DNA of 64,000 nucleotides from an uncultured Isosphaeraceae bacterium (GTDB taxonomy: Bacteria > Planctomycetota > Planctomycetia > Isosphaerales > Isosphaeraceae). The stretch is taken from positions 124,001 to 188,000 of the forward strand of contig CAMFLR010000014.1 in assembly GCA_945957605.1 (NCBI GenBank). The letters run 5' to 3'. The position numbers were made by a program, and so were the translations under genes. A model generated the notes under the pieces. It had not been told where the DNA came from, did not search any database, and saw only the letters and a list, made by a program, of their open reading frames with translations. How positions within the stretch are numbered: position 1 is the first letter of the stretch; each line of letters opens with the position of its first letter. Below, piece after piece: positions 1 to 64,000 of this stretch.

Positions 1-222
1 CACTGCGTTGTTCTTGGCGCGTTCCTGCAGGCTCGCCTGTGCGAGCGAGCCTTCGGCAGTGTAAGCACGATAGGCGAGAAGCGAGAGCACGAGCGTCACC
101 AGCGTGACCCCGAGCGAAAAGCCCCGAACCAAGGCCACGGCGTTCTTCGGAATGAGCAGCACGATCACGGCCCCAACCAGGGGCACGAACCAGAGCAGGC
201 TCAACAACAGGTCGTCGCTCAT
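1..222 (-). CDS. nuoM: NADH-quinone oxidoreductase subunit M, N-terminal part
   Basis: Only the first 74 codons are in the window; the gene runs off the left edge. The translation starts MSDDLLLSLLWFVPLVGAV and continues with a second hydrophobic stretch (residues about 33-47), as expected for the first helices of the NuoM antiporter-like subunit of respiratory complex I. It lies 104 nt downstream of nuoL on the same strand, which is the normal nuoL-nuoM order. NuoM is a proton-pumping membrane subunit. The identification rests on hydrophobicity, the start of the sequence and the position after nuoL; the conserved Glu and Lys residues of the family lie outside the window. Confidence 0.85.
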   Translation of the reverse strand, partial: MSDDLLLSLLWFVPLVGAVIVLLIPKNAVALVRGFSLGVTLVTLVLSLLAYRAYTAEGSLAQASLQERAKNNAV

Positions 223-326
223 GACGCTTCCTTCTCAACGATCGGCTGAATTTGACTCGCTTCGTGTACCGCGGGAAGGCCTTCCCCACACGACTTTGCT
301 AACCGACGACCGGCCAGGGCCGGCAA

Positions 327-2861
327 TTATTTCATGACCCAGGCGAACACGCCCGCGAACAGACCGACAACCGCAACGGCCAGGAACATCAGGTAGTTCC
401 GCAGCTTGCCGGTCTGAAGGCTTCGGCCGGCGTTGCCCGTCTTGTAGACGACGTCCGCGATACCGTTGACCATGCCGTCGACAAACCGGAAATCGAACTT
501 GCCGCTGATCCGGCTGACGCGTTCCGTAAGCCAGGCCGAGCCATTGACGATGCCATCGACCGCGACCTTGTCGAAGCCGCTGATCCAACGCGCCAGTTTG
601 AGCGTGGGCTGGATGAGCACGGCGTTGTAAAGCTCGTCGAAGTACCACTTGTGCTTCAGGAAGTGATAGATCGGCGCGAACCGAATCGCCGCCTTCTTCG
701 CGTCGAACTTCCGCAAGGCCGGCCAGGGACCATAGTAGAGAATACCGAGGCCGATGCCGACCGTTGCAATGATCAGCGAGGCGATCAGTGCCAATCCGTG
801 CGAATTTCCGGGATCAGCAACAGCAATCGGCTGACCGTAAGAAATCAACTGCTCGAGGATCGGATGGAAGCCCGGGATCGGCAGGATCGTCAGCGGATAG
901 CCGATAATGATCGTCGGCACTGCGAGGATCAGCAGCGGAAGGAGCATGAACGGCCCGCTCTCGTGTGCGTGCTTCGCCGGATGCGGGTCGTGATGGTGAT
1001 CGTGTCCACCGTGTGATCCATGAGCTGCGTGGGCCGCGCCGTGATCGTCGTGACCGTGAGCATCGTGGGCAGCATGTGCGTGATCGTGGCCATGGCCGTG
1101 ATCGCCGTGCGCCGCACGAGCAGCGGCCGCCTCTGCCGCTTCTTCAGCTTCACGAGCGATACGCTCTTGTTCCTGTTGCTCGAGATACCCTTCCGGATAG
1201 CCGCGCGACTCGCCCGAGAACACCAGGAACCACATGCGGAACATGTAGAACGCAGTGATCGCCGCACCGACGGCTGGCAGCACGAACAGTAAGATATGTT
1301 CAAGCCGGCCTTCCTCGAACACCATGTGAATCGAGGCGGCCAGAATCGCATCCTTCGAGTAGAAACCGCTGAAGAGCGGTACGCCCGAGATCGCCAGCGT
1401 CGCCGCGAGCATGGTCAGGGCCGTCCACTTCATCTTCTTCTGAAGTCCGCCAAGGAACGGCATTTCATAGGTGTGTACAGCGTGATACACGCTACCCGCA
1501 CCAAGGAAGAGCAGCGCCTTGAAGAACGCGTGTGTGAGCAGGTGGAACAGGCCGGCCGACCGGCCGCCGACGCCCAGGCCCAGCATCATGAACCCGAGCT
1601 GGCTGACCGTCGAATAAGCGAGCACTTTCTTGTAGTCGGTCTGCACGACGGCGATCGTCGCCGCGATAAAGAGCGTGATCCCGCCGGTATACGCGATATA
1701 CAGCAGCGCAGGCTCGGTGAAGAGTGGGAAGAATCTTCCGACAAGATAGACACCAGCCGCGACCATTGTTGCCGCGTGCACCATTGCGGAAACCGGCGTA
1801 GGACCGGCCATTGCGTCCGGCAACCAGACGTGCAGCGGGAACTGGGCCGATTTGCCGACGCAGCCGGCGAAGACTCCCAGGCCGGCGACCGTAAGCATCC
1901 ACATCGGGATTGTGTGCGGCATGCCGGTGACAGGATCGAGGTGCGTTTCGCCCGTTTCCTGGTTTTTCAGGATCACCGAATCGCCCGATTCGCCCGTGAT
2001 CTTGTTGAACGTTCCATCGGGGGCGCGGAGGCCGCGATTGATCTCGTTGATGTTGAACGTACCGAGGCTCGACCAGATCAGGCCGAGACCGATGAGCATA
2101 CCGACGTCGCCCACGCGGTTCGTGATGAACGCTTTGTTGGCAGCATCGCTGTTCTTTTTCTCCTCGTACCAGAAGCCGATCAGGAAGTAGGAGCAAACGC
2201 CCACCAACTCCCAGAACACGAAGATCATGAAGATGTTCGCGGAGGCGATCAGCCCGAGCATCGAGAAGCAGAAGAGCGAGAGATACGTGAAGAATCGCGG
2301 GTAGCGCGGATCTTCACTCATGTATCCCATCGAGTAGATGTGAATGAGTGTCGCAATGAACGTCACCATCAGGAACATGATGGCGGCGAGGTTATCAATG
2401 TGAACGCCGATCGGAATCGAGAGCCCCGGGGTCTGCGGGCCGCTCATGCCGCCGCCGACCGAAATCCAGTCGCCCGACCACGTCCAGGCGAGAGGCGGCG
2501 GGGGAATCTTGCCGCCATGATGGGCCGAAGCGGGCTCGTGGCCTTCCGACTTGGCAAGCTGGTCGTCGTGTCCACCTTCTGCCTTGGCGGTTTCGTGCCC
2601 AGCTTCGTGCTTCGCCTCGGCGTGACCGGGGTCGGCAGGAGCGGAGGCGTGTTCTTCGCCGCCGTGATGGGCGAACACACCTTCGGCCGAAACGAAGTAG
2701 GTGAGGAAACCAACCAGGCTAAGAACGAACGACAAGCCAATCGCGCCGGTGGCGACATAGGCGTTACGTCGCTGAAGGATCCTTCCGCCAAAGAGTTCGA
2801 CCGCGAAGGCAGCCAGCGGAATCAAGACGGCGGCGACATACAGCCCAACCTGCCAGGTCAT
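327..2861 (-). CDS. nuoL: NADH-quinone oxidoreductase subunit L with two histidine-rich insertions
   Basis: This is a proton-pumping membrane subunit of complex I. Family hallmarks are present: FWELVGVCSYFLIGFW around residue 217 carries the helix-5 Glu, VGKSAQFPLHVWLPDAM around 335 carries the helix-7 Lys, and HLLTHAFFKALLFLGAG lies near 440. At 844 residues it is much longer than the usual 610-650. The extra length is mainly two hydrophilic insertions. One at about 65-116 has 10 His. The other, at about 560-633, is a charged Ala/Glu stretch followed by a block with 20 His in 49 residues, placed between the last core helices and the C-terminal helices. nuoM follows. No nuoK precedes it; 370 nt without a convincing gene lie upstream, so this looks like a separate nuoL-nuoM transcript. 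Confidence 0.96.
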   Translation of the reverse strand: MTWQVGLYVAAVLIPLAAFAVELFGGRILQRRNAYVATGAIGLSFVLSLVGFLTYFVSAEGVFAHHGGEEHASAPADPGHAEAKHEAGHETAKAEGGHDDQLAKSEGHEPASAHHGGKIPPPPLAWTWSGDWISVGGGMSGPQTPGLSIPIGVHIDNLAAIMFLMVTFIATLIHIYSMGYMSEDPRYPRFFTYLSLFCFSMLGLIASANIFMIFVFWELVGVCSYFLIGFWYEEKKNSDAANKAFITNRVGDVGMLIGLGLIWSSLGTFNINEINRGLRAPDGTFNKITGESGDSVILKNQETGETHLDPVTGMPHTIPMWMLTVAGLGVFAGCVGKSAQFPLHVWLPDAMAGPTPVSAMVHAATMVAAGVYLVGRFFPLFTEPALLYIAYTGGITLFIAATIAVVQTDYKKVLAYSTVSQLGFMMLGLGVGGRSAGLFHLLTHAFFKALLFLGAGSVYHAVHTYEMPFLGGLQKKMKWTALTMLAATLAISGVPLFSGFYSKDAILAASIHMVFEEGRLEHILLFVLPAVGAAITAFYMFRMWFLVFSGESRGYPEGYLEQQEQERIAREAEEAAEAAAARAAHGDHGHGHDHAHAAHDAHGHDDHGAAHAAHGSHGGHDHHHDPHPAKHAHESGPFMLLPLLILAVPTIIIGYPLTILPIPGFHPILEQLISYGQPIAVADPGNSHGLALIASLIIATVGIGLGILYYGPWPALRKFDAKKAAIRFAPIYHFLKHKWYFDELYNAVLIQPTLKLARWISGFDKVAVDGIVNGSAWLTERVSRISGKFDFRFVDGMVNGIADVVYKTGNAGRSLQTGKLRNYLMFLAVAVVGLFAGVFAWVMK

Positions 2862-3231
2862 CGGAATCCCTCGGTCACGCGCGGATGGGTCGTCAACGGA
2901 GCGTCGACCGCCCGTTCAGTTGCATCGAAGCTCGCGGATAGGCGCGGCCCGCGCCTGCGCCGCCCGCGATGGGGCTTATCCCGGGAGATCGTGAAATATG
3001 GCACAGTAGAAATGGCATTGCAAGACCCTGCCGCCGACCGCCTTGCCGCTTTCGGGCGCAACCCGTTCCCTGCCACGTTCCTGAGCCATCGCGACGTTAC
3101 GTGACCTTTCAGCGTGATATTCGCATACACCAATTACCTTATCTTTCCGACTTCTGACTTGCCGGGCTTGGGCTGAATCCTCACAATACCGGGTCTCAGT
3201 CGGATCTCCCGGATGGCAAGGAGCTTGCAAC
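2862..3231. other. Divergent intergenic region between nuoL and a secreted-protein gene
   Basis: No convincing gene is seen in these 370 nt. The region separates two divergently transcribed genes. It holds a GC-rich perfect inverted repeat at 2940-2956 (8-nt arms AGGCGCGG and CCGCGCCT around one base) and a candidate minus-strand promoter at 2995-3023. Open frames here have arginine-rich, low-complexity translations typical of non-coding frames in GC-rich DNA. Confidence 0.6.
2995..3023 (-). promoter_or_regulatory. Candidate sigma-70-like promoter for nuoL-nuoM
   Basis: Read on the minus strand, TTGCAA (3018-3023) and CATATT (2995-3000) are separated by 17 nt. Each hexamer matches the consensus at 4 of 6 positions. 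It lies about 135 nt upstream of the nuoL start. It is called from sequence only, and planctomycete promoters are poorly defined. Confidence 0.3.
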
Positions 3232-4716
3232 GTGCACGGCCTCAGCCTGGTTCTCGCAGCAGTCCTTTGTGCCGGCCCTACCCCAGCGCAAGCTCCGCCG
3301 TTTCTCACGATCCGGTTGGTCGAGCCCAAAGTTCAGGGGGAGCGGTTGCTCGCGCTCTTCAATGGCACGAAGGCGCCGCATCCCGCCGCCGCGCTGGCTG
3401 GCTATCGTCACGCGCACCGCGGAATCTCCGGCCTCAGCAAAGGGGCCGAGGCGGGAATAGCTGCGCTTAACCCCAGAATGGTTCGCGAGTTAGGTCTGTT
3501 TAACAACGCGACCGTCGAGTTCAAGCGACGGCCCGACGGTAAGCTCGGCTGGAACGCTCTCATCCTCAACGACGACGGCAGTCTCGACGCCGTAGGAACC
3601 GCCTTCGCTCTAACCGACGGCCTCTCGCTTCCCCCAATCGATGGTGCCACGGTCGATCGTCTGGGACCGCCCGGCGCCCCCTTGCTTGCGAAGCGCGGCG
3701 CCAAGCTGATTGTTGGCGGCGCGGCGGAGGACGTGAACGACGGCTTGCTGCGGACCGACTCGGCCGTTCCAAGTGCGCTGAGATCAGGGTTTGCGTCGCG
3801 GATCGTTCCCGAAAATCTGACCAACGCAAACGATTCGCTCACGAATCGCCGCATCCTTGAAGCGTTCCGCGCCGTCGGTGCCAAAACCATCGATACGACC
3901 GTAGCGCTCGAGGACGATCGCGTCGTCGCCACAGTCACGACCGGGCTCGCCGCGCCGATCAATGCGAAGCTGGCGATCGAGCCCGATTGGCTCGCAATAC
4001 CTTCCAATACGCAATTAGTTGCGGCGTTTGCCTTTGCGCTCGATTCATCACCGGCGGCCTGGAACTCTCTTTTCCAGGTGATTGATCGTGTCGAGCGAGT
4101 CGACCCAGCGTATGCCAACGTCGCGCCAGCTCGCCTCCGGTTGGGACTCATTTTCGGCCGCGCGAAGGTTAGACCGGACAGCGACCTTTACCCTGTCATC
4201 CAGGGCGTTTCCGGATTCGTAACAGGAGATAAGGGAAAGGCAGCGGGAGCTTTAGTGCGAATTCACGTCCGCGACGAGCTGGCTGCAAAGAAGCTGGCTA
4301 GTGAAACGCTGCCGCGGCTCATTATTGCGTTCCGCCTTGGCAAATCGGCACCAGGAGAAGGCGGCGGGTTCGTTATCAATGGAAAGCCACTTTCGATCAT
4401 CGCAAATGGCCGAACCGTCGAAGTGAATTGGGGTTCGGTCGAAAAGGCGAATCTGGAAAACCGTCCTTCCTGGATCAAGGACTCGCTCACGAATCCCGGC
4501 GTTGCTCGACTGGTCGCGTTCTGGCCCGAACAAATTGCTACGATTAAGGTTCCGGCCGGCGAGCCGGTCGTCTGGGTCGGACGGAACCTCGACAGTCAAA
4601 CTCGCGACGAGATTCGTTGGACGAGTTTGAAATCTTTGGTGAAGACTCTGGTTGATCGGCTCGAAATCACCCCGCCGCCCGATATCGCCGTCACACCTCC
4701 GGAAGTTGCGAATTAA
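3232..4716 (+). CDS. Secreted protein of unknown function
   Basis: I do not recognise a domain in this 494-residue protein. The GTG start is preceded by AAGGAG at 3218-3223 with 8-nt spacing, which decides the start. The N-terminus MHGLSLVLAAVLCAGPTPAQA looks like a signal peptide cut after AQA, so the protein is probably exported. The rest is a soluble alpha/beta-looking sequence with repeated short hydrophobic strands. The style resembles the large exported protein at 24926-26701, but I see no clear alignable motif between them. The next gene starts 4 nt after its stop, suggesting co-transcription with the dipeptidase. Confidence 0.8.
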   Translation: MHGLSLVLAAVLCAGPTPAQAPPFLTIRLVEPKVQGERLLALFNGTKAPHPAAALAGYRHAHRGISGLSKGAEAGIAALNPRMVRELGLFNNATVEFKRRPDGKLGWNALILNDDGSLDAVGTAFALTDGLSLPPIDGATVDRLGPPGAPLLAKRGAKLIVGGAAEDVNDGLLRTDSAVPSALRSGFASRIVPENLTNANDSLTNRRILEAFRAVGAKTIDTTVALEDDRVVATVTTGLAAPINAKLAIEPDWLAIPSNTQLVAAFAFALDSSPAAWNSLFQVIDRVERVDPAYANVAPARLRLGLIFGRAKVRPDSDLYPVIQGVSGFVTGDKGKAAGALVRIHVRDELAAKKLASETLPRLIIAFRLGKSAPGEGGGFVINGKPLSIIANGRTVEVNWGSVEKANLENRPSWIKDSLTNPGVARLVAFWPEQIATIKVPAGEPVVWVGRNLDSQTRDEIRWTSLKSLVKTLVDRLEITPPPDIAVTPPEVAN

Positions 4717-4720
4717 CGTC

Positions 4721-5731
4721 ATGCCACTCATTGATTTACATACCGATTGGCTGCTGCAATACGCTCCCGAATCGACGCTGTTCGACGCCAAGCTTTACGA
4801 CGGCGTGGCAGCGCGCTGGCCTCAGTCGGTCGCCTATCTCCAGACGACTTCGGCCGCGATCCTTTCGTGCTACCGCCGCGGTGCCGATTGGGCAAGCCAA
4901 TCCGATCCATGGCTGGCGCTCGAAGCGCTGATCACTCGAATCGAAGCGGAGTTCCCTGGTCGTATCCTCCGCGATCCCATCGATTTCCATCGCTGGCGCG
5001 ACAGCAACGACGGCCTCTGCTGGGCGATGATCGGTATCGAAGGATTCGACGCCCTCGTGCGCGACGAGTCCGACCTACCCCGCCTGGCTGATATCGTCCG
5101 GCGCGGCGTTCGACTGTTTCAGCCCAGTTACACGGCCGAGGGTAAGCTCGCCGGGTCGTCAGCGGCCGGTGACGATCGCGGATTGACGGATCTGGGACGC
5201 CGGTTCCTTGAGACCTTGGGAGAACTCGCCTCGTCTCTCAATGGCCCGAAACTACTTATCGATCTTGCGCACCTGAACCCCCGTGCCTGTGGTGACGTAC
5301 TACGTTGGTTTGAGTCAGGCATTGAGCCAACACGTTTTCTCGTACCAATTTACAGCCACGGCATGCCCGCGCATCTCGACTTCTGGTCGCCTCGGGCGAT
5401 CACCTGGGAAAATCTCACGCGTCTGCGAGCGCTCGGGGGAATCATCGGATTTGGCGTGAGCCCGCCATTTCTGACCAATCCTGCGCAACTCAAGGCGTGC
5501 ATCGAAGGTACAGCAAAACTACCGTTCCTCGGCAATCCTGGTTTCGAGGGGATCGCGATCGGTACCGACTTTCTGGGTGTCGATACGGTTCTGCCCGAGC
5601 TGGCGACGGCTGAAGGAGTGGTCGACTGGGTTCGCGGTCAGTTCGACGAGGCGACAGCGCACCAGATCTTGTTTGAAAACGCGCGAAAACTGCTGAGTTT
5701 GGTTCTCACGGGGCAAAACCGCGCGGTTTGA
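4721..5731 (+). CDS. Membrane dipeptidase (peptidase M19 family)
   Basis: This is a zinc-dependent dipeptidase-type amidohydrolase of 336 residues, close to the usual family length. Candidate metal and substrate residues in order are LIDLHTDW near the start (H-x-D), the bridging Glu in IGIEGF, LIDLAHLNPRACGD (the DLxH segment), YSHGM followed by an Arg in SPRAI, and IAIGTDFLG near the C-terminus (equivalent to the GxGSDFDG motif). The ATG at 4721 is chosen because upstream in-frame codons overlap the preceding gene and the family begins right at the H-x-D strand. No signal peptide is seen, so it is probably cytoplasmic. Members of the family cleave dipeptides, sometimes ones containing D-amino acids; the substrate here is unknown. 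Confidence 0.9.
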   Translation: MPLIDLHTDWLLQYAPESTLFDAKLYDGVAARWPQSVAYLQTTSAAILSCYRRGADWASQSDPWLALEALITRIEAEFPGRILRDPIDFHRWRDSNDGLCWAMIGIEGFDALVRDESDLPRLADIVRRGVRLFQPSYTAEGKLAGSSAAGDDRGLTDLGRRFLETLGELASSLNGPKLLIDLAHLNPRACGDVLRWFESGIEPTRFLVPIYSHGMPAHLDFWSPRAITWENLTRLRALGGIIGFGVSPPFLTNPAQLKACIEGTAKLPFLGNPGFEGIAIGTDFLGVDTVLPELATAEGVVDWVRGQFDEATAHQILFENARKLLSLVLTGQNRAV

Positions 5732-5816
5732 CCTTGCAGGAACGCGTGACGGTTTTCATAATCACCCGATGCGCGGCGTTCGTGCCGCCGTGTTCGAGTA
5801 ACGGGCCGTCCTGGTT

Positions 5817-5843
5817 AGCCACCGGGGATGGCTCTTTTTCTTC
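5817..5843 (+). terminator. Weak candidate intrinsic terminator after the dipeptidase gene
   Basis: A 5-bp stem, AGCCA (5817-5821) and TGGCT (5829-5833), encloses a 7-nt loop and is followed by CTTTTTCTTC. The stem is short, so the call is tentative. It sits between the dipeptidase and rplY. Confidence 0.35.
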
Positions 5844-5888
5844 GGTTCTCGTTCCGACCTCGTGGCAGGGTCAGGCAAAGGGCGTCGC

Positions 5889-6530
5889 ATGGCGGAGGCG
5901 GTCAAAATTCAGGTCGAGACGCGGGAGGCCGCGAAGAATAAGGGAACCGGCTCGCGTGTATCCCGTAAGCTTCGCGCCCAGGGACGCATCCCGGCGATTG
6001 TCTACGGACACAAGCAGGCCCCGCTGCCGATTTCGATCGCCCGGGACTCCATCTGGGAGATGGTCAAGAAGTCGACCCACCTGGCTGAACTGCAAATCGC
6101 TGGCGAAGTCGAAACAGTTCTCGTCAAGGAACTGCAGTGGGATCACCTGGGTAAGGAGATCATCCACGTCGATTTCGCCCGAGTGAGCGCCGACGAGTCG
6201 GTCGTCACCGACGTGCGGCTCGACCTCAAGGGTGAAGCGCCCGGCGTTGCGGAAGGCGGCGTGCTCGAGCACCTGCTGCACTCGCTGCACATCACTTGCG
6301 CGGCGGCCGCGATTCCCGACGCGATCAAGGTCGATATCAGCGACCTTCACATCGGTAAGGCGATTCACGTTCGCGAGCTGAAGCTGCCGCAGGGCGTCAC
6401 CGTGAAGGGCGACCCGGAAGCGCTCGTGGTCCACGTGATCACGCGTTCGGCCGAGCCTGAGCCCACCGCGGAAGGCACCGCCACACAGCCGGAAGTCATC
6501 AAGCCCGAGCGGAAGGAAAAAGAGGACTGA
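5889..6530 (+). CDS. rplY: 50S ribosomal protein bL25 (Ctc/TL5 type)
   Basis: bL25 binds 5S rRNA in the large ribosomal subunit. The product is 213 residues and belongs to the long Ctc form: an N-terminal 5S-binding domain (GTGSRVSRKLRAQGRIPAIV with the YG turn, about residues 15-37) followed by a C-terminal beta domain (about 95-190) and an acidic and basic tail. The start MAEAVKIQ fits the family; an in-frame GTG 27 nt upstream would add nine unlike residues. AAAGGG at 5877-5882 is a plausible ribosome binding site. It heads the block rplY-pth-rpsF-ssb-rplI-dnaB. rplY next to pth is a widespread bacterial arrangement. Confidence 0.96.
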   Translation: MAEAVKIQVETREAAKNKGTGSRVSRKLRAQGRIPAIVYGHKQAPLPISIARDSIWEMVKKSTHLAELQIAGEVETVLVKELQWDHLGKEIIHVDFARVSADESVVTDVRLDLKGEAPGVAEGGVLEHLLHSLHITCAAAAIPDAIKVDISDLHIGKAIHVRELKLPQGVTVKGDPEALVVHVITRSAEPEPTAEGTATQPEVIKPERKEKED

Positions 6531-6589
6531 ATCTGATGATGGGCACGCCCGCCTTTGCCCTGAACCTGGCTGGGCGGGGGTCCTGACGA

Positions 6590-7162
6590 ATGCTCAAACT
6601 GGTTGTGGGGCTCGGAAACCCCGGCAGCAAGTACGAGGGCACTCGTCACAACATCGGTTTCGATGTCATCGATCGGCTCGCGGCGAGCGGGTCGGGAGCC
6701 AAGTTCTCCCGAAAGTTCGACGGATTGCTCGCCGAGACCGAGATCGACTTCCGCAAGGTGCTCCTGCTCAAGCCCGAAACGTTCATGAATCTCAGCGGCC
6801 GTAGCGTCGTTCAGGTGCTGAGATTCTACAAGATAGAAACGACGCAACTTCTGGTTGTTTGCGACGATCTCAACCTTCCACTGGGCCGGCTTCGGCTCCG
6901 GGCAGGCGGGTCGGATGGCGGCCAGAAGGGTTTGCGAGACATTACCGCCCACCTGGGAACCGAGGCGTATGCCCGGCTTCGGGTGGGAGTCGGCGAACGT
7001 GGGCCAATCGACGCGGCCGACTTCGTGCTCAGCCGGTTTCGCCCGTCGGAACGGCCGGTCATTGATGACGCGTTGATCGAAGCAACCCAGGCGGTTGCCG
7101 TCTGGGTGACCCAGGGGCTCGACGCGGCGATGAACCGGTTCAATGGTCCCAAAAACGTGTGA
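6590..7162 (+). CDS. pth: Peptidyl-tRNA hydrolase
   Basis: The enzyme releases tRNA from peptidyl-tRNAs that drop off ribosomes. All main motifs are present in 190 residues: VVGLGNPGSKYEGTRHNIGF at the N-terminus (including the catalytic His), LLKPETFMNLSGRSV, VVCDDLNLPLGRLRLR (catalytic Asp) and GGSDGGQKGLRDI. Length is normal. A GC stem (CCCGCC at 6548-6553 with GGCGGG at 6573-6578) lies just in front and partly covers the G-rich ribosome binding region upstream of the ATG, so initiation could be modulated by it. It is downstream of rplY by 59 nt. Confidence 0.97.
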   Translation: MLKLVVGLGNPGSKYEGTRHNIGFDVIDRLAASGSGAKFSRKFDGLLAETEIDFRKVLLLKPETFMNLSGRSVVQVLRFYKIETTQLLVVCDDLNLPLGRLRLRAGGSDGGQKGLRDITAHLGTEAYARLRVGVGERGPIDAADFVLSRFRPSERPVIDDALIEATQAVAVWVTQGLDAAMNRFNGPKNV

Positions 7163-7249
7163 CGCGGCCGACCGCCACGTGCGTCACACGAGTTGAAACA
7201 AAACAGATACGCCCTGACCGACACGATCGATTGATTGAGGAGAGCGACC

Positions 7250-7657
7250 TTGCCAGTTAACACTTATGAGGGAATGTTCCTGCTCGATAGCGCCAAGGTT
7301 GCCGTCTCCTGGGACGACGCCGTTCGCCACGTGCACGACATTCTCGCGAAGCACAACGCAGAGATCGTCGCCAGCCGCCAGTGGGACGAGCGCCGTCTTG
7401 CCTACAGCGTCGACGGGCACAAGAAGGGCACCTACCTTCTGACCTACTTCAAGACCGAAGGTGCCGAGCTCAAGGAAATCACGGCCGACTGCCGTCTTTC
7501 CGAGCTGATCCTTCGCGAGCTGATTCTCAAGGTTCACCCCAAGCTCATCGATCACCTGGTCAACCAGGCGATGACCTCGACCCCGGGCGAGTCGGAAGAC
7601 CAGCCCCGTGAAGAGGATATGGACGATCGTCCCCGCCGCCGCCGTCGCGACGACTGA
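7250..7657 (+). CDS. rpsF: 30S ribosomal protein bS6
   Basis: bS6 is a small-subunit protein that pairs with bS18. The 135-residue product starts MPVNTYEGMFLLDS and has the ferredoxin-like bS6 pattern, including RRLAYSVDGHKKGTYLLTYF and the LILRELILKV strand, with an acidic and Arg-rich tail (EEDMDDRPRRRRRDD) as in many bS6. The start is the TTG at 7250: GAGGAG at 7237-7242 sits 7 nt upstream, whereas the earlier TTG at 7235 would overlap that ribosome binding site. The genes for ssb, rplI and dnaB follow, but the usual rpsR (bS18) between ssb and rplI is absent. Confidence 0.96.
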   Translation: MPVNTYEGMFLLDSAKVAVSWDDAVRHVHDILAKHNAEIVASRQWDERRLAYSVDGHKKGTYLLTYFKTEGAELKEITADCRLSELILRELILKVHPKLIDHLVNQAMTSTPGESEDQPREEDMDDRPRRRRRDD

Positions 7658-7818
7658 ACAAGTCGTCTCGCTGTTACTGCTCCTTCCCTGTTTCTCACCT
7701 GGATTCTTGCCGGCCTTGGGGCGATTTGATACGCTGAACAAGGGAACAAGCGTTTAGTTACCATTCAGCAGAGTCGTCCCGATAGGTGAACGATCCCGAT
7801 TCCGGGAGGAGCGGTCCG

Positions 7819-8355
7819 ATGGCGTCCCTTAACAAAGTCTTCCTCATGGGTAACCTGACGCGCGACCCTGAATTGCGCTACACGCCCAGCGGCTCTGCAG
7901 TGACCGACCTGCCTCTTGCGATCAATCGTGCCTGGACCGGAAAAGACGGCGATCGCAAGGAAGACGTTCTCTACATTGACGTTACAGTGTGGGACCGCCA
8001 GGCGGAGCATTGCTGCCAGTACCTGAAAAAGGGACGCGGCGTGCACGTTGAAGGTTCGCTCAAGATGGAGTCCTGGGACGACAAGGCGACCGGCGAGAAG
8101 AAGTCCAAGATCAAGGTGCTGGCCGACAGAGTTCAGTTCCTCGACCGTCGCGAAGACGGTGGCCCGGGCCCGGATGGTGACTCTGCCCCTGCAGCCCGTC
8201 GTTCGAGTGGTGGTTACAACTCGAACGGTGGTAGCGGCGGTCGCGGTGGTAACACCTATCAGCCGGCTCAGTCCCAGCCTTCACGGCGTCCCACGGCTCC
8301 TCCGCCGCCCGCCGCCAACGAGAGTGGTGACGAGGAAGAAGACATTCCGTTCTGA
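7819..8355 (+). CDS. ssb: Single-stranded DNA-binding protein
   Basis: SSB coats single-stranded DNA during replication and repair. The OB-fold is clear in MASLNKVFLMGNLTRDPELR, YTPSGSAVTDLPLAINR and VTVWDRQAEHCCQYLKKG. It is followed by a Gly/Asn/Ser/Pro-rich linker (about residues 118-168) and the canonical acidic tip DEEEDIPF that recruits partner proteins. GGGAGGA at 7804-7810 and the family N-terminus support the ATG at 7819 rather than the in-frame codon 33 nt upstream. The length of 178 residues is typical. It is part of the rpsF-ssb-rplI-dnaB replication and translation block. Confidence 0.97.
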   Translation: MASLNKVFLMGNLTRDPELRYTPSGSAVTDLPLAINRAWTGKDGDRKEDVLYIDVTVWDRQAEHCCQYLKKGRGVHVEGSLKMESWDDKATGEKKSKIKVLADRVQFLDRREDGGPGPDGDSAPAARRSSGGYNSNGGSGGRGGNTYQPAQSQPSRRPTAPPPPAANESGDEEEDIPF

Positions 8356-8483
8356 GTAGGAACGGAGCGATTTGATCTGAGTTTGATTTGATATTCAGCT
8401 CCCCCGATTGAGAAGCGTTTGGGCCACCCGCGCGGCGAACTCAACCGTGCCTTCGCGACGCCCTTGCCAGGAGTGGAAAGAAG

Positions 8484-9125
8484 ATGGCCAAGTCAACGGA
8501 AAAGAAGCCTGCCAAAGCGAAGGCCAAGGCGTCGGCGAAGAAGACCACCAAAGGCGCGGGTGCGAATCGTAGCGGCGCGCAAGCGGCTGTCGCCACCGAG
8601 GTTCGTCAGCCGGGCGTCGAGCGCCGTCGGAACCATCCGATGCGTGCGAAGGACGGCCACATGCAGGTGCTGCTCACCCACGCGGTGCCGCACTTCGGCC
8701 AGCCGGGCGACCTGGTGAAGGTTCGTCCTGGTTTCGCCCGCAATTACCTGCTGCCGCAGGGCCTGGCCACGTTCGCCACGCCACACAACCTGCGCATCGT
8801 CGAGAAGCACCGCCAGCGTCTGCGTGAGCTAGAGCAGGCCCGCCGTGCCGACCTCGTCAACCTCGGCGCCCAGATCGCCCAGCGCTCGATCACGATCGAA
8901 GCCAATGCGAACGCCGAAGGTCACCTCTACGGCTCGGTGAATGCCGATCAGATTGCCGCCGCCCTGCGTGCGGACAACTTCCCGATCGACACCGAGAACG
9001 TCAAGATCGAAGGTCCACTCAAGGAACTCGGTCTCTATACGATCAAGCTGCACCTCGGTCAGGACGTCGATACCGAAGTCAAGCTCTGGGTCGTGCCGAC
9101 GCACACCGAAGAAGCTGCTTCCTAA
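8484..9125 (+). CDS. rplI: 50S ribosomal protein bL9 with a basic N-terminal extension
   Basis: The bL9 body begins at residue 60: MQVLLTHAVPHFGQPGDLV, then VRPGFARNYLLPQGLA, a long central helix (about 105-135) and the C-terminal rRNA-binding domain. In front of it are 59 extra residues very rich in Lys, Ala and Arg (KKPAKAKAKASAKKTTKG), reminiscent of histone-like or RNA-binding tails. The ATG at 8484 has AGGAG at 8469-8473. A second possible start, the ATG at 8661 with AAGGA at 8648-8652, would give a standard-length bL9, so the extension needs protein evidence. dnaB follows after a strong terminator. Confidence 0.95.
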   Translation: MAKSTEKKPAKAKAKASAKKTTKGAGANRSGAQAAVATEVRQPGVERRRNHPMRAKDGHMQVLLTHAVPHFGQPGDLVKVRPGFARNYLLPQGLATFATPHNLRIVEKHRQRLRELEQARRADLVNLGAQIAQRSITIEANANAEGHLYGSVNADQIAAALRADNFPIDTENVKIEGPLKELGLYTIKLHLGQDVDTEVKLWVVPTHTEEAAS

Positions 9126-9173
9126 GCGTCCAAGCGCTTCGGATCGCACCGATTTTCAACGGCAGTTCATGCA

Positions 9174-9212
9174 GGCCGGGTCAGCTTCCGCTGATCCGGC
9201 CGCTCTTTTTTT
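9174..9212 (+). terminator. Strong intrinsic terminator after rplI
   Basis: A 12-bp stem with one G-T pair (arms 9174-9185 and 9190-9201) is closed by a TTCC loop. Four bases later (GCTC) comes a run of seven T (9206-9212). This is a textbook rho-independent terminator ending the rplY-to-rplI transcript; dnaB probably has its own promoter downstream. Confidence 0.9.
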
Positions 9213-9261
9213 GTCGATCTCACTTGGTAGCAACACCCCACCTAAGATCGGCATCCCCGTC

Positions 9262-9291
9262 TTCGCCTCGCACGGCAAAAAACGGTATACT
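9262..9291 (+). promoter_or_regulatory. Possible promoter for dnaB
   Basis: TATACT at 9286-9291 is a good minus-10 match (5 of 6). The best partner, TTCGCC at 9262-9267 with an 18-nt spacer, is weak. The need for a promoter here follows from the strong terminator just upstream. Confidence 0.3.
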
Positions 9292-9436
9292 GAAAGCACG
9301 AGTCACGCATCAATCTTCCGTTACGTTCCAGAAAAGCCGGCATGGATCGCCAGGCCCCGTCTGGAGCGAAAAATTCGCCCACGTCCACAGCGGCGAAGTG
9401 GCCTGAATCCTGAATATCCAGGATGGAGCGAGTCGG

Positions 9437-10852
9437 ATGCCCCCTGAAAACGGCAAGAGTAACGGCAACGGTAAGTCGTTCGGCGGCGTGGCGACGGGCC
9501 TCGTCGACGACAAGGTCCCGCCCCAGAATCTCGAAGCCGAGCTTGGTGTTCTCGGCGGCATCTTGCTCGACAACGAGGTGCTCCACGAGATCATCCCCGT
9601 CTTGAAGACGGCCGACTTCTACCGCGACAGTCACCAGACGATCTATCGCGCCATTCGCGATCTCTACGATCAGACGAAGGCAATCGACTCGATCACTTTG
9701 GAAGAGGAACTTCGTCGCCGCGACGAGCTCGAACGCATCGGTGGTCTCGACACGATTCTGCAAATCCTCGGCAGCGTCCCTCACGCCGTCAATGCGCGTT
9801 ACTACGCGCAAATCGTTCGTGAGAAAGCAATTGCGCGAAATCTCATCGAAGCGGTCAACGAGATTCTCCGCGAAGGCTACTCGAACTCGATGACGGCTGA
9901 GGAGTTGCTCGCCGCAGCCGAGCGACGCATTTTCGCGATCGCCGAAGATCAGGTCGCCGGCGAAACGGTCGAGTTGAAGGACGTCATGGGCGATGCGATG
10001 GCGCGCATCGACTTGCGGGTGTCGTCCAAGCACCCGCTCACCGGCGTTGGAACCGGCTTCCTTGACCTCGACGACATCACCGGCGGCTTCCAGGGGGCCC
10101 AGCTCATCATTCTGGCGGCACGGCCCTCGATGGGTAAAACCGCCTGTGCTCTTAATATCTGCGAACACGTCGCCATCGAACAGCAGCAGGGCGTGATGTT
10201 CGTCAGCCTCGAAATGGGTCAGCTCGAACTGGCCGAGCGTCTCCTCTGCGCACGATCGCGGGTTGATGGCCACAAGCTACGTACAGGCAAAGGCTTGAGC
10301 CACAACGATATGATTCAGCTCAGTCGCGGTTATGAGGAGTTGCGCACCGGCGCTCCCCTCATGATCGACGACACGCCGTCGCGCAACATGCTGCAGATCA
10401 CCGCAAACGCCCGCCGGCTCAAGATGCGGCATAAGATCGGCCTGATCGTGGTCGACTACATCCAGCTCATCGATTCCGATGAGACGCGTGACAGCCGCCA
10501 GGAACAGATCGCCAAAATCAGCCGGCGCCTGAAAACACTGGCACGCGAACTGGACGTGCCGGTCATCGCGCTGTCACAGCTCAACCGCGGAGTTGAAAAC
10601 CGCGAAGACAAACGCCCCCGCATGGCCGACTTGCGCGAATCAGGCGCAATCGAACAGGACGCCGACCTTGTGCTCCTGCTGCACCGGCCGGAGTATTACG
10701 ACCCGAACGATCAGCCGGGCATCGCTGAATTGATCATCGCCAAGAACCGTAACGGCGCGACCGACACAGTGAAGCTTAGCTTCCGCAAGAACTTCATGCG
10801 GTTCGAGAACCTGGCGAACATTTCCGAGCCTTACGACGCCGACGCGTTCTGA
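9437..10852 (+). CDS. dnaB: Replicative DNA helicase DnaB
   Basis: DnaB is the hexameric 5'-3' helicase of the replication fork. The 471-residue product has the N-terminal domain (NLEAELGVLGGILLDNEVL, about residues 30-130), a linker, and the RecA-like ATPase domain with Walker A in LAARPSMGKTACALNI, FVSLEMGQLELAERL, Walker B in LIVVDYIQLI, and ALSQLNRGVENREDKRP. No intein is seen, which is worth noting because DnaB is a common intein host. The ATG at 9437 has GGAG 8 nt upstream. It is separated from rplI by a terminator. Confidence 0.98.
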   Translation: MPPENGKSNGNGKSFGGVATGLVDDKVPPQNLEAELGVLGGILLDNEVLHEIIPVLKTADFYRDSHQTIYRAIRDLYDQTKAIDSITLEEELRRRDELERIGGLDTILQILGSVPHAVNARYYAQIVREKAIARNLIEAVNEILREGYSNSMTAEELLAAAERRIFAIAEDQVAGETVELKDVMGDAMARIDLRVSSKHPLTGVGTGFLDLDDITGGFQGAQLIILAARPSMGKTACALNICEHVAIEQQQGVMFVSLEMGQLELAERLLCARSRVDGHKLRTGKGLSHNDMIQLSRGYEELRTGAPLMIDDTPSRNMLQITANARRLKMRHKIGLIVVDYIQLIDSDETRDSRQEQIAKISRRLKTLARELDVPVIALSQLNRGVENREDKRPRMADLRESGAIEQDADLVLLLHRPEYYDPNDQPGIAELIIAKNRNGATDTVKLSFRKNFMRFENLANISEPYDADAF

Positions 10853-10896
10853 TCGAATCAGCTCGATCCAGTGCTACCCGCGCAGGCGAACATCGC

Positions 10897-11391
10897 ATGA
10901 ACGATGCGCAGTCTGAGCCGCTGTTTCCACCAGTCTCATTTCAAGAGCGGTGCCACAAATGCGGGTCTCCGCTGATGGCTCCCCATTGCGATCGATGTAT
11001 TGAGCATCCCAGACGGTCGCTGGGAGCCATCGTTCGAAGACTCCTTCCCATGCTCGTCCGCTGGAGGCTGCGCACCCTCGTTGTTTTGATCGCTCTGGTC
11101 GCATGGGCAACCGCAACCGGCATTCGGATGTGGCAGTGGCGCCAGGCCGATGACAGCGGCCATTTCTACACCTATGAAGAAATGGCCGATCATGAGGCCT
11201 TTTCGAAAGTCGTCGCCCTGAAAGCAGCGAAAGCGGCAGAGTCCAAGGCTGCAACTGATCCGAGAAACAAAGCGCACTGGGAAGCTGAGGCAGCGACGTT
11301 GCGCGCCAAGGCTGAAGCACTCGTGCGATCCGAAGCGGATCACCGCTGGCGCGCGAGTCTCAAAAAGCGTCTCATCGGCAGCGGCAAGTAG
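10897..11391 (+). CDS. Zinc-ribbon membrane protein of unknown function
   Basis: The function is unknown. The 164-residue product has a four-cysteine zinc ribbon near the N-terminus (CHKCGSPLMAPHCDRC, residues 19-34). A single transmembrane helix follows (about 58-76, LRTLVVLIALVAWATATG). The C-terminal part is charged and Ala/Lys-rich, probably helical (about 105-150), with KALKAAKAAESKAA-like repeats. This suggests a small membrane-anchored protein with a cytoplasmic metal-binding head. It starts 44 nt after dnaB on the same strand and may be in its transcript. It is convergent with the amine oxidase gene (10-nt gap). Confidence 0.7.
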   Translation: MNDAQSEPLFPPVSFQERCHKCGSPLMAPHCDRCIEHPRRSLGAIVRRLLPMLVRWRLRTLVVLIALVAWATATGIRMWQWRQADDSGHFYTYEEMADHEAFSKVVALKAAKAAESKAATDPRNKAHWEAEAATLRAKAEALVRSEADHRWRASLKKRLIGSGK

Positions 11392-11401
11392 AGCCCGCGA
11401 C

Positions 11402-12541
11402 TTATGCGATTCGCAACCTCCAAGGCGTGATGTCGTGCCGCGCCTGGCCGGAAACGGCCAGGTCCGCGAGAATCTCGCCGATCAGGCACGAGAATTTGAA
11501 GCCGTGTCCGCTGCATGGACTCGCGACGATCACATCGTTGCGGCCAGGCAAAAAGCCGAGCTGGAAGTGCTCGTCGCTCGTCATGTTGTAGAGGCATGTC
11601 TCGATACGGTCGATGACGCCTTCCGCCAGACTCGGCAAGTATGCCGCGACAAAGTCTCGGACCGGTTGCAGGTCTGACTCGGTCACTTCACGATTCACAG
11701 CATTGGGGTCGATCGGCGGTCCGCCATGCCGCGCGACTTTTACCGCCATCCCCAGCCCACTCGGCATGCCGTAAAACGCATCGAGATCGCCGGGCCCTTT
11801 GAAAATAAAAACGGGAAATTTACCGATTTCAAACATTTCTGAATGCGACGGCCGAATATACGCGATCGTTTGTCGCGTTGGCTGAAGGGCAGGCTGCAAT
11901 GCCGGGAGAAGCTTTCCAGTCCACGTGCCGGCCGTGACGATGAGCCGATCTGCCGTGATCGTCCCATTCGCTAATCGCACGCGGGGACGCTCGCGGTCGA
12001 GATCGATGCCGAGTACGGGCGTTTCGGCGAGGATTCGCGTCGCCGAGTTGTGCTGGAGGGCCAGTTCCAACTCGAGTTCCAGAATCCTCGAAGCTCGCAG
12101 CAGACCGGCGTCGGGCTCAAATACGACGTCGAAATCGTCGGGGAGGCGGAACGCTCGATGGCCGCGAGTCCAGTCAGCGCCCGACATTCGCCGGAACGGG
12201 ACGCCAATCGCGTCGAGACTAGACGCCACCAATTCAACGTAATGGGCTTCCGTCGGGCCAAAACTCACGCCACCGGTGCGTATAAACAGTGATTCGCCTG
12301 CGTCTGCCTCAAGTTTACGCCAGGCATCGAACGCGGCAGGCATCAGTTCGGCGTAAAATTGATCGCTGTAGGAATGCCGAGTGATTCGCGCGACGCCATG
12401 AGAGCTCCCCTGGTTGTGCCCAAGCGCGAACTGTTCGATCAGCGTCACCTGATGGCCGTTTTTTGCCAGGTGGTATGCCGCGGCCGAACCCATCGCCCCA
12501 GCCCCGATGACGATCGTTTCGCAATGGCTGTGATTTGGCAT
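11402..12541 (-). CDS. solA: FAD-dependent amine oxidase, SolA / monomeric sarcosine oxidase type
   Basis: The enzyme oxidatively demethylates N-methyl amino acids (N-methyl-L-tryptophan or sarcosine in characterised members) and yields formaldehyde and H2O2. FAD binding is seen in VIGAGAMGSAAAYHLAKNG and the following acidic strand end. CLYNMTSDEHFQLGFLP (about residue 315) contains the Cys to which flavin is covalently attached in this family, and PCSGHGFKFSCLIGEILADL is the typical C-terminal signature. The length of 379 is normal. The exact substrate cannot be read from sequence, so the symbol is by family. It is transcribed away from the TPR gene. Confidence 0.85.
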   Translation of the reverse strand: MPNHSHCETIVIGAGAMGSAAAYHLAKNGHQVTLIEQFALGHNQGSSHGVARITRHSYSDQFYAELMPAAFDAWRKLEADAGESLFIRTGGVSFGPTEAHYVELVASSLDAIGVPFRRMSGADWTRGHRAFRLPDDFDVVFEPDAGLLRASRILELELELALQHNSATRILAETPVLGIDLDRERPRVRLANGTITADRLIVTAGTWTGKLLPALQPALQPTRQTIAYIRPSHSEMFEIGKFPVFIFKGPGDLDAFYGMPSGLGMAVKVARHGGPPIDPNAVNREVTESDLQPVRDFVAAYLPSLAEGVIDRIETCLYNMTSDEHFQLGFLPGRNDVIVASPCSGHGFKFSCLIGEILADLAVSGQARHDITPWRLRIA

Positions 12542-12665
12542 GACGTCCTTCCGCAGTTGGTCTAGGTTCGAATTCTAGAACAACAAATGTCGCCAAAAAA
12601 TGTTCCGCCGCGAATCGTAAAACAGAATGCGGTCGCAGTCCAACGATTGGCGCGGATCTCGCGTT

Positions 12666-12694
12666 TTGCCATGACGCAAAGGCTTGTGTACTAT
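12666..12694 (+). promoter_or_regulatory. Candidate sigma-70-like promoter for the TPR gene
   Basis: TTGCCA (12666-12671, 5 of 6 consensus) and TACTAT (12689-12694, 4 of 6) are separated by exactly 17 nt. The predicted transcript would begin near 12701, which is downstream of an in-frame GTG at 12684. This supports the ATG at 12834 as the translation start. Confidence 0.5.
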
Positions 12695-12833
12695 CTTCCT
12701 TGAAAGCGCCGGGATTGCTAACCTGCCGTGGTTCAATTGCGGATCCGATCGTTCCGATCGCTCCTTTCCGCCCTTTCTCGAGCCAGCCCAGCACGAGCCA
12801 GCTATCTTCGTTCATTCGTGGGAGACGCTCACG

Positions 12834-13691
12834 ATGTGGTTTGATCAACTTTGGTTCGTGTTTTTTCGTGGAATCGTACGCGGAATCGGTCTGGCCCCCG
12901 TTTTCGCGGTCGCGATCGTGCTGCTCATCATCGGCGCCGTGCTTTTGATCAAGAAACACTGGCGCATCATCGCCAATGCCGTTCTGATCGTCGGCGCGTC
13001 GATCGCATGGATCGGCCTGCTCGCTATCTCGGAAATCAAAAACGAACAAAAAATCTCAAGCATTATCACATCACGTTTCCATGCCTTTACTGATAGTTCG
13101 CGAGTCGTCGCGCAGCTCGGGTTGCTCGCCATTCCCGCGGCCGGCGTGGGCGTGGGCCTACTCCAGCGCAAGCTCGCTCGCGAGCGCCGTCGGCAGTTGC
13201 TCTCAACTTATCTCCGCATCGCCAATCATGCGTTTTATAGTGGCGACTTCGACCGCGCAATTTCGGATTACACCGCAGCGATCAAGGCCGATCCCAAACG
13301 CATCGACTCGTATCTCAAGCGCGGACTGGCGTATCGCGAGAAGGGGAAATACGACCAGGCGATTGCCGACTTCAACCGCGCGCTCACACTCGATCCCGAT
13401 AGTGCGGGAGCTTATCTCAATCGAGGCAAGGTACGCGCGGCGAGCGGAGATCACGCCAAGGCGATCGAGGATTTCGACCGCGCGATCGACCTCGATGCAG
13501 GCAACGCCGGCGCCTTACTGCACCGCGGCATCGCCCTGGCGAAGATCGGCGAGAATAGCCGTGCCGCCGACGATTTCCGCAGGGTTCTCCGCGTAACAAA
13601 CCACTCCGACTTCGCCGAACCGGCGAAGTTCCACCTTGGTTTGCTCGAAGAGAACCTCCCGGACACCGGCAACGCGATTACGACGTGGTGA
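12834..13691 (+). CDS. Membrane-anchored TPR protein
   Basis: The product has 285 residues. It starts with an amphipathic turn and a transmembrane helix (about 17-40, APVFAVAIVLLIIGAVLLI), a second hydrophobic helix (about 46-63) and probably a third (about 90-110). After these come at least three tetratricopeptide repeats, for example DSYLKRGLAYREKGKYDQAI, GAYLNRGKVRAASGDHAKAI and GALLHRGIALAKIGENSRAA. TPRs mediate protein-protein contacts; the partner is unknown. GGAG at 12821-12824 precedes the ATG. Its 3' end overlaps the 3' end of hisG by 14 nt in convergent orientation. Confidence 0.85.
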   Translation: MWFDQLWFVFFRGIVRGIGLAPVFAVAIVLLIIGAVLLIKKHWRIIANAVLIVGASIAWIGLLAISEIKNEQKISSIITSRFHAFTDSSRVVAQLGLLAIPAAGVGVGLLQRKLARERRRQLLSTYLRIANHAFYSGDFDRAISDYTAAIKADPKRIDSYLKRGLAYREKGKYDQAIADFNRALTLDPDSAGAYLNRGKVRAASGDHAKAIEDFDRAIDLDAGNAGALLHRGIALAKIGENSRAADDFRRVLRVTNHSDFAEPAKFHLGLLEENLPDTGNAITTW

Positions 13692-14709
13692 CTGCCGCAA
13701 TCTCGCGCTGAACGCGATCGAACGTCGACTCGCCGTCGCGGTCGTAGACAAATCGCGTCGGCAAGGCGACAACACGAAGCGCACCTAGCTGGAAGAGCGT
13801 CCGCTGCAGGGCGGGCACGCGCTTCGCCTGAACCAGGGCCGTCACGCGCCAGGCGTCTTTACCAACAGCGTCCCAGACCTGTCCGCGTGCGACATGCTGG
13901 GCACCGCCTTCAGTCAAATATTTCGCGACTGCTTCGGCCGTCTTGGGTGCAGGTTCGGCAGGACTGCCGACCACTTCGAGATGCAGCCAGCCTTCGCTCG
14001 CCCGCACGCCGTCGATCGCGTCGAGGATCAGGGCCAGCGGGCCGCCCTGCCCCTCCTCGCCAAGCGCCCGAAGTGCAGGCGCATTGCCGATCAGGCACGA
14101 CGCCGACTCGAGCACCGTCCCGCCCTCAATCTCGCGCAGACGATTGTCCTTGAGCGTCGTCCCGGAGCTGGTCAGGTCGACAATGATGTCGGCGATTCCC
14201 AGGCTTGGGTGAAGCTCCAAGGCACCATCGGAATCGATCACCTGATAGTGGACGATCCCCCTGCGCCGGAAAAATTCCTGCGTCAGTTGCGGATACTTCG
14301 TCGAGACGCGGAACGTCTTGCCGGCGTCCTTGAATTCGGCAGCCAGCTCAACGAGGTCGAGCGCGTGGCTGACGTCGATCCAGCTTTCAGGAACCGCCAC
14401 AACGAGCCGGCAACCGCCGTAGCCGAGATCCTGATAAACCACCTTCGCCTGGTCGACCTCAACCGCGCGTTCGGCAAATACGTCGTACCCGGTGACGCCG
14501 AGGTGGCAACGCCCTTCGTGGACTTGCGACACGATGTCGGTCGGGCGCATGAAGACGACGTGGAACCGGGGATGCCCCGAAATCGTCGCCTCGTATTGGC
14601 GGTCGCTGGCGCGTCTGACCTTGTAGCCCGCGGTCTTGAGAATCTCGACAATACCGTCGTAAAGGTGCCCCTTCGACGGCAGGGCGAGACGAATCGGATC
14701 AATGATCAT
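13678..14709 (-). CDS. hisG: ATP phosphoribosyltransferase (HisG) with a long C-terminal region
   Basis: The enzyme performs the first step of histidine synthesis, joining ATP and PRPP. The catalytic domain shows LALPSKGHLYDGIVEILKTA, FMRPTDIVSQVHEGRCHLGV, and the PRPP loop in ADIIVDLTSSGTTLKDN (about residues 190-206). At 343 residues it is longer than the short HisZ-dependent form (about 210) and also longer than the classical long form (about 300). Its last part (RVTALVQAKRVPALQRTLFQ and GALRVVALPTRFVYD) looks like a diverged HisG C-terminal regulatory domain. The start ATGA overlaps the stop of hisZ, implying translational coupling. Confidence 0.93.
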   Translation of the reverse strand: MIIDPIRLALPSKGHLYDGIVEILKTAGYKVRRASDRQYEATISGHPRFHVVFMRPTDIVSQVHEGRCHLGVTGYDVFAERAVEVDQAKVVYQDLGYGGCRLVVAVPESWIDVSHALDLVELAAEFKDAGKTFRVSTKYPQLTQEFFRRRGIVHYQVIDSDGALELHPSLGIADIIVDLTSSGTTLKDNRLREIEGGTVLESASCLIGNAPALRALGEEGQGGPLALILDAIDGVRASEGWLHLEVVGSPAEPAPKTAEAVAKYLTEGGAQHVARGQVWDAVGKDAWRVTALVQAKRVPALQRTLFQLGALRVVALPTRFVYDRDGESTFDRVQREIAAVTTS

Positions 14710-16229
14710 GATGAGCGACCACCCGTCGGCGATGAGAGGCGAAGAAGGTCCTCGCGCGAAGGGACGGTCGTCTCCTTGCCGCTCGCGAGGTCGGTCACTC
14801 GATACGAAGGGCCGCTGCCCTCAACCACAAAGTCAAAACGTCGATCGGAGGTCTGCGAACGAGCACCACCGTTTTCGTCGATCACCACGGTCAAACCTTG
14901 GCCGCGAAGCCAGCTCGCGAGACCGAACGCGTTGGCATCACGTGCCACGACGAGGATTTGCTTCGGTTTCTTTGTCGACGGGATCTTGATTCCTCGGGCG
15001 GCGAGTACGTCGCGAAGCCGTTCGAGCCCGAAGGCGAAACCAACCCCGCCGACATCCTCGGCCGAGCCGAGTGCCCGCGCGAGCCCGTCGTACCGACCGC
15101 CGCCGCAGACTTCGAGCGAACCGTTCGGCGTGTCGACGAGCAACACGAACATCATCTGCGAATAGAAGCCGATGCCACGGCCGAAGCCCAGGTCGAGCTC
15201 GACGCGAGCCGGATCGATTCCATAAGCTTGAAGCGATGCGACCAGCCCGCGCAGCTCGCGGGTCATCGTCGGCACGACGTCTTCAAATCGACTGAGACGG
15301 GCAAGAACCTCGGGGGCAGGACCACGCAGGTCGGCCAGTTCGTGGAGCCGGTCGCGCAGCGAGCCGAGCACGCCTGAAAGCCCTTGCCCTAGTTCCCACT
15401 TACGCCTGAGACGAGCAATCACATCCCGACCGGCACGTCGGCCAACCACTTCGGGATAGAGCGTGTGGAACAATTTCGCCGCGCCGGTGTCATCGGCCGG
15501 CACCGCGGCTTCACCATTTCGCACGCCCGTGCTCAACCAGGCGGTCAGCGATTCGAGATGATTCTCGATCGCCGAGAGGAAGCGGTCGCCCGTCACGGCG
15601 GGATCGTCATCGGCCTGAACCGACTCGCTGAGCACCTCGACGAGTGCAACTTGCACACCGCGCGGCAGCCCCGAAGAATCGAGCAACTCGCGAATCAGGC
15701 CGGCGTGCCCGATTCGGATAGTTGCGTCCGAGATCCCCGCTTCGCTCAGCGCCCAGTGGGCCAGCCAGATCGTCTCGGCGTCGCCCGAAGTCCCGCTGCC
15801 AGGCGTGTCGAGTCGTTCGACACCGACCTGCTGGAACTCGCGAAGCACGCGCGGTCCCGTCGGCAAGAGGCGAAACACTGGGCCCGAATAACTCACGCGC
15901 CACGGGAGCGACGGCGTCGGCGATGCCTCGTTGAACGCGCGGACGATTCCGGCGGTTAGCTCCGGACGCAGACAGACATCTTCATTCGATGCCCCGTCCA
16001 CCTGGTAGAGATTGGCCACGATGCGAGAGCCGCTCTTTCGCTCGTGCAGCACGCGATTCTCGAGCACCGGAACGCGAATCGGCGCGTAACCGGAGCGAGC
16101 AAAGCGATCGAGCAAGAGCGATTCAATTTCGGCGAGTGGCGAAAAGTCATCGGGCAGGAGGTCGGCGGTGCCCTTCACGAGCGCCACGCGCGACTCGACC
16201 GCGCGGTTTTGAGTCACCTCGGCGCTCAT
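14706..16229 (-). CDS. hisZ: HisZ-like histidyl-tRNA synthetase paralogue
   Basis: The 507-residue product is related to class II histidyl-tRNA synthetase but has diverged motifs. The motif 2 region reads PVFRLLPTGPRVLREFQQVG. The usual RGLDYYTG histidine loop is changed to GRGIGFYSQMMF, and motif 3 becomes FGLERLRDVL. A degenerate anticodon-binding-like domain remains at the C-terminus (QILVVARDANAFGLASWLRG onward, about 420-500), which most HisZ proteins lack. HisZ normally activates HisG, and the ATGA overlaps with both hisS and hisG fit that role. It is unlikely to charge tRNA because the bona fide HisS is next door. HisZ is the best name but the assignment is by context and divergence. 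Confidence 0.75.
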   Translation of the reverse strand: MSAEVTQNRAVESRVALVKGTADLLPDDFSPLAEIESLLLDRFARSGYAPIRVPVLENRVLHERKSGSRIVANLYQVDGASNEDVCLRPELTAGIVRAFNEASPTPSLPWRVSYSGPVFRLLPTGPRVLREFQQVGVERLDTPGSGTSGDAETIWLAHWALSEAGISDATIRIGHAGLIRELLDSSGLPRGVQVALVEVLSESVQADDDPAVTGDRFLSAIENHLESLTAWLSTGVRNGEAAVPADDTGAAKLFHTLYPEVVGRRAGRDVIARLRRKWELGQGLSGVLGSLRDRLHELADLRGPAPEVLARLSRFEDVVPTMTRELRGLVASLQAYGIDPARVELDLGFGRGIGFYSQMMFVLLVDTPNGSLEVCGGGRYDGLARALGSAEDVGGVGFAFGLERLRDVLAARGIKIPSTKKPKQILVVARDANAFGLASWLRGQGLTVVIDENGGARSQTSDRRFDFVVEGSGPSYRVTDLASGKETTVPSREDLLRLSSPTGGRSS

Positions 16230-17605
16230 TGTCCGGCTCCCAACGCGGCGGTGACAACTGACTCAAGCTGACCCAAAGACAGCCCCTTCTGTTCTTGCCG
16301 GGTGGAAAGATCGCGCAGATTGAACAGACCGTTGGTGTTTTCGTCGGGTCCGACGATCACCGCAAAACGATGCCCTCGTGTCGACCCATAACCCATCTGC
16401 TTGCCAACCTGAATGGGATCGGGATAAACCTCAGCGCCGATGCCAGCCGCTCGCAGCCGGGCAGCGACTCCAAACGGCACAGTCGCGTCGACTCCCGGGA
16501 AGTTCGCCACCATGATCGGCACGGTGGTCGCCTTCGCTTCCAACCAGCCCGCCTCTTCCATCAGAGCAAGCAACCGGTCGAGCCCGATCGACGCACCAAC
16601 ACCCGGCAACCGCCGATCGGTAAACAGACTGACGAGGTTGTCATATCGGCCGCCCGAGCTGATCGACCCGAACCGCTCCCAGCCGTTCACGGTCGTCTCG
16701 AAGACGATCCCGGTGTAATAGTCGAGCCCGCGTGCCAGCGCAAGGTCAATCTTGAGCGAGCTTTCCGAAACGCCCGCCGCGCCGAGGAGGTTGAAAACGT
16801 CGCGGAGGTTCGTCAGTCCGGCCTTCGCTTGCGGCAAGTGACCAAGCAGCGTTTCGAGGTTGGGGAGAATCTCAACTCCGCCCCGCCCCTGCTCAACCAC
16901 CACATCAAGTAACCGCCGGGCTTGATCTTCGGACATGACCGCAGTGTTTGCGTCGGTTTCAACCTCGTCGCCCTTGGCCTTGCCCTGGAGTTCGGCGACC
17001 ACCGCATCCTGGCCGACCTTCGCCAGCTTGTCGAGGGCTCGCAGCACGCGGCCTGTCTGCCCCGCCACGCCTAGATGTTCGAGCAGGCCGTCGAGCACGT
17101 TGCGATTGTTCAGCGCGATCGTGAACGCCGGAACTCCCGCCTTGGTAAGCGCGGTGTAGATCACCTGGGCTGTTTCAGCGTCGGCAATGGAACTCTCGGT
17201 GCCGACGGTGTCGAAATCGCACTGAGTGAATTCGCGGAACCGTCCCTTCGCCGGACGCTCGCCACGGAAGACCGAACCGATGGCAAATCGCTTGAACGGG
17301 ACCCCAATTTCGTTGATGTGTTTTGCGACGAACCGGGCGAACGGAACGGTGAGGTCGAACCGGAGCGCGAGCTTACCGGCCTCGCCCCCTTTGTTCGTCA
17401 CCTCGAAGATTTGCCGCAACACCTCGTCGGAGCCGGCCCCCTTACCGGTCAGCACTTCCATGCGTTCGATATGGGGAGTTTCGATGGGAACGAAGCCAAA
17501 CGAGGAAAAGGTCGAGCGGAAACTCGCCAGCATCCGCTCACGCGGAATCGCCAGCGCTGGGGGAATATCGCGCAACCCGCTGGCTACGCGGGGATCAATC
17601 GACAT
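16226..17605 (-). CDS. hisS: Histidyl-tRNA synthetase
   Basis: The enzyme charges tRNA-His. The 459-residue class II synthetase has clear signatures: LALRFDLTVPFARFVA, motif 2 GSVFRGERPAKGRFREFTQC, the two histidine-binding loops (ARGLDYYTGIVFET and SSGGRYDNLV), motif 3 ASIGLDRLLAL, and a C-terminal anticodon-binding domain (VPIMVANFPGVDATVPFGVA onward). It is the first gene of the hisS-hisZ-hisG minus-strand operon, with 4-nt ATGA overlaps downstream. I see no T-box leader in front of it, so regulation is not obvious. Confidence 0.97.
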   Translation of the reverse strand: MSIDPRVASGLRDIPPALAIPRERMLASFRSTFSSFGFVPIETPHIERMEVLTGKGAGSDEVLRQIFEVTNKGGEAGKLALRFDLTVPFARFVAKHINEIGVPFKRFAIGSVFRGERPAKGRFREFTQCDFDTVGTESSIADAETAQVIYTALTKAGVPAFTIALNNRNVLDGLLEHLGVAGQTGRVLRALDKLAKVGQDAVVAELQGKAKGDEVETDANTAVMSEDQARRLLDVVVEQGRGGVEILPNLETLLGHLPQAKAGLTNLRDVFNLLGAAGVSESSLKIDLALARGLDYYTGIVFETTVNGWERFGSISSGGRYDNLVSLFTDRRLPGVGASIGLDRLLALMEEAGWLEAKATTVPIMVANFPGVDATVPFGVAARLRAAGIGAEVYPDPIQVGKQMGYGSTRGHRFAVIVGPDENTNGLFNLRDLSTRQEQKGLSLGQLESVVTAALGAGQ

Positions 17606-18161
17606 GACGGAAGAACCTTTCCTCGACGCGGTTTTCGACTTTCGAGTCCAGTAGTCTACCAGAACTCCCTCCAGCAGTGAACTTACTGCCTCATCGCCCG
17701 CCGTTCATAAGATCAAGTTTACTTCCAAAGGAAGTCTCCCAAATGCGACGGTCTGATTAAGAACTCCAACACCGGCCAATTATCATAACCCCAAAAAGAA
17801 AACACACTTAGCATATTAGGCAATTTCTAATTTTTGGCCTTTCCTCCCATGCTATCGTCATGATAACTCTTAAATACGTGCCTGATTGACGGGTTACGAA
17901 ACCCGTAGGTCGTTAGGAAAAATTGTCGGTCGTTTGTCATCAACGACGGCCGATATCCGGGCGGCTCGACATGCCGATTCGATGTATGAGACGGAGTCGA
18001 ATCAACGCACGACATGAGCAGTCTATTCACGCCGACGTGATTGAAATGATGAATTTTGTGCGGACTTTGGGCGCATCCAAAGTATGGGGGTTGCGTGACG
18101 TCCCCCCCTACACTTCCGGGTGCGAGCCTGTGAGAAATGAACTCAAGCGGGAGGAACTGTA
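17606..18161. other. AT-richer divergent region between hisS and marR
   Basis: No gene is called in these 556 nt; the frames present translate to sequence without family character. The region is visibly richer in A and T than its surroundings (17660-17870). It contains a perfect 6-bp hairpin ACTTCC-AAA-GGAAGT at 17721-17735 and the inverted repeat at 18064-18083 that is a candidate operator for marR. A clean GGGAGGA at 18149-18155 serves the marR start. Promoters for hisS and marR must lie here, but I cannot name convincing hexamers. Confidence 0.5.
18064..18083. promoter_or_regulatory. Candidate MarR operator (perfect inverted repeat)
   Basis: ACTTTGG (18064-18070) and CCAAAGT (18077-18083) are perfect reverse complements separated by 6 nt, 78 nt upstream of the marR ATG. 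MarR-family dimers usually bind palindromes of this size in their own promoter regions. The assignment is by position and symmetry only. Confidence 0.45.
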
Positions 18162-18656
18162 ATGGACGCTCCCTCGTCCTCAACACCGGGGCCAGGTGAT
18201 GGTCCTGGGTTTCTCCTTTGGCAGGTTGCCAACGCCTGGCAACGCCGCCTTCGGCAGGCCCTGGAGAAGGTCGGACTGACTCACGTGCAATTCGTGTTGC
18301 TCGCGGGAATCAAGGGGCTCGAAGAAGCCCAGATGCCAATCACGCAGGCCACTCTCGCGCGCTTCGTGCGTGTCGACGAGATGATGACCTCGCAGGTCAT
18401 CCGCATGCTTGAAAGGCGCGGGACGGTCATGCGCCGGCCGCACCCGCACGACCTCCGAGCACGCTCGCTCGCACTCTCTGAAGAAGGCGAGAGGCTACTC
18501 GAGTGGGCCAAGCCAATCGTAGCCGCCGTCGACGAGGCGTTCTTCAGCCTGCCGGAAGAAATGCTAAACGCGCTGGTGCAGTCGCTCTGGCAACTCATCC
18601 AATCGCAGGACGAAGACCCGGACCAAACCGGAACTCGCGTTCCGACAACCGTTTAG
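18162..18656 (+). CDS. MarR-family transcriptional regulator
   Basis: This 164-residue winged-helix regulator has the MarR layout: an N-terminal dimerisation helix (LLWQVANAWQRRLRQALEKV), helix-turn-helix (ITQATLARFVRVDEMMTSQV about residues 63-82, IRMLERRGTVMR), the beta wing (PHPHDLRARSLALSEEG) and C-terminal dimerisation helices. MarR proteins usually repress their own gene and neighbours and respond to small aromatic or toxic ligands. GGGAGGA lies 6 nt upstream of the ATG. It ends 9 nt before the convergent MCE gene, so it may regulate the Mla-like genes or a target elsewhere. Confidence 0.92.
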   Translation: MDAPSSSTPGPGDGPGFLLWQVANAWQRRLRQALEKVGLTHVQFVLLAGIKGLEEAQMPITQATLARFVRVDEMMTSQVIRMLERRGTVMRRPHPHDLRARSLALSEEGERLLEWAKPIVAAVDEAFFSLPEEMLNALVQSLWQLIQSQDEDPDQTGTRVPTTV

Positions 18657-18665
18657 CAAACGAGC

Positions 18666-19793
18666 TTACGTTCTCGGAGTAAACAGGATAATCTCCACCC
18701 GCCGGCCTTGCGAGGCCGCGGGCGATGCATTTCCCTCCGCGCTGATGCGAGGGGCCTGATTTCCAAATCCAACAGCGGCGACCTTGCGGGTGCCGAACCA
18801 GCCGACAGTGTCGATCGCATATCTTGCGACAAGATACCGACGGACGGAGTCCGCCTGTTCCTGCGTCATGAGCTGCGCGAGTTCAGGATCGCGACGATCG
18901 TCCGTAAACGCGGCGATCACAACCTCGGTCTTCCCTGTCTTCGCACGCTTGAACCACGTGCCAATCTCATCAAGCAACGCCCGCCCCCCCGGCGTGAGCA
19001 CCGACCGGCCTGGCTCGAACAACGCGTCGGGATGTAGCGTTTTGCTCTCGCGATCGGCCCCCGGCTTGAAGAGCACGCGCTCACGATCGTAGAAGGCACG
19101 CTCATCAAAGTAGCGTGAAAGCGGCCAGGTTCGTTTCAGTGCCGCCAGGTTTTCCTCGAGGTCGTTCAGCGTCCGCGATCCACGATCCGAAAGCGCAAGC
19201 AGTTTTCGATACGCCTCCTCGTCCTGTACCAAACGCCCCAGACTTCCCTTCCCCTCGCGAATCGACGTCGCGATCGAGTTGATCTCACCAAGCCCGCGCT
19301 CAGCCGCAACCGCGACGGCATCAACTCGTTTCAGCGTGACAGTCGCTTGATTCATCAAGTCGGCAATTTCTGGCGTCTGCTCGGCGGCGATCCGCATCGA
19401 ATCCGGCAGTTCGGGAGCATCGGGCAATCCCGGTCTGATTTCGACGACTCGCGCACCGACAACCCCCTGCGACACGATCATCGCCTTGGCATCGGCCCGA
19501 ACGAGCGGACGGAGCGATTCATCAATGCGCATCCATAAGGTTACGAGTCCGCCAGGCGCTGGCGGGGGCTCGATTGCATCGACAACGCCGGCGTCGATCC
19601 CCTGAACCCGCACACGATCGCCGAGATTTAGCCCCGAAATTGACGCAAAGTCAGCACGAACGCGGAAAGTCGGCTGAATGCGCCACTGCCGGCCCGCGAC
19701 GATTGCCACGCCTGTGAACGCGATCGCCGTGATGGTGCCGATGAACAGGAGACTCAAAACGAGTTTTCGAGGGGAGATTGCGTGTCGCATCAT
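18666..19793 (-). CDS. MCE (MlaD-type) protein fused to an OmpA-like domain
   Basis: The product has 375 residues. Domains in order: N-terminal transmembrane anchor (about 11-33), an MCE/MlaD beta-barrel domain (about 43-122, with FASISGLNLGDRVRVQGIDA and VSQGVVGARVVEIRPG), a helical segment (about 140-222), and a C-terminal OmpA-like domain (about 255-372, with LTPGGRALLDEIGTWF, QADSVRRYLVARY and GRRVEIIL). MCE proteins shuttle lipids between membranes; OmpA-like domains bind peptidoglycan. The fusion suggests a lipid conduit anchored to the cell wall. An MlaE permease lies two genes upstream on the same strand, but no ATPase gene is nearby. Confidence 0.85.
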   Translation of the reverse strand: MMRHAISPRKLVLSLLFIGTITAIAFTGVAIVAGRQWRIQPTFRVRADFASISGLNLGDRVRVQGIDAGVVDAIEPPPAPGGLVTLWMRIDESLRPLVRADAKAMIVSQGVVGARVVEIRPGLPDAPELPDSMRIAAEQTPEIADLMNQATVTLKRVDAVAVAAERGLGEINSIATSIREGKGSLGRLVQDEEAYRKLLALSDRGSRTLNDLEENLAALKRTWPLSRYFDERAFYDRERVLFKPGADRESKTLHPDALFEPGRSVLTPGGRALLDEIGTWFKRAKTGKTEVVIAAFTDDRRDPELAQLMTQEQADSVRRYLVARYAIDTVGWFGTRKVAAVGFGNQAPRISAEGNASPAASQGRRVEIILFTPRT

Positions 19794-19866
19794 CTTTTCA
19801 CTTTCTGAGTCACTCTCCGAGCTTCATGCCTGTCTTTATTCGGAGAGCGATCAACATTCCCTCATC

Positions 19867-21108
19867 CTAATAATTTGCCGTTCTCGGTGGACAGGGGATA
19901 TTCGCCGCCAACTCCCGTTTGTTTAATCGAAGTTGGCGAGTGTTTCTTGCTCGCACGCGGCGGAGGCTGTAAATCGCCAGCCCAACGAGCGGCAAGATCA
20001 CAGTGGGCGGCTCAGGCGTGACTTGCTCGTCAACTGCCACACTTAGGTAGGTTCCGTAGCCGCTGATATAGACCGACACCACTCCGTTCGTCGTCGTGAC
20101 AGTGATCGAATCCTCATGAACCTTGCCGTCGCCCGGGTCGATAAACCAGACGGTGGCTGATTGGTCCTCGCCCTTCATGTAGGCGACCGGAGTCGTATTC
20201 AAAGCGCCAACAATTGTGACGGCATGCCCTCCGGTACTGAGCAGCCATTTGAAGAGAAATTCAACGTCGTCGCCATTTTCGAGTGCTTGCAGCAAGTTGG
20301 CCACGTAGCCAGAACCGCTATTGTCGATCTGGCCGATCTCGATGGGCAGATGCTTGTCGGAATCGTATTTCTCAATGCCATTCGCTGCCGCCCCTATCGT
20401 CGTGCCTTCCGCAGGATCAGTCTTCATAAACTGAATGAGCGCGTCGCGAATCGTGTCGGGGTCGGACGTTCCTTTGAGCCCATTTCGCTTGATGAGCCAG
20501 CTTGTACTCATCGCAAACGCCGTCGGCACGCATTGATTCGGTCCCTGGATCAAACTGGGCATGTCGTTGCGATAGATAAAGATCGCAGGCGGCGGCGGGT
20601 CGACCAGGGGCTTAGGAGGTTTGGGAGGGACATAAGGGCCAGGCGGCTTGAACTCGCCGAAATCGGTGATGCCGAATCCATCGTTGCCCATGTAATTGAC
20701 GGGTGCACTCAACAACCGGACCGTTCCCGAATTAAACGTCGGCGCAGTGGACTGTGCGTCGGTGGTCAAAATCGTCTGGTACGCAACTCCGGCGTGGAAG
20801 TCGTTCAGGCCGACGTTCATCACCACGTCTTGGACGCCGTTTTGCACCCCTACCGCCATGTTCCGGACAAGCCAGGATCCGTCGGCACCCACGACATTCA
20901 AATATTCCAGGGTTGGCGACGCGCCAGAATCGATCTGCAATCCATATTGCAGATAGTCAGAAGGCGCCGCGCTCGGCCCCCAAAGCACGGGACTGAACGA
21001 CTCATTGACAACGACCGGCCCAGCGCTGGCATCAACAGCTCTCAAACACACCAACAACCAAGCGATTCCAAGAAGCCAGCGTCGATTCGTGGAAATTGCC
21101 CCGATCAT
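19867..21108 (-). CDS. PEP-CTERM-like protein with a papain-fold (C39-like) core
   Basis: The product has 413 residues. There is a signal peptide (about 1-29, LLGIAWLLVCLRAVDASAG), a beta-rich N-terminal half, a Pro-rich hinge (about 153-175), and a segment resembling C39-like cysteine proteases: QGPNQCVPTAFAMS with Cys193, GGHAVTIVGA with His295, and WFIDPGDG with Asp324. A PEP-CTERM-like sorting tail follows (PEPPTVILPLVGLAIYSLRR, 365-384), unusually extended by about 29 residues. The ATG at 21108 is chosen because GAGAGGA lies just upstream; a longer frame adds 22 non-signal-like residues. Protease activity is inference. It sits between the mlaE and MCE genes. Confidence 0.75.
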   Translation of the reverse strand: MIGAISTNRRWLLGIAWLLVCLRAVDASAGPVVVNESFSPVLWGPSAAPSDYLQYGLQIDSGASPTLEYLNVVGADGSWLVRNMAVGVQNGVQDVVMNVGLNDFHAGVAYQTILTTDAQSTAPTFNSGTVRLLSAPVNYMGNDGFGITDFGEFKPPGPYVPPKPPKPLVDPPPPAIFIYRNDMPSLIQGPNQCVPTAFAMSTSWLIKRNGLKGTSDPDTIRDALIQFMKTDPAEGTTIGAAANGIEKYDSDKHLPIEIGQIDNSGSGYVANLLQALENGDDVEFLFKWLLSTGGHAVTIVGALNTTPVAYMKGEDQSATVWFIDPGDGKVHEDSITVTTTNGVVSVYISGYGTYLSVAVDEQVTPEPPTVILPLVGLAIYSLRRVRARNTRQLRLNKRELAANIPCPPRTANY

Positions 21109-21267
21109 GCGACATCCTCTCACGCCTTGGCGCTCTGGACCGTCGACGATTAGTAACAAAGGAATTGGGGACAATCGCTATCGTACGCGAGTCGATTCGC
21201 ATCGGAAATACAATGGCATCCATGATAAATCAACGAATCCAAACTCAAAAAACAGAGGTCGAGACAC

Positions 21268-22050
21268 TCATCTCTTCCAGCCAATCGCCTCGACCGTCGC
21301 CTGAATCAACGGCACAAGGATGACATTCGCCGCGAACACACCCAGCATCGATCGCACCACGCCGCGAGTCGCCGCGCGGCCAACCGCCTCAGTCGAACGC
21401 TCGGCCCGCAACCCGCTCCAGCAGCCAATCAGCCCTATCACCAACCCAAACACGCCCGTCTTGAGCGTCGCCGGAACAACGTCCGACAGTCGAACGAAAT
21501 CAAACGCGCGCTGACCAAACAACTGCGGCGAGAGCGTCCCGGCGACGAGTTCCGCGAGCAATCCACCCGCCAATGCGCTGACGTCGATGAGCACCGTCAA
21601 AAACGGCACAGCCAAGGTGCAGGCGAGCACTCGCGGACATACAAGTGTCGGCACGACCGGCGCTCCGAGCAACTCCAGCGCGTCAACCTCTTCCGTGAGA
21701 TTCATCGACCCAAGTTCTGCCGCCAACCCTGCACCGAGCCGACCCGCAACGAGCAAACTCGCGAGCACCGGCCCAGTCTCCACCATCACCGCCACGGCCA
21801 ACACACTCGGCAGCGTCGCCTCGATGCCGTATTTGACCAGAAGTCGATGAAGTTGCAGCCATGTGACGAGCCCGATGCTCATCCCCGCGAACAGGACGAG
21901 TGCCAGGCTGCCGAGCGCAACGCGTTCGAACTGATGGATGAGCATCCCGGGACGACGCACGACCGCCCCCGGCAATCCGGCGAGTGCTTCCGCCGAGAAT
22001 CGCACGAAGTCGGTCGTAGCGTACAAGGAATTGCGCAAGGCTTGCCGCAT
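21268..22050 (-). CDS. mlaE: MlaE-family ABC transporter permease
   Basis: This is the inner-membrane permease of Mla/MCE lipid transporters. The 260-residue protein has about five transmembrane helices and the family signature GRLGAGLAAELGSMNLTEEV with DALELLGAP (about residues 102-131). Preceding helices are LALVLFAGMSIGLVTWLQL and SVLAVAVMVETGPVLASLL. It normally works with an MlaF ATPase and an MCE subunit; the MCE-OmpA protein is encoded downstream, but I find no ATPase in the window. The PEP-CTERM-like gene is inserted between them. The ATPase may be encoded elsewhere. Confidence 0.93.
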   Translation of the reverse strand: MRQALRNSLYATTDFVRFSAEALAGLPGAVVRRPGMLIHQFERVALGSLALVLFAGMSIGLVTWLQLHRLLVKYGIEATLPSVLAVAVMVETGPVLASLLVAGRLGAGLAAELGSMNLTEEVDALELLGAPVVPTLVCPRVLACTLAVPFLTVLIDVSALAGGLLAELVAGTLSPQLFGQRAFDFVRLSDVVPATLKTGVFGLVIGLIGCWSGLRAERSTEAVGRAATRGVVRSMLGVFAANVILVPLIQATVEAIGWKR

Positions 22051-22128
22051 GATCGATCCGCCCCTGCAGGGTGATTCGCCGAACCAGGGCGAATCTCAAC
22101 CCGGATCCGGGGCGGGGTCAAGCGATTG

Positions 22129-23379
22129 TCAGCCTTTCTTGAACAAATCGAGCGGGGCAAAGCCGTTGCCGACCACAGCCGCAGCCGGGCAACCGAGCCA
22201 CTCGTCGAGCATCGACGCATAAACGCGGCGGAAGTCGGTATGGAACTTGAAATCGCCGTCGTCGAGGTCATCAAAACTGGGATGCGCTCCAATGAGCCCC
22301 GCCTTCGCGACTGGCCCCACCACGAACAACGGAGCCGCCGCGCCGTGATCGGTACCCGCCGAAGCGTTCTCCGCGACTCGGCGACCGAACTCGCTAAAGG
22401 TCAGAGTTGCAACGCGATCGCCATGCCCAGCGGCGGTAAGGTCGCGATGGAACGCCGCCACCGAGTCGGAAAGCTGATTCAAAAGCGCGGCGTGCGAGCC
22501 AAGTTGATTGGCGTGAGTATCGAAACCATCGAGCGAGGTGTAATAAATCCGCGTTCCAAACCCCGCCTTGATGATCTGCGCAATAAGTTCGAGCCGCTTG
22601 GCGAGACCAAAATCGGGATAGCTCGCCTTCTTGCTCGACTGCTGGTCGAGACTTTCGAGTTTCTTGCTCGAATCATAGGCCGCAAGCGTGCTCCGGCGAA
22701 TGAAGCCGAGCAGCGGATCGGCGGCGGGACGATCAAGTTTCGCCACACGTTCCAGTGCATCGCGCACCTCGCGCTTGGTCGCGACATCGCCGCCAAGCTG
22801 GAGGCGATACTGTTCGAGCGTCGCCAACGACGGAACTTCCGTCTTTTTCGCTTTGAGCGCCAGAGCGAGCGAACGAGTGCCGACGTGCAAACCGGGGATA
22901 TCCGAGCCGGAAAGCGTAGGATTGGCGTCGAGCAAACGACCCAGCCAACCGGTCTCGAGCGCACCATATTCCAGCTTGGCCGTCTCCCAGATTTCCATCG
23001 ACCGGAAGTGTGAACGGTCGGGATTGGGATAGCCGACGCCTTGCAAGATCGCCGCGTGGCCCGACTCGACGAGCTTGGCCATCTCGCCCATCGAGGGGTG
23101 AAGACCAATTTCATCGGTAACCTTGTGAATTTGTCCGCTCGGCAAGCGCAGTGCGCGGCGGGCCTTGGAGTAACCGTCATTCTTGTGCGGAATGACGGTG
23201 TTGAGCCCGTCGTTACCACCGATGAGCTGAATCACCACAAGCACGCGATCGTTCGATTTGGCGGCCGAGGCAGCGCGTGCCGACTGCGTGAGAAAGCCCG
23301 GAACCGTGCTGGCGCCCATCGACACGAGCGTGCTCGCGGCGAGCGACCCTTTGAGAAACCCACGGCGATTGGCGTTCAT
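22129..23379 (-). CDS. DUF1501 protein with Tat signal
   Basis: The product has 416 residues. The N-terminus MNANRRGFLKGSLAASTLV carries a twin-arginine (RRGFLKG) export signal, so it is probably exported folded. The body has the DUF1501 pattern: VLVVIQLIGGNDGLNTVIP, GYPNPDRSHFRSMEIWETAK, SLDGFDTHANQLGSH and FSEFGRRVAENASAGTDHGA, which belong to the alkaline-phosphatase-like superfamily. DUF1501 genes occur very commonly next to DUF1800 genes, as here (37 nt apart). Planctomycetes carry many such pairs. The biochemical role is unknown. Confidence 0.93.
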   Translation of the reverse strand: MNANRRGFLKGSLAASTLVSMGASTVPGFLTQSARAASAAKSNDRVLVVIQLIGGNDGLNTVIPHKNDGYSKARRALRLPSGQIHKVTDEIGLHPSMGEMAKLVESGHAAILQGVGYPNPDRSHFRSMEIWETAKLEYGALETGWLGRLLDANPTLSGSDIPGLHVGTRSLALALKAKKTEVPSLATLEQYRLQLGGDVATKREVRDALERVAKLDRPAADPLLGFIRRSTLAAYDSSKKLESLDQQSSKKASYPDFGLAKRLELIAQIIKAGFGTRIYYTSLDGFDTHANQLGSHAALLNQLSDSVAAFHRDLTAAGHGDRVATLTFSEFGRRVAENASAGTDHGAAAPLFVVGPVAKAGLIGAHPSFDDLDDGDFKFHTDFRRVYASMLDEWLGCPAAAVVGNGFAPLDLFKKG

Positions 23380-23416
23380 GGGGTATCCTTTGAAAACGCT
23401 TGATTCTTTGAATGGA

Positions 23417-24769
23417 TCACGCGAGCTGATATTCAGGCGTCGTCATGACGAGCGTCGCCAGTTCACTAGGGTTGCTTACATTACCGAGCAAACGGGGCTC
23501 GAAGGCATCCTGGATCAGCAATTCGGTGTAGAACTTGCGCGGTTCCACGCCGTGCTTGCTCGCGAGTGCCTTGGCATCGCAACGACCGCCGAGCTGACCG
23601 TTTTCCTTGCCCATGATTGCCAGGGCGAAGTTCGTCCTGTGCAGCATGTTCGTGGTGTTGATCCACATTGAGCCGCCGTCCCATCCCGCGACGCTCGGAG
23701 GCGCGTACAACGTTTGCCCCATTCGCCCGCACATCTCGGCGAGCGTTTCAGGTGCGACAGTCGGCCGAACGATTTCGAGCGCACGAATCGAACCCACCGT
23801 CAGTTCAATCGGCGACTTCACCCGCCGACGCCGCACCGAATCGCTGTAGAACAGGTTCGACGACAGAATCATCTTGAGAGGCGTCTTGATGTCGTAACCC
23901 GACTCGCGGAACGCTTTCGCCAGTGGTGCGATCAAGCTCGCGCCGGGCGTATCGACGTCACTCACGAAATGCCGGAACAACTTGCCGCACAGAAACTCGG
24001 CACACGCGGGCTGGCTCGTGAGCAGGGCGGGAATATCCTCGCCCTTGAACCGGCCGGTCTTGCCCAGAATCGTTTTCACACCGTCGTCGTGCTGCGCGGG
24101 CAGAATGTTGTACTGATCTCGCACCACGAACGCACCTGTGAAGGCGCGGGCTGCTTCCTGAATATCTTTCTCGGTGTACTTGCCGCGACCGAGGGTGAAC
24201 AGTTCCATCACTTCGCGAGCGTAATTCTCATTCGGCTTCGCCTTGCGATTCGCAGTCGAATCGAGCCAGACGAGCATCGCGGGATCCTTGCCAACCCCTG
24301 CCAGCATCGCGCGAAAATCGCCTAGCGCGTGCTCGCGGAGCAAGTCGTTCTGGCGCTGCATGAGCACCGGGTTTTCGACTTTCGTGAGCGACGTCGCGAA
24401 GTGGTTGTGCCAGAAGAGCGTCATCCGTTCGCGCAGCGGCCTGGCCGTCAAGGTCATGCGATACAGCCACAAACCTTGAAGCCGTTGCGGCGTTGCATCG
24501 GTACCAACCGCGGCGGTCATGCTGTCGAGCAGGGCGTCGAACTCATCGGCGGTCTGGCCATCACCGCAGTTTTCTTCGCCGTTCAGCAGCCGTTCGATGC
24601 TCTTTTCGGGACCATCCTTGAGATCCCGTTGAAGCACGTTCCAGGGCGCCGCGAAACCAGCGCGGCGATGGAGATGGGCGACGGCCGCGAGCGTCCAGGG
24701 CGTTTTGGCACCTGGCACGAATCGCGACCATGCCTGGCCAGGATCATCGAGTAAACTCTTGGTGTTCAT
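23417..24769 (-). CDS. DUF1800 protein
   Basis: The product has 450 residues. DUF1800 hallmarks are AHLHRRAGFAAPWNVLQRDL near the start, RERMTLFWHNHFATSLTKV (about 113-131), ENYAREVMELFTLGRGKYTE with DIQEAARAFTGA (about 180-210), SPIELTVGSIRALEI and PSVAGWDGGSMWINTTNMLH. The function is not established; the family is co-encoded with DUF1501 proteins and has been associated with the outer envelope or carbohydrate handling. There is no obvious signal peptide at the N-terminus. It is the upstream partner of DUF1501. A composite inverted repeat lies between it and the next gene upstream. Confidence 0.93.
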   Translation of the reverse strand: MNTKSLLDDPGQAWSRFVPGAKTPWTLAAVAHLHRRAGFAAPWNVLQRDLKDGPEKSIERLLNGEENCGDGQTADEFDALLDSMTAAVGTDATPQRLQGLWLYRMTLTARPLRERMTLFWHNHFATSLTKVENPVLMQRQNDLLREHALGDFRAMLAGVGKDPAMLVWLDSTANRKAKPNENYAREVMELFTLGRGKYTEKDIQEAARAFTGAFVVRDQYNILPAQHDDGVKTILGKTGRFKGEDIPALLTSQPACAEFLCGKLFRHFVSDVDTPGASLIAPLAKAFRESGYDIKTPLKMILSSNLFYSDSVRRRRVKSPIELTVGSIRALEIVRPTVAPETLAEMCGRMGQTLYAPPSVAGWDGGSMWINTTNMLHRTNFALAIMGKENGQLGGRCDAKALASKHGVEPRKFYTELLIQDAFEPRLLGNVSNPSELATLVMTTPEYQLA

Positions 24770-24818
24770 GTATCATTCCTGAAGCTTATCTCATCGAATT
24801 GATCAGAAGGACGAGGGT

Positions 24819-24904
24819 GGCTGGGGCAGAATGCCCCAGATACCACCATTTCGTTGCCGGCCGAACTCAACACTCGTTACAAACTGGGGCATTCTGCCCC
24901 AGCC
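24819..24904. repeat. Composite inverted repeat A between two co-oriented genes
   Basis: Two 21-nt arms (24819-24839 and 24884-24904) are perfect reverse complements of each other, separated by 44 nt. Each arm also contains its own hairpin, CTGGGGCA-3 nt-TGCCCCAG. So the element can fold either as one long stem or as two small hairpins. It lies in the 156-nt gap between the large exported protein gene and the DUF1800 gene. No open frame is inside. The same design occurs at 28072-28188 and 35459-35586 with different sequences. Confidence 0.85.
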
Positions 24905-24925
24905 GCCCGCCCGATCGTGTCTCAA

Positions 24926-26701
24926 TCACTTCGCGCCCAGGTTGAAATCGAGCTTGAAGTTCGCGGCGGTGTCGGTGTCTTTCACCGAGAGGCTCGCGTT
25001 GCCGGCGTAACGCAGCAGGCCCAGCAGTAGGTCGATCTCGCCGCTTGCCGCTGCCTTGTCGTTCCCCTTTTCCATCATGTTCTGGGTCACGAGCCGCGCC
25101 TTGTTGGTTTCGAGCAACCCAGCCAGAACGCTGCCCTTGGCCGTGAGCAATACCGTGGCATCAGCCGGCTTTTGCTTCTCACGCACGATTGAAATGAGAT
25201 CCTTCGCCAGCCCCTTGCTCGAGCTTAGAACGAAGTGGTTATCCACCTGCACGACAGTCGGCGAGAAGTTGTGTCGCTGATGAACGGCCGTCTTCTTGGC
25301 GTCGGGGGCGGGCTTGGAGACCATGAACCGCGTCGAGGCGACGGTTACACCATCGACCTCCTCACTCACCAGCTCAAGTGGCGGAGCCTTTGACTGTGCC
25401 GCACCGATGTTCGCCAGGCCGATGAACGACTGGAACGCAACCTTGAGCCGCTGAGCGAAATCGTCGTCATCGGGCTTGAGGTCGATCACCAGCGCGAAGC
25501 CCGGCAGCCTGAGATCCGGCACCGGATTCATCTTTGCGTAGTCCTGCGTCGCAACGACGAGCCGCCAACTATTCGAGATCGAGCCAAGCACTCCCGTACC
25601 GAAGTCGCGGCCGCCGAAATACTGCCCGGCGACCGTATCAAGCTGCGCCGCCCCTTGCACGAACTGCGGCGAGAAGAGTTCGTTACGCACTTCCCAGATC
25701 GCCGAGAGATCGCGCCAGAGAGTCAAACTCGCGATCGTTCCGGGCGGATTCAAGGGAGCAGCAGCCCCCTGCCCCTTGGGCGGAAGGTATCGCTTCAGTG
25801 CGTCGGAATAACCCTTGGGCGGATTCGGCAAGGCGAGATCAAGCGTCAGATGCGAGTCGCTCCAGCCGAGATTGGCACCCACCCAGGGGGCCTTGCGAAT
25901 CGCTTCGATCCAGGGAGCGAACAGGAACGTCGCGCCGGGATTCACCTGATCGGGAACCACAAACTTCTTATCAAGCTCACGAAGCCGATCGAGCCTCACA
26001 AATCCCCAGGCGATCGTATCGTCGTTCACGAGCGCCTTGCGTGCTTTCCAGTCGGCATTGGCCGTGATGCGCTCGCCGGTTTCCTTCCCCTTCGCACGGT
26101 CGATCACCGCCTTGAGCCCGTTCGACGATTGGGAGATCACGAGCGTATCGTTGATGATCGCGTGAAATTCCTGATCGCTCATTGAATATCCTTTGACCCC
26201 TTGATATTCCGACTCCTTGATCGGATCGCTCTTCCCCTTGCTCTTGGCGTCGTTCCGCGCCAGTTCGAGCAATTTCGTGTGCGCTGAAGAAAGAAACGCT
26301 GGATCGCTCGGAGTAAACGCAACGAATCCCCAGGGTGGTTTACCGGGCGACGCCTCGACCGCGAATACCACTCCGCCGCCCGTCAGCGACCTCAGCCCCT
26401 TTTCCGGAGTCGTTTCAAGCAGCGACGCAACGAACGAAACCCCCGCCATTTGCCCTTTAAAGGCTTCACTTTTCAGAAATCTGGCGTAAGGTGGAAGAGA
26501 CGAGAGATACTTCTGGAATTTCGGGTCCAGAACGCGGTCGAACAGCGTATTCGGGTGCGACGCTTCGAGGTAAATCACCGCGTCCTTGGAAACCCACTCG
26601 GGTCCCCTGGGACCGGCTGCGAACGCGACGACGGACATCGCAGTGAAGGCGATCGCCGACCAACCGAGTACGGACGCTGTGCGCAGGGCGCGAACGAACA
26701 T
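24926..26701 (-). CDS. Large exported protein, DUF3352-like
   Basis: The product has 591 residues. The N-terminus has Arg, then a hydrophobic helix ending VVAFAAGPRG, a likely signal peptide cut near residue 29. The body (PEWVSKDAVIYLEASHPNTL, then repeated segments such as AIINDTLVISQSSNGLKAVI and ATVLLTAKGSVLAGLL) recalls DUF3352-type exported proteins, which have repeated domains beginning with a 'value expected' strand; this is a weak match by eye. The role is unknown. It is upstream of the DUF1800 and DUF1501 genes on the same strand, with a composite inverted repeat in between that may limit read-through. Confidence 0.75.
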   Translation of the reverse strand: MFVRALRTASVLGWSAIAFTAMSVVAFAAGPRGPEWVSKDAVIYLEASHPNTLFDRVLDPKFQKYLSSLPPYARFLKSEAFKGQMAGVSFVASLLETTPEKGLRSLTGGGVVFAVEASPGKPPWGFVAFTPSDPAFLSSAHTKLLELARNDAKSKGKSDPIKESEYQGVKGYSMSDQEFHAIINDTLVISQSSNGLKAVIDRAKGKETGERITANADWKARKALVNDDTIAWGFVRLDRLRELDKKFVVPDQVNPGATFLFAPWIEAIRKAPWVGANLGWSDSHLTLDLALPNPPKGYSDALKRYLPPKGQGAAAPLNPPGTIASLTLWRDLSAIWEVRNELFSPQFVQGAAQLDTVAGQYFGGRDFGTGVLGSISNSWRLVVATQDYAKMNPVPDLRLPGFALVIDLKPDDDDFAQRLKVAFQSFIGLANIGAAQSKAPPLELVSEEVDGVTVASTRFMVSKPAPDAKKTAVHQRHNFSPTVVQVDNHFVLSSSKGLAKDLISIVREKQKPADATVLLTAKGSVLAGLLETNKARLVTQNMMEKGNDKAAASGEIDLLLGLLRYAGNASLSVKDTDTAANFKLDFNLGAK

Positions 26702-26898
26702 CCCTGGCTCCTTCGAGTTATGGGTAAGTCGGGGAAGAGTGCTTTGAATCGTGAAGCTCTGACTCGTTTACCCGCAACGGCCGGTTCGGGTTTCAATCGC
26801 GTCGCCGCTTTGCCCTGTTTGACCGATTCCCTACCTGGTACATATAAGCGGTTCACCGGCGCTGCCGGGTGCACCGTCTGCAAGCGAGGCGTGGAAAG

Positions 26899-27192
26899 AT
26901 GGGTCGCAGAAATCGTTTTGACTTACGAGCCGAGGCCGAGGCCCTCGAACGGCTCGGCCTGAATAACCCCACTACGCGCAAGCCGCGCGGCGAACCGACC
27001 GAGCGTCGCGAGAAGCCGGTCGAGGCTCCCCGGATGCGCGTCGTCTGGGCCGTTTGCGACATCGGCGGCAAAACCGTCGCGACGTTCGACTACGTCGCCA
27101 AGGCCGAGGCTGAAGCGCTCGCCGCAACGCTCAAGGCCAAGGGAAAAGGCCAGCACTTCGTCCGGTCGATCAAGGAACCGATGTCTCACTGA
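26899..27192 (+). CDS. Small basic protein of unknown function
   Basis: The product has 97 residues. The N-terminal half is charged and Arg-rich (MGRRNRFDLRAEAEALERLG, then TRKPRGEPTERREKP). The C-terminal half looks like a small folded domain of strand-helix-strand type (MRVVWAVCDIGGKTVATFDY, AKAEAEALAATLKAKG, HFVRSIKEP). No family is recognised. GAGG lies 9 nt before the ATG. Its 3' end overlaps the 3' end of the convergent SDR gene by 23 nt. The consistent GC-rich third positions and the conserved-looking domain argue that it is coding. Confidence 0.65.
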   Translation: MGRRNRFDLRAEAEALERLGLNNPTTRKPRGEPTERREKPVEAPRMRVVWAVCDIGGKTVATFDYVAKAEAEALAATLKAKGKGQHFVRSIKEPMSH

Positions 27193-27991
27193 TCGCATCC
27201 GGCACTTCGCGTGCAAATCGCTCGGGGCCGAGCCAGTTCATAAACAGCCGGAACGGCCCCGGCAGCCAATGCGGTATCGCAACCGTTAGCGCGGCCTGAA
27301 GCGTGGGCGTGACGAACGCCCTGCGCCCGCCCAGGTTACGAACAAGCCCCCGCGCAATCTTCGCGACATCCTCGCCCGGCTTCGCGTGGTCGCCCCCTCG
27401 CCCAGCGAGCGCCGCCCGGCGAAATTCGCTGCTGAACCGCCCTGGCTGCAACGCCCAGAGTTTCACCCCCGAACCGCGAAGCTCGTAACGCACGCTCTCA
27501 ACCAAGCCGTCGACCGCATGTTTTGACGCCGCATAAACCGCCGAATACGGAATTCCAAACGTCCCAAGCACCGACGAAACTTCGACAATCTCACCATGTC
27601 CGCGCGCTCGCATTGCCTGAATGGCACGCTGCGTAAGATCAAACAGTGCAACGACATTGATTTCGAGAATCTGGTGAATCGCAGCCGGATCTTGCCGACC
27701 AAAATCAGCGTAATTCCCGACGCCCGCATTGTTGATGAGCAGGTCGATCCCGCCCGATTCACGTTCGGCCCATTCCCAAAGCTCGGCGCGAAACGATGCG
27801 TCGCCAATATCGCCGGCCAGTGTGTGGACTTTCCCCACCGGAAACTCGGCCTTCAACTCTTCCAGTCGATCACTCCGTCGCGCCGTGGCATAGACGGTCA
27901 TCCCGCGATCGTTCACGAGTTGCCGAACCAATTCGCGTCCCAGGCCTGCGGATGCTCCCGTTACTAACGCTCGCGTTTGGGCCGAACTCAT
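27170..27991 (-). CDS. Short-chain dehydrogenase/reductase (SDR)
   Basis: This is an NAD(P)-dependent oxidoreductase of 273 residues. The Rossmann start is TGASAGLGRELVRQL (TGxxxGxG), the NNAG motif is in LLINNAGVGNYADF, and the active site is S in VSSVLGTFG with YAASK (YxxxK). An Arg at the end of beta2 (YATARRSDRLEEL) hints at NADP preference. The substrate is unknown. The ATG at 27991 is preferred to the TTG two codons upstream. The gene stands alone, with a composite repeat region upstream. Confidence 0.92.
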   Translation of the reverse strand: MSSAQTRALVTGASAGLGRELVRQLVNDRGMTVYATARRSDRLEELKAEFPVGKVHTLAGDIGDASFRAELWEWAERESGGIDLLINNAGVGNYADFGRQDPAAIHQILEINVVALFDLTQRAIQAMRARGHGEIVEVSSVLGTFGIPYSAVYAASKHAVDGLVESVRYELRGSGVKLWALQPGRFSSEFRRAALAGRGGDHAKPGEDVAKIARGLVRNLGGRRAFVTPTLQAALTVAIPHWLPGPFRLFMNWLGPERFAREVPDAISETSVP

Positions 27992-28071
27992 CGTCAAAAA
28001 TCCCCATCGTTTCTGACATTACAGTGCATGAGGGAATTGCGCTGGAAGGCTAACACTCTAGAAATTGGAAT

Positions 28072-28188
28072 GGGTGGCCTGGACAACATGTTGTCCAGGT
28101 AGCGTAGCCACAAGAGGCCAATGCGAAACGGGTTGCGACATCCTCTTATCGCTCCGCGACCGGGACAAGCAAGTTGTCCCGGCCACCC
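28072..28188. repeat. Composite inverted repeat B upstream of ilvB
   Basis: Outer arms GGGTGGCCTGGACAAC (28072-28087) and its reverse complement with one difference (28173-28188) face each other. The left arm lies in a perfect 22-nt palindrome (28078-28099, half-site CCTGGACAACA). The right arm contains a 9-bp hairpin CCGGGACAA-5 nt-TTGTCCCGG (28160-28182). The design is the same as repeats A and C. It lies in the SDR-ilvB intergenic region and has no coding capacity. Confidence 0.85.
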
Positions 28189-28251
28189 TAATCTCTCAAT
28201 CATCAAGCTTTAATGCCAAGACTACTGGATCGTCAAAGACGTAACCGGCCA

Positions 28252-28265
28252 GCTGTTATAACAGC
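28252..28265. promoter_or_regulatory. Perfect 14-nt palindrome upstream of ilvB
   Basis: GCTGTTATAACAGC reads the same on both strands. It lies about 185 nt upstream of the ilvB start and 93 nt upstream of the candidate promoter. A dimeric regulator site is a reasonable guess; the sequence does not tell which regulator. Confidence 0.35.
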
Positions 28266-28357
28266 GAAACCGCGCAAATACCCTGACCTTCCCGAATCAC
28301 TCCGCGCTCGTGCGAACCCGAAACATGGCGAAACGTGTCGCCGTTCGTGGATCGCCG

Positions 28358-28387
28358 TTGTCGACCCGTGATGTCATGAGTTACAAT
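28358..28387 (+). promoter_or_regulatory. Candidate promoter for ilvB
   Basis: TTGTCG (28358-28363, 4 of 6) and TACAAT (28382-28387, 5 of 6) are spaced by 18 nt, ending 62 nt before the GTG start. No leader peptide or attenuator of the classical branched-chain type is visible between it and the gene. Confidence 0.4.
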
Positions 28388-28449
28388 GTGCGGTTCCGCG
28401 AGCTTTGCGAAACCGGCTTTAATCCCGGATTGCTTGGAGAGAGACCGAA

Positions 28450-30222
28450 GTGGCCACTATCGACGACCGTACAGCGCAAACCACCTCCCGCATGCCTACG
28501 ACCGGTGCCGATGTCCTGGTCGAATCCCTCGCGCGGCACGGCGTCGATGTCGTATTCGCCTACCCCGGCGGGGCGAGCATGCCGATGCACCAGGCGCTCA
28601 CCCGTCACCGCAGCAAGATCCGCACAATCCTCCCGCGCCACGAGCAAGGCGGCGTTTTCGCAGCCGAAGGCTACGCCCGCGTCACCGGCAGACCCGGCGT
28701 CGTGATGGCAACCTCCGGCCCGGGTGCCTTGAACCTCGTCACCGGCCTGGCCGACGCCAAGCTCGATAGCTTGCCGATCATCGCCATCACCGGCCAGGTG
28801 CCCACGAAAGTGATCGGCACCGACGCGTTCCAAGAAACGCCGATGGTCGAGGTCTGTCGGGCCATCACCAAGCACCATTATCTCGTTCAGAACGCCAAGG
28901 ACATCGCCCGGATCGTCAAGGAAGCGTTCCACATCGCCTCGACCGGCCGCCCCGGCCCGGTTCTGATCGACGTCCCCAAAGACGTCCAGAACACCCAGGT
29001 TGCCAACCCGAACTACGACGTCGCGATGGACCTGCCGGGTTACCGCCTGCCGTCGGCCCCCAGCAGCGAGACGATTCGCGAAGTCGCCGAAGCGATCAAG
29101 GCCGCGCGTCGGCCCATCGTTTACTGCGGCGGCGGTGTGATCGCGTCGGACGCGGCTGAGGAACTGCGGGAATTCGCAAACAAGACGGGCATTCCCGTCG
29201 CGATGACCCTGCAAGGTCTCGGCTCGATGCCCAGCGACCATTATCTGAGCCTCGGCATGCTCGGCATGCACGGCACGGTTTACTCGAACTACGCCATCAA
29301 CGAGGCCGACCTGCTGCTCGCGCTCGGCGTCCGTTTCGACGACCGCGTGACCGGCAAGCTCAGCGAGTTTGCCAAGCACGGCCGAATCGTGCATGTCGAT
29401 ATCGACGCGTCTGAAATCAACAAGAACAAGACGGCTCACATTGCGGTGAACTCCGATGTGAAAACCGTCCTCAAGGCGCTCAATCCTCTCATGGAGAAGG
29501 GCGACCTCCGCGAGTGGCACAAGCAGATCGACACCGCCCGCGCCGCCGACCCGATGACCTACGACCAGCGTGATGACGCGATCATGCCGCAGTACGTCAT
29601 CGACAAGTTCTCGGAACTCACCAAGGGCGAGTTCCTGATGGCGACGGGCGTCGGCCAGCACCAGATGTGGGCCGCGCAGCACACGAGGCTCACCAAGCCG
29701 CGCACCTGGATCACCTCGGGCGGTCTCGGTTCGATGGGCTTCGGCCTCCCCGCCGCGATGGGTGCCCAGGCCGCGTTCCCTGACGCCTTGGTTGTGGATG
29801 TCGACGGCGACGGCTCGCTCGTCATGAACATCCAGGAACTGGCGACGCTTTACTGTGAAAACCTGCCGGTGAAGGTGATCCTCCTCAATAATCAGCACCT
29901 CGGCATGGTCGTGCAGTGGGAAGACCGGTTCCACGGCGGCAATCGCGCCCACACGTATCTTGGCCCCGTCGACCATCCCGAAGCGATCGGCGAAGGTTCG
30001 GGCGAATTGCCCGAAATCACCTATCCCGACTTCGTGACGATCGCCCAGGGTTTCGGCGTGAAGGCTCGCCAGATCCGCAAGAAGGCCGACGTGATCGACG
30101 CGCTCAAGGAAATGATCGCCCATCCCGGCCCGTACATCCTCGACATCCTTGTTCCTTACCAGGAACACGTCTTGCCGATGATCCCCGCAGGCGGCACGTT
30201 CCGCGACATCATCAAGAGCTAA
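28450..30222 (+). CDS. ilvB: Acetolactate synthase large subunit
   Basis: This is a ThDP-dependent enzyme of valine, leucine and isoleucine synthesis that condenses pyruvate to acetolactate. In 590 residues: the ThDP Glu region [15 protein letters not shown] and [15 protein letters not shown] (catalytic Glu), [35 protein letters not shown], the FAD domain in the middle, and the ThDP-binding motif [17 protein letters not shown] with [16 protein letters not shown]. The GTG start is preceded by GGAGAGAG. The regulatory subunit gene ilvN is not next to it. A GC-rich hairpin follows the stop. Confidence 0.96.
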
Positions 30223-30262
30223 CGTCGGTTCCGGTGAATTCCGGTTTCGCTTAACTCTCCCG

Positions 30263-30300
30263 CCGGGCGGCCGGTCGCAAGCTGCGACTGGGCCGCCCGG
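30263..30300 (+). terminator. GC-rich hairpin downstream of ilvB
   Basis: CCGGGCGGCC (30263-30272) pairs with GGCCGCCCGG (30291-30300), and inside it GTCGCA (30274-30279) pairs with TGCGAC (30283-30288) around a 3-nt loop, giving a long, nearly continuous stem 41 nt after the ilvB stop. There is no real T-run after it (GTCCGTTCTC), so it may act as a transcription-end or mRNA-stabilising structure. Confidence 0.6.
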
Positions 30301-30415
30301 GTCCGTTCTCAGGTGTGGGGAATGATGCAACACTAGGAATCAGAATCGTTCCTTCCACTTCCTTATCTCCCCGTCTGGCATTCTACGACCCTGGGACTTA
30401 ACGCCTTCCGAACTC

Positions 30416-30887
30416 TTCGTTCCCTTCGTTACCTTCTGTTCAAACCGGTATTTTCGACATGCATCCCCTTTTCGCCAGAGTTGACAAACTGTCCGGCGAA
30501 GTAATTGGTGCCGCAATCGAAGCACATCGTGTGATGGGACCGGGATTGCTCGAGAGTATCTATGAAAAGTGCCTGCTACGTGAACTCGAACTCCGCGGTA
30601 TTCCCGTTCTGAACCAGGAAGAAGTCATCATTGATTACAAAGGCATCGTGTTCAAAGAGAATTTGAAGTTCGATCTGCTGGTTGATGGCTGCCTTCTCGT
30701 TGAACTGAAAGCGGTTAACAACATCCTACCGATCCATAAAGCACAATTGCTCAGCTACATGAGACTGGTCAACGCGCCGCTGGGGCTGCTCATCAATTTC
30801 CATGAGTTCAAACTTATCGACGGTCTCTCGCGACTGATTCTTCCCGGAGCGAATCAGAATTGAACAGAAGGAAACAATGGAAACGAA
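30416..30887. repeat. Imperfect inverted repeat enclosing the GxxExxY gene
   Basis: The 28 nt at 30416-30443 and 30860-30887 are inverted copies with 24 of 28 positions matching; the innermost 12 nt (TTGAACAGAAGG when read into the right copy) are identical. The left copy ends 15 nt before the ATG at 30459 and the right copy contains the stop codon of the gene. This gives the gene the look of a self-contained cassette. No target-site duplication could be identified. Confidence 0.75.
30459..30863 (+). CDS. GxxExxY family protein
   Basis: The product has 134 residues, full length for the family. The name-giving motif is in GPGLLESIYEKCLLREL (about residues 27-43), followed by IIDYKGIVFKENLKFDLLVD and CLLVELKAV, which resembles the core of PD-(D/E)xK nucleases; the enzymatic role of the family is not established. 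The base composition is more AT-rich than the flanking genes, and an inverted repeat encloses the gene, both suggesting lateral origin. In other bacteria this family is scattered and patchy. The ATG at 30459 matches the normal family start. Confidence 0.9.
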   Translation: MHPLFARVDKLSGEVIGAAIEAHRVMGPGLLESIYEKCLLRELELRGIPVLNQEEVIIDYKGIVFKENLKFDLLVDGCLLVELKAVNNILPIHKAQLLSYMRLVNAPLGLLINFHEFKLIDGLSRLILPGANQN

Positions 30888-31055
30888 GTAGGAAAGCTTA
30901 AATTTCGTTGTAAGCAATGTCGCCCATATAATCGACTCGTCGAGAACTCAACGACCACGCGTTCCCAACCCGTAACCTCTCCGATATTCTGAGACTCGAC
31001 TCCTCTCCTAGGATCTATTGTCCGGCGCCTTTCGAGACAGTTCGCCGGACCCAGG

Positions 31056-31811
31056 ATGCCCTCGACCATGAATCCCTACGCCAACGATTCCGCCGACTTT
31101 TATATCAATTTGAATCTCAATACCGAGCTGGAACTGCCCACCTCGCGCGATACCGTTTTGCATTACTTCGAGCAGATGAAAAAAGCCTTCCCCGATCTGC
31201 GTAACTTCTACACCAGGGAAAGCGGCGACCTCGTTCTCGAAGGCAACAAAGAAAATCATCGCTACCGCTGGCTCGCCCTCGAACCGCGCCGGCTTTGTTC
31301 AGGATTGGTGAATCCCGACAATGTCGAAGAAGCCTACGAACAGCACGAAATGGTGCTCGACCATGCACCTCACCTACTAACAATCAGCGTCCTCGACTGC
31401 GAAGCACTCGACGTCATGTACGGCTTCGACTTCAACTGCAAAGCCAACCACGACGAAGTCATCGCCGAAGCCCTCGGCCTCGGCCCCGGTCTTGAATCGC
31501 TGCTCGATCGCAGCAGCGTGCGCGTGCTCGACTACGAGCCGACGATCACGATCGCCCTCGACGAATCGTGCCGTCTTCAGGCGCGGCTTTCGATCGAAAC
31601 CCGGACCAATCCCGGCCAGGTGCGCACCGGCGAATACAGCGACGATCAAATCAGCGTTTATTTCACAGTTCGCCAGTACTGGGGCTCCGGCTCCGACGAT
31701 TCCTTCACTCGTTCGTTTCGACGCCAGCGGGAAATCGGCGAGGAGATGTTGCAATCGTCGATCATTCCCCGCGTAATCCAGCCAATCGCCCGAACGATCG
31801 CCACACGCTAG
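31056..31811 (+). CDS. Conserved-looking cytoplasmic protein of unknown function
   Basis: The product has 251 residues (247 if the ATG at 31068 is used; neither start has a strong ribosome binding site). There is no signal peptide, membrane segment or recognised motif. The sequence is mixed alpha/beta and acidic, with YRWLALEPRRLCSGLVNPDN and ALDVMYGFDFNCKANHDEVI as distinctive stretches, and ends in a helix with IIPRVIQPIARTIATR. The aminotransferase gene starts 39 nt downstream, so the two may be co-transcribed. I cannot assign a function. Confidence 0.75.
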   Translation: MPSTMNPYANDSADFYINLNLNTELELPTSRDTVLHYFEQMKKAFPDLRNFYTRESGDLVLEGNKENHRYRWLALEPRRLCSGLVNPDNVEEAYEQHEMVLDHAPHLLTISVLDCEALDVMYGFDFNCKANHDEVIAEALGLGPGLESLLDRSSVRVLDYEPTITIALDESCRLQARLSIETRTNPGQVRTGEYSDDQISVYFTVRQYWGSGSDDSFTRSFRRQREIGEEMLQSSIIPRVIQPIARTIATR

Positions 31812-31850
31812 AGCGCTGAACGACGCACGCACTTCGAGGAGCCTCGCCAG

Positions 31851-33095
31851 ATGATTCGCCTCAGTGGACTTGCGCAAGATCTCAAGGCCGAAACCGCCTT
31901 CACGGTGCTGGCCCTCGCCCGAGGCCTCAAGGCCAAGGGGAAAGATGTCGTCGAACTCGAAATCGGCGATAGCCCCTTCCCCAGCACGCCGCACGCGAAA
32001 GCCGCCGGAATCGCCGCGATCGAAGCGAATCAAACCGGCTACTGCCCAAGCCTGGGATTGCCCGATTTTCGCGCCGCCGCCGCGAAGACCGTGCACGACG
32101 AATTCGGCATCAAAGCGACAGCCGAAAACGTCGTCGTCGCCTCCGGCGCAAAACCATTCGAGCAATACTTCCTTGAAGCATTGGTCGATCCCGGCGACAG
32201 CGTCTTGCTCTTCAGCCCGCACTTTCCCACCTATGTTCCCAACATCCGTCGTCGCGAAGCGCACGAGGTTCTCGTCCCACTCAAGGCTGAGCACCAATTT
32301 CGTCCCCAGGCCGATGACGTCAAGCGTTTCATCGACACTGCGACCAGGCCTCGTGCGATTTTCCTGAACTCGCCGCACAACCCGACCGGGGGTGTCGCCA
32401 CGCGTGAAGATCTCGCCGCCATTGCCGATGTCGTTCGCGGCACCGACGTGATGGTCTTCTCCGACGAGCCCTATTGCCACATGGTTTGGGAGGGCAAGCA
32501 CGAGTCGATCCTCGCCGAGCCGGGGATGTTCGACCATGTTGTTTCCGCTTACACGTTCAGCAAGTCATACAGCATGAGTGGCTGGCGCGCGGGTTACGCG
32601 GTCGGCCATCCCAAGGTGATCGAGGCGATTGGTAAGCTCATCAATACCTCGGCCTCATGCAGCCCGCCATTCGTACAACAGGCCGCGCGTGCCGCCCTCG
32701 AACACGATGCCGCGACCCGCGACGACTACATGAATCGCTTTCGCCGCAAGGTGGAAACGCTGAGCGCCGGCCTGGCCAAAATCGACGGCTTCAAGGTCAA
32801 TCAACCCGTCGGCACGTTTTATATCTTCCCCGACGTGCGCGAGCTTTGCGAACGCTTCGCGATCACCTCGCACGGCCTGGCGCTTTACTTCCTTGAAGGG
32901 GCCGACGACAAGTTCGGCGTCGCCTGCCTGGGCGGCGAATGCTTCGGCGACGCCGGCCGCGGTTTCCTTCGCTTCAGTTGCGCCGAGCCCGACGAACGAA
33001 TCGAGCAGGCGATTACGTTCCTCGCCAACGCGATCACCCGGCGCGATCGCATTCAAAAGTATCTCGCCGAACATCCCGAGCATGCTTTGATCTAA
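31851..33095 (+). CDS. PLP-dependent aminotransferase, class I/II
   Basis: This is a fold-type I aminotransferase of 414 residues, of the aspartate aminotransferase family. Motifs are GDSPFPSTPHAKAAG near the N-terminus, GYCPSLGLPDFRAAAA (N-terminal substrate arm), FLNSPHNPTGGVATRED (the Asn that contacts PLP), VMVFSDEPYCHMVWEG (Asp and Tyr), and TFSKSYSMSGWRAGYAVG with the Schiff-base Lys; an Arg near the C-terminus (FLRFSCAEPDE) should bind the substrate carboxylate. Substrate specificity cannot be told. The short gap to the upstream gene suggests a shared transcript. Confidence 0.93.
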   Translation: MIRLSGLAQDLKAETAFTVLALARGLKAKGKDVVELEIGDSPFPSTPHAKAAGIAAIEANQTGYCPSLGLPDFRAAAAKTVHDEFGIKATAENVVVASGAKPFEQYFLEALVDPGDSVLLFSPHFPTYVPNIRRREAHEVLVPLKAEHQFRPQADDVKRFIDTATRPRAIFLNSPHNPTGGVATREDLAAIADVVRGTDVMVFSDEPYCHMVWEGKHESILAEPGMFDHVVSAYTFSKSYSMSGWRAGYAVGHPKVIEAIGKLINTSASCSPPFVQQAARAALEHDAATRDDYMNRFRRKVETLSAGLAKIDGFKVNQPVGTFYIFPDVRELCERFAITSHGLALYFLEGADDKFGVACLGGECFGDAGRGFLRFSCAEPDERIEQAITFLANAITRRDRIQKYLAEHPEHALI

Positions 33096-33122
33096 AGTCT
33101 CGAACGGAGGAGTGTGGCGACC

Positions 33123-33788
33123 GTGGCCCGGAAATCGAATCCGTCTCCCAAGCGTTCCAAAAAGACGAAACCTGTAGATCCCTGGGCCGACGCAATCGCC
33201 CACCTTCGCGCGCACGACGAACTTTGGGCGGCGCGGATCGAGCGCATCGGTCCGTGCCTGCTCACCGCTCGTCCCGACCGCTTCGGCACGCTCGTTCGCG
33301 CAATTGTCGGCCAGCAAATCTCGTCCAAAGCCGCCGCAGCGATCGACAAGAAACTCCGCGACCTCGCCGGTGATCCGCACACGCCAGAAGCACTCATCGC
33401 GCAAGGAGCTGACGCCCTGCGCTCGGTCGGGCTCTCTCGCACCAAAGCCCAGTACGTTCTCAACCTCGCTGAGGCCGTACAATCCGGCGCGGCGCCCGTC
33501 GATGAATTTCACACCTGGGACGACGAGGCGATCACAAAAAGTCTGACGGCAATTAAAGGTATCGGCCCGTGGACGGCCGAGATGTTCCTCATCTTCTGCC
33601 TCAATCGTCCCGACGTCCTCTCGTGCGGCGATCTGGGCATTCGCGTCAGCCTGAAAAACCACCACGGACTCGACGATCTTCCCAACCCCAAGCTCTGCCG
33701 CGAATTGACGGAACCACTGAGACCTTACCGCTCGATTGCGATGTGGTATCTTTGGGCCGAAGTCGACGGCCCCAAGGACAAGTCCTGA
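33123..33788 (+). CDS. DNA-3-methyladenine glycosylase II family (AlkA-like, HhH-GPD)
   Basis: This is a base-excision repair glycosylase that removes alkylated bases. The 221-residue product contains the HhH-GPD fold: VRAIVGQQISSKAAAAI, the helix-hairpin-helix in IKGIGPWTAEMFLIF, and the catalytic Asp in DVLSCGDLGIR. It is shorter than E. coli AlkA because the N-terminal beta domain is absent; the N-terminus is instead a basic tail. GTG at 33123 is preferred: GGAGGAG at 33106-33112 is 10 nt away, whereas it would be only 3 nt from the alternative GTG at 33114. Confidence 0.92.
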   Translation: MARKSNPSPKRSKKTKPVDPWADAIAHLRAHDELWAARIERIGPCLLTARPDRFGTLVRAIVGQQISSKAAAAIDKKLRDLAGDPHTPEALIAQGADALRSVGLSRTKAQYVLNLAEAVQSGAAPVDEFHTWDDEAITKSLTAIKGIGPWTAEMFLIFCLNRPDVLSCGDLGIRVSLKNHHGLDDLPNPKLCRELTEPLRPYRSIAMWYLWAEVDGPKDKS

Positions 33789-33848
33789 CGTCACCCCGCC
33801 GGCCAGTCCCACCACCATCCCCACTCCCGAGCCATCGAGGATTCCCCC

Positions 33849-35408
33849 GTGGATTTCGACCTGATTCTCAAAGGCGGCTACGTGATCGACGGCTCGGGCG
33901 GACCGCCATTTCGGGCTGATGTCGGCATCATCGAAAACATGATCTCGGCCGTCGCCACACTCGACCAGTCGCGTGCGGCCAAGGTGCTCGACGTCACCGG
34001 ACACTACATCGCGCCCGGCTTCATCGACGCCCACGTCCACGGCGACTTGATGCTCCTCGCCGATCCCATCCACACCGCCGCGCTCAAGCAAGGGGTGACG
34101 ACTTACATCATCGGTCAGGACGGCTGCTCGTTCGCGCCAGGCAAAAGATCGACCATTGAATACATGAGGAAATACACAGCCGGATTCAACGGCAATCCGC
34201 CGGAGATCGAGACTGACTGGGAAGGTATTCCCGAATATCTCGCCAAGTTCGATCGCAAAACCGCGATCAATGTCGCCTATCTCATCCCGAACGGCAACGT
34301 CCGCATCGAGGTGATGGGCCACGAGCAACGCGTCGCCACCGACGACGAGCTCAAGGCGATGCAGCGCATGATTCGCGAAGGGATGGAACAGGGCGCCGTC
34401 GGCCTTTCGACCGGCCTCGACTACATCCCCTCCAACTACGCCGACGCCCGCGAAATCGCCGCCATTTGCGAGGCGATCACCCCGTACGACGGTGTCTACG
34501 TCACCCACATGCGCGCCTACGGCAAGCGGGCGACAATCGGCATGGAGGAAGTGTACGACATCGCCGCGCGTTCAAATGTGGCGTGTCACATCTCGCACTA
34601 CAACGGCCCGGCCGACCTGCTTCTGCCGCTGTGCGACCGTGGCCTGGCGCTCGGCATCGACCTCACTTACGACACATATCCCTACCTCGCCGGCAGCACA
34701 ATTTTGGGGATGGTCGCCCTGCCCGGCTGGGTCCAAGGCGGCGGCGTCGAAGCGACACTTGAACGTCTCTCGGAACCGGCCACTCGCGCCAAACTTCACT
34801 CCGAATGGTTCTCGGGCGAAGCCCCCTACCCGCTCGACCAGATGCACCTGGCGATGATCGCCAATCCCAACTGGCGTTGGGCCGAAGGGAAAACGGTGGC
34901 AGTCGCCGCCGATGAAGCCGGCCTCTCACGCGGCGATTTCATCATCGACATCTTGCTGGCGTCGGGCATGGCGGTGGGCGTAGTCGCCTTCCGCGCCGAT
35001 CGCACCGAGGAAGACGTGCGAGCGATCCTCCGACACCCCGCCCACATGGCCGGCTCCGACGGCATTTATCAAGGCGGTTTCCCGCATCCCCGCGGGTGGG
35101 GCGCCTTCGCACGATATCTCGGTTATCACACACGCGAGCTTGGCGACTACACGTGGGCTGAGGCGATCACCCACCTTGCCACCCACGCCGCTCGACGCTA
35201 TCGCCTGACCGATCGCGGATTGATCCGACCGGGGTACGTCGCCGACATCGCCGTGTTCGATCCCAAGACGATCATCGACCGCTCCACATACGCCGCCGGC
35301 CGAACCGAAGCCGAAGGCGTGGCGCACGTGCTGGTCAATGGCACGCTCGCGCTGGAGAACGGTCAACCGACCGGAGCGACACCCGGACGCGCATTGCGCC
35401 GGGCGTGA
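33849..35408 (+). CDS. N-acyl-D-amino-acid deacylase (D-aminoacylase)
   Basis: This is an amidohydrolase-superfamily zinc enzyme that hydrolyses N-acyl-D-amino acids. In 519 residues: the N-terminal beta segment DLILKGGYVIDGSGGPPFRA, the metal HxH in GFIDAHVHGD (about residues 58-67), QDGCSFAPG with the family Cys ligand, VTHMRAYG and CHISHYNGPAD with further His ligands, and the catalytic Asp in HMAGSDGIYQGG. The C-terminal strand returns to the beta domain (GYVADIAVFDPKTI). Length is typical. The start is GTG. D-amino-acid turnover from peptidoglycan is a plausible context; the M19 dipeptidase is 30 kb away. Confidence 0.93.
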   Translation: MDFDLILKGGYVIDGSGGPPFRADVGIIENMISAVATLDQSRAAKVLDVTGHYIAPGFIDAHVHGDLMLLADPIHTAALKQGVTTYIIGQDGCSFAPGKRSTIEYMRKYTAGFNGNPPEIETDWEGIPEYLAKFDRKTAINVAYLIPNGNVRIEVMGHEQRVATDDELKAMQRMIREGMEQGAVGLSTGLDYIPSNYADAREIAAICEAITPYDGVYVTHMRAYGKRATIGMEEVYDIAARSNVACHISHYNGPADLLLPLCDRGLALGIDLTYDTYPYLAGSTILGMVALPGWVQGGGVEATLERLSEPATRAKLHSEWFSGEAPYPLDQMHLAMIANPNWRWAEGKTVAVAADEAGLSRGDFIIDILLASGMAVGVVAFRADRTEEDVRAILRHPAHMAGSDGIYQGGFPHPRGWGAFARYLGYHTRELGDYTWAEAITHLATHAARRYRLTDRGLIRPGYVADIAVFDPKTIIDRSTYAAGRTEAEGVAHVLVNGTLALENGQPTGATPGRALRRA

Positions 35409-35458
35409 TCCCTTGTTCTCTCACTCATTGATTGAACGACTGCAAGCAAATTCCTGGT

Positions 35459-35586
35459 TCCCATGCTCCGCGTGGGAACCGATCTTCGGCCGCTCCCGCG
35501 GCCATTTTGCAACACCGACTCCGCTCGTACGGCCGAGAAATCGCCGCAGGAGCGGCAGGACTTTCGCTCCCACGCGGAGCATGGGA
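35459..35586. repeat. Composite inverted repeat C
   Basis: Two 19-nt arms (35459-35477 and 35568-35586) are perfect reverse complements, 90 nt apart. Each arm is also a hairpin by itself: GGTTCCCA with TGGGAACC (35456-35480) and CGCTCCCA with TGGGAGCG (35565-35589). The intervening segment contains another pair, GCCGCTCC and GGAGCGGC, so the whole element can fold as nested stems. It lies between the D-aminoacylase gene and the small antitoxin-like reading frame. It has the same design as repeats A and B. Confidence 0.88.
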
Positions 35587-35624
35587 GCGAGTAATAACCA
35601 CTTCTTAAGCAGGGAAATAATCCG

Positions 35625-35831
35625 ATGAATCAAAACGAAAAGACATCCAACCTGGGTGCAGAAATCCTGGCAGGGCTCAAGGCTTTCCGCGACAGTTTGC
35701 AGGCAGGCACGGCGATCGAAAAGAATCTCACCGTTCGAACTGTCGAACCTGAGATCCAAGTCGCGCCCTCAGAATCCTCTCCCACCAAAACGGGAGAGGA
35801 TTCCGATACGCCCCAATCATTTACAGATTGA
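35625..35831 (+). pseudogene. Probable remnant of a HigA-type antitoxin N-terminus
   Basis: The 68-residue frame starts NLGAEILAGLKAFRDSLQAG, then KNLTVRTVEPEIQ. This closely resembles the beginning of HigA-like helix-turn-helix antitoxins, which usually read (L/I)GxxxxxGLxEFxxALxxG...FTVRTVxL and then continue with the DNA-binding domain. Here the helix-turn-helix part is absent and the rest (SESSPTKTGEDSDT) is low complexity, so it is probably a truncated relic or a very small protein. GGGA precedes the ATG. It overlaps the 3' end of the convergent apbC gene by 11 nt and abuts repeat C. Confidence 0.5.
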
Positions 35832-36990
35832 TAATCTCAAGCTTCGGCATCTTGGGCGACTTGATATTCTGAATACTCACCTGCGCGGCGATCTGCTCGA
35901 CAATCCCCAGCAAATACGGCCGGCTTGGTGAGTTATCGGCATAAGCGCGGTCGAGATGCCCCTCGTCGCCCGCTTCGCGCAGGCTGATATTCAGCGGCAC
36001 TTCGCCCAGGAACGGCACGCCCATCGCTTCGGCTTTGCGACGCGCACCACCGCGTCCGAACAGGTAAACGCGTTCGTCGCCAGGATTCTCAAACACGCCC
36101 GTCTGACCGGCAAGTGCCTGAGCCGCCTTGCCGCCACGTGTTTGTAAATATGCCTGAACGTCGAAGAAGCTCATGTTCTCGATCATGCCCAGGATCGGCA
36201 CCTTGAGCTGGCGGAACATCGTCACGGCGCGAACCGCGTCGAGCAGCGCTACTTCTTGCGGCGTGCAAACGACGACCGCCCCCGTCAGCGGCAGTGTTTG
36301 AGCGAGCGTCAGCGGCACGTCGCCGGTTCCGGGCGGCAGGTCGATGACGAGATAGTCGAGCTGGCCCCAATCGACCTGATGCAAAAACTGCTGCATGATA
36401 CCGTGGAGCATCGGCCCGCGCATGATTACTGCACGCTCGGGCTCAATCAGAAAGCCCATCGACATCAGCTTGAGGCCGTTCGCCTCGATCGGCTGAATCC
36501 GCTCGCCGACAGCCATCGGTCGCCCGGTGGCACCGACCAAATGCGGGATCGACGGGCCATAAACGTCGGCGTCCATCAGGCCGACGCTCGCGCCGTAGGA
36601 TCGCAGGCCATAGGCGATCGAGGCCGCCATCGTGCTCTTGCCGACGCCTCCCTTGCCAGAGCCAACCGCGATGACGTTCTTCACGCCCGCGATATCCCCC
36701 TTCTCGGCGATTCCCTTGCCGCGGACATCAGCCGTCATCGTGATGTTGTACGTCAGCTCGCTACCGAGCCGAGCATTCAACGCCTCGCGAACATCGGCCT
36801 CGATCTTTGCCTTCAGCGGGCAGGCAGGAGTCGTCAGATTGACGGCCAGCGAGACCGACGAATCCGAGATCTGAATGTTTTTGATCATCCCCAGGTCGAC
36901 GAGGTCGCGATTGAGGTCGGGATCCTTGACCCCTTTCAGGGCGTTCAAGACGTCCTGCTCGGTCAGGTTGGAGCTCTTTTTGCCGAACAT
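35821..36990 (-). CDS. apbC: Mrp/ApbC-type iron-sulfur carrier ATPase lacking CxxC
   Basis: This is a P-loop ATPase of the Mrp/NBP35 family that carries Fe-S clusters. In 389 residues: an N-terminal MIP18/DUF59 domain (about 10-90, VKDPDLNRDLVDLGMI, TTPACPLK), the deviant Walker A GSGKGGVGKSTMAAS (about 112), DADVYGPSIPHLVG, and DYLVIDLPPGTGDVPLTLAQ. The family CxxC pair, normally right after ENMSxF, is missing: the sequence reads IENMSFFDVQAYLQTRGGKA. Only two Cys remain, one in the DUF59 domain and one in VVVCTPQE. Another 163-residue gene lies 64 nt upstream on the same strand. Confidence 0.9.
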   Translation of the reverse strand: MFGKKSSNLTEQDVLNALKGVKDPDLNRDLVDLGMIKNIQISDSSVSLAVNLTTPACPLKAKIEADVREALNARLGSELTYNITMTADVRGKGIAEKGDIAGVKNVIAVGSGKGGVGKSTMAASIAYGLRSYGASVGLMDADVYGPSIPHLVGATGRPMAVGERIQPIEANGLKLMSMGFLIEPERAVIMRGPMLHGIMQQFLHQVDWGQLDYLVIDLPPGTGDVPLTLAQTLPLTGAVVVCTPQEVALLDAVRAVTMFRQLKVPILGMIENMSFFDVQAYLQTRGGKAAQALAGQTGVFENPGDERVYLFGRGGARRKAEAMGVPFLGEVPLNISLREAGDEGHLDRAYADNSPSRPYLLGIVEQIAAQVSIQNIKSPKMPKLEIINL

Positions 36991-37054
36991 CAGCGCGATT
37001 CCCTCTTTCGGGCAAGTGGACTAAAAGCAGTTGTGAAAGAACGAACGGAAGATC

Positions 37055-37546
37055 CTATTGATCAGGAAGATCGGGCATGAACGGTGCCACGATCGGCGCG
37101 GTAATGAGAGCCTTTTCCCAGACTTCCGGCTCGGGCTCGATCGGTATCGACCATCCGCTGCGCTGAGTTCGCGTTCGTGCCAGCGGCAGCCAGGTTTGAA
37201 TCAGGTTGGCGACGTCCGGCGGCGGTGCCCAGCCGGAGATCACGTGAGTGGCGCCGAACTCTCGGGCCAGTTCGGCCGCGCCGGCGAGCTTTTGCGGATT
37301 GAGAACGAGAAAAAAGCCTTCTGGCGCAACATTCGCGATATGCACGAGATCACGAAGCATCGGCTGCGGCCGGTCGGCCAGGTCGATCACGACAATCGGG
37401 GCGAGCATGCCGGCAGCCGCGCGTTCGAGGCTGGCAGTCGAGCGTGATTCCACGAGCTTTGGCGCATTGCGGCCGGCCAGACGTCCGCGCAACTGGCGTG
37501 CCCAGGTTCCCAATCGCTCATGAACCACCACCAACGGCTGCGACAT
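37055..37546 (-). CDS. Protein of unknown function, possibly receiver-like
   Basis: The product has 163 residues and is cytoplasmic. The pattern of strands and helices (PLVVVHERLGTWARQLRGRL, APIVVIDLADRPQPMLRDLV, EGFFLVLNPQKLAGAAELAR, GATHVISGWAPPPDVANLIQ) resembles a flavodoxin- or receiver-like fold without a full set of phosphorylation residues; this is inference from appearance. The C-terminal tail is Pro- and Trp-containing. It precedes apbC by 64 nt on the same strand, so the pair is probably co-expressed. Confidence 0.65.
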   Translation of the reverse strand: MSQPLVVVHERLGTWARQLRGRLAGRNAPKLVESRSTASLERAAAGMLAPIVVIDLADRPQPMLRDLVHIANVAPEGFFLVLNPQKLAGAAELAREFGATHVISGWAPPPDVANLIQTWLPLARTRTQRSGWSIPIEPEPEVWEKALITAPIVAPFMPDLPDQ

Positions 37547-37789
37547 CCCTTGCTCAAACCCTTCGATAGCAAACGACGCGGTGCCTCGAATTCAACGCTG
37601 GATTTCCCTTTGATCTTATCACGAACGTCCAGCATGCGGGAGTGGTTCTATCCTGGCTCAGTGGCCTGACCATTCGGTCGCTTGAATCGGGGCGGCTCTG
37701 ACCGATAAGATGATTGGAGACGGAGATGCGTTCGGCGTTCGACCTGCCTCGCTCCGATCCGTTCCTTGCCCGGAAGGCTCGAACCAGCG

Positions 37790-38776
37790 ATGCCTGATCG
37801 CGACTATTATGAAGTGCTTGGTGTCCAAAAAAACGCGACGCCCGAGCAAATCAAAAAGGCTTACCGGGGTCTGGCCCGGAAACACCACCCCGACGTAAAC
37901 CCGGGTGATAAAAAGGCCGAAGGGCTGTTCAAAGAAGCCCAGAAAGCCTACGACATCCTTTCCGACGTCGAAAAACGGAAGACTTACGACCAGTTCGGCA
38001 TGGCCGCTTTTGAAGGCGTCGGCGCTGGTCCCCGCTCGAACGCGTCGGAATGGTCGGCCCGCCAGGGCGGCGGTGGTGCATCGGGGTTCGAGAACATCGA
38101 CCTGAGCGCGTTCTTCAACCAGGGAAATGCCAATCATCCCGGCGACTTCGGCGAAACTGGCCACAACGCCAGCATCTTTGAAGAGTTGATCGGCCGGGTT
38201 CGCGGCGATCGTGGACGGAAGCGTGCCCCTCGCGCCGCCAAGGCGACCGAAGCGAAGCTCAACATCCCGTTCCTCACGGCGGTGCGCGGCGGCGAGACGT
38301 CGATCGACGTCCAGCGCGAAAACGGTACGCGTGAGACGCTGGTGGCGCGCATTCCCCCGGGCGTTGAAACCGGTTCCAAGCTTCGGCTCCGCGGGCAAGG
38401 CGAGTACAGTCCCGAAGGAGTTCGCGGCGACCTGACGATCCTTCTCACCGTCGATCCGCATCCCTACTTCACTCGCGAAGGCCGCAATCTTTCCGTCGAC
38501 GTTCCGGTAACTGTCGGCGAAGCGGTGCTCGGTGCGAAGATTGATGTGCCGACGCTTGACGGTCAGAAGACGATGCCGATTCCGGCGGGAGCCTCTTCAG
38601 GCCAGAAACTCCGGCTTCGCGGCCAGGGCGTCCCAGCGTACAAGGACACCCTGGCCGGTGATCTGTTCGTCGTCGTCAAGGTTGTGGTTCCCAAGTCGGT
38701 CGACGAGGAGAGCCGCAAGCTGATCGAACAGTTCGCCGAGCGCAATCCGGCGCAGCCTCGTGCGGGACTCTGGTAA
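37790..38776 (+). CDS. cbpA: J-domain chaperone, CbpA type
   Basis: This is a DnaK co-chaperone of 328 residues. The J domain (residues 1-68) has DYYEVLGVQKNATPEQIKKA and the HPD tripeptide at 33-35 (KHHPDVNPGDKKA). A Gly/Asn-rich linker (about 75-130) is followed by the C-terminal substrate-binding domains (KLNIPFLTAVRGGETSIDVQ, VARIPPGVETGSKLRLRGQG, MPIPAGASSGQKLRLRGQG). There is no cysteine-rich zinc finger, so it is a type B (CbpA) J protein, not DnaJ. The ATG at 37790 is the family start. The following gene is its modulator CbpM, which confirms the assignment. Confidence 0.93.
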   Translation: MPDRDYYEVLGVQKNATPEQIKKAYRGLARKHHPDVNPGDKKAEGLFKEAQKAYDILSDVEKRKTYDQFGMAAFEGVGAGPRSNASEWSARQGGGGASGFENIDLSAFFNQGNANHPGDFGETGHNASIFEELIGRVRGDRGRKRAPRAAKATEAKLNIPFLTAVRGGETSIDVQRENGTRETLVARIPPGVETGSKLRLRGQGEYSPEGVRGDLTILLTVDPHPYFTREGRNLSVDVPVTVGEAVLGAKIDVPTLDGQKTMPIPAGASSGQKLRLRGQGVPAYKDTLAGDLFVVVKVVVPKSVDEESRKLIEQFAERNPAQPRAGLW

Positions 38777-38843
38777 GTCCCGCGCATCGTGCCGGCCTTC
38801 ATCTTGTAGAGACACCTTCCCCTCGTCGCCAGGCGGAAACACC

Positions 38844-39161
38844 ATGAGCGACCCGATTTACACCCACGAAGTCGTCGCCACGCGATTCGCGATCGATCCC
38901 AGAGCCCTCGCGCGTTACGAACGGCTGGGCTTGATCCAAAGCGTCGAGGACGCGGGCGTAACCGGCTTTCGCCCCAGCGAAATCCAGCGCATCTGGTCGA
39001 TCGTCACCTATCAACGCGACCTCGGCGTGAACCTGGCGGGTGTCGAAGTGCTCCTCAAAATGCGCGATCAGCGTGATCACCTGCAGTCGCTGCTCGCGCA
39101 ACTCTCGTCCGAGATCGCCGGGCTTCTGGCGGACGACGGCGAGCCCGAAACCCATGCCTGA
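38844..39161 (+). CDS. cbpM: Chaperone modulator CbpM (MerR-like)
   Basis: CbpM binds the J domain of CbpA and inhibits it. The product has 105 residues, the family length, with a MerR-like helical domain (RFAIDPRALARYERLGLIQS) followed by EIQRIWSIVTYQRDLGVNLAGVE-type helices and an acidic tail. The position immediately downstream of cbpA is the standard arrangement in proteobacteria. Its stop overlaps the ATG of the next gene by 8 nt, so the downstream genes are likely translated from the same message. Confidence 0.88.
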   Translation: MSDPIYTHEVVATRFAIDPRALARYERLGLIQSVEDAGVTGFRPSEIQRIWSIVTYQRDLGVNLAGVEVLLKMRDQRDHLQSLLAQLSSEIAGLLADDGEPETHA

Positions 39162-39405
39162 CGCCGCCAATCGTCCCCGCAGCAAGATTCCCCTGCTCCA
39201 GCGCGACGATTTGACGCCTCGCGAACGAGCCAGAGTCGGCCTCGCGGCGTCGTGGCTCCTCGCGAGCGGACTCGCCGCCATTGTCGCACTTGGTAGTTTG
39301 ACGATCTGGCACCTGGTGCGCAGAGGGCGACTCATTCGCGATGGCCTGAAACCACCGCGAATCACCACCGAATTCGATGACGAGCTTCCCCCTGCCCAGA
39401 AATGA
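39154..39405 (+). CDS. Small single-helix membrane protein
   Basis: The product has 83 residues and the function is unknown. A basic, charged N-terminus (RSKIPLLQRDDLTPRERARV) is followed by one transmembrane helix (about 29-51, LAASWLLASGLAAIVALGSL) and an acidic tail (TEFDDELPPAQK). It starts inside the end of cbpM (8-nt overlap) and its stop overlaps the start of rnpA (ATGA). This tight packing between cbpM and rnpA supports it as a real gene. Confidence 0.75.
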   Translation: MPDAANRPRSKIPLLQRDDLTPRERARVGLAASWLLASGLAAIVALGSLTIWHLVRRGRLIRDGLKPPRITTEFDDELPPAQK

Positions 39406-39788
39406 ACCTCAACGTTATGGATCAGCGTTTCCGGGCCCACGAACGAATCAAGAACCCCGCAGAGTTCCGCCGTGCTTTCGACCGCAAACGATCCGTTTCC
39501 GATGCACTTATGATCGTTTATGGAGTCGAGAACGGCCTAGCCTTCCCGCGCCTCGGGCTTTCTGTCGCTAAGAAGAAAGTCAGAAAGGCGAATGCGCGTA
39601 ATCGTATCAAACGCGTCTTGCGCGAAGCATTTCGACTCTCAAAATCCGACCTGCCGCCAGGTGTCGACCTCATCATCGTCGCGCGAGGCCCGGCAATTCC
39701 GTTCGCGCACGCTCGCAAGGCGCTTCCCGAGCTTGCGAAGGCCGTCGCCCGCCGACTTGCCCCGCTTCCCATCAAGGAGCAGGCATGA
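39402..39788 (+). CDS. rnpA: Ribonuclease P protein component
   Basis: This is the protein subunit of RNase P, which trims tRNA 5' ends. The 128-residue product has RIKNPAEFRRAFDRKRSVSD at the N-terminus and the RNR signature LGLSVAKKKVRKANARNRIK with RVLREAFRL (about residues 52-80). The start overlaps the upstream stop, and the next gene yidD overlaps again (ATGA). rpmH, which usually precedes rnpA, is not here; the neighbours upstream are cbpA, cbpM and a small membrane protein. Confidence 0.96.
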   Translation: MNLNVMDQRFRAHERIKNPAEFRRAFDRKRSVSDALMIVYGVENGLAFPRLGLSVAKKKVRKANARNRIKRVLREAFRLSKSDLPPGVDLIIVARGPAIPFAHARKALPELAKAVARRLAPLPIKEQA

Positions 39789-40027
39789 CGGCACGCATCT
39801 GGAAATGGCCCGGCCAGGCTGCCGTCGCGGTTTGTATTGGCGTCGTGCGCGTCTACCAGCGCGTTCTCAGCCCTCTCTTCGGCCAGGCTTGCCGCTTTCA
39901 TCCCAGTTGCAGCAATTACATGATCGCGGCATTGCGTAAGTATGGATTGATCCGAGGATTGCTCAAAGGGTGTTACCGCATCATGCGTTGCAATCCCTGG
40001 AATCCTGGTGGAATCGATCTGCCCTGA
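39785..40027 (+). CDS. yidD: Membrane protein insertion efficiency factor YidD
   Basis: YidD is a small amphipathic protein that assists insertion of inner-membrane proteins together with YidC. The 80-residue product shows the family signature: VYQRVLSPLFGQACRFHPSC, then SNYMIAALRKYGLIRG, then GCYRIMRCNPWNPGGIDLP. It overlaps rnpA by 4 nt, the common rnpA-yidD arrangement, but yidC is not downstream; the next gene is convergent and begins its stop region 4 nt later. Confidence 0.96.
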   Translation: MTARIWKWPGQAAVAVCIGVVRVYQRVLSPLFGQACRFHPSCSNYMIAALRKYGLIRGLLKGCYRIMRCNPWNPGGIDLP

Positions 40028-40031
40028 TTCC

Positions 40032-40520
40032 TCACTTCTTGTCGCCGAGGCGAATGAAGTGTGTCCAGGCAATATGGGTTTGTGATTCCCCCTCAGCGCG
40101 GCTGATAACCAGCGTGGTGGTCGTGTTCGTCCCGTGCACCACGAGGACGCGTAGCTTGACAGGGCGACCGGCCGAATCATCTTGCGAGGCAACCGACTTC
40201 CTGTCCATCAGCGATTTCAAACCTTTGGCGTCGGAATTCTCCGGCGTTTTTTCCAATTTCTTTTTGTAAAAATCGACAACTTTTTCGATCGGATCGGAAG
40301 TCGCGAGAATGCTAGAGCACTGGACCGACTGAAAATCGGGATGCCCTCCGTCCGCCATCGTCGCGCCGTCGACCATCTTTGCGTCCGGGTAAAGCCAACG
40401 GCTCAACTCGGTCATGAGCGTAATTCTTGGCGCCTCCTTCCCATCTTCGCCTGCGCCAATCGCGACGGTGTGAAAGGTCGCGAGACCTGCGAGCATCAGT
40501 CCCAGCACAATTCGGCGCAT
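40032..40520 (-). CDS. Small exported protein of unknown function
   Basis: The product has 162 residues. The start at 40520 gives a clear signal peptide (MRRIVLGLMLAGLATFHTVA) with AAAGGAA upstream; a much longer upstream frame is arginine-rich and unlikely. The mature part is soluble and mixed alpha/beta (ITLMTELSRWLYPDAKMVDG, PIEKVVDFYKKKLEKTPENS, RVLVVHGTNTTTTLVISRAE). The middle segment resembles phosphoserine-like or lipoprotein-type small domains only vaguely; no family is assigned. It is convergent with yidD, with 4 nt between the stops. Confidence 0.75.
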   Translation of the reverse strand: MRRIVLGLMLAGLATFHTVAIGAGEDGKEAPRITLMTELSRWLYPDAKMVDGATMADGGHPDFQSVQCSSILATSDPIEKVVDFYKKKLEKTPENSDAKGLKSLMDRKSVASQDDSAGRPVKLRVLVVHGTNTTTTLVISRAEGESQTHIAWTHFIRLGDKK

Positions 40521-40680
40521 GGCGAAGTTCCTTTGGGTCAAATCGAAGTGTGAGTTGGCGTCTCCAAAGAGAAACGTACAGTTCGGTTCTCCCTTAGTCC
40601 ATGCGCAACGAAAGCGAGACGGGAGTTGCCCCGTCTCGCTTCGAATTCGACCTGAATTGTTCGTTCGTGAAAGGCGCTTC

Positions 40681-41016
40681 TTACCACCAGCGGTTACGAC
40701 GGAAAGGCCCCCAACCGCGGCGATAGCCGTAGGGTGCGTAGTAGGAACGGGTGTAAACCGGATAACCACCACCGCCATACACAACGCCCGGCGAGTAGCC
40801 GTACGCCGGCGCCGCGAATCCCGAGTAGCCCGAGCTATAGCTGAATCCCGGTGAATAAACTGCAGTGCCACCGCCGTAGTAGGGCGATCCGACGTAAACC
40901 CCCCGGCCTGTCCAGGGATTGCCAACCGCGACTGACAACTGCGCTTGTGATGTACCCGCCGATGCGAGAACCATTCCCCCCGCCACGACGAATCCCATGA
41001 TCCATGTTCGGTTCAT
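40681..41016 (-). CDS. Exported Gly/Tyr-rich protein
   Basis: The product has 111 residues. The signal peptide is MNRTWIMGFVVAGGMVLASA with a likely cut after SQA. The mature part is extremely rich in Gly and Tyr (VGSPYYGGGTAVYSPGFSYS, then SGYSGFAAPAYGYSPGVVYG) and ends RRGWGPFRRNRWW. Such composition suggests a disordered surface or envelope protein; planctomycetes carry several of this kind. The ATG at 41016 is chosen because the signal peptide starts there and GGAG lies upstream. It is divergent from the mntH-like gene. Confidence 0.8.
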   Translation of the reverse strand: MNRTWIMGFVVAGGMVLASAGTSQAQLSVAVGNPWTGRGVYVGSPYYGGGTAVYSPGFSYSSGYSGFAAPAYGYSPGVVYGGGGYPVYTRSYYAPYGYRRGWGPFRRNRWW

Positions 41017-41171
41017 CTCTCGCTCCATTCTCGTAAAGATGCTATCTCCCGTTGATCCCTCGCGAGATCCTGCCCACTGAACTTGCATCTTCCGTACCAA
41101 CCACTTCCTTCAATCGGCCACATAATTTTGGTCGCCCAAAAACTATTTTCCAAAGAATAGAAATTTTGATC

Positions 41172-41200
41172 TTGAGATACCTTGCCGCTTCATTTACATT
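41172..41200 (+). promoter_or_regulatory. Candidate promoter for the Nramp-UspA gene
   Basis: TTGAGA (41172-41177, 5 of 6) and TACATT (41195-41200, 4 of 6) are separated by 17 nt in an AT-rich patch, ending 50 nt before the ATG at 41251. A metal-responsive operator could not be recognised with confidence. Confidence 0.5.
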
Positions 41201-41250
41201 GACTTAACGATAAAACGCGATGCCACAAGCAATGAGATTAGGACAGGAAG

Positions 41251-43203
41251 ATGTCCGAGCAGTCCGCCGGGTTGAACGACGACGGCCGACGTTCGCTTGA
41301 AGAAGTGAATGCATCGGTTCCTGTGAATTACAAGAATCCGTTTCGGCGGCTGTTCGCGTTTCTGGGTCCAGCGTATCTCGTCAGCGTCGGTTACATGGAT
41401 CCTGGAAACTGGGCGACCGACCTCCAGGGCGGTGCAGATTTCGGCTACTCCCTCATCTGGGTGTTGCTGATGTCGAACCTGATGGCCGTGCTGCTGCAGA
41501 CGCTCGCTGCGCGTCTGGGCGTTGTCACGGGTCATGACCTGGCGCAAGGCTGTCGCGCCGAGTATTCACCGTTCGTCAATTTCCTGCTCTGGATTCAGGC
41601 CGAAGTCGCGATCGCAGCGTGCGATCTCGCTGAAGTCGTCGGCACGATCATCGCGCTCAAGCTTCTCTTCGGTATTCCCCTCCTGTGGGGCTGCGTCGTC
41701 ACAGCGTTCGACACGTTCCTGCTGCTGTGGCTGCAAAAGTTCGGCATGCGGCGGATGGAAGCGTTCATCCTCACGCTCGTGCTCACCATTGGCGGCTGTT
41801 TCCTGCTGCAAATCATACTCGCGAGGCCGGATTTCGCGGGGATCGTCAGCGGCCTGCGACCGACCATGCCGAATGGAGCGCTCCTGGTTTCGATCGGCAT
41901 CATCGGTGCGACTGTGATGCCGCATAACCTCTATTTACACTCAGCGCTCGTCCAATCGCGTCGCATCGGCGAAGACATCGCCAGCAAGGCGCAGGCGTGC
42001 CGCTTCAATCTGATCGACTCGGCCGTCGCGTTAAACGCAGCGTTCTTCGTCAACGCGGCGATCCTCATCGTCAGCGCGGCGGTGTTCCACAAGAACCACG
42101 AATCAGTCGCCTCGATCGAAAAAGCACACGAACTCCTACCCGCGTTTCTCGGCCCGCTCGCTCCCATCCTCTTTGGTGTCGCCCTGCTCTGCGCCGGTCA
42201 AAGCTCTACGCTTACCGGGACGCTTGCGGGTCAGATCATCATGGAAGGGTACCTGCACCTCAAGCTCGCCCCCTGGCTGCGGCGCCTCGTCACCCGAACC
42301 ATCGCCCTTGCGCCAGCGGTGCTGACGATCACGCTCGTCGGCGAGGAGAAGATGCAAAATCTTCTCGTCCTCAGTCAGGTCGTGCTCAGCTTGCAGCTTG
42401 CCTTCGCCGTCGTGCCGCTCATTCATTTCACGTCGAACAAGCGCAACATGGGCGTGTTCGCGACGCCGATCTGGGCGCAAGTTCTCGCCTGGATCAGCGC
42501 CACGATCATTATTGGCCTGAACGCCAAGCTCGTGATCGAAAACATCCGCGAAGGCGTAAGCTGGGCGTACAGCGTCGACAGCCGGCTCGGTCTCTTGGCC
42601 GCCCTCTCGCTCTACGGTATTTCCGGCGGGACAGCGCTCTTGCTTGTCTGGGTGGTGATCAAGCCGCTGATTCGTCCCGCTCCCACCTGGAAGCCCGCTC
42701 CGAGCGTCGAGCTCGATTGGGCCGATACGCTTCGCCCTCGCGTGCTTCGACGAATCGGCGTCGCCCTCGAACATACGCCGGCCGACGCCGAAATCCTCAA
42801 CCGAGCGCTTAGTCTGGCCCAGGAAGGCAAAACCGAGTTGGTGCTGCTGCATGTCGTTGACACGCCGATGACGCGGGTTTACGGCAGCGAAACGCTCGAC
42901 CGCGAGACGAATGCCGACGAGCGTTATCTCATGGAAGTCGTGCACGTTTTGAAGCAGAAATCATACGACGCGCAGTGGGTTTTGCTTCACGGCCCCGACC
43001 GCGCGGGAGAGCTCGTCAAACGGCTCAAGCGCGATCCGGTCGACCTGCTTGTCGTCGGCTCGCATGGCCATGGACTTGTGCGCGACTTGCTGCTGGGGCA
43101 GACGGTTGACAAGGTGCGGCATGGCCTGAGTATTCCGATGTTGATCGCCCGGCCCGACCGCGCATCGAGACCTAGCGACGTCCAGCCGCACGAGTTGGTA
43201 TAA
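41251..43203 (+). CDS. mntH: Nramp-type divalent metal transporter fused to a UspA domain
   Basis: This is a proton-coupled Mn/Fe transporter of the Nramp family. In 650 residues: the helix-1 metal motif DPGN at 50-53 (GYMDPGNWATDL), the helix-6 motif MPH at 223-225 (GATVMPHNLYLHSALV), and about eleven hydrophobic helices ending near residue 480. A C-terminal UspA-like domain follows (about 505-640) with GSHGHGLVRDLLLGQTVDKV, the nucleotide-binding G-2x-G-9x-G pattern. MntH proper is about 410-450 residues, so the UspA tail is an added regulatory module that may sense nucleotides. The start at 41251 lies 50 nt after a candidate promoter. Confidence 0.93.
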   Translation: MSEQSAGLNDDGRRSLEEVNASVPVNYKNPFRRLFAFLGPAYLVSVGYMDPGNWATDLQGGADFGYSLIWVLLMSNLMAVLLQTLAARLGVVTGHDLAQGCRAEYSPFVNFLLWIQAEVAIAACDLAEVVGTIIALKLLFGIPLLWGCVVTAFDTFLLLWLQKFGMRRMEAFILTLVLTIGGCFLLQIILARPDFAGIVSGLRPTMPNGALLVSIGIIGATVMPHNLYLHSALVQSRRIGEDIASKAQACRFNLIDSAVALNAAFFVNAAILIVSAAVFHKNHESVASIEKAHELLPAFLGPLAPILFGVALLCAGQSSTLTGTLAGQIIMEGYLHLKLAPWLRRLVTRTIALAPAVLTITLVGEEKMQNLLVLSQVVLSLQLAFAVVPLIHFTSNKRNMGVFATPIWAQVLAWISATIIIGLNAKLVIENIREGVSWAYSVDSRLGLLAALSLYGISGGTALLLVWVVIKPLIRPAPTWKPAPSVELDWADTLRPRVLRRIGVALEHTPADAEILNRALSLAQEGKTELVLLHVVDTPMTRVYGSETLDRETNADERYLMEVVHVLKQKSYDAQWVLLHGPDRAGELVKRLKRDPVDLLVVGSHGHGLVRDLLLGQTVDKVRHGLSIPMLIARPDRASRPSDVQPHELV

Positions 43204-43282
43204 TTCCCCCGATCGTCGGCCCAGTTGACCGCGATTTGTGGGTTGAATTAGAATTCTCAAAGAGTGCTGGTACGGTTTCTCT

Positions 43283-43834
43283 ATGCGTCTGCGTCGAACC
43301 GCGATGGCGATTACGTACTACAAGCGGTTCCGAATGGAAATCGATCTCGACGGCTCGATCCAGTCGCCCCAGCTTCCTTCCGGATTTCGCTGGGTAGGAT
43401 GGGACGAGGAGCTGCTGGAAGAGCATGCGCAGGTAAAATATCGCAGCTTTCGCGAGGAAATCGACTCGCACGTTTTCCCCTGCCTCGGGGAACTGACCGG
43501 CTGCCAGCGCCTGATGCGCGAAATCCGCCGCAAGCCGGGATTTCTTCCCGCGGCAACCTGGCTGATCGTCGGCCCCGATACGTTCGTCGGCACGATTCAA
43601 GGCGTGATGGACCGCGGCCCGATCGGCGCGATTCAAAACGTCGGCGTCGCGCCCGAATTTCGCGGCAAGGGATTCGGTCGTGCCCTCGTCCGCAAGGCAC
43701 TCGAAGGGTTTTACTCAGCCGGTCTCCAGCGAGCCTACCTCGAGGTGACTGCCGAAAACTCGTCGGCCGTCATGCTCTATCGCGCCGTCGGCTTCCGCCG
43801 CTCCAAGACGCTGTACAAGGCGGTCGACGGCTAA
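43283..43834 (+). CDS. GNAT-family N-acetyltransferase
   Basis: The acetyl-CoA-binding motif is clear in NVGVAPEFRGKGFGRALVRK (about residues 114-133), followed by AYLEVTAENSSAVMLYRAVG and the GFRR strand. Total 183 residues. An alternative start at ATG 43304 (MAITYYKRFRMEIDL) is equally plausible, because neither has a clear ribosome binding site. The substrate is unknown. It stands alone on the plus strand between mntH and a membrane-anchored protein. Confidence 0.9.
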   Translation: MRLRRTAMAITYYKRFRMEIDLDGSIQSPQLPSGFRWVGWDEELLEEHAQVKYRSFREEIDSHVFPCLGELTGCQRLMREIRRKPGFLPAATWLIVGPDTFVGTIQGVMDRGPIGAIQNVGVAPEFRGKGFGRALVRKALEGFYSAGLQRAYLEVTAENSSAVMLYRAVGFRRSKTLYKAVDG

Positions 43835-43938
43835 TAGCGAGCCGTTCGTTGCATTTTGTCGACGGTCGGATAAATGGCCTAGGCTTCATATGAAGGGTGG
43901 CGAAAGTTATCGCTTCCCCGATTTTGAGGAGCCTGGCC

Positions 43939-44562
43939 TTGTCGATTAATCTACTCAGCAACACACGCCCCTTGGGCGCTTCGCACGCTGCCACTCGCTT
44001 TGTCTCCCGCCTGCTCCCCAGCCGACGACTCATGCTGGCGTTCGCGATGATCGCCTCAACCGCTTTGCTCGGATTCGAGCTCATGCGAACCGGCGCGAAG
44101 ACAACTGAAGCTCGCGCAATTGCCGCCGACTACGACGTCCCGGCCGATTCGGTCGCGGTCTTCTCCAACTGGCGGCACGCCGAATTTATCGGTACCGACA
44201 CCCATGGCCAGCCGCGATCGATGTGGCAACCCATGCTCGCGCTGATTCCGGCGTATCACAACGGCTCGTTGCAAGCCGCTTCGTATCCTGCCCTCGACGC
44301 CATGCCCGATCGCGAGCGACAGTTTGTCAAAGAAATCGCCGCTTCGTTCGTTCGGCAACAGCCTGGGCTGGTCCTGCTCGACGTCGACCCACCGGCCCCC
44401 AGCATGCGCGGGTTCAACTATGTCGAGTATTTCGCCGCCGATCCTCAGTTCGCCGCCGCAATGAAGGGCTACGACCAGGTATCGGTAAGCAAGCATTTCC
44501 GCGTCTACCGACGCCGCGACCTTGCGGTTGCCCGAAACGAGCTGACGCAGACGGAACGATAA
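43939..44562 (+). CDS. Membrane-anchored protein of unknown function
   Basis: The product has 207 residues. The TTG start at 43939 is chosen because GAGGAG at 43926-43931 lies 7 nt upstream. One transmembrane helix is near residues 32-50 (LMLAFAMIASTALLGFEL). The soluble C-terminal part (DSVAVFSNWRHAEFIGTDTH, QPMLALIPAYHNGSLQAASY, LVLLDVDPPAPSMRGFNYVE, then SKHFRVYRRRDLAVA) resembles the terminal soluble region of multi-pass glycosyltransferases of the GT-C type, where a strand ending in xVYxRR is common. It could be a remnant or an independent domain; this is inference. Confidence 0.6.
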   Translation: MSINLLSNTRPLGASHAATRFVSRLLPSRRLMLAFAMIASTALLGFELMRTGAKTTEARAIAADYDVPADSVAVFSNWRHAEFIGTDTHGQPRSMWQPMLALIPAYHNGSLQAASYPALDAMPDRERQFVKEIAASFVRQQPGLVLLDVDPPAPSMRGFNYVEYFAADPQFAAAMKGYDQVSVSKHFRVYRRRDLAVARNELTQTER

Positions 44563-44752
44563 GTGAGCGTCAAAAGGTCTCGGTGAGTTCTTCCAAGTCG
44601 CGACAGCCGGGGGTGTTGCGCAACGCGTCATCCGTTACAATGCGATCGACCGGCCCCGCGCAAGGGGACTCTGTCTGTCAGCCAGTAACGGATCGGGCAC
44701 GCTCGCGTCGCCTGCCGCGCTGGAACTCTCCGAACCCTGACGCGAGGTCACC

Positions 44753-45997
44753 GTGCCCGAGTCGACGGTAAAGCATCATCAATTCCCCAACGGCCTGGTT
44801 CTCGTCGCCGAGACGATTCCCTCCGTCAGATCTGCCGCCTTTACCTTCCTTTTGCCCGCCGGTTGTGCCCAGGAAAGCGAAGAACGCGCTGGAACCGCCG
44901 GGATGCTCGCCGAGTGGATCACCCGAGGCGCGGGCGAACGCGATAGCCACGAGCTTATCTCAGCGCTCGACTTCCTCGGCGTTTCGCACTCCGAAGGCGC
45001 ACAAACCTCGCACACAACGCTCGCAGCCGCCACCCTCGGCACGAACCTCATCGACGCCCTCGGCATTTACGCCGACATCATCAGGCGCCCGGCGTTGATC
45101 GACGAGGAAGTCGAGCCAATTCGCGAGCTCGCGCTTCAAAGCCTGCAAAGCATCGAAGACGATCCCGGCACGAAGGTAATCCTCGAGCTGCGCAAGCGTT
45201 TCTATCCCGATCCCTGGGGCCGGTCGTCAGTCGGAACCGAAGCGGGCATCGAGGCGATCACCCCCGACGACCTCCGCGCCTTTCACGAAGCCGCCTATCG
45301 TCCCAACGGCGCGATTCTGGCCGTCGCCGGCGCAATCGAGTGGCCGAAGTTGCTCGATTCCGTCGGCTCCCTTTTCGGCGACTGGACTCCCGGCGCAAGT
45401 TCGTCACTCCAGCTCCGACCCGGCGGACCAAACCGCGATCATCTGCACAAGGAAACGCAGCAAACGCAAATCGCTTTCGCGTTCCCCAGCATCACGATCG
45501 CCCATCCCGACTACTACCTCGCCCGCGCCGCCACGGCGATTCTCGGCGGCTACTCGTCCGCCCGGTTGTTCACCGAAGTTCGCGAAAAACGCGGCCTTTG
45601 CTACACGGTTTACTCGAGCTACGAAAGTCACAAGGATCGCGCGGCAGTCGTCGGCTACGCAGGGACATCAACCGAGCGCGCTCAGGAAACGCTCGACGTT
45701 ACGCTCAGCGAGTTGAAACGTCTTGCTGCCGACGGCGTTGATTCCGAAGAGCTCGAAACGATGCGGGCGGGCCTGAAGAGCTCGCTCATCATGCAGCAGG
45801 AGTCGAGCATGAGCCGGTCGGGCTCGCTCGCCGCCGACTGGTATCACCTCGGCCGCGTCCGTCCGCTCGACGAGATTTCCTCAGCGCTCGACGCTCTCAC
45901 CCCGCCCGCCGTTAGCGAATACTGCACGCGGCAGCAAATCGACCAGCTCACGGTTCTCACTCTCGGGCCCAAACCGCTCGCGTTGCCCGAAGCGTAA
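44753..45997 (+). CDS. M16 peptidase family, non-catalytic subunit
   Basis: The 414-residue product has the two-lobed M16 fold, but the zinc motif HxxEH is absent: the corresponding segment reads RAGTAGMLAEWITRGAG. The second-lobe R/Y substrate-positioning pair is present (LFTEVREKRGLCYTVYSSYE, about residues 279-298). The GTG start has GAGG upstream. The next gene, 39 nt downstream, has HxxEH but lacks the R/Y pair, so the two probably form a heterodimeric peptidase like the characterised two-subunit M16B enzymes. Confidence 0.9.
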   Translation: MPESTVKHHQFPNGLVLVAETIPSVRSAAFTFLLPAGCAQESEERAGTAGMLAEWITRGAGERDSHELISALDFLGVSHSEGAQTSHTTLAAATLGTNLIDALGIYADIIRRPALIDEEVEPIRELALQSLQSIEDDPGTKVILELRKRFYPDPWGRSSVGTEAGIEAITPDDLRAFHEAAYRPNGAILAVAGAIEWPKLLDSVGSLFGDWTPGASSSLQLRPGGPNRDHLHKETQQTQIAFAFPSITIAHPDYYLARAATAILGGYSSARLFTEVREKRGLCYTVYSSYESHKDRAAVVGYAGTSTERAQETLDVTLSELKRLAADGVDSEELETMRAGLKSSLIMQQESSMSRSGSLAADWYHLGRVRPLDEISSALDALTPPAVSEYCTRQQIDQLTVLTLGPKPLALPEA

Positions 45998-46036
45998 CTT
46001 AAATCAATTATTCATAGTTTCGAGCGAATTCATCTC

Positions 46037-47272
46037 ATGCAGTTTCATCAAACCACGCTTCCGAACGGCCTGCGGGTGATTGCCGAGCTGAACGACCGCG
46101 CCCGCTCGATCGCGACCGGATTCTTCGTCAAGGCCGGCAGCCGCGATGAATCGCTCGACGTCTCGGGCGTTTCGCACTTTCTCGAACACATGGTGTTCAA
46201 GGGCACTCCACGCCGCGGTGCGCTCGACGTCAATCGCGACTTTGACCGCGTCGGTGCCAAGCACAACGCGCAGACGTCCGAGGAAGATACGCTCTACCAC
46301 GTCACCTGCTTGCCCGAATATTTGCCCAAGGCATTCGACGTCCTCTCCGACATCCTCCGCCCCAGCCTTCGCGAAGACGACTTCGACACCGAGAAAAAGG
46401 TGATCATCGAAGAAATTCGCATGTATCTCGATAGCCCGATGTCCGTCGCCTACGAGGCCGTGAAGGAACTGCACTTCGGCGGCCACGCACTCGGACAAAG
46501 CATCCTCGGCACGGTCGAGTCGATTACCGACTTGCCCGTCGACAAGATGCGTGCCTACTTCGAAAAATACTACAGCCCTGCGAATATCGTTCTCGCGTTC
46601 GCCGGCAATTCCGACTGGAACGACATCGTCCGTCTCGCCGAGGAACGCTGCGGCCACTGGTCGGGTCCACCGGCCGGACGTCAAACCGCCGTCCCGCGCG
46701 GCACGGGTGCGTTCAAAGCGATCCTCCGCCCCGACGACAATCAGCAAACGCTCATCGGCATGTTCGACGGCCCGCCGCTCGAAAGCGATGACCGTTACGC
46801 CGCTCACCTGTTGTCGACGATCCTCGGCGATCACACTGGTAGCCGCCTCTACTGGAACCTCGTCGACCCCGGCCACGCCGACTCGGCCGAAATGGGTTAC
46901 CAGGACTACAACAACGCTGGCGTTTTCTACACGTTCGTCAGTTGCACGCCGGAAGAAGCGCAGGCGAACCTGGGACGCGTCGACGAAACCTATAAGCAGG
47001 TCATGGCCGAAGGCGTGACCGAAGCCGAGCTGACGCAGGCGAAAAACAAGGTTCTCGCCCGCAACGTGATTCGCAGCGAACGACCGATGGGTCGCCTGAT
47101 GTCGCTCGGCTTCCAGTGGACGTATCGTCACGAATACATGTCGATCGAAAGCGAGATCGAGCATTATTCCAAGGTGACGGTCGCCGATATCAGGAGCGTG
47201 CTCGAACGCTATCCGCTGACGCCGCAGACGATCGTCTCAGTCGGCCCGACGACAGACCTCCATCAACCCTGA
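46037..47272 (+). CDS. M16 peptidase family, catalytic subunit
   Basis: This is a zinc metallopeptidase of 411 residues. The catalytic HxxEH is HFLEH at residues 47-51 (GVSHFLEHMVFKGTPRRGAL), with the distal Glu ligand in KVIIEEIRMYLDSP (about 125-126). The C-terminal lobe lacks the usual REKRGLxY stretch; the equivalent region reads RLYWNLVDPGHADSAEMGYQ. It therefore seems to depend on the preceding non-catalytic subunit for substrate positioning. Substrates of these enzymes are short unfolded peptides. Both genes lack signal peptides. Confidence 0.93.
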   Translation: MQFHQTTLPNGLRVIAELNDRARSIATGFFVKAGSRDESLDVSGVSHFLEHMVFKGTPRRGALDVNRDFDRVGAKHNAQTSEEDTLYHVTCLPEYLPKAFDVLSDILRPSLREDDFDTEKKVIIEEIRMYLDSPMSVAYEAVKELHFGGHALGQSILGTVESITDLPVDKMRAYFEKYYSPANIVLAFAGNSDWNDIVRLAEERCGHWSGPPAGRQTAVPRGTGAFKAILRPDDNQQTLIGMFDGPPLESDDRYAAHLLSTILGDHTGSRLYWNLVDPGHADSAEMGYQDYNNAGVFYTFVSCTPEEAQANLGRVDETYKQVMAEGVTEAELTQAKNKVLARNVIRSERPMGRLMSLGFQWTYRHEYMSIESEIEHYSKVTVADIRSVLERYPLTPQTIVSVGPTTDLHQP

Positions 47273-47298
47273 TCGATCACCCCGGCTGAGCGCATCGC

Positions 47299-48195
47299 AT
47301 GCGGATTGTAAGCCTGCTTCCTTCGCTCACCGAGCTCGTGCACGCCCTGGGTCGCGGCAGCGAACTCGTGGGCGTGACACACGAATGCGACTTCCCGCCC
47401 GGTGTCGAAAAGCTTCCACACCTGACGCGAAGCCGCATCGCGCACGAGGCGTCAAGCGCAGCGATCGACTATGCCGTAAGCACGACGGGTGGCGGTTTGT
47501 ACGAACTCGACGAAACCTTGCTCGCCGCACTCAAGCCCGACCTGATCCTCACACAGGAACAGTGCGACGTGTGCGCGGTGAACGAGGTGACAGTCCGCCG
47601 CGCTGCGATGCAACTTCCCGAACAGCCCGAAGTCATCAGCGTGAATCCGCTTGACCTCGCCGGTCTGTTCACAATGATCGATGAAGTCGCTGCACGTTTG
47701 GATGCGAGCTCTCTTGCACAGAAGATTCGGCAGGGATTTGAGAATCTTTCCGCCGAAATCGCCCAACGTGTGGGCAACCATATTCCTCAGCGCACGCTGT
47801 TACTCGAATGGTTCGACCCGCCGTTTTGCGCGGGGCACTGGAACCCCGAGTTGATCCAGCGGGCAGGCGGCGTCGAAGTTCTCGGCCAGACCGGCGAAAA
47901 GTCGCGCCGCGTTTCCTGGGACGAGATAGCGAGCGCGGAACCTGAGGTTGTGCTGGTATCAGCATGCGGCTTTTCGATCGAGCGGACGATTGCCGAGCTT
48001 GATCTCGTGAGGCAGCATCCGCAGTGGCAGGCACTTCCCGCAGTCCGCAACGGCCGAGTTTATGTGACCGACGGCTCGGCCTACTTTTCAAGGCCCGGAC
48101 CGCGACTGCGCGAGAGCATGGCAATCGCCGCCGCCGCGATCTATCCCGAGCTTTGCGGAGATTTTGCTCCGCCTGGCGCCATTCGCAAATTCTGA
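47299..48195 (+). CDS. Cobalamin-binding / periplasmic-binding-fold protein (BtuF-like)
   Basis: The product has 298 residues. The start RIVSLLPSLTELVHALGRGS is the classical N-terminus of the Fe3+/B12-type binding fold, followed by VGVTHECDFPP, LKPDLILTQEQCDVCAV and NGRVYVTDGSAYFSRPGPRL near the C-terminus. There is no signal peptide or lipobox, so it is not an obvious periplasmic transporter component; this cytoplasmic-looking form is common in bacteria without a known role. It begins 27 nt after the M16 gene. There is no room for a cobalamin riboswitch in front. Confidence 0.85.
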   Translation: MRIVSLLPSLTELVHALGRGSELVGVTHECDFPPGVEKLPHLTRSRIAHEASSAAIDYAVSTTGGGLYELDETLLAALKPDLILTQEQCDVCAVNEVTVRRAAMQLPEQPEVISVNPLDLAGLFTMIDEVAARLDASSLAQKIRQGFENLSAEIAQRVGNHIPQRTLLLEWFDPPFCAGHWNPELIQRAGGVEVLGQTGEKSRRVSWDEIASAEPEVVLVSACGFSIERTIAELDLVRQHPQWQALPAVRNGRVYVTDGSAYFSRPGPRLRESMAIAAAAIYPELCGDFAPPGAIRKF

Positions 48196-48235
48196 ACTCG
48201 AGCGGTCAACACGAGTCTGGCGGCGGCAGGTTGAT

Positions 48236-48604
48236 TCAACCCTTGAAATTCATGTGCTGCACTTCGATCGTGAAACCGCCGGGGGCGGTGAAGTAGAAGG
48301 TCCACGCCCCATGAAACTCGCGCGGAGGGCTGTCTGCAAAGCCGTCAGCGTGGAGACGTTCATACATCGCGTCGACTTTTTCACGGCTGTCGAGCATGAA
48401 CCCGATGTGGAACGCGTCGGGATACGTCACCTCGGCGGTCTTGCCGAAATTGTTCAGCGTGAGCACGAGTCGGGCATCGTCGACGAGAATGGCGAGCACA
48501 TCGCGCCCCCTATCGGCGACGCTCTTGAATCCGAAATAGTTGACGAAAAAATCGCGAGATTTGGCAACATCGGGGACGGTGAGATTGATGTGATTCAGCG
48601 TCAT
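48236..48604 (-). CDS. VOC-family (glyoxalase-like) protein
   Basis: The 122-residue product has the vicinal oxygen chelate fold: LNHINLTVPDVAKSRDFFVN at the start, YFGFKSVADRGRDVLAILVD, and FYFTAPGGFTIEVQHMNFKG with a metal-ligand Glu near the C-terminus. These proteins are glyoxalase, dioxygenase or antibiotic-resistance relatives; the substrate is unknown. The ATG at 48604 is chosen because GGGAGG lies upstream and the family starts there. It is divergent from the second marR gene, which suggests shared regulation. Confidence 0.88.
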   Translation of the reverse strand: MTLNHINLTVPDVAKSRDFFVNYFGFKSVADRGRDVLAILVDDARLVLTLNNFGKTAEVTYPDAFHIGFMLDSREKVDAMYERLHADGFADSPPREFHGAWTFYFTAPGGFTIEVQHMNFKG

Positions 48605-48770
48605 GATCGAAGCCTCCCGGACCTTGAGAAGTCGCAAGCTTTTTGTGATGAAGGGCTGGCTCAGGACGTAGCGGTACCGCTGCTGCCCCGTCTTCACGGA
48701 CCAAACAGTTATGAGCAAGACCGTTCGACTTGTTGCCCCCCTTCACGGCTGCGACAATGGTATGGAGCCA

Positions 48771-48793
48771 AATCGTTACAGTCAATAATGATT
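48771..48793. promoter_or_regulatory. Candidate operator in the VOC/marR divergent region
   Basis: AATCGTTAC (48771-48779) and ATAATGATT (48785-48793) form an imperfect inverted repeat (7 of 9 pairs) 15 nt before the marR start. A perfect 12-nt palindrome AGCGGTACCGCT also occurs at 48670-48681, on the VOC side. Either could bind the MarR dimer. Called on symmetry and position only. Confidence 0.35.
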
Positions 48794-48807
48794 TCTCGGA
48801 TTAACGA

Positions 48808-49302
48808 ATGGACCGGTCGCAGTCGGATCCTAAAGCGTCTGCTGGACTGGCGTTCCTGCTTTCGCAGGTCGGTGCGCATTCGGCTGCAAAGTTTGCCGAA
48901 CGTCTCGAACCGCTCAATCTCAAGCCTGCGCACGTCGGCATTTTGACCGTCATCGCCGATGCCGACGGGATCAGCCAGCAGGCACTTGCCGAAAGGCTCG
49001 GTGTCTTCGCCAGCCGACTCGTGGCTCTGATCGATGAGCTTGCCGAGAAAGGGTTGGTCGAACGGCGAAATCGACCTGTCGATCGCCGGTCGTACGCGCT
49101 TTTCCTGACGGAAACGGGGCAAACAACGCTCCAGACCGTTAGCGCGATCGCACGCGAACACCAGGCATCGATTTGCATGGCTCTCAGCGATGAGGAACAG
49201 GGTCAACTGGCCGAACTGCTGCGAACGATCGCGCGCGATCAGGGACTCGCCCCTGGCGTGCATCCCGGATTTCGCCTGCTCGGACGGGAGACGAAATCGT
49301 AA
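48808..49302 (+). CDS. MarR-family transcriptional regulator
   Basis: The 164-residue winged-helix protein has an N-terminal dimerisation helix (LLSQVGAHSAAKFAERLEPL), helix-turn-helix ISQQALAERLGVFASRLVAL (about residues 56-75), IDELAEKGLVERR, the wing PVDRRSYALFLTETG and C-terminal helices. It is divergent from the VOC gene, a pattern often seen when a MarR protein controls a detoxification gene, so regulation of the VOC gene is the simplest reading. A strong terminator follows 150 nt downstream. It is unrelated in sequence detail to the marR gene at 18162. Confidence 0.92.
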   Translation: MDRSQSDPKASAGLAFLLSQVGAHSAAKFAERLEPLNLKPAHVGILTVIADADGISQQALAERLGVFASRLVALIDELAEKGLVERRNRPVDRRSYALFLTETGQTTLQTVSAIAREHQASICMALSDEEQGQLAELLRTIARDQGLAPGVHPGFRLLGRETKS

Positions 49303-49453
49303 ACCGAAGCCGAGATTCACCCAACGGTCGTCGCGCCTTCATCGCAGGATCACAGTGGACGGGTATCTTCTTTGCCATGACGCGGGTTCACCCTGTGTCT
49401 CAAAGCACGACCCGTCGGGGAGCAACCCAAACCCACCCCACGCTCCTCACCGA

Positions 49454-49493
49454 CCCCTTCCCCCTGACCCAGGGAAGGGGTTTCCCTTTTTTT
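49454..49493 (+). terminator. Strong intrinsic terminator after the second marR
   Basis: CCCCTTCCC (49454-49462) pairs perfectly with GGGAAGGGG (49472-49480) around a 9-nt loop, and the strand continues TTTCCC and a run of seven T (49487-49493). It is a clear rho-independent terminator for the plus-strand marR transcript. Confidence 0.85.
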
Positions 49494-49637
49494 GCGCGCC
49501 AATCAATCGACGCAGCAAGTCACAAAATGAGAACAAACCCGTAGTTAATGCGGGTCGCCAAAAGAGAATCCATGCAGGATCTCACACTTTACGGTGAACG
49601 CTGTAAACAAAATCTGTTTGGTGGGTAGTATTCACAC

Positions 49638-49666
49638 TTGATTCTGTTGACCGAACAGTCTACGAT
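49638..49666 (+). promoter_or_regulatory. Candidate promoter of the first lipoprotein-DUF1559 module
   Basis: TTGATT (49638-49643) and TACGAT (49661-49666) are 17 nt apart, each 4 of 6 consensus. The site contains nested symmetry: CTGTT and AACAG around 5 nt within the spacer, and TTGAT with ATCAA at its ends (49638-49642 and 49665-49669), so a regulator could bind over the promoter. Confidence 0.4.
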
Positions 49667-49826
49667 CAACTCCAACTCCCCCACTTCTTTTCTGTACTAA
49701 GCACATAATTACGATGCGCTCTGGTGCGGCCCGGTCTGGGCCTGCATTGGTTGATTGCATACAGGGTCGTGATCGGTTCGCTCGAGCCGGTTCGAGGTTG
49801 TACCTTCGTTTCGGGGTTTCCATCTG

Positions 49827-50042
49827 ATGCGCGTTCTTCGAGTCCTCAACGTTGGTGGCTATTTCCTGAGCTCAGTTCTTTGCGGTGGCTTGCTGCTGAC
49901 GACAGCTGGCTGCGAAGACAGCAAGAAGGGCGACGGCACGGCCGTTCCCGCCACCGATCCCGCAAAGATCGCGGCCGAAAAAGAAGCCCGCGAGAAGTTC
50001 ATGAAAGAAGGCGGCAACAAGTCCGCGGCCCCCAAGAAATAA
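49827..50042 (+). CDS. Small lipoprotein preceding a DUF1559 gene
   Basis: The product has 71 residues. The N-terminal signal ends in a lipobox (GGLLLTTAGC, Cys29), so the mature protein is a 43-residue lipoprotein. That mature part is charged and Lys/Glu-rich (PAKIAAEKEAREKFMKEGGN, tail SAAPKK), likely a short helix. A DUF1559 gene follows 143 nt downstream. The same arrangement (small lipoprotein, then DUF1559) recurs at 62459-63955. The function is unknown. Confidence 0.8.
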   Translation: MRVLRVLNVGGYFLSSVLCGGLLLTTAGCEDSKKGDGTAVPATDPAKIAAEKEAREKFMKEGGNKSAAPKK

Positions 50043-50185
50043 GTTCGCGTCTCATCCGGCGCGGCTTTTGCCAGACACTTCCTTATGGGAGCGTCTGGTT
50101 CCAGTGCTGGTCCCTCTCCCGGACGGGCGTGTGAGCTCGTCCGATTCTGGACCCGGTATCATTCGTTCGTTTTGGAGTTCGAAGA

Positions 50186-51241
50186 ATGCAAAAGTCAGGG
50201 AAACGCGGTTTTACGCTCATCGAGCTGCTGGTGGTGATCGCGATCATCGCGGTCCTCATCGCGCTCCTGCTGCCCGCAGTGCAAGCCGCCCGTGAAGCGG
50301 CCCGCCGCTCGCAGTGCGTCAACAACCTCAAGCAGATCGGCCTCGGTCTGCACAACTACCACTCGTCCGTCGACAGGTTCCCCCTCGGCAAGTCCCAGGG
50401 CTTGAACAACGTTGGCAGCTACGGTGGTTGGACGGACTGGAGCTCGCAGTCCATGTTGCTCGGCTACATGGAACAGGGCCCGCTCTACAACTCGATCAAC
50501 TTCAACTTCCTCGGCGGGTATGACGTTGCCGGCAGCGTCAATTCCACGGCCTGGAATACCAAGCTCAACATGTTCCTCTGCCCCTCCGACACGAACGCGG
50601 GCAGCGGCACCGGTAACAACAACACCAACAGCTACCGTGGCAGCATCGGTACCACGACCGACATCGGGCAGTACTCGAACAAGAACTCGACCGGTATCTT
50701 CGCCTACAACGTGAGCTTCGGCCTGCGTGACGTGGTCGACGGCACCTCGAACACCGTCGCGTACAGCGAATCGCTGTGCGGTGCCCCCAGCACGCTCCCC
50801 GGCCAGGCCGCCAACGGCGTGACCGGCGTCGGTGGTGCCAGCGGCGGTCAGTTCCTCGACGCCTCGGCCCCGGTTGGCTCGACCAACTACACCGCGGTCA
50901 TCAACGCTCTGCAGGCTTGCAGCGCCGCGAACAAGTCGGGTACGAACGTCACCAACAGCACCGGCAACCGCTGGGGCTGGGGTGCCACTTCGCACACCCT
51001 GTTCAACACCGTTGCCACCCCGAACACGAGCTACAAGTTCAACTCGTGCCGCGTGGGTTGCGGTGGTTGCGGCGTCGACGACGGTATCTTCTCGAACGCC
51101 CAGAGCTTCCACTCGGGCGGCGTGAACGTGCTGATGGCCGACGGTAGCGTTCGCTTCGTCAAGGATTCGATCAGCATGCAGACCTGGGAAGCCATCGGCA
51201 CCCGGGCCAACGGCGAAGTTGTTTCGTCCGACTCCTATTGA
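50186..51241 (+). CDS. DUF1559 protein with prepilin-type N-terminus
   Basis: The product has 351 residues. The N-terminus [20 protein letters not shown] has a type IV prepilin cleavage motif (GFTLIE, cut after G) followed by [20 protein letters not shown]. The C-terminus has the DUF1559 hallmark [20 protein letters not shown] (about 306-325). The protein is thought to be an exported pseudopilin-like component; planctomycetes encode dozens. Its middle region is Asn/Thr/Ser-rich. It follows a small lipoprotein gene. It is very similar to the third copy at 62846 in its first 60 residues. Confidence 0.95.
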
Positions 51242-51276
51242 TCGACCGATGCCGTAACATACCCTCAGACGGGAAC

Positions 51277-51310
51277 CGGGCGGGCCGGCAAACTCCGCCC
51301 GCCCGAGTTT
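51277..51310 (+). terminator. GC-rich terminator hairpin after the first DUF1559 gene
   Basis: CGGGCGGG (51277-51284) pairs with CCCGCCCG (51298-51305), with CGG and CCG extending the stem around a 6-nt loop, and AGTTTCTTGG follows. It lies 36 nt after the DUF1559 stop and 23 nt before the next ATG. Confidence 0.6.
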
Positions 51311-51332
51311 CTTGGTTGCGAGGGTAAGGTTC

Positions 51333-54245
51333 ATGCGGCGCGGGCTTATCATTGCGATTGTTTCGCTTCTGGTTCTCGCATGGCCGGCTTACCGGCTGTA
51401 CGAGAACCAGCGTTTTTTTACAGAGCTCGCCAACGCGCGTCGCGAGATTGCCGCCGGTTCATTCGCGTCCGCCGGTGATCGCCTCAAGTCACTTCTCGCG
51501 CACTCGCCCGATGATCCCGAGCTTCATTTCCTCGCCGGAATCTGCGACTCCAACGCAGGAAACATCGACTCAGCGCTCGCCAACTGGAACCAGATCCCAA
51601 CTGGCTCTCTCCGCGCTGCCGAAGCCGCATCAATGGCCGGCCGCCTCGCACTCGATCACGGACGCTATCGAGTCGCAGAAGAACGACTCCTCATCGCCGC
51701 ACGCGGATCGACATCCGCCGCAGACGATGCGCGCCAGGCGCTCGGCAAGCTCTACTGGTTCACCGGCCGTTCGACCGCCTTCGCACAACTCCTACGCGAC
51801 GGCTGGACCTCAACACGCGACCCCGCCGGCTCACTCCGCGTTCTCTGGCAACTCGAAGCTGACGCGCATCCCTTGGCGGCGATCGGCGAAAGTGTTGAAA
51901 ATGCCTACAAGGAATCACCGAACGACGATCGCGTCTGGCTGGCGAAGGCCGATCTCGCGACTCGTTCCGGCGAGTTCGCCGAGGCCGAATCCTGGCTCTC
52001 ACGCTGCGAAAAAGAACGTCCCAATGACGTTGCGGTTTCAATCGCACGCCTGAATCTCGCATTGGCGACCGAGAACTCCGCTGCCGCCACACAAGCCCTG
52101 CGACAAATCCCGGCGAACGACCTGCCAAGCTCGCGAATCGCCGCGCTGCGGGCCTGGTTCGCTGCACGCCGCGGCGACAATGCTGCCGAAAAAACCGCAC
52201 TCAAGGATCTGATCACCGCCGATCCCAGCGATTCCTCAGCGCTCGAACGACTCGCGGTACTCGCGACCGCCTCGGGCGATCCCACCACGGCCAGCGACTT
52301 GAGACGCCGCAAGTCCGAGATCGATCGCGACAAAGAATCCTATCGCAAATTGATCATGGAGCCCGATCCAACTGCGCACGCACGCGAACTGGCGGCTCTT
52401 GCGGAACGACTCGGCCGCCGGTTCGACGCGCGATCGTGGTGGACTCTCGAATCGCGCCGCGGCGGAGACGACTCCGATGCCCGTGCGGCAATTGCTCGGC
52501 TCGGCAATGAAACCGCTCCCCCCACCGCCGCCGGTAAAACCGCCGCCGACCTGCTAGCCGATGTGCTGCCTTCCGATTCAACGGCTCCAAAATCACCAAA
52601 TCGTCGAAATGTGAACGCGCCAGTGCTTGTAGAATCGGCCGAAAAGATGGGTCTACGTTTCACGTTCAACAGCGGTCAATCCCCCCAACGCCAGCTTCCC
52701 GAAACCATGAGCGGCGGCATCGCCCTGATTGATTACGACGGCGACGGCCTGCTCGACGTCTACACGATTCAAGGCGGCCAATTTCCCCCGCCCGAATCCG
52801 CGCGTTGCAGCGATCGACTCTTTCGCAATCGGGGCGATGGCACATTTGAAGACGTCACGAAGTCCTCACGAATCGCCGATATGCCCGGCGGCTATGGCCA
52901 CGGCACGGCGGTTGGCGATTTTGATAACGACGGCCACGCCGACCTGTTCATTACCCGTTGGCGATCGTACTCACTTTATCGCAATCGGGGCGATGGTACG
53001 TTTGAAGATATCACTGTGCGAGTTGGTCTTGGTGGCGACCGTGACTGGCCCACATCCGCCGCATGGTCTGATCTCGATGGCGACGGCGATCTCGACCTCT
53101 ATGTCTGCCATTATCTCGCGTGGGACAGCGCAAATCCTCGTCTCTGCCAACGTCCCGGCGCAGAGGGACACACCTACTGCGACCCGCGCGATTTCGCCGC
53201 CCTGCCCGACCATCTCTTTCGCAACGACGGCGGTAAATTCGTCGACGTCTCGTCTCAGGCAGGTTTGATTCCGAATGATGGTCGCGGGCTTGGAGTCGTT
53301 GCCGCTGACGTCGACGACGATGGCAAGCCCGAGCTTTTCGTTGCAAACGACACCACGGCGAACTTGCTCTACCACAACCTTGGCGGTCTGCGTTTTCGCG
53401 AGTGCGGCACCGAAAACGGCGTGGCTGGAAACGCGAGCGGCAGTTTCCTCGCCGGCATGGGAATCGGCTGCGGCGACCTCAATGGCGACGGCCTGATCGA
53501 CCTCGCTGTGACCAATTTTTATGGCGAATCCACCACGTTTTATCGCGGCCTCGGCGGCGGCCAGTTCGGTGACGGCACGGTCGATATCGGCCTCGCTGCT
53601 CCCAGCCGGTTCCTCCTCGGCTTCGGTATTGCGTTTCTCGACCTCGATAATGATGGCCATCTCGACCTTGCAACGGCAAATGGTCATGTGAACGATTACC
53701 GCCCCAGCACGCCCTATGCCATGTCCGGCCTGTTGATGATGGGCACGACTTCGGGCCGTCTCATCGACGTTTCCAAACGTGTCGGAGCTTCTTGGGAGAA
53801 GCCTCGAGTCGGTCGCGGGCTTGCGGCAGGAGATCTCGATAACGATGGCCGCGTCGATCTGCTGCTCGTTTCGCGCGACGAACCGCTCGCCGTCTTTCAC
53901 AACGAGACACCGGGCGGAAACTTCGTCACGTTGCAGCTCGAAGGAACGAAGTCGCAACACGACGCGATCGGATCCAGAGTCACGCTTACCTCGGGCGGTC
54001 GTCGCCAGGTGGCGCAACGATTCGGCGGCGGCAGTTACCTTTCCGCGTCGGATGGCCGTCTTCACTTCGGCGTCGGGGCCGCACAAACGATCGACGCAAT
54101 CGAAATTCGCTGGCCTTCCGGGCGTGTCGATACCTTCAAAAATCTCGCGACCAATCGCGCCTATCTCCTCCGCGAAGGTAATGCTCAGCCGCAAGCACTC
54201 AACGGCTGGAAATCGCAACCCGCGATCAGCAATCCGGCGCGATAA
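51333..54245 (+). CDS. CRTAC1-type protein: TPR region, VCBS/FG-GAP repeats, ASPIC-UnbV domain
   Basis: The product has 970 residues. An N-terminal signal anchor (about 1-18) is followed by a helical TPR-like part (about 25-340). Seven or more Asp-rich calcium-binding repeats follow, such as DYDGDGLLDVYTIQ, DFDNDGHADLFITR, DLDGDGDLDLYVCH, DVDDDGKPELFVAN, DLNGDGLIDLAVTN and DLDNDGHLDLATAN (roughly 410-820). The C-terminus is an ASPIC/UnbV domain (SGGRRQVAQRFGGGSYLSAS, HFGVGAAQTIDAIEIRWPSG, residues about 890-950). These proteins form beta-propellers on the cell surface. The ATG at 51333 is chosen because GAGGG lies 8 nt upstream. Confidence 0.92.
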   Translation: MRRGLIIAIVSLLVLAWPAYRLYENQRFFTELANARREIAAGSFASAGDRLKSLLAHSPDDPELHFLAGICDSNAGNIDSALANWNQIPTGSLRAAEAASMAGRLALDHGRYRVAEERLLIAARGSTSAADDARQALGKLYWFTGRSTAFAQLLRDGWTSTRDPAGSLRVLWQLEADAHPLAAIGESVENAYKESPNDDRVWLAKADLATRSGEFAEAESWLSRCEKERPNDVAVSIARLNLALATENSAAATQALRQIPANDLPSSRIAALRAWFAARRGDNAAEKTALKDLITADPSDSSALERLAVLATASGDPTTASDLRRRKSEIDRDKESYRKLIMEPDPTAHARELAALAERLGRRFDARSWWTLESRRGGDDSDARAAIARLGNETAPPTAAGKTAADLLADVLPSDSTAPKSPNRRNVNAPVLVESAEKMGLRFTFNSGQSPQRQLPETMSGGIALIDYDGDGLLDVYTIQGGQFPPPESARCSDRLFRNRGDGTFEDVTKSSRIADMPGGYGHGTAVGDFDNDGHADLFITRWRSYSLYRNRGDGTFEDITVRVGLGGDRDWPTSAAWSDLDGDGDLDLYVCHYLAWDSANPRLCQRPGAEGHTYCDPRDFAALPDHLFRNDGGKFVDVSSQAGLIPNDGRGLGVVAADVDDDGKPELFVANDTTANLLYHNLGGLRFRECGTENGVAGNASGSFLAGMGIGCGDLNGDGLIDLAVTNFYGESTTFYRGLGGGQFGDGTVDIGLAAPSRFLLGFGIAFLDLDNDGHLDLATANGHVNDYRPSTPYAMSGLLMMGTTSGRLIDVSKRVGASWEKPRVGRGLAAGDLDNDGRVDLLLVSRDEPLAVFHNETPGGNFVTLQLEGTKSQHDAIGSRVTLTSGGRRQVAQRFGGGSYLSASDGRLHFGVGAAQTIDAIEIRWPSGRVDTFKNLATNRAYLLREGNAQPQALNGWKSQPAISNPAR

Positions 54246-54292
54246 CACGGCATACTTTCCTGCCGCGATAGAATGTCGTAAGCCACGAGAAT

Positions 54293-55399
54293 ATGCCTTC
54301 TGAACATGGCATCGCGGCAGGAGCGTATAAAATCGTGAAAAACGACTTGCTCGCACAAATCGGCATACGTCTACCAATCATCCAGGCGCCAATGGCCGGC
54401 ATCTCCACGCCGAAAATGGCCGCCGCGGTTTCGAATGCGGGTGGTCTGGGATCGATCGGCATCGGCAATCTCAGCACCGCTGCCGCCCAGATGATGATTG
54501 CGCAGGTTCGCAGCGCAACGAGCGGTCCATTCAACGTCAATGTCTTCTGCCATCGCCCCGCCATAGCAAATCACGCAGTCGAATCAGACTGGCTCGCACG
54601 GCTCACCCCCGAATTCACACGCTTCGGTGTAAACCCGCCCGATCGTCTCCGCGAAATCTACCTCAGCTTCGTCGACGACCGAGCCACTCAAGAAATGCTC
54701 ATCTCCGAACGTCCGCCGGTCGTGAGCTTCCATTTCGGATTGCCGTCGCGCGAAGTCATCGACTCACTCAAAAACGCGGGTGTGATTCTGCTCGCGACTG
54801 CCACCAATTTGCATGAGGCAAAACTCATCGACGAGGCGGGAATCGACGCGATCGTCGCGCAAGGATACGAAGCCGGCGGACATCGCGGCATGTTTGAGCC
54901 TGACGAACGCGACGATGCACTTGGCACCATGGCCCTCACTCGGCTTATCGCTTCTTCGATGAATCGCCCGGTCATCGCGGCGGGCGGAATTATGGATGGC
55001 GCCGGTATTGCCGCGGCGCTGGCTCTCGGCGCAACCGCCGCGCAGCTTGGCACCGCATTTCTGCTTTGCCCCGAGTCATCCGCCGACGCCGGCTACCGCG
55101 CCACACTCACAAGCGAAGCCGCGCTGCACACGACGATGACACGCGCCATCTCTGGACGTCCCGCGCGATCGTTACCCAATCGCCTCACAACGATCGGCGA
55201 TACAACACGCAACGCTGAAATCCCCGATTACCCCATCGCCTACGACGCCGCCAAATCACTGCACGCGATAGCCGCACGATCGGGCGAATTCGGCTACGGC
55301 GCACAATGGGCCGGCCAGGGCGCGGCACTTACACGCTCGCTCACCGCAGCGGATTTAATGGCCACACTTGAACGCGAGTGGAGAAATGCTTCGCGTTGA
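54293..55399 (+). CDS. Nitronate monooxygenase (FMN-dependent)
   Basis: This is a TIM-barrel flavoenzyme of the nitronate monooxygenase / enoyl-reductase-like family, 368 residues. Motifs are RLPIIQAPMAGISTPKMAAA (about residues 23-42), GGLGSIGIGNLS, NVNVFCHRP, AQGYEAGGHRGMF (phosphate-binding Gly and catalytic His region) and AAGGIMDGAGIAAALALGAT with QLGTAFLLC. It oxidises nitronates (alkyl nitronates, propionate-3-nitronate) in characterised members. A GTG at 54335 is an alternative start that would bring the protein to the usual length. Confidence 0.93.
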   Translation: MPSEHGIAAGAYKIVKNDLLAQIGIRLPIIQAPMAGISTPKMAAAVSNAGGLGSIGIGNLSTAAAQMMIAQVRSATSGPFNVNVFCHRPAIANHAVESDWLARLTPEFTRFGVNPPDRLREIYLSFVDDRATQEMLISERPPVVSFHFGLPSREVIDSLKNAGVILLATATNLHEAKLIDEAGIDAIVAQGYEAGGHRGMFEPDERDDALGTMALTRLIASSMNRPVIAAGGIMDGAGIAAALALGATAAQLGTAFLLCPESSADAGYRATLTSEAALHTTMTRAISGRPARSLPNRLTTIGDTTRNAEIPDYPIAYDAAKSLHAIAARSGEFGYGAQWAGQGAALTRSLTAADLMATLEREWRNASR

Positions 55400-55501
55400 T
55401 CAGTGCAGCGTTTCGATAGCCCTGGATCGAATTCGCAAGATCGTTTCGCGGCCCGATCCCCTACCGATCGGGCGCGCGGAACGGCCCCTGGTTAGCTTGC
55501 G

Positions 55502-56512
55502 CTACTTCACGCCAATCACCATCGAATCGGGTCCAGCAAGATGCTCGACGCGAGTTTCCTTGAAGCCGGCCTCGCGCATCCAACCCGAGCAATCAGCCCC
55601 CGAATAATCGAAGCCGCCGGGAGTTTCAATCAACATATTCAGGCTCATCAGCAGTCCAAACGCATTCGTCCGGCGCTCGTCGTCGATGAGTGCCTCGAAC
55701 ACGATGAACGAACCACCATCCGGCAGCGCATCGTACGCCTTGCGAATGAGCATTTGCTTCGTGGGCAAATCCCAGTCGTGCAAAATGTGTCCCATAATGA
55801 TCACATCAGCACGCGGAAGCGGTTCCTTGAAAAAATCGAGCGGCGCGAATTTCACGCGATCCTGCATGCCATTCGACGCCACATAACGCTCGAACACCGG
55901 CTTCACGACCGGCAAATCGGCACCAGTTCCCTTGAGACGTTGATGGGCCTGAGCCAGCACAACTGGTAACGCTCCCTGCGCTGCACCAACATCAACGAAT
56001 GATTGATATTTCTCCCACGGAAACTTGTGCGCCAGCGAGCGAGCAATACCAACGCTCAGCCCCGTCATCGCCGATAGAAATTGTTCGAGCCGCGCGGGGT
56101 CGCTATAAAGCGTCTCGAACAAGCCGTCGCCATGCTTCGACTCATTTTGCGGCTGGCCCGTTTTGAGCCCTTCCGTCAGTTCGGCCCAGAAACGAAACAG
56201 CCGAGCGCTCATCATCTCCAGCATGCCACCGACATACGACGGCTTCGCGCGGTCGAGAAACAGACCGGTCGCAGTCGTGTTCGCGTACAATCCATCCTGA
56301 CGCTCAAGCATCCCAAGCGCCACGAGCGCGTCGAAGAAATCACGCGCCGCCCGTTCATGAATCCCCAACCGATCGCGAAGCGCATCGAGTGACGCCGGGC
56401 CTTTTGCAAGCTCGGTAAAAACACCCAGTTCCACCGCACTCAGCAGCGTTTTCGAGCCCCAGCAGCCGAACGCAAGTTGCATAATCGCGTCGGGGGTAAC
56501 GTCCTGTGCCAT
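55502..56512 (-). CDS. SAM-dependent O-methyltransferase (ASMT/COMT type)
   Basis: The product has 336 residues. The N-terminal dimerisation domain is winged-helix-like ([40 protein letters not shown]). The SAM-binding Rossmann domain begins at [20 protein letters not shown] (about residue 172), with [17 protein letters not shown] carrying the catalytic His region, and [16 protein letters not shown]. These match small-molecule O-methyltransferases such as hydroxyindole or polyketide methyltransferases; the substrate is unknown. It stands alone, in convergent orientation with the nitronate monooxygenase gene. Confidence 0.9.
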
Positions 56513-56781
56513 GGGAGAGATCCTTCAGTGATTTGTGTTCGCTCGATGACCTAAGAGCTGCTTGGGATCGACGGTGCATCTGCCCCAAGAACGATGATCA
56601 AATCGAAATCATGGAATCGATCTTGAACCGCCTCGATATCATAACAAGTCGCCAGCCATTTTTTCCGATTTCAGACCAGAAATCAAATCCACCAATTCCA
56701 ACATCATGTATTGTCAAATTAACTGTTTCATCGCGGTTGCCTGCATTGACGAATGCCGGAACATATCCAGCATACGATTCT

Positions 56782-57174
56782 TTATATCATCGGCCGTCCA
56801 AAGAACAGAACGTAGCCGTCAATATCTTCCAATTCGAAACCACGTAAGCCGTCATGAGTATCCTTGAGATGTTCCGAAAACGCGACACCTCGCGACGCAT
56901 ACTCCGCCGCCAGCGCATCGGGGTCGGGGACGTACAGGTACGCATCCCAGCGGGCTCCAGGATCGCGCTTGGAGTTGGGCAACGGATCGACATCAACCGC
57001 CTTGAACATGATCATCGCACGGCCTCTGCAAACGATGCCGAAGAAGATGTCATCGGCCGTCGGCCCCTCGAATGTGATCTCAAAGCCAAGCTGGTCGCGA
57101 TAGAATGCCAGCGATGAAGGGACGTCGCGCACGATGAAAAACGGCGAGATCCCGGAAATCTCTGCCTGGGTCAT
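56782..57174 (-). CDS. VOC-family protein (bleomycin-resistance-like)
   Basis: The 130-residue product has the vicinal oxygen chelate pattern: ISPFFIVRDVPSSLAFYRDQ, LGFEITFEGPTADDIFFGIV, then AYLYVPDPDALAAEYASRGV and DIDGYVLFFGRPM. It may bind or detoxify a small molecule. The ATG at 57174 has GGAGG just upstream. It is not similar in detail to the VOC gene at 48236. A 269-nt stretch without genes lies between it and the methyltransferase start. Confidence 0.88.
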   Translation of the reverse strand: MTQAEISGISPFFIVRDVPSSLAFYRDQLGFEITFEGPTADDIFFGIVCRGRAMIMFKAVDVDPLPNSKRDPGARWDAYLYVPDPDALAAEYASRGVAFSEHLKDTHDGLRGFELEDIDGYVLFFGRPMI

Positions 57175-57186
57175 CTCATCCTCCAA

Positions 57187-57517
57187 GGTTGGTCAAGCCT
57201 CGCTTGATGCGCCTTTATTTCGACAGTCTTTCAGTTTTCACACACCTCGTATTTGCCGAACCGCAATCGTCTGTTATTCTAAAGTAATTCTCGATCATAC
57301 GTATAAGCCGTAAGAGAGGAACAGGACCTACCTGTTCTTCACCAGAGCCTGGTCCCCTTTCAGTTGCTGGGGATCGGCCGCGGTTCGGCTTCGCCCGACG
57401 CAGGGCCTGGTCGCTAGTCGACACCATGATCCGGCAATGGCCGGCATGCGTTTGTTGTGGCTGCGCGTAAGCATTCTTCCTAACCTGTCGATCCCATAAC
57501 GATTCGGCGGCCCCCCA
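57187..57517. other. Intergenic region with a structured 5' leader
   Basis: There is no gene. A hairpin of 10 bp with one G-T pair (57316-57325 and 57331-57340, core GAACAGG-ACCTA-CCTGTTC) lies about 180 nt upstream of the zinc-ribbon gene. TTGCCG (57253-57258) and TATTCT (57275-57280), spaced 16 nt, form a weak promoter candidate for that gene. Together they suggest a transcript with a folded leader of about 230 nt. Confidence 0.4.
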
Positions 57518-58405
57518 ATGTCACTGAGTCTTGCTTGCCCTGCTTGTGGAAAAGTCTATAACCTCAGCGAGACGCTTGCGGGCAAAAAAGCACGCTGCAA
57601 AAAATGTGCAATTGTGTTCCGTATACCCTCTCTCGAGCCCGAAGTCGAAATTCTTGACTCCGACGTGGAGATCGAAACCCAACCAGAGCCCGAGCCTCCG
57701 CCTGTTCGGAGACGAAAGCGAAGCAGCACGTCGACTCCGGATGTTTGGGGCGACATCGAAGAGCCTCTTCCCGTGCTTCCGCCCAGGCCTCCGGCCGCAG
57801 AGCCGGAAGCGGCCCCCAAGAAGAAAAAGAAACGCAAAAAGAAACGGAGAAGAGGGACCAATTACTTCTACAACCCACCCGACGATGCAGGTAGCCCCTG
57901 GCCTGCGGTCGCTCTTTTCGTCGCGATGGCCGGCGGACTTTGGTGGTGGTGCCTGAACAAAAATCTCAGCACGGAAGATGAATATATCCGGCTGACCGGC
58001 GTGCTCCAAAGTTCTGATGAAAAGGTAACAATCAACCGGTATAACACGTCGCGCAGCGTGAATCTCTATTTCAAGAGCAACCCAATTCACTTTGTCGTCT
58101 CGTCGAATCTGTATCCTTCCAATTTCGAACGCAGAGACTTTCTTGACTGCATACATCCCGGCGCGACGCTCACTATCACCGTTCTCAAAGACCAGCTCAA
58201 CAACCCTCATCACGCACCGCTCGCCGGCGACGATAATATCGTCTATGTCTATGGAATCGAAAACGAAGTAGAAACCTTCCTCGCTCTCAAGAAGAGCATG
58301 GCATGGGAACGTGTCAATCTCATCCTTGGGTATATTGTCGCTGTGGGATTGACCGGATTCACGCTCAGGCTCACGTATGAAATCGTGCAAACTCCCCGCG
58401 ATTAG
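57518..58405 (+). CDS. MJ0042-type zinc-ribbon membrane protein
   Basis: The product has 295 residues and the function is unknown. The N-terminus has a zinc ribbon of MJ0042 type (LACPACGKVYNLSETLAGKK, ARCKKCAIVF; Cys pairs at about 7/10 and 27/30). After it come an acidic and Pro-rich stretch, a Lys/Arg-rich patch (KKKKKRKKKRRRGTN), a transmembrane helix (about 128-146) and a second one near the C-terminus (VNLILGYIVAVGLTGFTLRL). The external loop is beta-rich. The zinc ribbon lies on the cytoplasmic side in this topology. The Suppressor-of-fused gene follows 98 nt downstream. Confidence 0.85.
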   Translation: MSLSLACPACGKVYNLSETLAGKKARCKKCAIVFRIPSLEPEVEILDSDVEIETQPEPEPPPVRRRKRSSTSTPDVWGDIEEPLPVLPPRPPAAEPEAAPKKKKKRKKKRRRGTNYFYNPPDDAGSPWPAVALFVAMAGGLWWWCLNKNLSTEDEYIRLTGVLQSSDEKVTINRYNTSRSVNLYFKSNPIHFVVSSNLYPSNFERRDFLDCIHPGATLTITVLKDQLNNPHHAPLAGDDNIVYVYGIENEVETFLALKKSMAWERVNLILGYIVAVGLTGFTLRLTYEIVQTPRD

Positions 58406-58503
58406 CTCGCGAATAGACGAAAATCGCGTGCGAACCGGGCTCGCGTCCTGTACATTGCGCGCCTCATGCAACAGCCAGTCTGCCAATGCCAAAGGAGGCG
58501 ATG

Positions 58504-59544
58504 ATGCCGGAGACTTTGCTCGAAGATGTGGGGCCGAATGGTAACATTCAGGCGGTCGTCGAAGCACACGACGACGTCTGTTATTTTTATCTCTTTGGTG
58601 CGAAGGAAACCGAGTTCGGGATTCGCAGCGTCTGGGTGCGCAATCTCGCGCCCGCGGACGATGCGTTCGATATCGAGCGCCTGCGGGAAGGCGAGCCGGT
58701 CAAAAATCCCAGGGCAAACTGCTATCATCCCCAGGGGCTTCCCGCACCGAAGCCAGAGCATCTCAGAGTCGTCTGGCTGCCCGAAGGCAACGGTGCAGCG
58801 CTCTATGAAAACGACCAGCTACTCGCCATTATTCCGCCCTGGAGCGGAGTAAGAGGCTTCGACGGTTACGCACGCGACAACATTGGCGAAGGACCACTCG
58901 CCTGGGAACTCCGGCCAGAAAACGTCCTCATCAATGGTTTTCGCGAGGCTGAGGCGTACTGGAAACTGTGGGACGAACCGGGACTTTGGGCCTCGATCAG
59001 CAAGCCGCTTCTCGCCTCGATCGAAAAAACTCTCGGCGTCCACTCGAACTACTACGCCATCGATGGTGGAAACTGGCCGCCCAAAGCGATGGTGCGAATC
59101 CCGCGGAAAGACAGCGTGGTGCTGGTCACACTGGGAATGTGCCTGCGTCCGCAACCGAACGTCGAGACGACGACCGAACACCCCGAATCGCCGCGACGCA
59201 TCGAACTCGGCGCCGTCCTTCCCAAACGCTGGTCCGACGACGCAATCAAGGAATTCGGGCGATACATCAGCGCACAAAGTAATCTTCCCTGGAGCTATTA
59301 CACGTTCCTCGGCCCCGGTCACACGATTCCTTGCGACTCGTGGCAGAACCGCGAATTTTCGTCGGCTTTGCTTCAAACCAGTCATCCCGCCGTACCAACG
59401 CCCGCCCTCCCGCCACAGTTCGGCGATCCCGTGAACATATTATGGTTCACGCCCATTTCCGAAGCCGAGGTGCAAATGGCGATGGATCAGAGCAGCGATC
59501 GGCTCGTACAAACTTTGCCGAAGCGAAGGTGGGAGCAAGCGTAA
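58504..59544 (+). CDS. Suppressor-of-fused (SUFU) domain protein
   Basis: The product has 346 residues. The C-terminal half has the SUFU pattern: GPGHTIPCDSWQNREFSSAL followed by VNILWFTPISEAEVQMAMD (about residues 265-325). The SUFU domain is known from eukaryotic Hedgehog signalling and, in bacteria, mainly from polymorphic-toxin immunity proteins. The N-terminal half (FYLFGAKETEFGIRSVWVRN, EGNGAALYENDQLLAIIPPW) is a separate beta domain I do not recognise. The ATG at 58504 is favoured by AAGGAGG at 58492-58498. No toxin gene is adjacent. Confidence 0.82.
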   Translation: MPETLLEDVGPNGNIQAVVEAHDDVCYFYLFGAKETEFGIRSVWVRNLAPADDAFDIERLREGEPVKNPRANCYHPQGLPAPKPEHLRVVWLPEGNGAALYENDQLLAIIPPWSGVRGFDGYARDNIGEGPLAWELRPENVLINGFREAEAYWKLWDEPGLWASISKPLLASIEKTLGVHSNYYAIDGGNWPPKAMVRIPRKDSVVLVTLGMCLRPQPNVETTTEHPESPRRIELGAVLPKRWSDDAIKEFGRYISAQSNLPWSYYTFLGPGHTIPCDSWQNREFSSALLQTSHPAVPTPALPPQFGDPVNILWFTPISEAEVQMAMDQSSDRLVQTLPKRRWEQA

Positions 59545-59578
59545 AGTCATCAGAATGTTGATGCGATCGGAGACTTCG

Positions 59579-60571
59579 ATGAAACTCCCGAGCGCCCGAG
59601 GTTTCACGCTCATCGAGATGATGATCGCGATGGTGGTAGTCGCCATATTGATGGCGCTGCTTCTACCTTTCATCCAAAGGGCTCGGGAGTCCGCGAGGCG
59701 CACTCAGTGTCTCAGCAACATGAAGGAACTGGGGAACGCCCTTTTTCAATATGTGTCTGACCAGGGTGTTTTCCCGCCTTCGCTCACGCCACATGCGTCT
59801 CCCAATTGGCTCGATCAGCTCAGCATCAACGTCCGACTTCTGCCGGAGATCGCGGGGCAAGAAACGTATAACGCGTTCAACTTCTCCGCAGGATTTCCCA
59901 CATGGGCCAACCGAACTGTGAGCGGGGTTGTGATCAACGGACTCCTCTGCCCTAGCGATCCCAACAAAAAGTTCGGCAATTTCAGCGGCACAAACTACGG
60001 CTGGTGCATGGGCGACTGGTCGGTCTGGTCAGGACTCAACGGCAGTGGGCCAAATCGAAGTGCGTTCGGCCCGAATCAATCAATCCGCTGGGCCGATTTT
60101 ACAGGTTTTCGAGGCAACACCATCATCCTGGCAGAGGTCAAAACTGGACAGCCTTATCTCACGGATTGCGGCGGATTGTCAAAGCTGAACGAGGCCTCGG
60201 TTGACGCGTACAGAGTGCCGCTAATTTCGATTAACACATCTGAATACACGAATGGAAAATGTATCTTGAGAACCGACGGCCATACGCGATGGTTCGACGG
60301 CTCGGTCCACCAGACAGGCTTCACCACCGCCTGGCCGCCTAACTTCGTTACGAACAACGCAAATGGAATCGACGTTGACCTCGTCGACAAACGCGAAATT
60401 CTTGGCGGTCCGACCTTCGCTGCAATCACTTCGCGAAGCTATCACGACGGCGGTGCAAACGTACTTTATGCCGACGGCAGCGTGAGAAAGGTCACCTCGA
60501 AAATCTATCTTCCGACCTGGCGCGTCATTGGCACGCCGGCCTGGGACGAAGTTGGCGGCGATTCGTATTAG
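59579..60571 (+). CDS. DUF1559 protein, divergent copy
   Basis: The product has 330 residues. The prepilin-type start GFTLIEMMIAMVVVAILMAL is followed by LLPFIQRARESARRTQCLSN, and the C-terminus has YHDGGANVLYADGSVRKVTS, the DUF1559 hallmark. It differs clearly from the copies at 50186 and 62846 (for example MVVVAILMALLLP instead of [11 protein letters not shown]) and has no lipoprotein gene in front; the Suppressor-of-fused gene ends 34 nt upstream. The ATG at 59579 is chosen because GGAG at 59569-59572 precedes it. Confidence 0.93.
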   Translation: MKLPSARGFTLIEMMIAMVVVAILMALLLPFIQRARESARRTQCLSNMKELGNALFQYVSDQGVFPPSLTPHASPNWLDQLSINVRLLPEIAGQETYNAFNFSAGFPTWANRTVSGVVINGLLCPSDPNKKFGNFSGTNYGWCMGDWSVWSGLNGSGPNRSAFGPNQSIRWADFTGFRGNTIILAEVKTGQPYLTDCGGLSKLNEASVDAYRVPLISINTSEYTNGKCILRTDGHTRWFDGSVHQTGFTTAWPPNFVTNNANGIDVDLVDKREILGGPTFAAITSRSYHDGGANVLYADGSVRKVTSKIYLPTWRVIGTPAWDEVGGDSY

Positions 60572-60795
60572 ACCCCGGTCTGAGCTCATGGTGTCGGATC
60601 TGATTGTCATGCACAGTCAACGCAATTCTCTTTGGATTCATTTTCACACCGGCACTCTTTAATGACCGCCGGGCCAATCATAATCGACCTTTTTCATTTT
60701 CAAGTAACTTGACCGAGCCCACCGGATTGCTTATATGCATTAGTCTCGGAATTTTGTGCGATCAATCCGACTCTGTTTTGACAGGGGCTCGTCGT

Positions 60796-61683
60796 ATGCA
60801 CCGCGAAGTTCGTCAACTTGTGGCAAGTCGCCTAAAATCGCGTTTCTGGGCGTTTGCAGCGGTGCTCGGCCTGGCAGTAGCCGCCGCGCCCGCCGAAGCG
60901 GGAATCAGCTTCCTGGATAGCTTCAGGTCAGAATCATCGATGCAAACGGCGGATGGTGCGTCGACCACTCTGAGCGGTTACTTCTTCACAACTTCCCTCC
61001 ATAGCGATAACGGCGGCGATTACACCGGTGTGAGCCTGGCCTATCCCGGCCCTGGCTCGCCCGTAGCTCTCGTGCAACAGAGCGACCCGACCGTCTGGCT
61101 CTATCAGACATCACTGCTTCCCGACCAGGCGACGATGGACGCGGCGTTTCCGACGGGAACCTACACGTACACCGCCACCAACGGTGCGACAAGCGACGTC
61201 GCCAGCTTCGACTACACCGCCGACGACTATCCGTTATCGCAGCCGTATTTGACGGGCACGTCCTATTCGGACTTGCAAAACTTGAACGCAGCATCGACCG
61301 TGAATCTGACATTCAGCGCGTTCAATACGGGCGGAAACGCGAGCGACTCATTCATCTTCTTTCAAATTTACGACCTCACGCTGGGTGCTTTCGCCTACGA
61401 CGCGGGATTCTTGCCCTCCACCGCCACGGGTGTGACTGTCAATGCGAACACGCTGGTCGCGGGGCACGACTATCGCTATGAATTGATCTTCTCGAACCGC
61501 GATCAAACGGCGAGCCCGGGCGCTGGGTTCAATGCCCAGCTTGGCTTTGAAAATCGCACCTACGGATTATTCTCGACAGCAGCCGTATCGATCGGAGTTC
61601 CCGAACCTTCGACGATCGTGATGCTGGCAAGCGGTGCTTTGGTGATTGGCGCCAGCAGGCTGCGTCGGAAGCGGGCGAACTGA
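60796..61683 (+). CDS. PEP-CTERM sorting-domain protein
   Basis: The product has 295 residues. A signal peptide (about 1-34, FWAFAAVLGLAVAAAPAEAG) is followed by a Ser/Thr/Gly-rich, beta-type exported body. The C-terminus is a canonical PEP-CTERM tail (VPEPSTIVMLASGALVIGAS then RLRRKR), recognised by exosortase in planctomycetes and others. The frame upstream of 60796 lacks signal-like sequence, so the ATG at 60796 is taken as start. No exosortase gene is in the window. A strong terminator follows. Confidence 0.9.
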   Translation: MHREVRQLVASRLKSRFWAFAAVLGLAVAAAPAEAGISFLDSFRSESSMQTADGASTTLSGYFFTTSLHSDNGGDYTGVSLAYPGPGSPVALVQQSDPTVWLYQTSLLPDQATMDAAFPTGTYTYTATNGATSDVASFDYTADDYPLSQPYLTGTSYSDLQNLNAASTVNLTFSAFNTGGNASDSFIFFQIYDLTLGAFAYDAGFLPSTATGVTVNANTLVAGHDYRYELIFSNRDQTASPGAGFNAQLGFENRTYGLFSTAAVSIGVPEPSTIVMLASGALVIGASRLRRKRAN

Positions 61684-61718
61684 ATCGCTGAAGTTCACTG
61701 GATGATTGAGATCATCGC

Positions 61719-61753
61719 AAGGGACGGGCAGTACGCCTGTCCCTTATTTTTTT
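61719..61753 (+). terminator. Strong intrinsic terminator after the PEP-CTERM gene
   Basis: AAGGGACGGGC (61719-61729) and GCCTGTCCCTT (61735-61745) form an 11-bp stem with one G-T pair and a 5-nt loop, directly followed by A and seven T (61747-61753). Clear rho-independent terminator. Confidence 0.9.
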
Positions 61754-62396
61754 GTACAGATTTCGGCGGTGTCCCGCTCATTTCAAGCGAGCTAGATTGA
61801 ATCTCGATCAAAATCCTCGTGATCTTACGGAAGAACTGCTGATTGATACGGGCTCCGCATGGGCCGACCGATTGCATTGACTCAAATAATAACTGCTCAC
61901 TTTAATATAAATGATAAACTAAAAATTTCATCCACTATCGATATTTACCTGGTTCAGACATCTCAATGGCCGTTCCCGCCTCCTGTCGCTCGCCAAAACC
62001 AGCAGACCAGAACCATGAGACACCTCACCCACAGATGCGTGCAACACGTCATAAGGCGTTCACGAGACACGGGAAAGCAGATGTCTCCGACAGACCAGGC
62101 CGAACTCTCACGTGACCGATCGAATCGCCCAATCAGGCGACGCGACTGATGAAATTGCGGGCAGAGTGGCTTCCTCTCGAAATCCACACGAAATTCCTAA
62201 GACATTCTGAAATCAAGATTTAAATTCTTTGGGTCACGGCCGCATTCGGCATCTCTTGGCTTTGGCATCACGGATGCAAAACGAGTCTCGTTCTAAATTA
62301 GACCTCCACGGAAGAGGTCGATGGAACCCAGGCCTTGGTGCGCCCGCGCGCCACGAGATGTCAATCGATTGAAACATCATCGGGCTGGCCTTTGAT
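61754..62396. other. Long intergenic region without a recognised gene
   Basis: No gene is supported in these roughly 640 nt. Several patches (61870-61950, 62200-62300) are AT-rich. Frames present give low-quality translations. The region must contain the promoter for the second lipoprotein-DUF1559 module, but I could not find convincing hexamers. I see no RNA gene I can name. Confidence 0.45.
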
Positions 62397-62425
62397 CATT
62401 TGGAAAACATTCGTTTTCCAGAATG
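62397..62425 (+). promoter_or_regulatory. Hairpin in the leader of the second lipoprotein-DUF1559 module
   Basis: TGGAAAAC (62401-62408) pairs perfectly with GTTTTCCA (62413-62420) around a 4-nt ATTC loop; the stem continues with CATT and AATG past a one-base bulge, for 12 bp in all. It ends 33 nt before the lipoprotein ATG. It could be an operator or an mRNA leader structure. There is no T-run, so it is not a terminator. Confidence 0.45.
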
Positions 62426-62458
62426 AGGGCGGAAATCCTGTCGAAGGAATGGAGCGTG

Positions 62459-62668
62459 ATGAGAGCCTTTCGCAAGTCTGTCCTGGCGGCGCTGATGATC
62501 CTTCCGCTCGTATGCGTGATCGGTTGCGGACCGACGGCATCGAGCAGCGAGGCAACGAAAGCTCTGAGTGCCGCGGATCAAGAAGCGTTGCAACGAGAAG
62601 CGTCGAAGTCGCTGGCCCAACCAGGGAAGGGAGTGGAGATCAAGAAGGCTGATCCGATCACTAAATGA
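62459..62668 (+). CDS. Small lipoprotein preceding a DUF1559 gene (second copy)
   Basis: The product has 69 residues. The signal peptide ends in a lipobox (LPLVCVIGC, Cys23). The 47-residue mature part is hydrophilic, helical and Lys-rich (EALQREASKSLAQPGKGVEI, tail KKADPITK). The DUF1559 gene starts 177 nt downstream. Its size, lipobox and position match the lipoprotein at 49827, although the sequences have diverged. AAGGA at 62445-62449 supports the ATG at 62459. The function is unknown. Confidence 0.78.
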   Translation: MRAFRKSVLAALMILPLVCVIGCGPTASSSEATKALSAADQEALQREASKSLAQPGKGVEIKKADPITK

Positions 62669-62845
62669 TCAAGTCCTCATTTCTCTCATTCACTTCCGGC
62701 CTTATCCCCCCGTCTCTCCTGCCAAATACTCTCCCGCTGAATACTCTCCGCCCTGAATTGTTTTTCGTAGCGGGATCATTTCACCAGAGCCCGGATTGTT
62801 CTCCTTGACCTATCCGCGCACATTCGTCTTCCGAGGTATCACTCC

Positions 62846-63955
62846 GTGCCGAATCGATTCAACCGCGTGCAGCCGCGTCGACAGGGCTTCACCCTCATCG
62901 AGCTGCTCGTCGTGATCGCAATCATTGCCGTATTGATCGCTCTCCTTCTTCCAGCCGTGCAGGCAGCCCGCGAGGCCGCCCGTCGTGCCCAGTGCGTCAA
63001 CAACCTGAAGCAACTCGGCCTGGCCGCAGCCAACTACGAGAGTTCCAACGGGTGCTTCGCGATGGGGATGTATCAGTCCCCTGGCGTTGTCTACGCGCCC
63101 CTGGGCAGTCAGAGTGTCATGGTCGACATGCTCCCCTACATGGAGCAAAACGGCTTCAACAATGCCTATAACTTCAGTGTCGCCGTCTACGATGGACCCA
63201 ACTTCACCATCGTGAAGTCGAGCATTGCGTCCTACCTGTGCCCAAGCGACGCTGCGGCTTGGAACGCCACGCCTACGCATGCGAACGGCGGTATTCCGGG
63301 CAAGTACATCATGTTCGGCGTATCACCGGCACACGGCAATTATCGCGCCTGCATGGGGACGTTCACGAACAACGACCTGGGCCAGAATCCTCCGAACGGC
63401 TTCACCACCAACCAGGGCTTGGCAAAGGCGAATTGCAACGGAATCTACGGCTACTGGAGCTCGACCACCGTCGCCAGTATTACCGACGGAACAAGCAACA
63501 CCATCGCCTTCAGCGAGACCGCCATCGGGCTCTTGCCATCAGATCTCCAGGCGGGTTACGGGCTGTGGTCGTGGTGCGGGTGGACCGCTGGTGAGTCGGG
63601 CACGTTCTGCACGGCGTACGGCATCAACGCCCAGAAGCGGCTGCCGAATGTCGGTACTTCGCAAGCTGATGGACTGCAGACGATCTATCAGAACTCGTTC
63701 GTGGGTGTTCCGATCATTGCCGGGAGTGCGAACAGCTTCCATCCTGGCGGGGCAAATCATGCCTTCGCCGATGGTTCTGTGAGGTTCCTCAAAGACACGA
63801 TCGGCACCTGGCCTTTGAACAGCACCGGTAACTATCCGGTCGGCTTCACGTTCAATGGCAACAACTACTCGATGGGTTGCACGACGGCGCCCGCGATCTA
63901 TCAAGCACTGTCGACGAAGAGCGGTGGCGAGGTCATCAGCGCCGATGCATTCTGA
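62846..63955 (+). CDS. DUF1559 protein with prepilin-type N-terminus
   Basis: The product has 369 residues. The N-terminus after a basic stretch is [20 protein letters not shown] followed by [20 protein letters not shown], nearly identical to the copy at 50186. The C-terminal hallmark is FHPGGANHAFADGSVRFLKD. The GTG start has GAGG at 62833-62836, 9 nt upstream. The body is Asn/Tyr/Gly-rich. The gene ends 45 nt before the window edge, so what follows is unknown. Confidence 0.95.
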   Translation: MPNRFNRVQPRRQGFTLIELLVVIAIIAVLIALLLPAVQAAREAARRAQCVNNLKQLGLAAANYESSNGCFAMGMYQSPGVVYAPLGSQSVMVDMLPYMEQNGFNNAYNFSVAVYDGPNFTIVKSSIASYLCPSDAAAWNATPTHANGGIPGKYIMFGVSPAHGNYRACMGTFTNNDLGQNPPNGFTTNQGLAKANCNGIYGYWSSTTVASITDGTSNTIAFSETAIGLLPSDLQAGYGLWSWCGWTAGESGTFCTAYGINAQKRLPNVGTSQADGLQTIYQNSFVGVPIIAGSANSFHPGGANHAFADGSVRFLKDTIGTWPLNSTGNYPVGFTFNGNNYSMGCTTAPAIYQALSTKSGGEVISADAF

Positions 63956-64000
63956 GTGAGATCAGTGCGTCAGCCCACTGGCTGAAAACTAGACTTGAAC

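Follow-up and report, generated by a model that had tools for sequence, protein, structure and literature searches.

Anatomy of the locus

The window (the whole 64,000-nt stretch of DNA analysed here) carries a GxxExxY gene enclosed by two inverted repeat arms, situated between a gene that we take, on our own reading of the sequence, to be ilvB and a conserved downstream gene for which no match was obtained in Pfam or NCBIfam (Table 1). The initial annotation had described the gene as packaged inside an inverted repeat, and this repeat is real: the arms are 29 nt each, lie 416 nt apart, are complementary at 25 of 29 positions (86%) and enclose an intact gene. The finer details reported for the repeat also hold, in that the inner 12 nt of the arms (TTGAACAGAAGG) are identical, the ATG at 30459 stands 15 nt past the end of the left arm and the TGA (30861–30863) falls inside the right arm. 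The gene is indeed more AT-rich than its neighbours, with a GC content of 48.6% compared with 63.4% for ilvB upstream and 56.6% for the downstream gene (59.6% for the window). The arm at this locus is built from the units TTGAACAGAAGG-NAACGAAGG-NAACGAAG, and no target duplication was seen beside the two arms, whose flanks read TCCGAACT and TAGGAAAG.

Table 1 Features of the GxxExxY locus, in window coordinates.
Feature	Position	Strand	Description
ilvB, acetolactate synthase large subunit-like	28450..30222	+	Left synteny anchor; 92% amino acid identity to G001 (L122)
Stretch missing in G001 between ilvB and downstream gene	~30315..31046	.	Edges blurred by divergence
Left repeat arm	30415..30443	-	TTGAACAGAAGGTAACGAAGGGAACGAAG on the - strand, head TTGAACAG facing the gene; 0 mismatches to dispersed repeat
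GxxExxY gene	30459..30863	+	134-aa PD-(D/E)XK nuclease-like protein; TIGR04256, PF13366; sole genomic copy
Right repeat arm	30860..30888	+	TTGAACAGAAGGAAACAATGGAAACGAAG; holds the stop codon of the gene; 1 mismatch to dispersed repeat
Conserved gene, no family match	31056..31811	+	Right synteny anchor; found in 58 of 59 relatives

The GxxExxY protein

The encoded protein matches TIGR04256 over the full model with 130.8 bits (cut-off 35), placing it within the GxxExxY family, and PF13366 (PDDEXK_3) with 124.4 bits (cut-off 22). To our knowledge, this widespread family is annotated as 'function unknown'. Seven residues (G27, G29, E32, D72, E82, K84 and N113) are invariant in 69 diverse sequences, and they include the E + D + ExK active site (E32, D72, E82, K84) of PD-(D/E)XK nucleases, whose conservation is thereby established. 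The AlphaFold2 model (pLDDT 96.2) was compared with known structures using Foldseek and VIA-align, with Cas4 SSO0001 as the closest structure (Foldseek E 2.7e-4; Z 8.2 over 105 residues, 4.8 Å); lambda exonuclease, Hjc and restriction enzymes were lower-scoring matches, and tRNA-splicing endonucleases were also among the fold matches. No sequence relative was found in the PDB, while a defence library yielded nothing beyond a weak match to Cas4 (E 0.02) and a phage library gave a weak endonuclease match (E 0.04). The PD-(D/E)xK-like core ascribed to the family in the initial annotation is supported by the predicted fold and the intact active site, and on the modelled structure the protein classifies as a member of the PD-(D/E)XK superfamily, predicted to be a minimal nuclease of the Cas4/lambda-exonuclease type.

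Dispersed palindromes in the host genome

A whole-genome search with the locus segment gave additional matches to its ends only, the GxxExxY gene having one genomic match while the arms are dispersed. The arm pattern TTGAACAGAAGGNAACNAANGNAACGAAG, allowing up to 3 mismatches, has 46 copies in the 8.84-Mb genome and a second arm pattern has 55, with 0 matches to the reversed control in each case. These copies are mostly intergenic, with 5 of 49 lying within ORFs of at least 200 codons compared with 74% of random positions, and are arranged as inverted pairs, clusters and multi-arm arrays, often directly 3' of a stop codon. The usual inverted pair has a loop of 23–67 nt, so that the gene-bearing copy, with its 416 nt, is a long-loop version of it, and paired arms fold as long, strong hairpins. 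In all isolated doublets seen (9 of 9), the heads TTGAACAG point towards the loop, an order identical to that of the two arms at the gene.

The arms had at first been read as the private ends of a cassette, with no mention of copies elsewhere; this idea was dropped because the arm proved to be dispersed across the genome. A four-helix-bundle S23 gene was rejected as a second carrier, being single copy and without such a repeat. A RAYT/Y1 partner was likewise rejected, as the repeat occurs in 0 of the 8 loci of ~3 kb that surround Y1/HUH transposase genes in this genome.

The intergenic placement, often right after a stop codon, and the strong hairpins would be expected if selection maintained the palindromes for a function in RNA or transcription, as terminators or as hairpins at mRNA 3' ends, with GxxExxY acting on the hairpins as an autoregulating regulator or processing nuclease, and the tRNA-splicing endonucleases among the fold matches point the same way. 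Such a role is the main rival to a spread of the repeats driven by the nuclease, and we regard it as unlikely in view of the distribution of the palindromes and of their units described below.

Inverted repeats at GxxExxY genes of other genomes

The association between gene and repeat was assessed in a sample of 80 GxxExxY relatives from public genomes and about 60 from related planctomycetes, using a fixed inverted-repeat score (threshold 14, strong inverted repeat within 200 nt of the gene) on which the pair in the window scores 19. Among the 127 scored GxxExxY genes, which derive from Planctomycetota, Verrucomicrobiota and Bacteroidota, 89 reached a score of at least 14, compared with 3 of the 300 ORFs from these loci that served as controls (p = 8e-57), and about 30% had no detectable inverted repeat. 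The initial annotation had proposed searching other genomes for the 28-nt ends around GxxExxY genes; what flanks these genes is a repeat of the same kind, and the linkage of gene and repeat is established across these phyla. The flanks of most relatives follow the same inverted-repeat design with another 7–9-nt unit, the units seen being AACGAAG, AACGGAG, CACAGAG, CACGGAT, CACAGAT, CGCAGAG, CGCCAAG, CGCAGAT, ATTAAG and CATAG. The unit pattern of the window itself gave zero matches in 56 of 59 relatives, which at first gave an impression of rarity but is explained by the different units that these relatives carry.

Several planctomycete genomes hold 2–4 GxxExxY genes with different units, and the unit of each such gene resembles that of its nearest protein relatives in other genomes. 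For example, the CACAGAG gene of G024 pairs with a gene of G033 at 76% identity, and a CACGGAT gene of G024 with another G033 gene at 79% identity. Similarly, of the genes in G052, the one nearest to that of the window (61% identity) has GAACAGAAGGAAAGGAAGG, which is absent from its sibling genes. On a FastTree protein tree (134 columns, many open forks), 26 unit labels required 40 changes versus a shuffled mean of 76, and 0 of 1000 within-genome label shuffles were as low as the observed 20 changes, although p values in this study are optimistic because the genomes are related and the unit labels were taken from a candidate list of our own compilation. Matching between unit and clade is established by these counts; the repeat unit tracks the GxxExxY protein clade rather than the host genome. 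A unit that changes with the protein clade inside one genome would be needless for a general terminator, which weighs against a purely RNA-level role for the palindromes.

Genome-level correlation and orphan repeats

The GxxExxY gene was detected in 160 of 248 sampled genomes of the class, and a generic CAC-type pattern gave 4990 matches in the 248 genomes versus 32 when reversed. At least 10 repeats were present in 87 of 160 gene-bearing genomes versus 6 of the 88 lacking the gene (odds ratio 16, p = 5e-15), with many gene-bearing genomes holding repeats in tens to hundreds. Gene number correlated with repeat number (Spearman 0.65 over 248 genomes, kinship ignored), and the CAC-type pattern was abundant only in genomes whose gene flanks are of the CAC type (p = 2e-5).

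Orphan repeat populations also exist. Six gene-less draft genomes (G075, G087, G104, G122, G049 and G182) contain 13–44 repeats each, to be explained by gene loss, by gaps in the drafts or by a different driver. In G016, 24 copies of the window (AACGAAG) type occur, yet the sole GxxExxY gene has CGCAGAT flanks, and no cognate GxxExxY gene for the window-type palindromes was found in this genome. These populations count against a nuclease-driven spread. The window-type palindromes of G016 (L240–L252) are near-uniform, measuring 58–59 nt from arm start to arm start. Outer flanks of ~45 nt are common to several of the G016 copies, and the true element may therefore be ~180 nt, extending beyond the arms alone.

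Presence and absence of genes and palindromes among relatives

In G001, a member of the same genus, and in G025, ilvB and the downstream gene are immediate neighbours, and no GxxExxY gene stands between them. The DNA that is extra relative to G001 amounts to ~730 nt rather than 474, and an exact empty-site junction against G001 was not found, the flanks being too diverged. The initial annotation had suggested examining empty sites in close relatives; the gene is absent at this site in both genomes, while neither precise insertion nor a target duplication was seen. G001 retains a 41-aa GxxExxY remnant at another locus (L239), beside repeats of the CGCAGAT type and not of the window type. None of the palindromes examined, in any genome, showed a target-site duplication or an exact junction.

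In Flavobacterium, the GxxExxY gene is inherited vertically and occupies one locus across the compared species, whereas the palindromes to its left and right differ. The palindromes themselves turn over between species: at orthologous sites, some species carry the ATTAAG palindrome and others lack it, two orthologous intergenic sites away from the gene hold either the ATTAAG palindrome or other palindromes depending on the species, and in G253 the loop of a CACAAATTT/AATTCGTG palindrome contains a nested ATTAAG palindrome. Presence and absence at orthologous sites is thereby established, and together with nesting, orphan populations and multi-arm arrays it resembles the behaviour of mobile DNA more than that of terminators or mRNA hairpins. 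Across 14 Flavobacterium genomes (L328–L341), a single slot was seen with different families by species (ATTAAG, GCCACGAATT, GGCCACGGATT and TCTAAG types). Such slots look like spots of repeated insertion; their sharing by several palindrome families could also accord with selected terminators or RNA hairpins, and to this extent favours the RNA-level role.

One genome, G010, with similar gene copies at several loci, has five GxxExxY copies inside outer 25-nt ends (GGCTC[CT]TC...GTGGGTG) that are unrelated to the repeats of the genes themselves, two of the copies being bordered by perfect 8-bp AT-rich duplications (AAAAAATC, TTTTTTCC). Duplications of this kind are typical of ISL3-like elements. 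Since the copies end at the unrelated outer ends, they were spread by another, ISL3-like transposase, and their initial reading as recent IS-like copies made through their own repeats was rejected after alignment had revealed the outer ends and duplications. The ISL3-like miniature element that thus carries a GxxExxY gene and its repeats in G010 (L180–L185) has several decayed copies and one that is interrupted by ~2.2 kb.

The G010 copies, along with the orphan repeat populations, would fit movement of the palindromes by some other transposase, with GxxExxY riding along, either neutral or of benefit to the host. We consider this very improbable as a general explanation: outer ends as in G010 were seen at no GxxExxY gene elsewhere, the Y1 transposases of the window's own genome are not near the repeats, and matching of unit to clade with one protein family over three phyla would be unexpected for a rider.

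The initial annotation had further proposed a minimal mobile or homing cassette, that is, a gene and two arms transposing or homing as a unit. The lack of the gene at the equivalent position in G001 and G025, the patchy distribution of the gene and the heads-in arm order that its copy shares with isolated gene-less doublets are all compatible with such a cassette, which we nevertheless judge improbable, given the single copy here, the ~730 nt of extra DNA and the lack of a target duplication. Self-movement is further opposed by the vertical inheritance in Flavobacterium and by G010, the one multi-copy case examined in detail, where multiplication was through ISL3-like ends. Homing finds no support, as repeats occur at many sites and several families in one slot. 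Copies ending exactly at the inverted repeats and accompanied by a duplication, as would mark an insertion sequence, were not obtained.

A proposed nuclease–palindrome partnership

We therefore favour, as the probable explanation, that the locus is a gene-carrying palindrome whose GxxExxY nuclease recognises and cuts the repeats of its own family, spreading them in trans. Each element consists of inverted arms of 7–9-nt units and folds as a hairpin; the loop is empty in most copies and holds the GxxExxY gene in one. The GxxExxY protein would recognise the repeat of its own family, probably in hairpin, cruciform or single-stranded form, and by nicking or cutting it would cause gene-less palindromes to be copied or mobilised in trans. 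The gene would itself be a mostly single-copy, slow-moving partner, standing to the palindromes as RAYT does to REPINs. Binding and cutting of the repeats by the enzyme, and their spread as its consequence, are inferred.

The data suggest that GxxExxY and its repeats form a bacterial 'jumping palindrome' system, with an enzyme of a kind not previously linked to one. Whether GxxExxY constitutes a new class of mobilising enzyme, a stand-alone Cas4-like nuclease that reads clade-specific unit arrays and drives the spread of REPIN-like elements within Planctomycetota, Verrucomicrobiota and Bacteroidota, we consider evenly balanced. These phyla contain many dispersed hairpins for which we know of no driver so far, and the link between gene and repeat offers a candidate for it as well as a testable role for the GxxExxY family. 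If the interpretation is true, REPIN-like populations have also formed with a partner enzyme that bears no relation to HUH transposases. The system could provide a small clade-specific set of nucleases and repeats, in which the reading of units by residues may be predictable from dozens of natural cognate pairs.

Comparison with known systems

A literature search, with preprints and subscription journals outside its range, found no paper linking GxxExxY to repeats, and the repeat strings occurred in no relevant paper within the same range: of six strings, five were absent and the other had a single occurrence, in a paper on connexin 26 with no bearing on the subject. The GxxExxY protein resembles Cas4, lambda exonuclease and Hjc in predicted fold and in its E + D + ExK active site, and differs from the Cas4 group in its size of 134 aa, its lack of a sequence match in the PDB and its link to dispersed repeats. 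A published pipeline reported a GxxExxY domain in place of a cas4 gene (PMC8934634); here, no CRISPR or recombination gene was seen directly beside the GxxExxY gene.

The palindromes are like MITEs in that gene-less copies share their ends with one gene-carrying copy, and unlike MITEs and their parent insertion sequences in having neither a target-site duplication nor a transposase of a known class. TIRYTs, or TIRtrons, likewise comprise a single enzyme gene within inverted repeats that are also dispersed in single, dimeric or grouped form (PMC3733652), but their enzyme is of the HUH/Y1 type whereas the one described here is PD-(D/E)XK.

The closest parallel in organisation is the REPIN-RAYT system of Bertels and Rainey, in which each family of dispersed inverted doublets has one distinct flanked enzyme gene (PMC3116915), several cognate pairs coexist per genome, and the enzyme is mostly vertical while the repeats spread (PMC3116915). 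As in REP/REPIN-RAYT (TnpAREP), dispersed intergenic inverted doublets and clusters are tied here to a single-copy gene, every clade of the enzyme is matched by a repeat type of its own (0 of 1000 within-genome shuffles), and genomes hold several enzyme–repeat pairs whose nearest enzyme relatives are in other genomes. The arms differ from REP sequences in consisting of 7–9-nt tandem units and were seen without GTAG or CGTC tags, and the enzyme is a PD-(D/E)XK protein in contrast to the HUH/Y1 tyrosine transposase of RAYTs. Because the enzyme is non-HUH and the Y1 genes of this genome carry no repeats, the system is not a member of REPIN-RAYT, and we therefore describe it as working like REPIN-RAYT with an unrelated nuclease.
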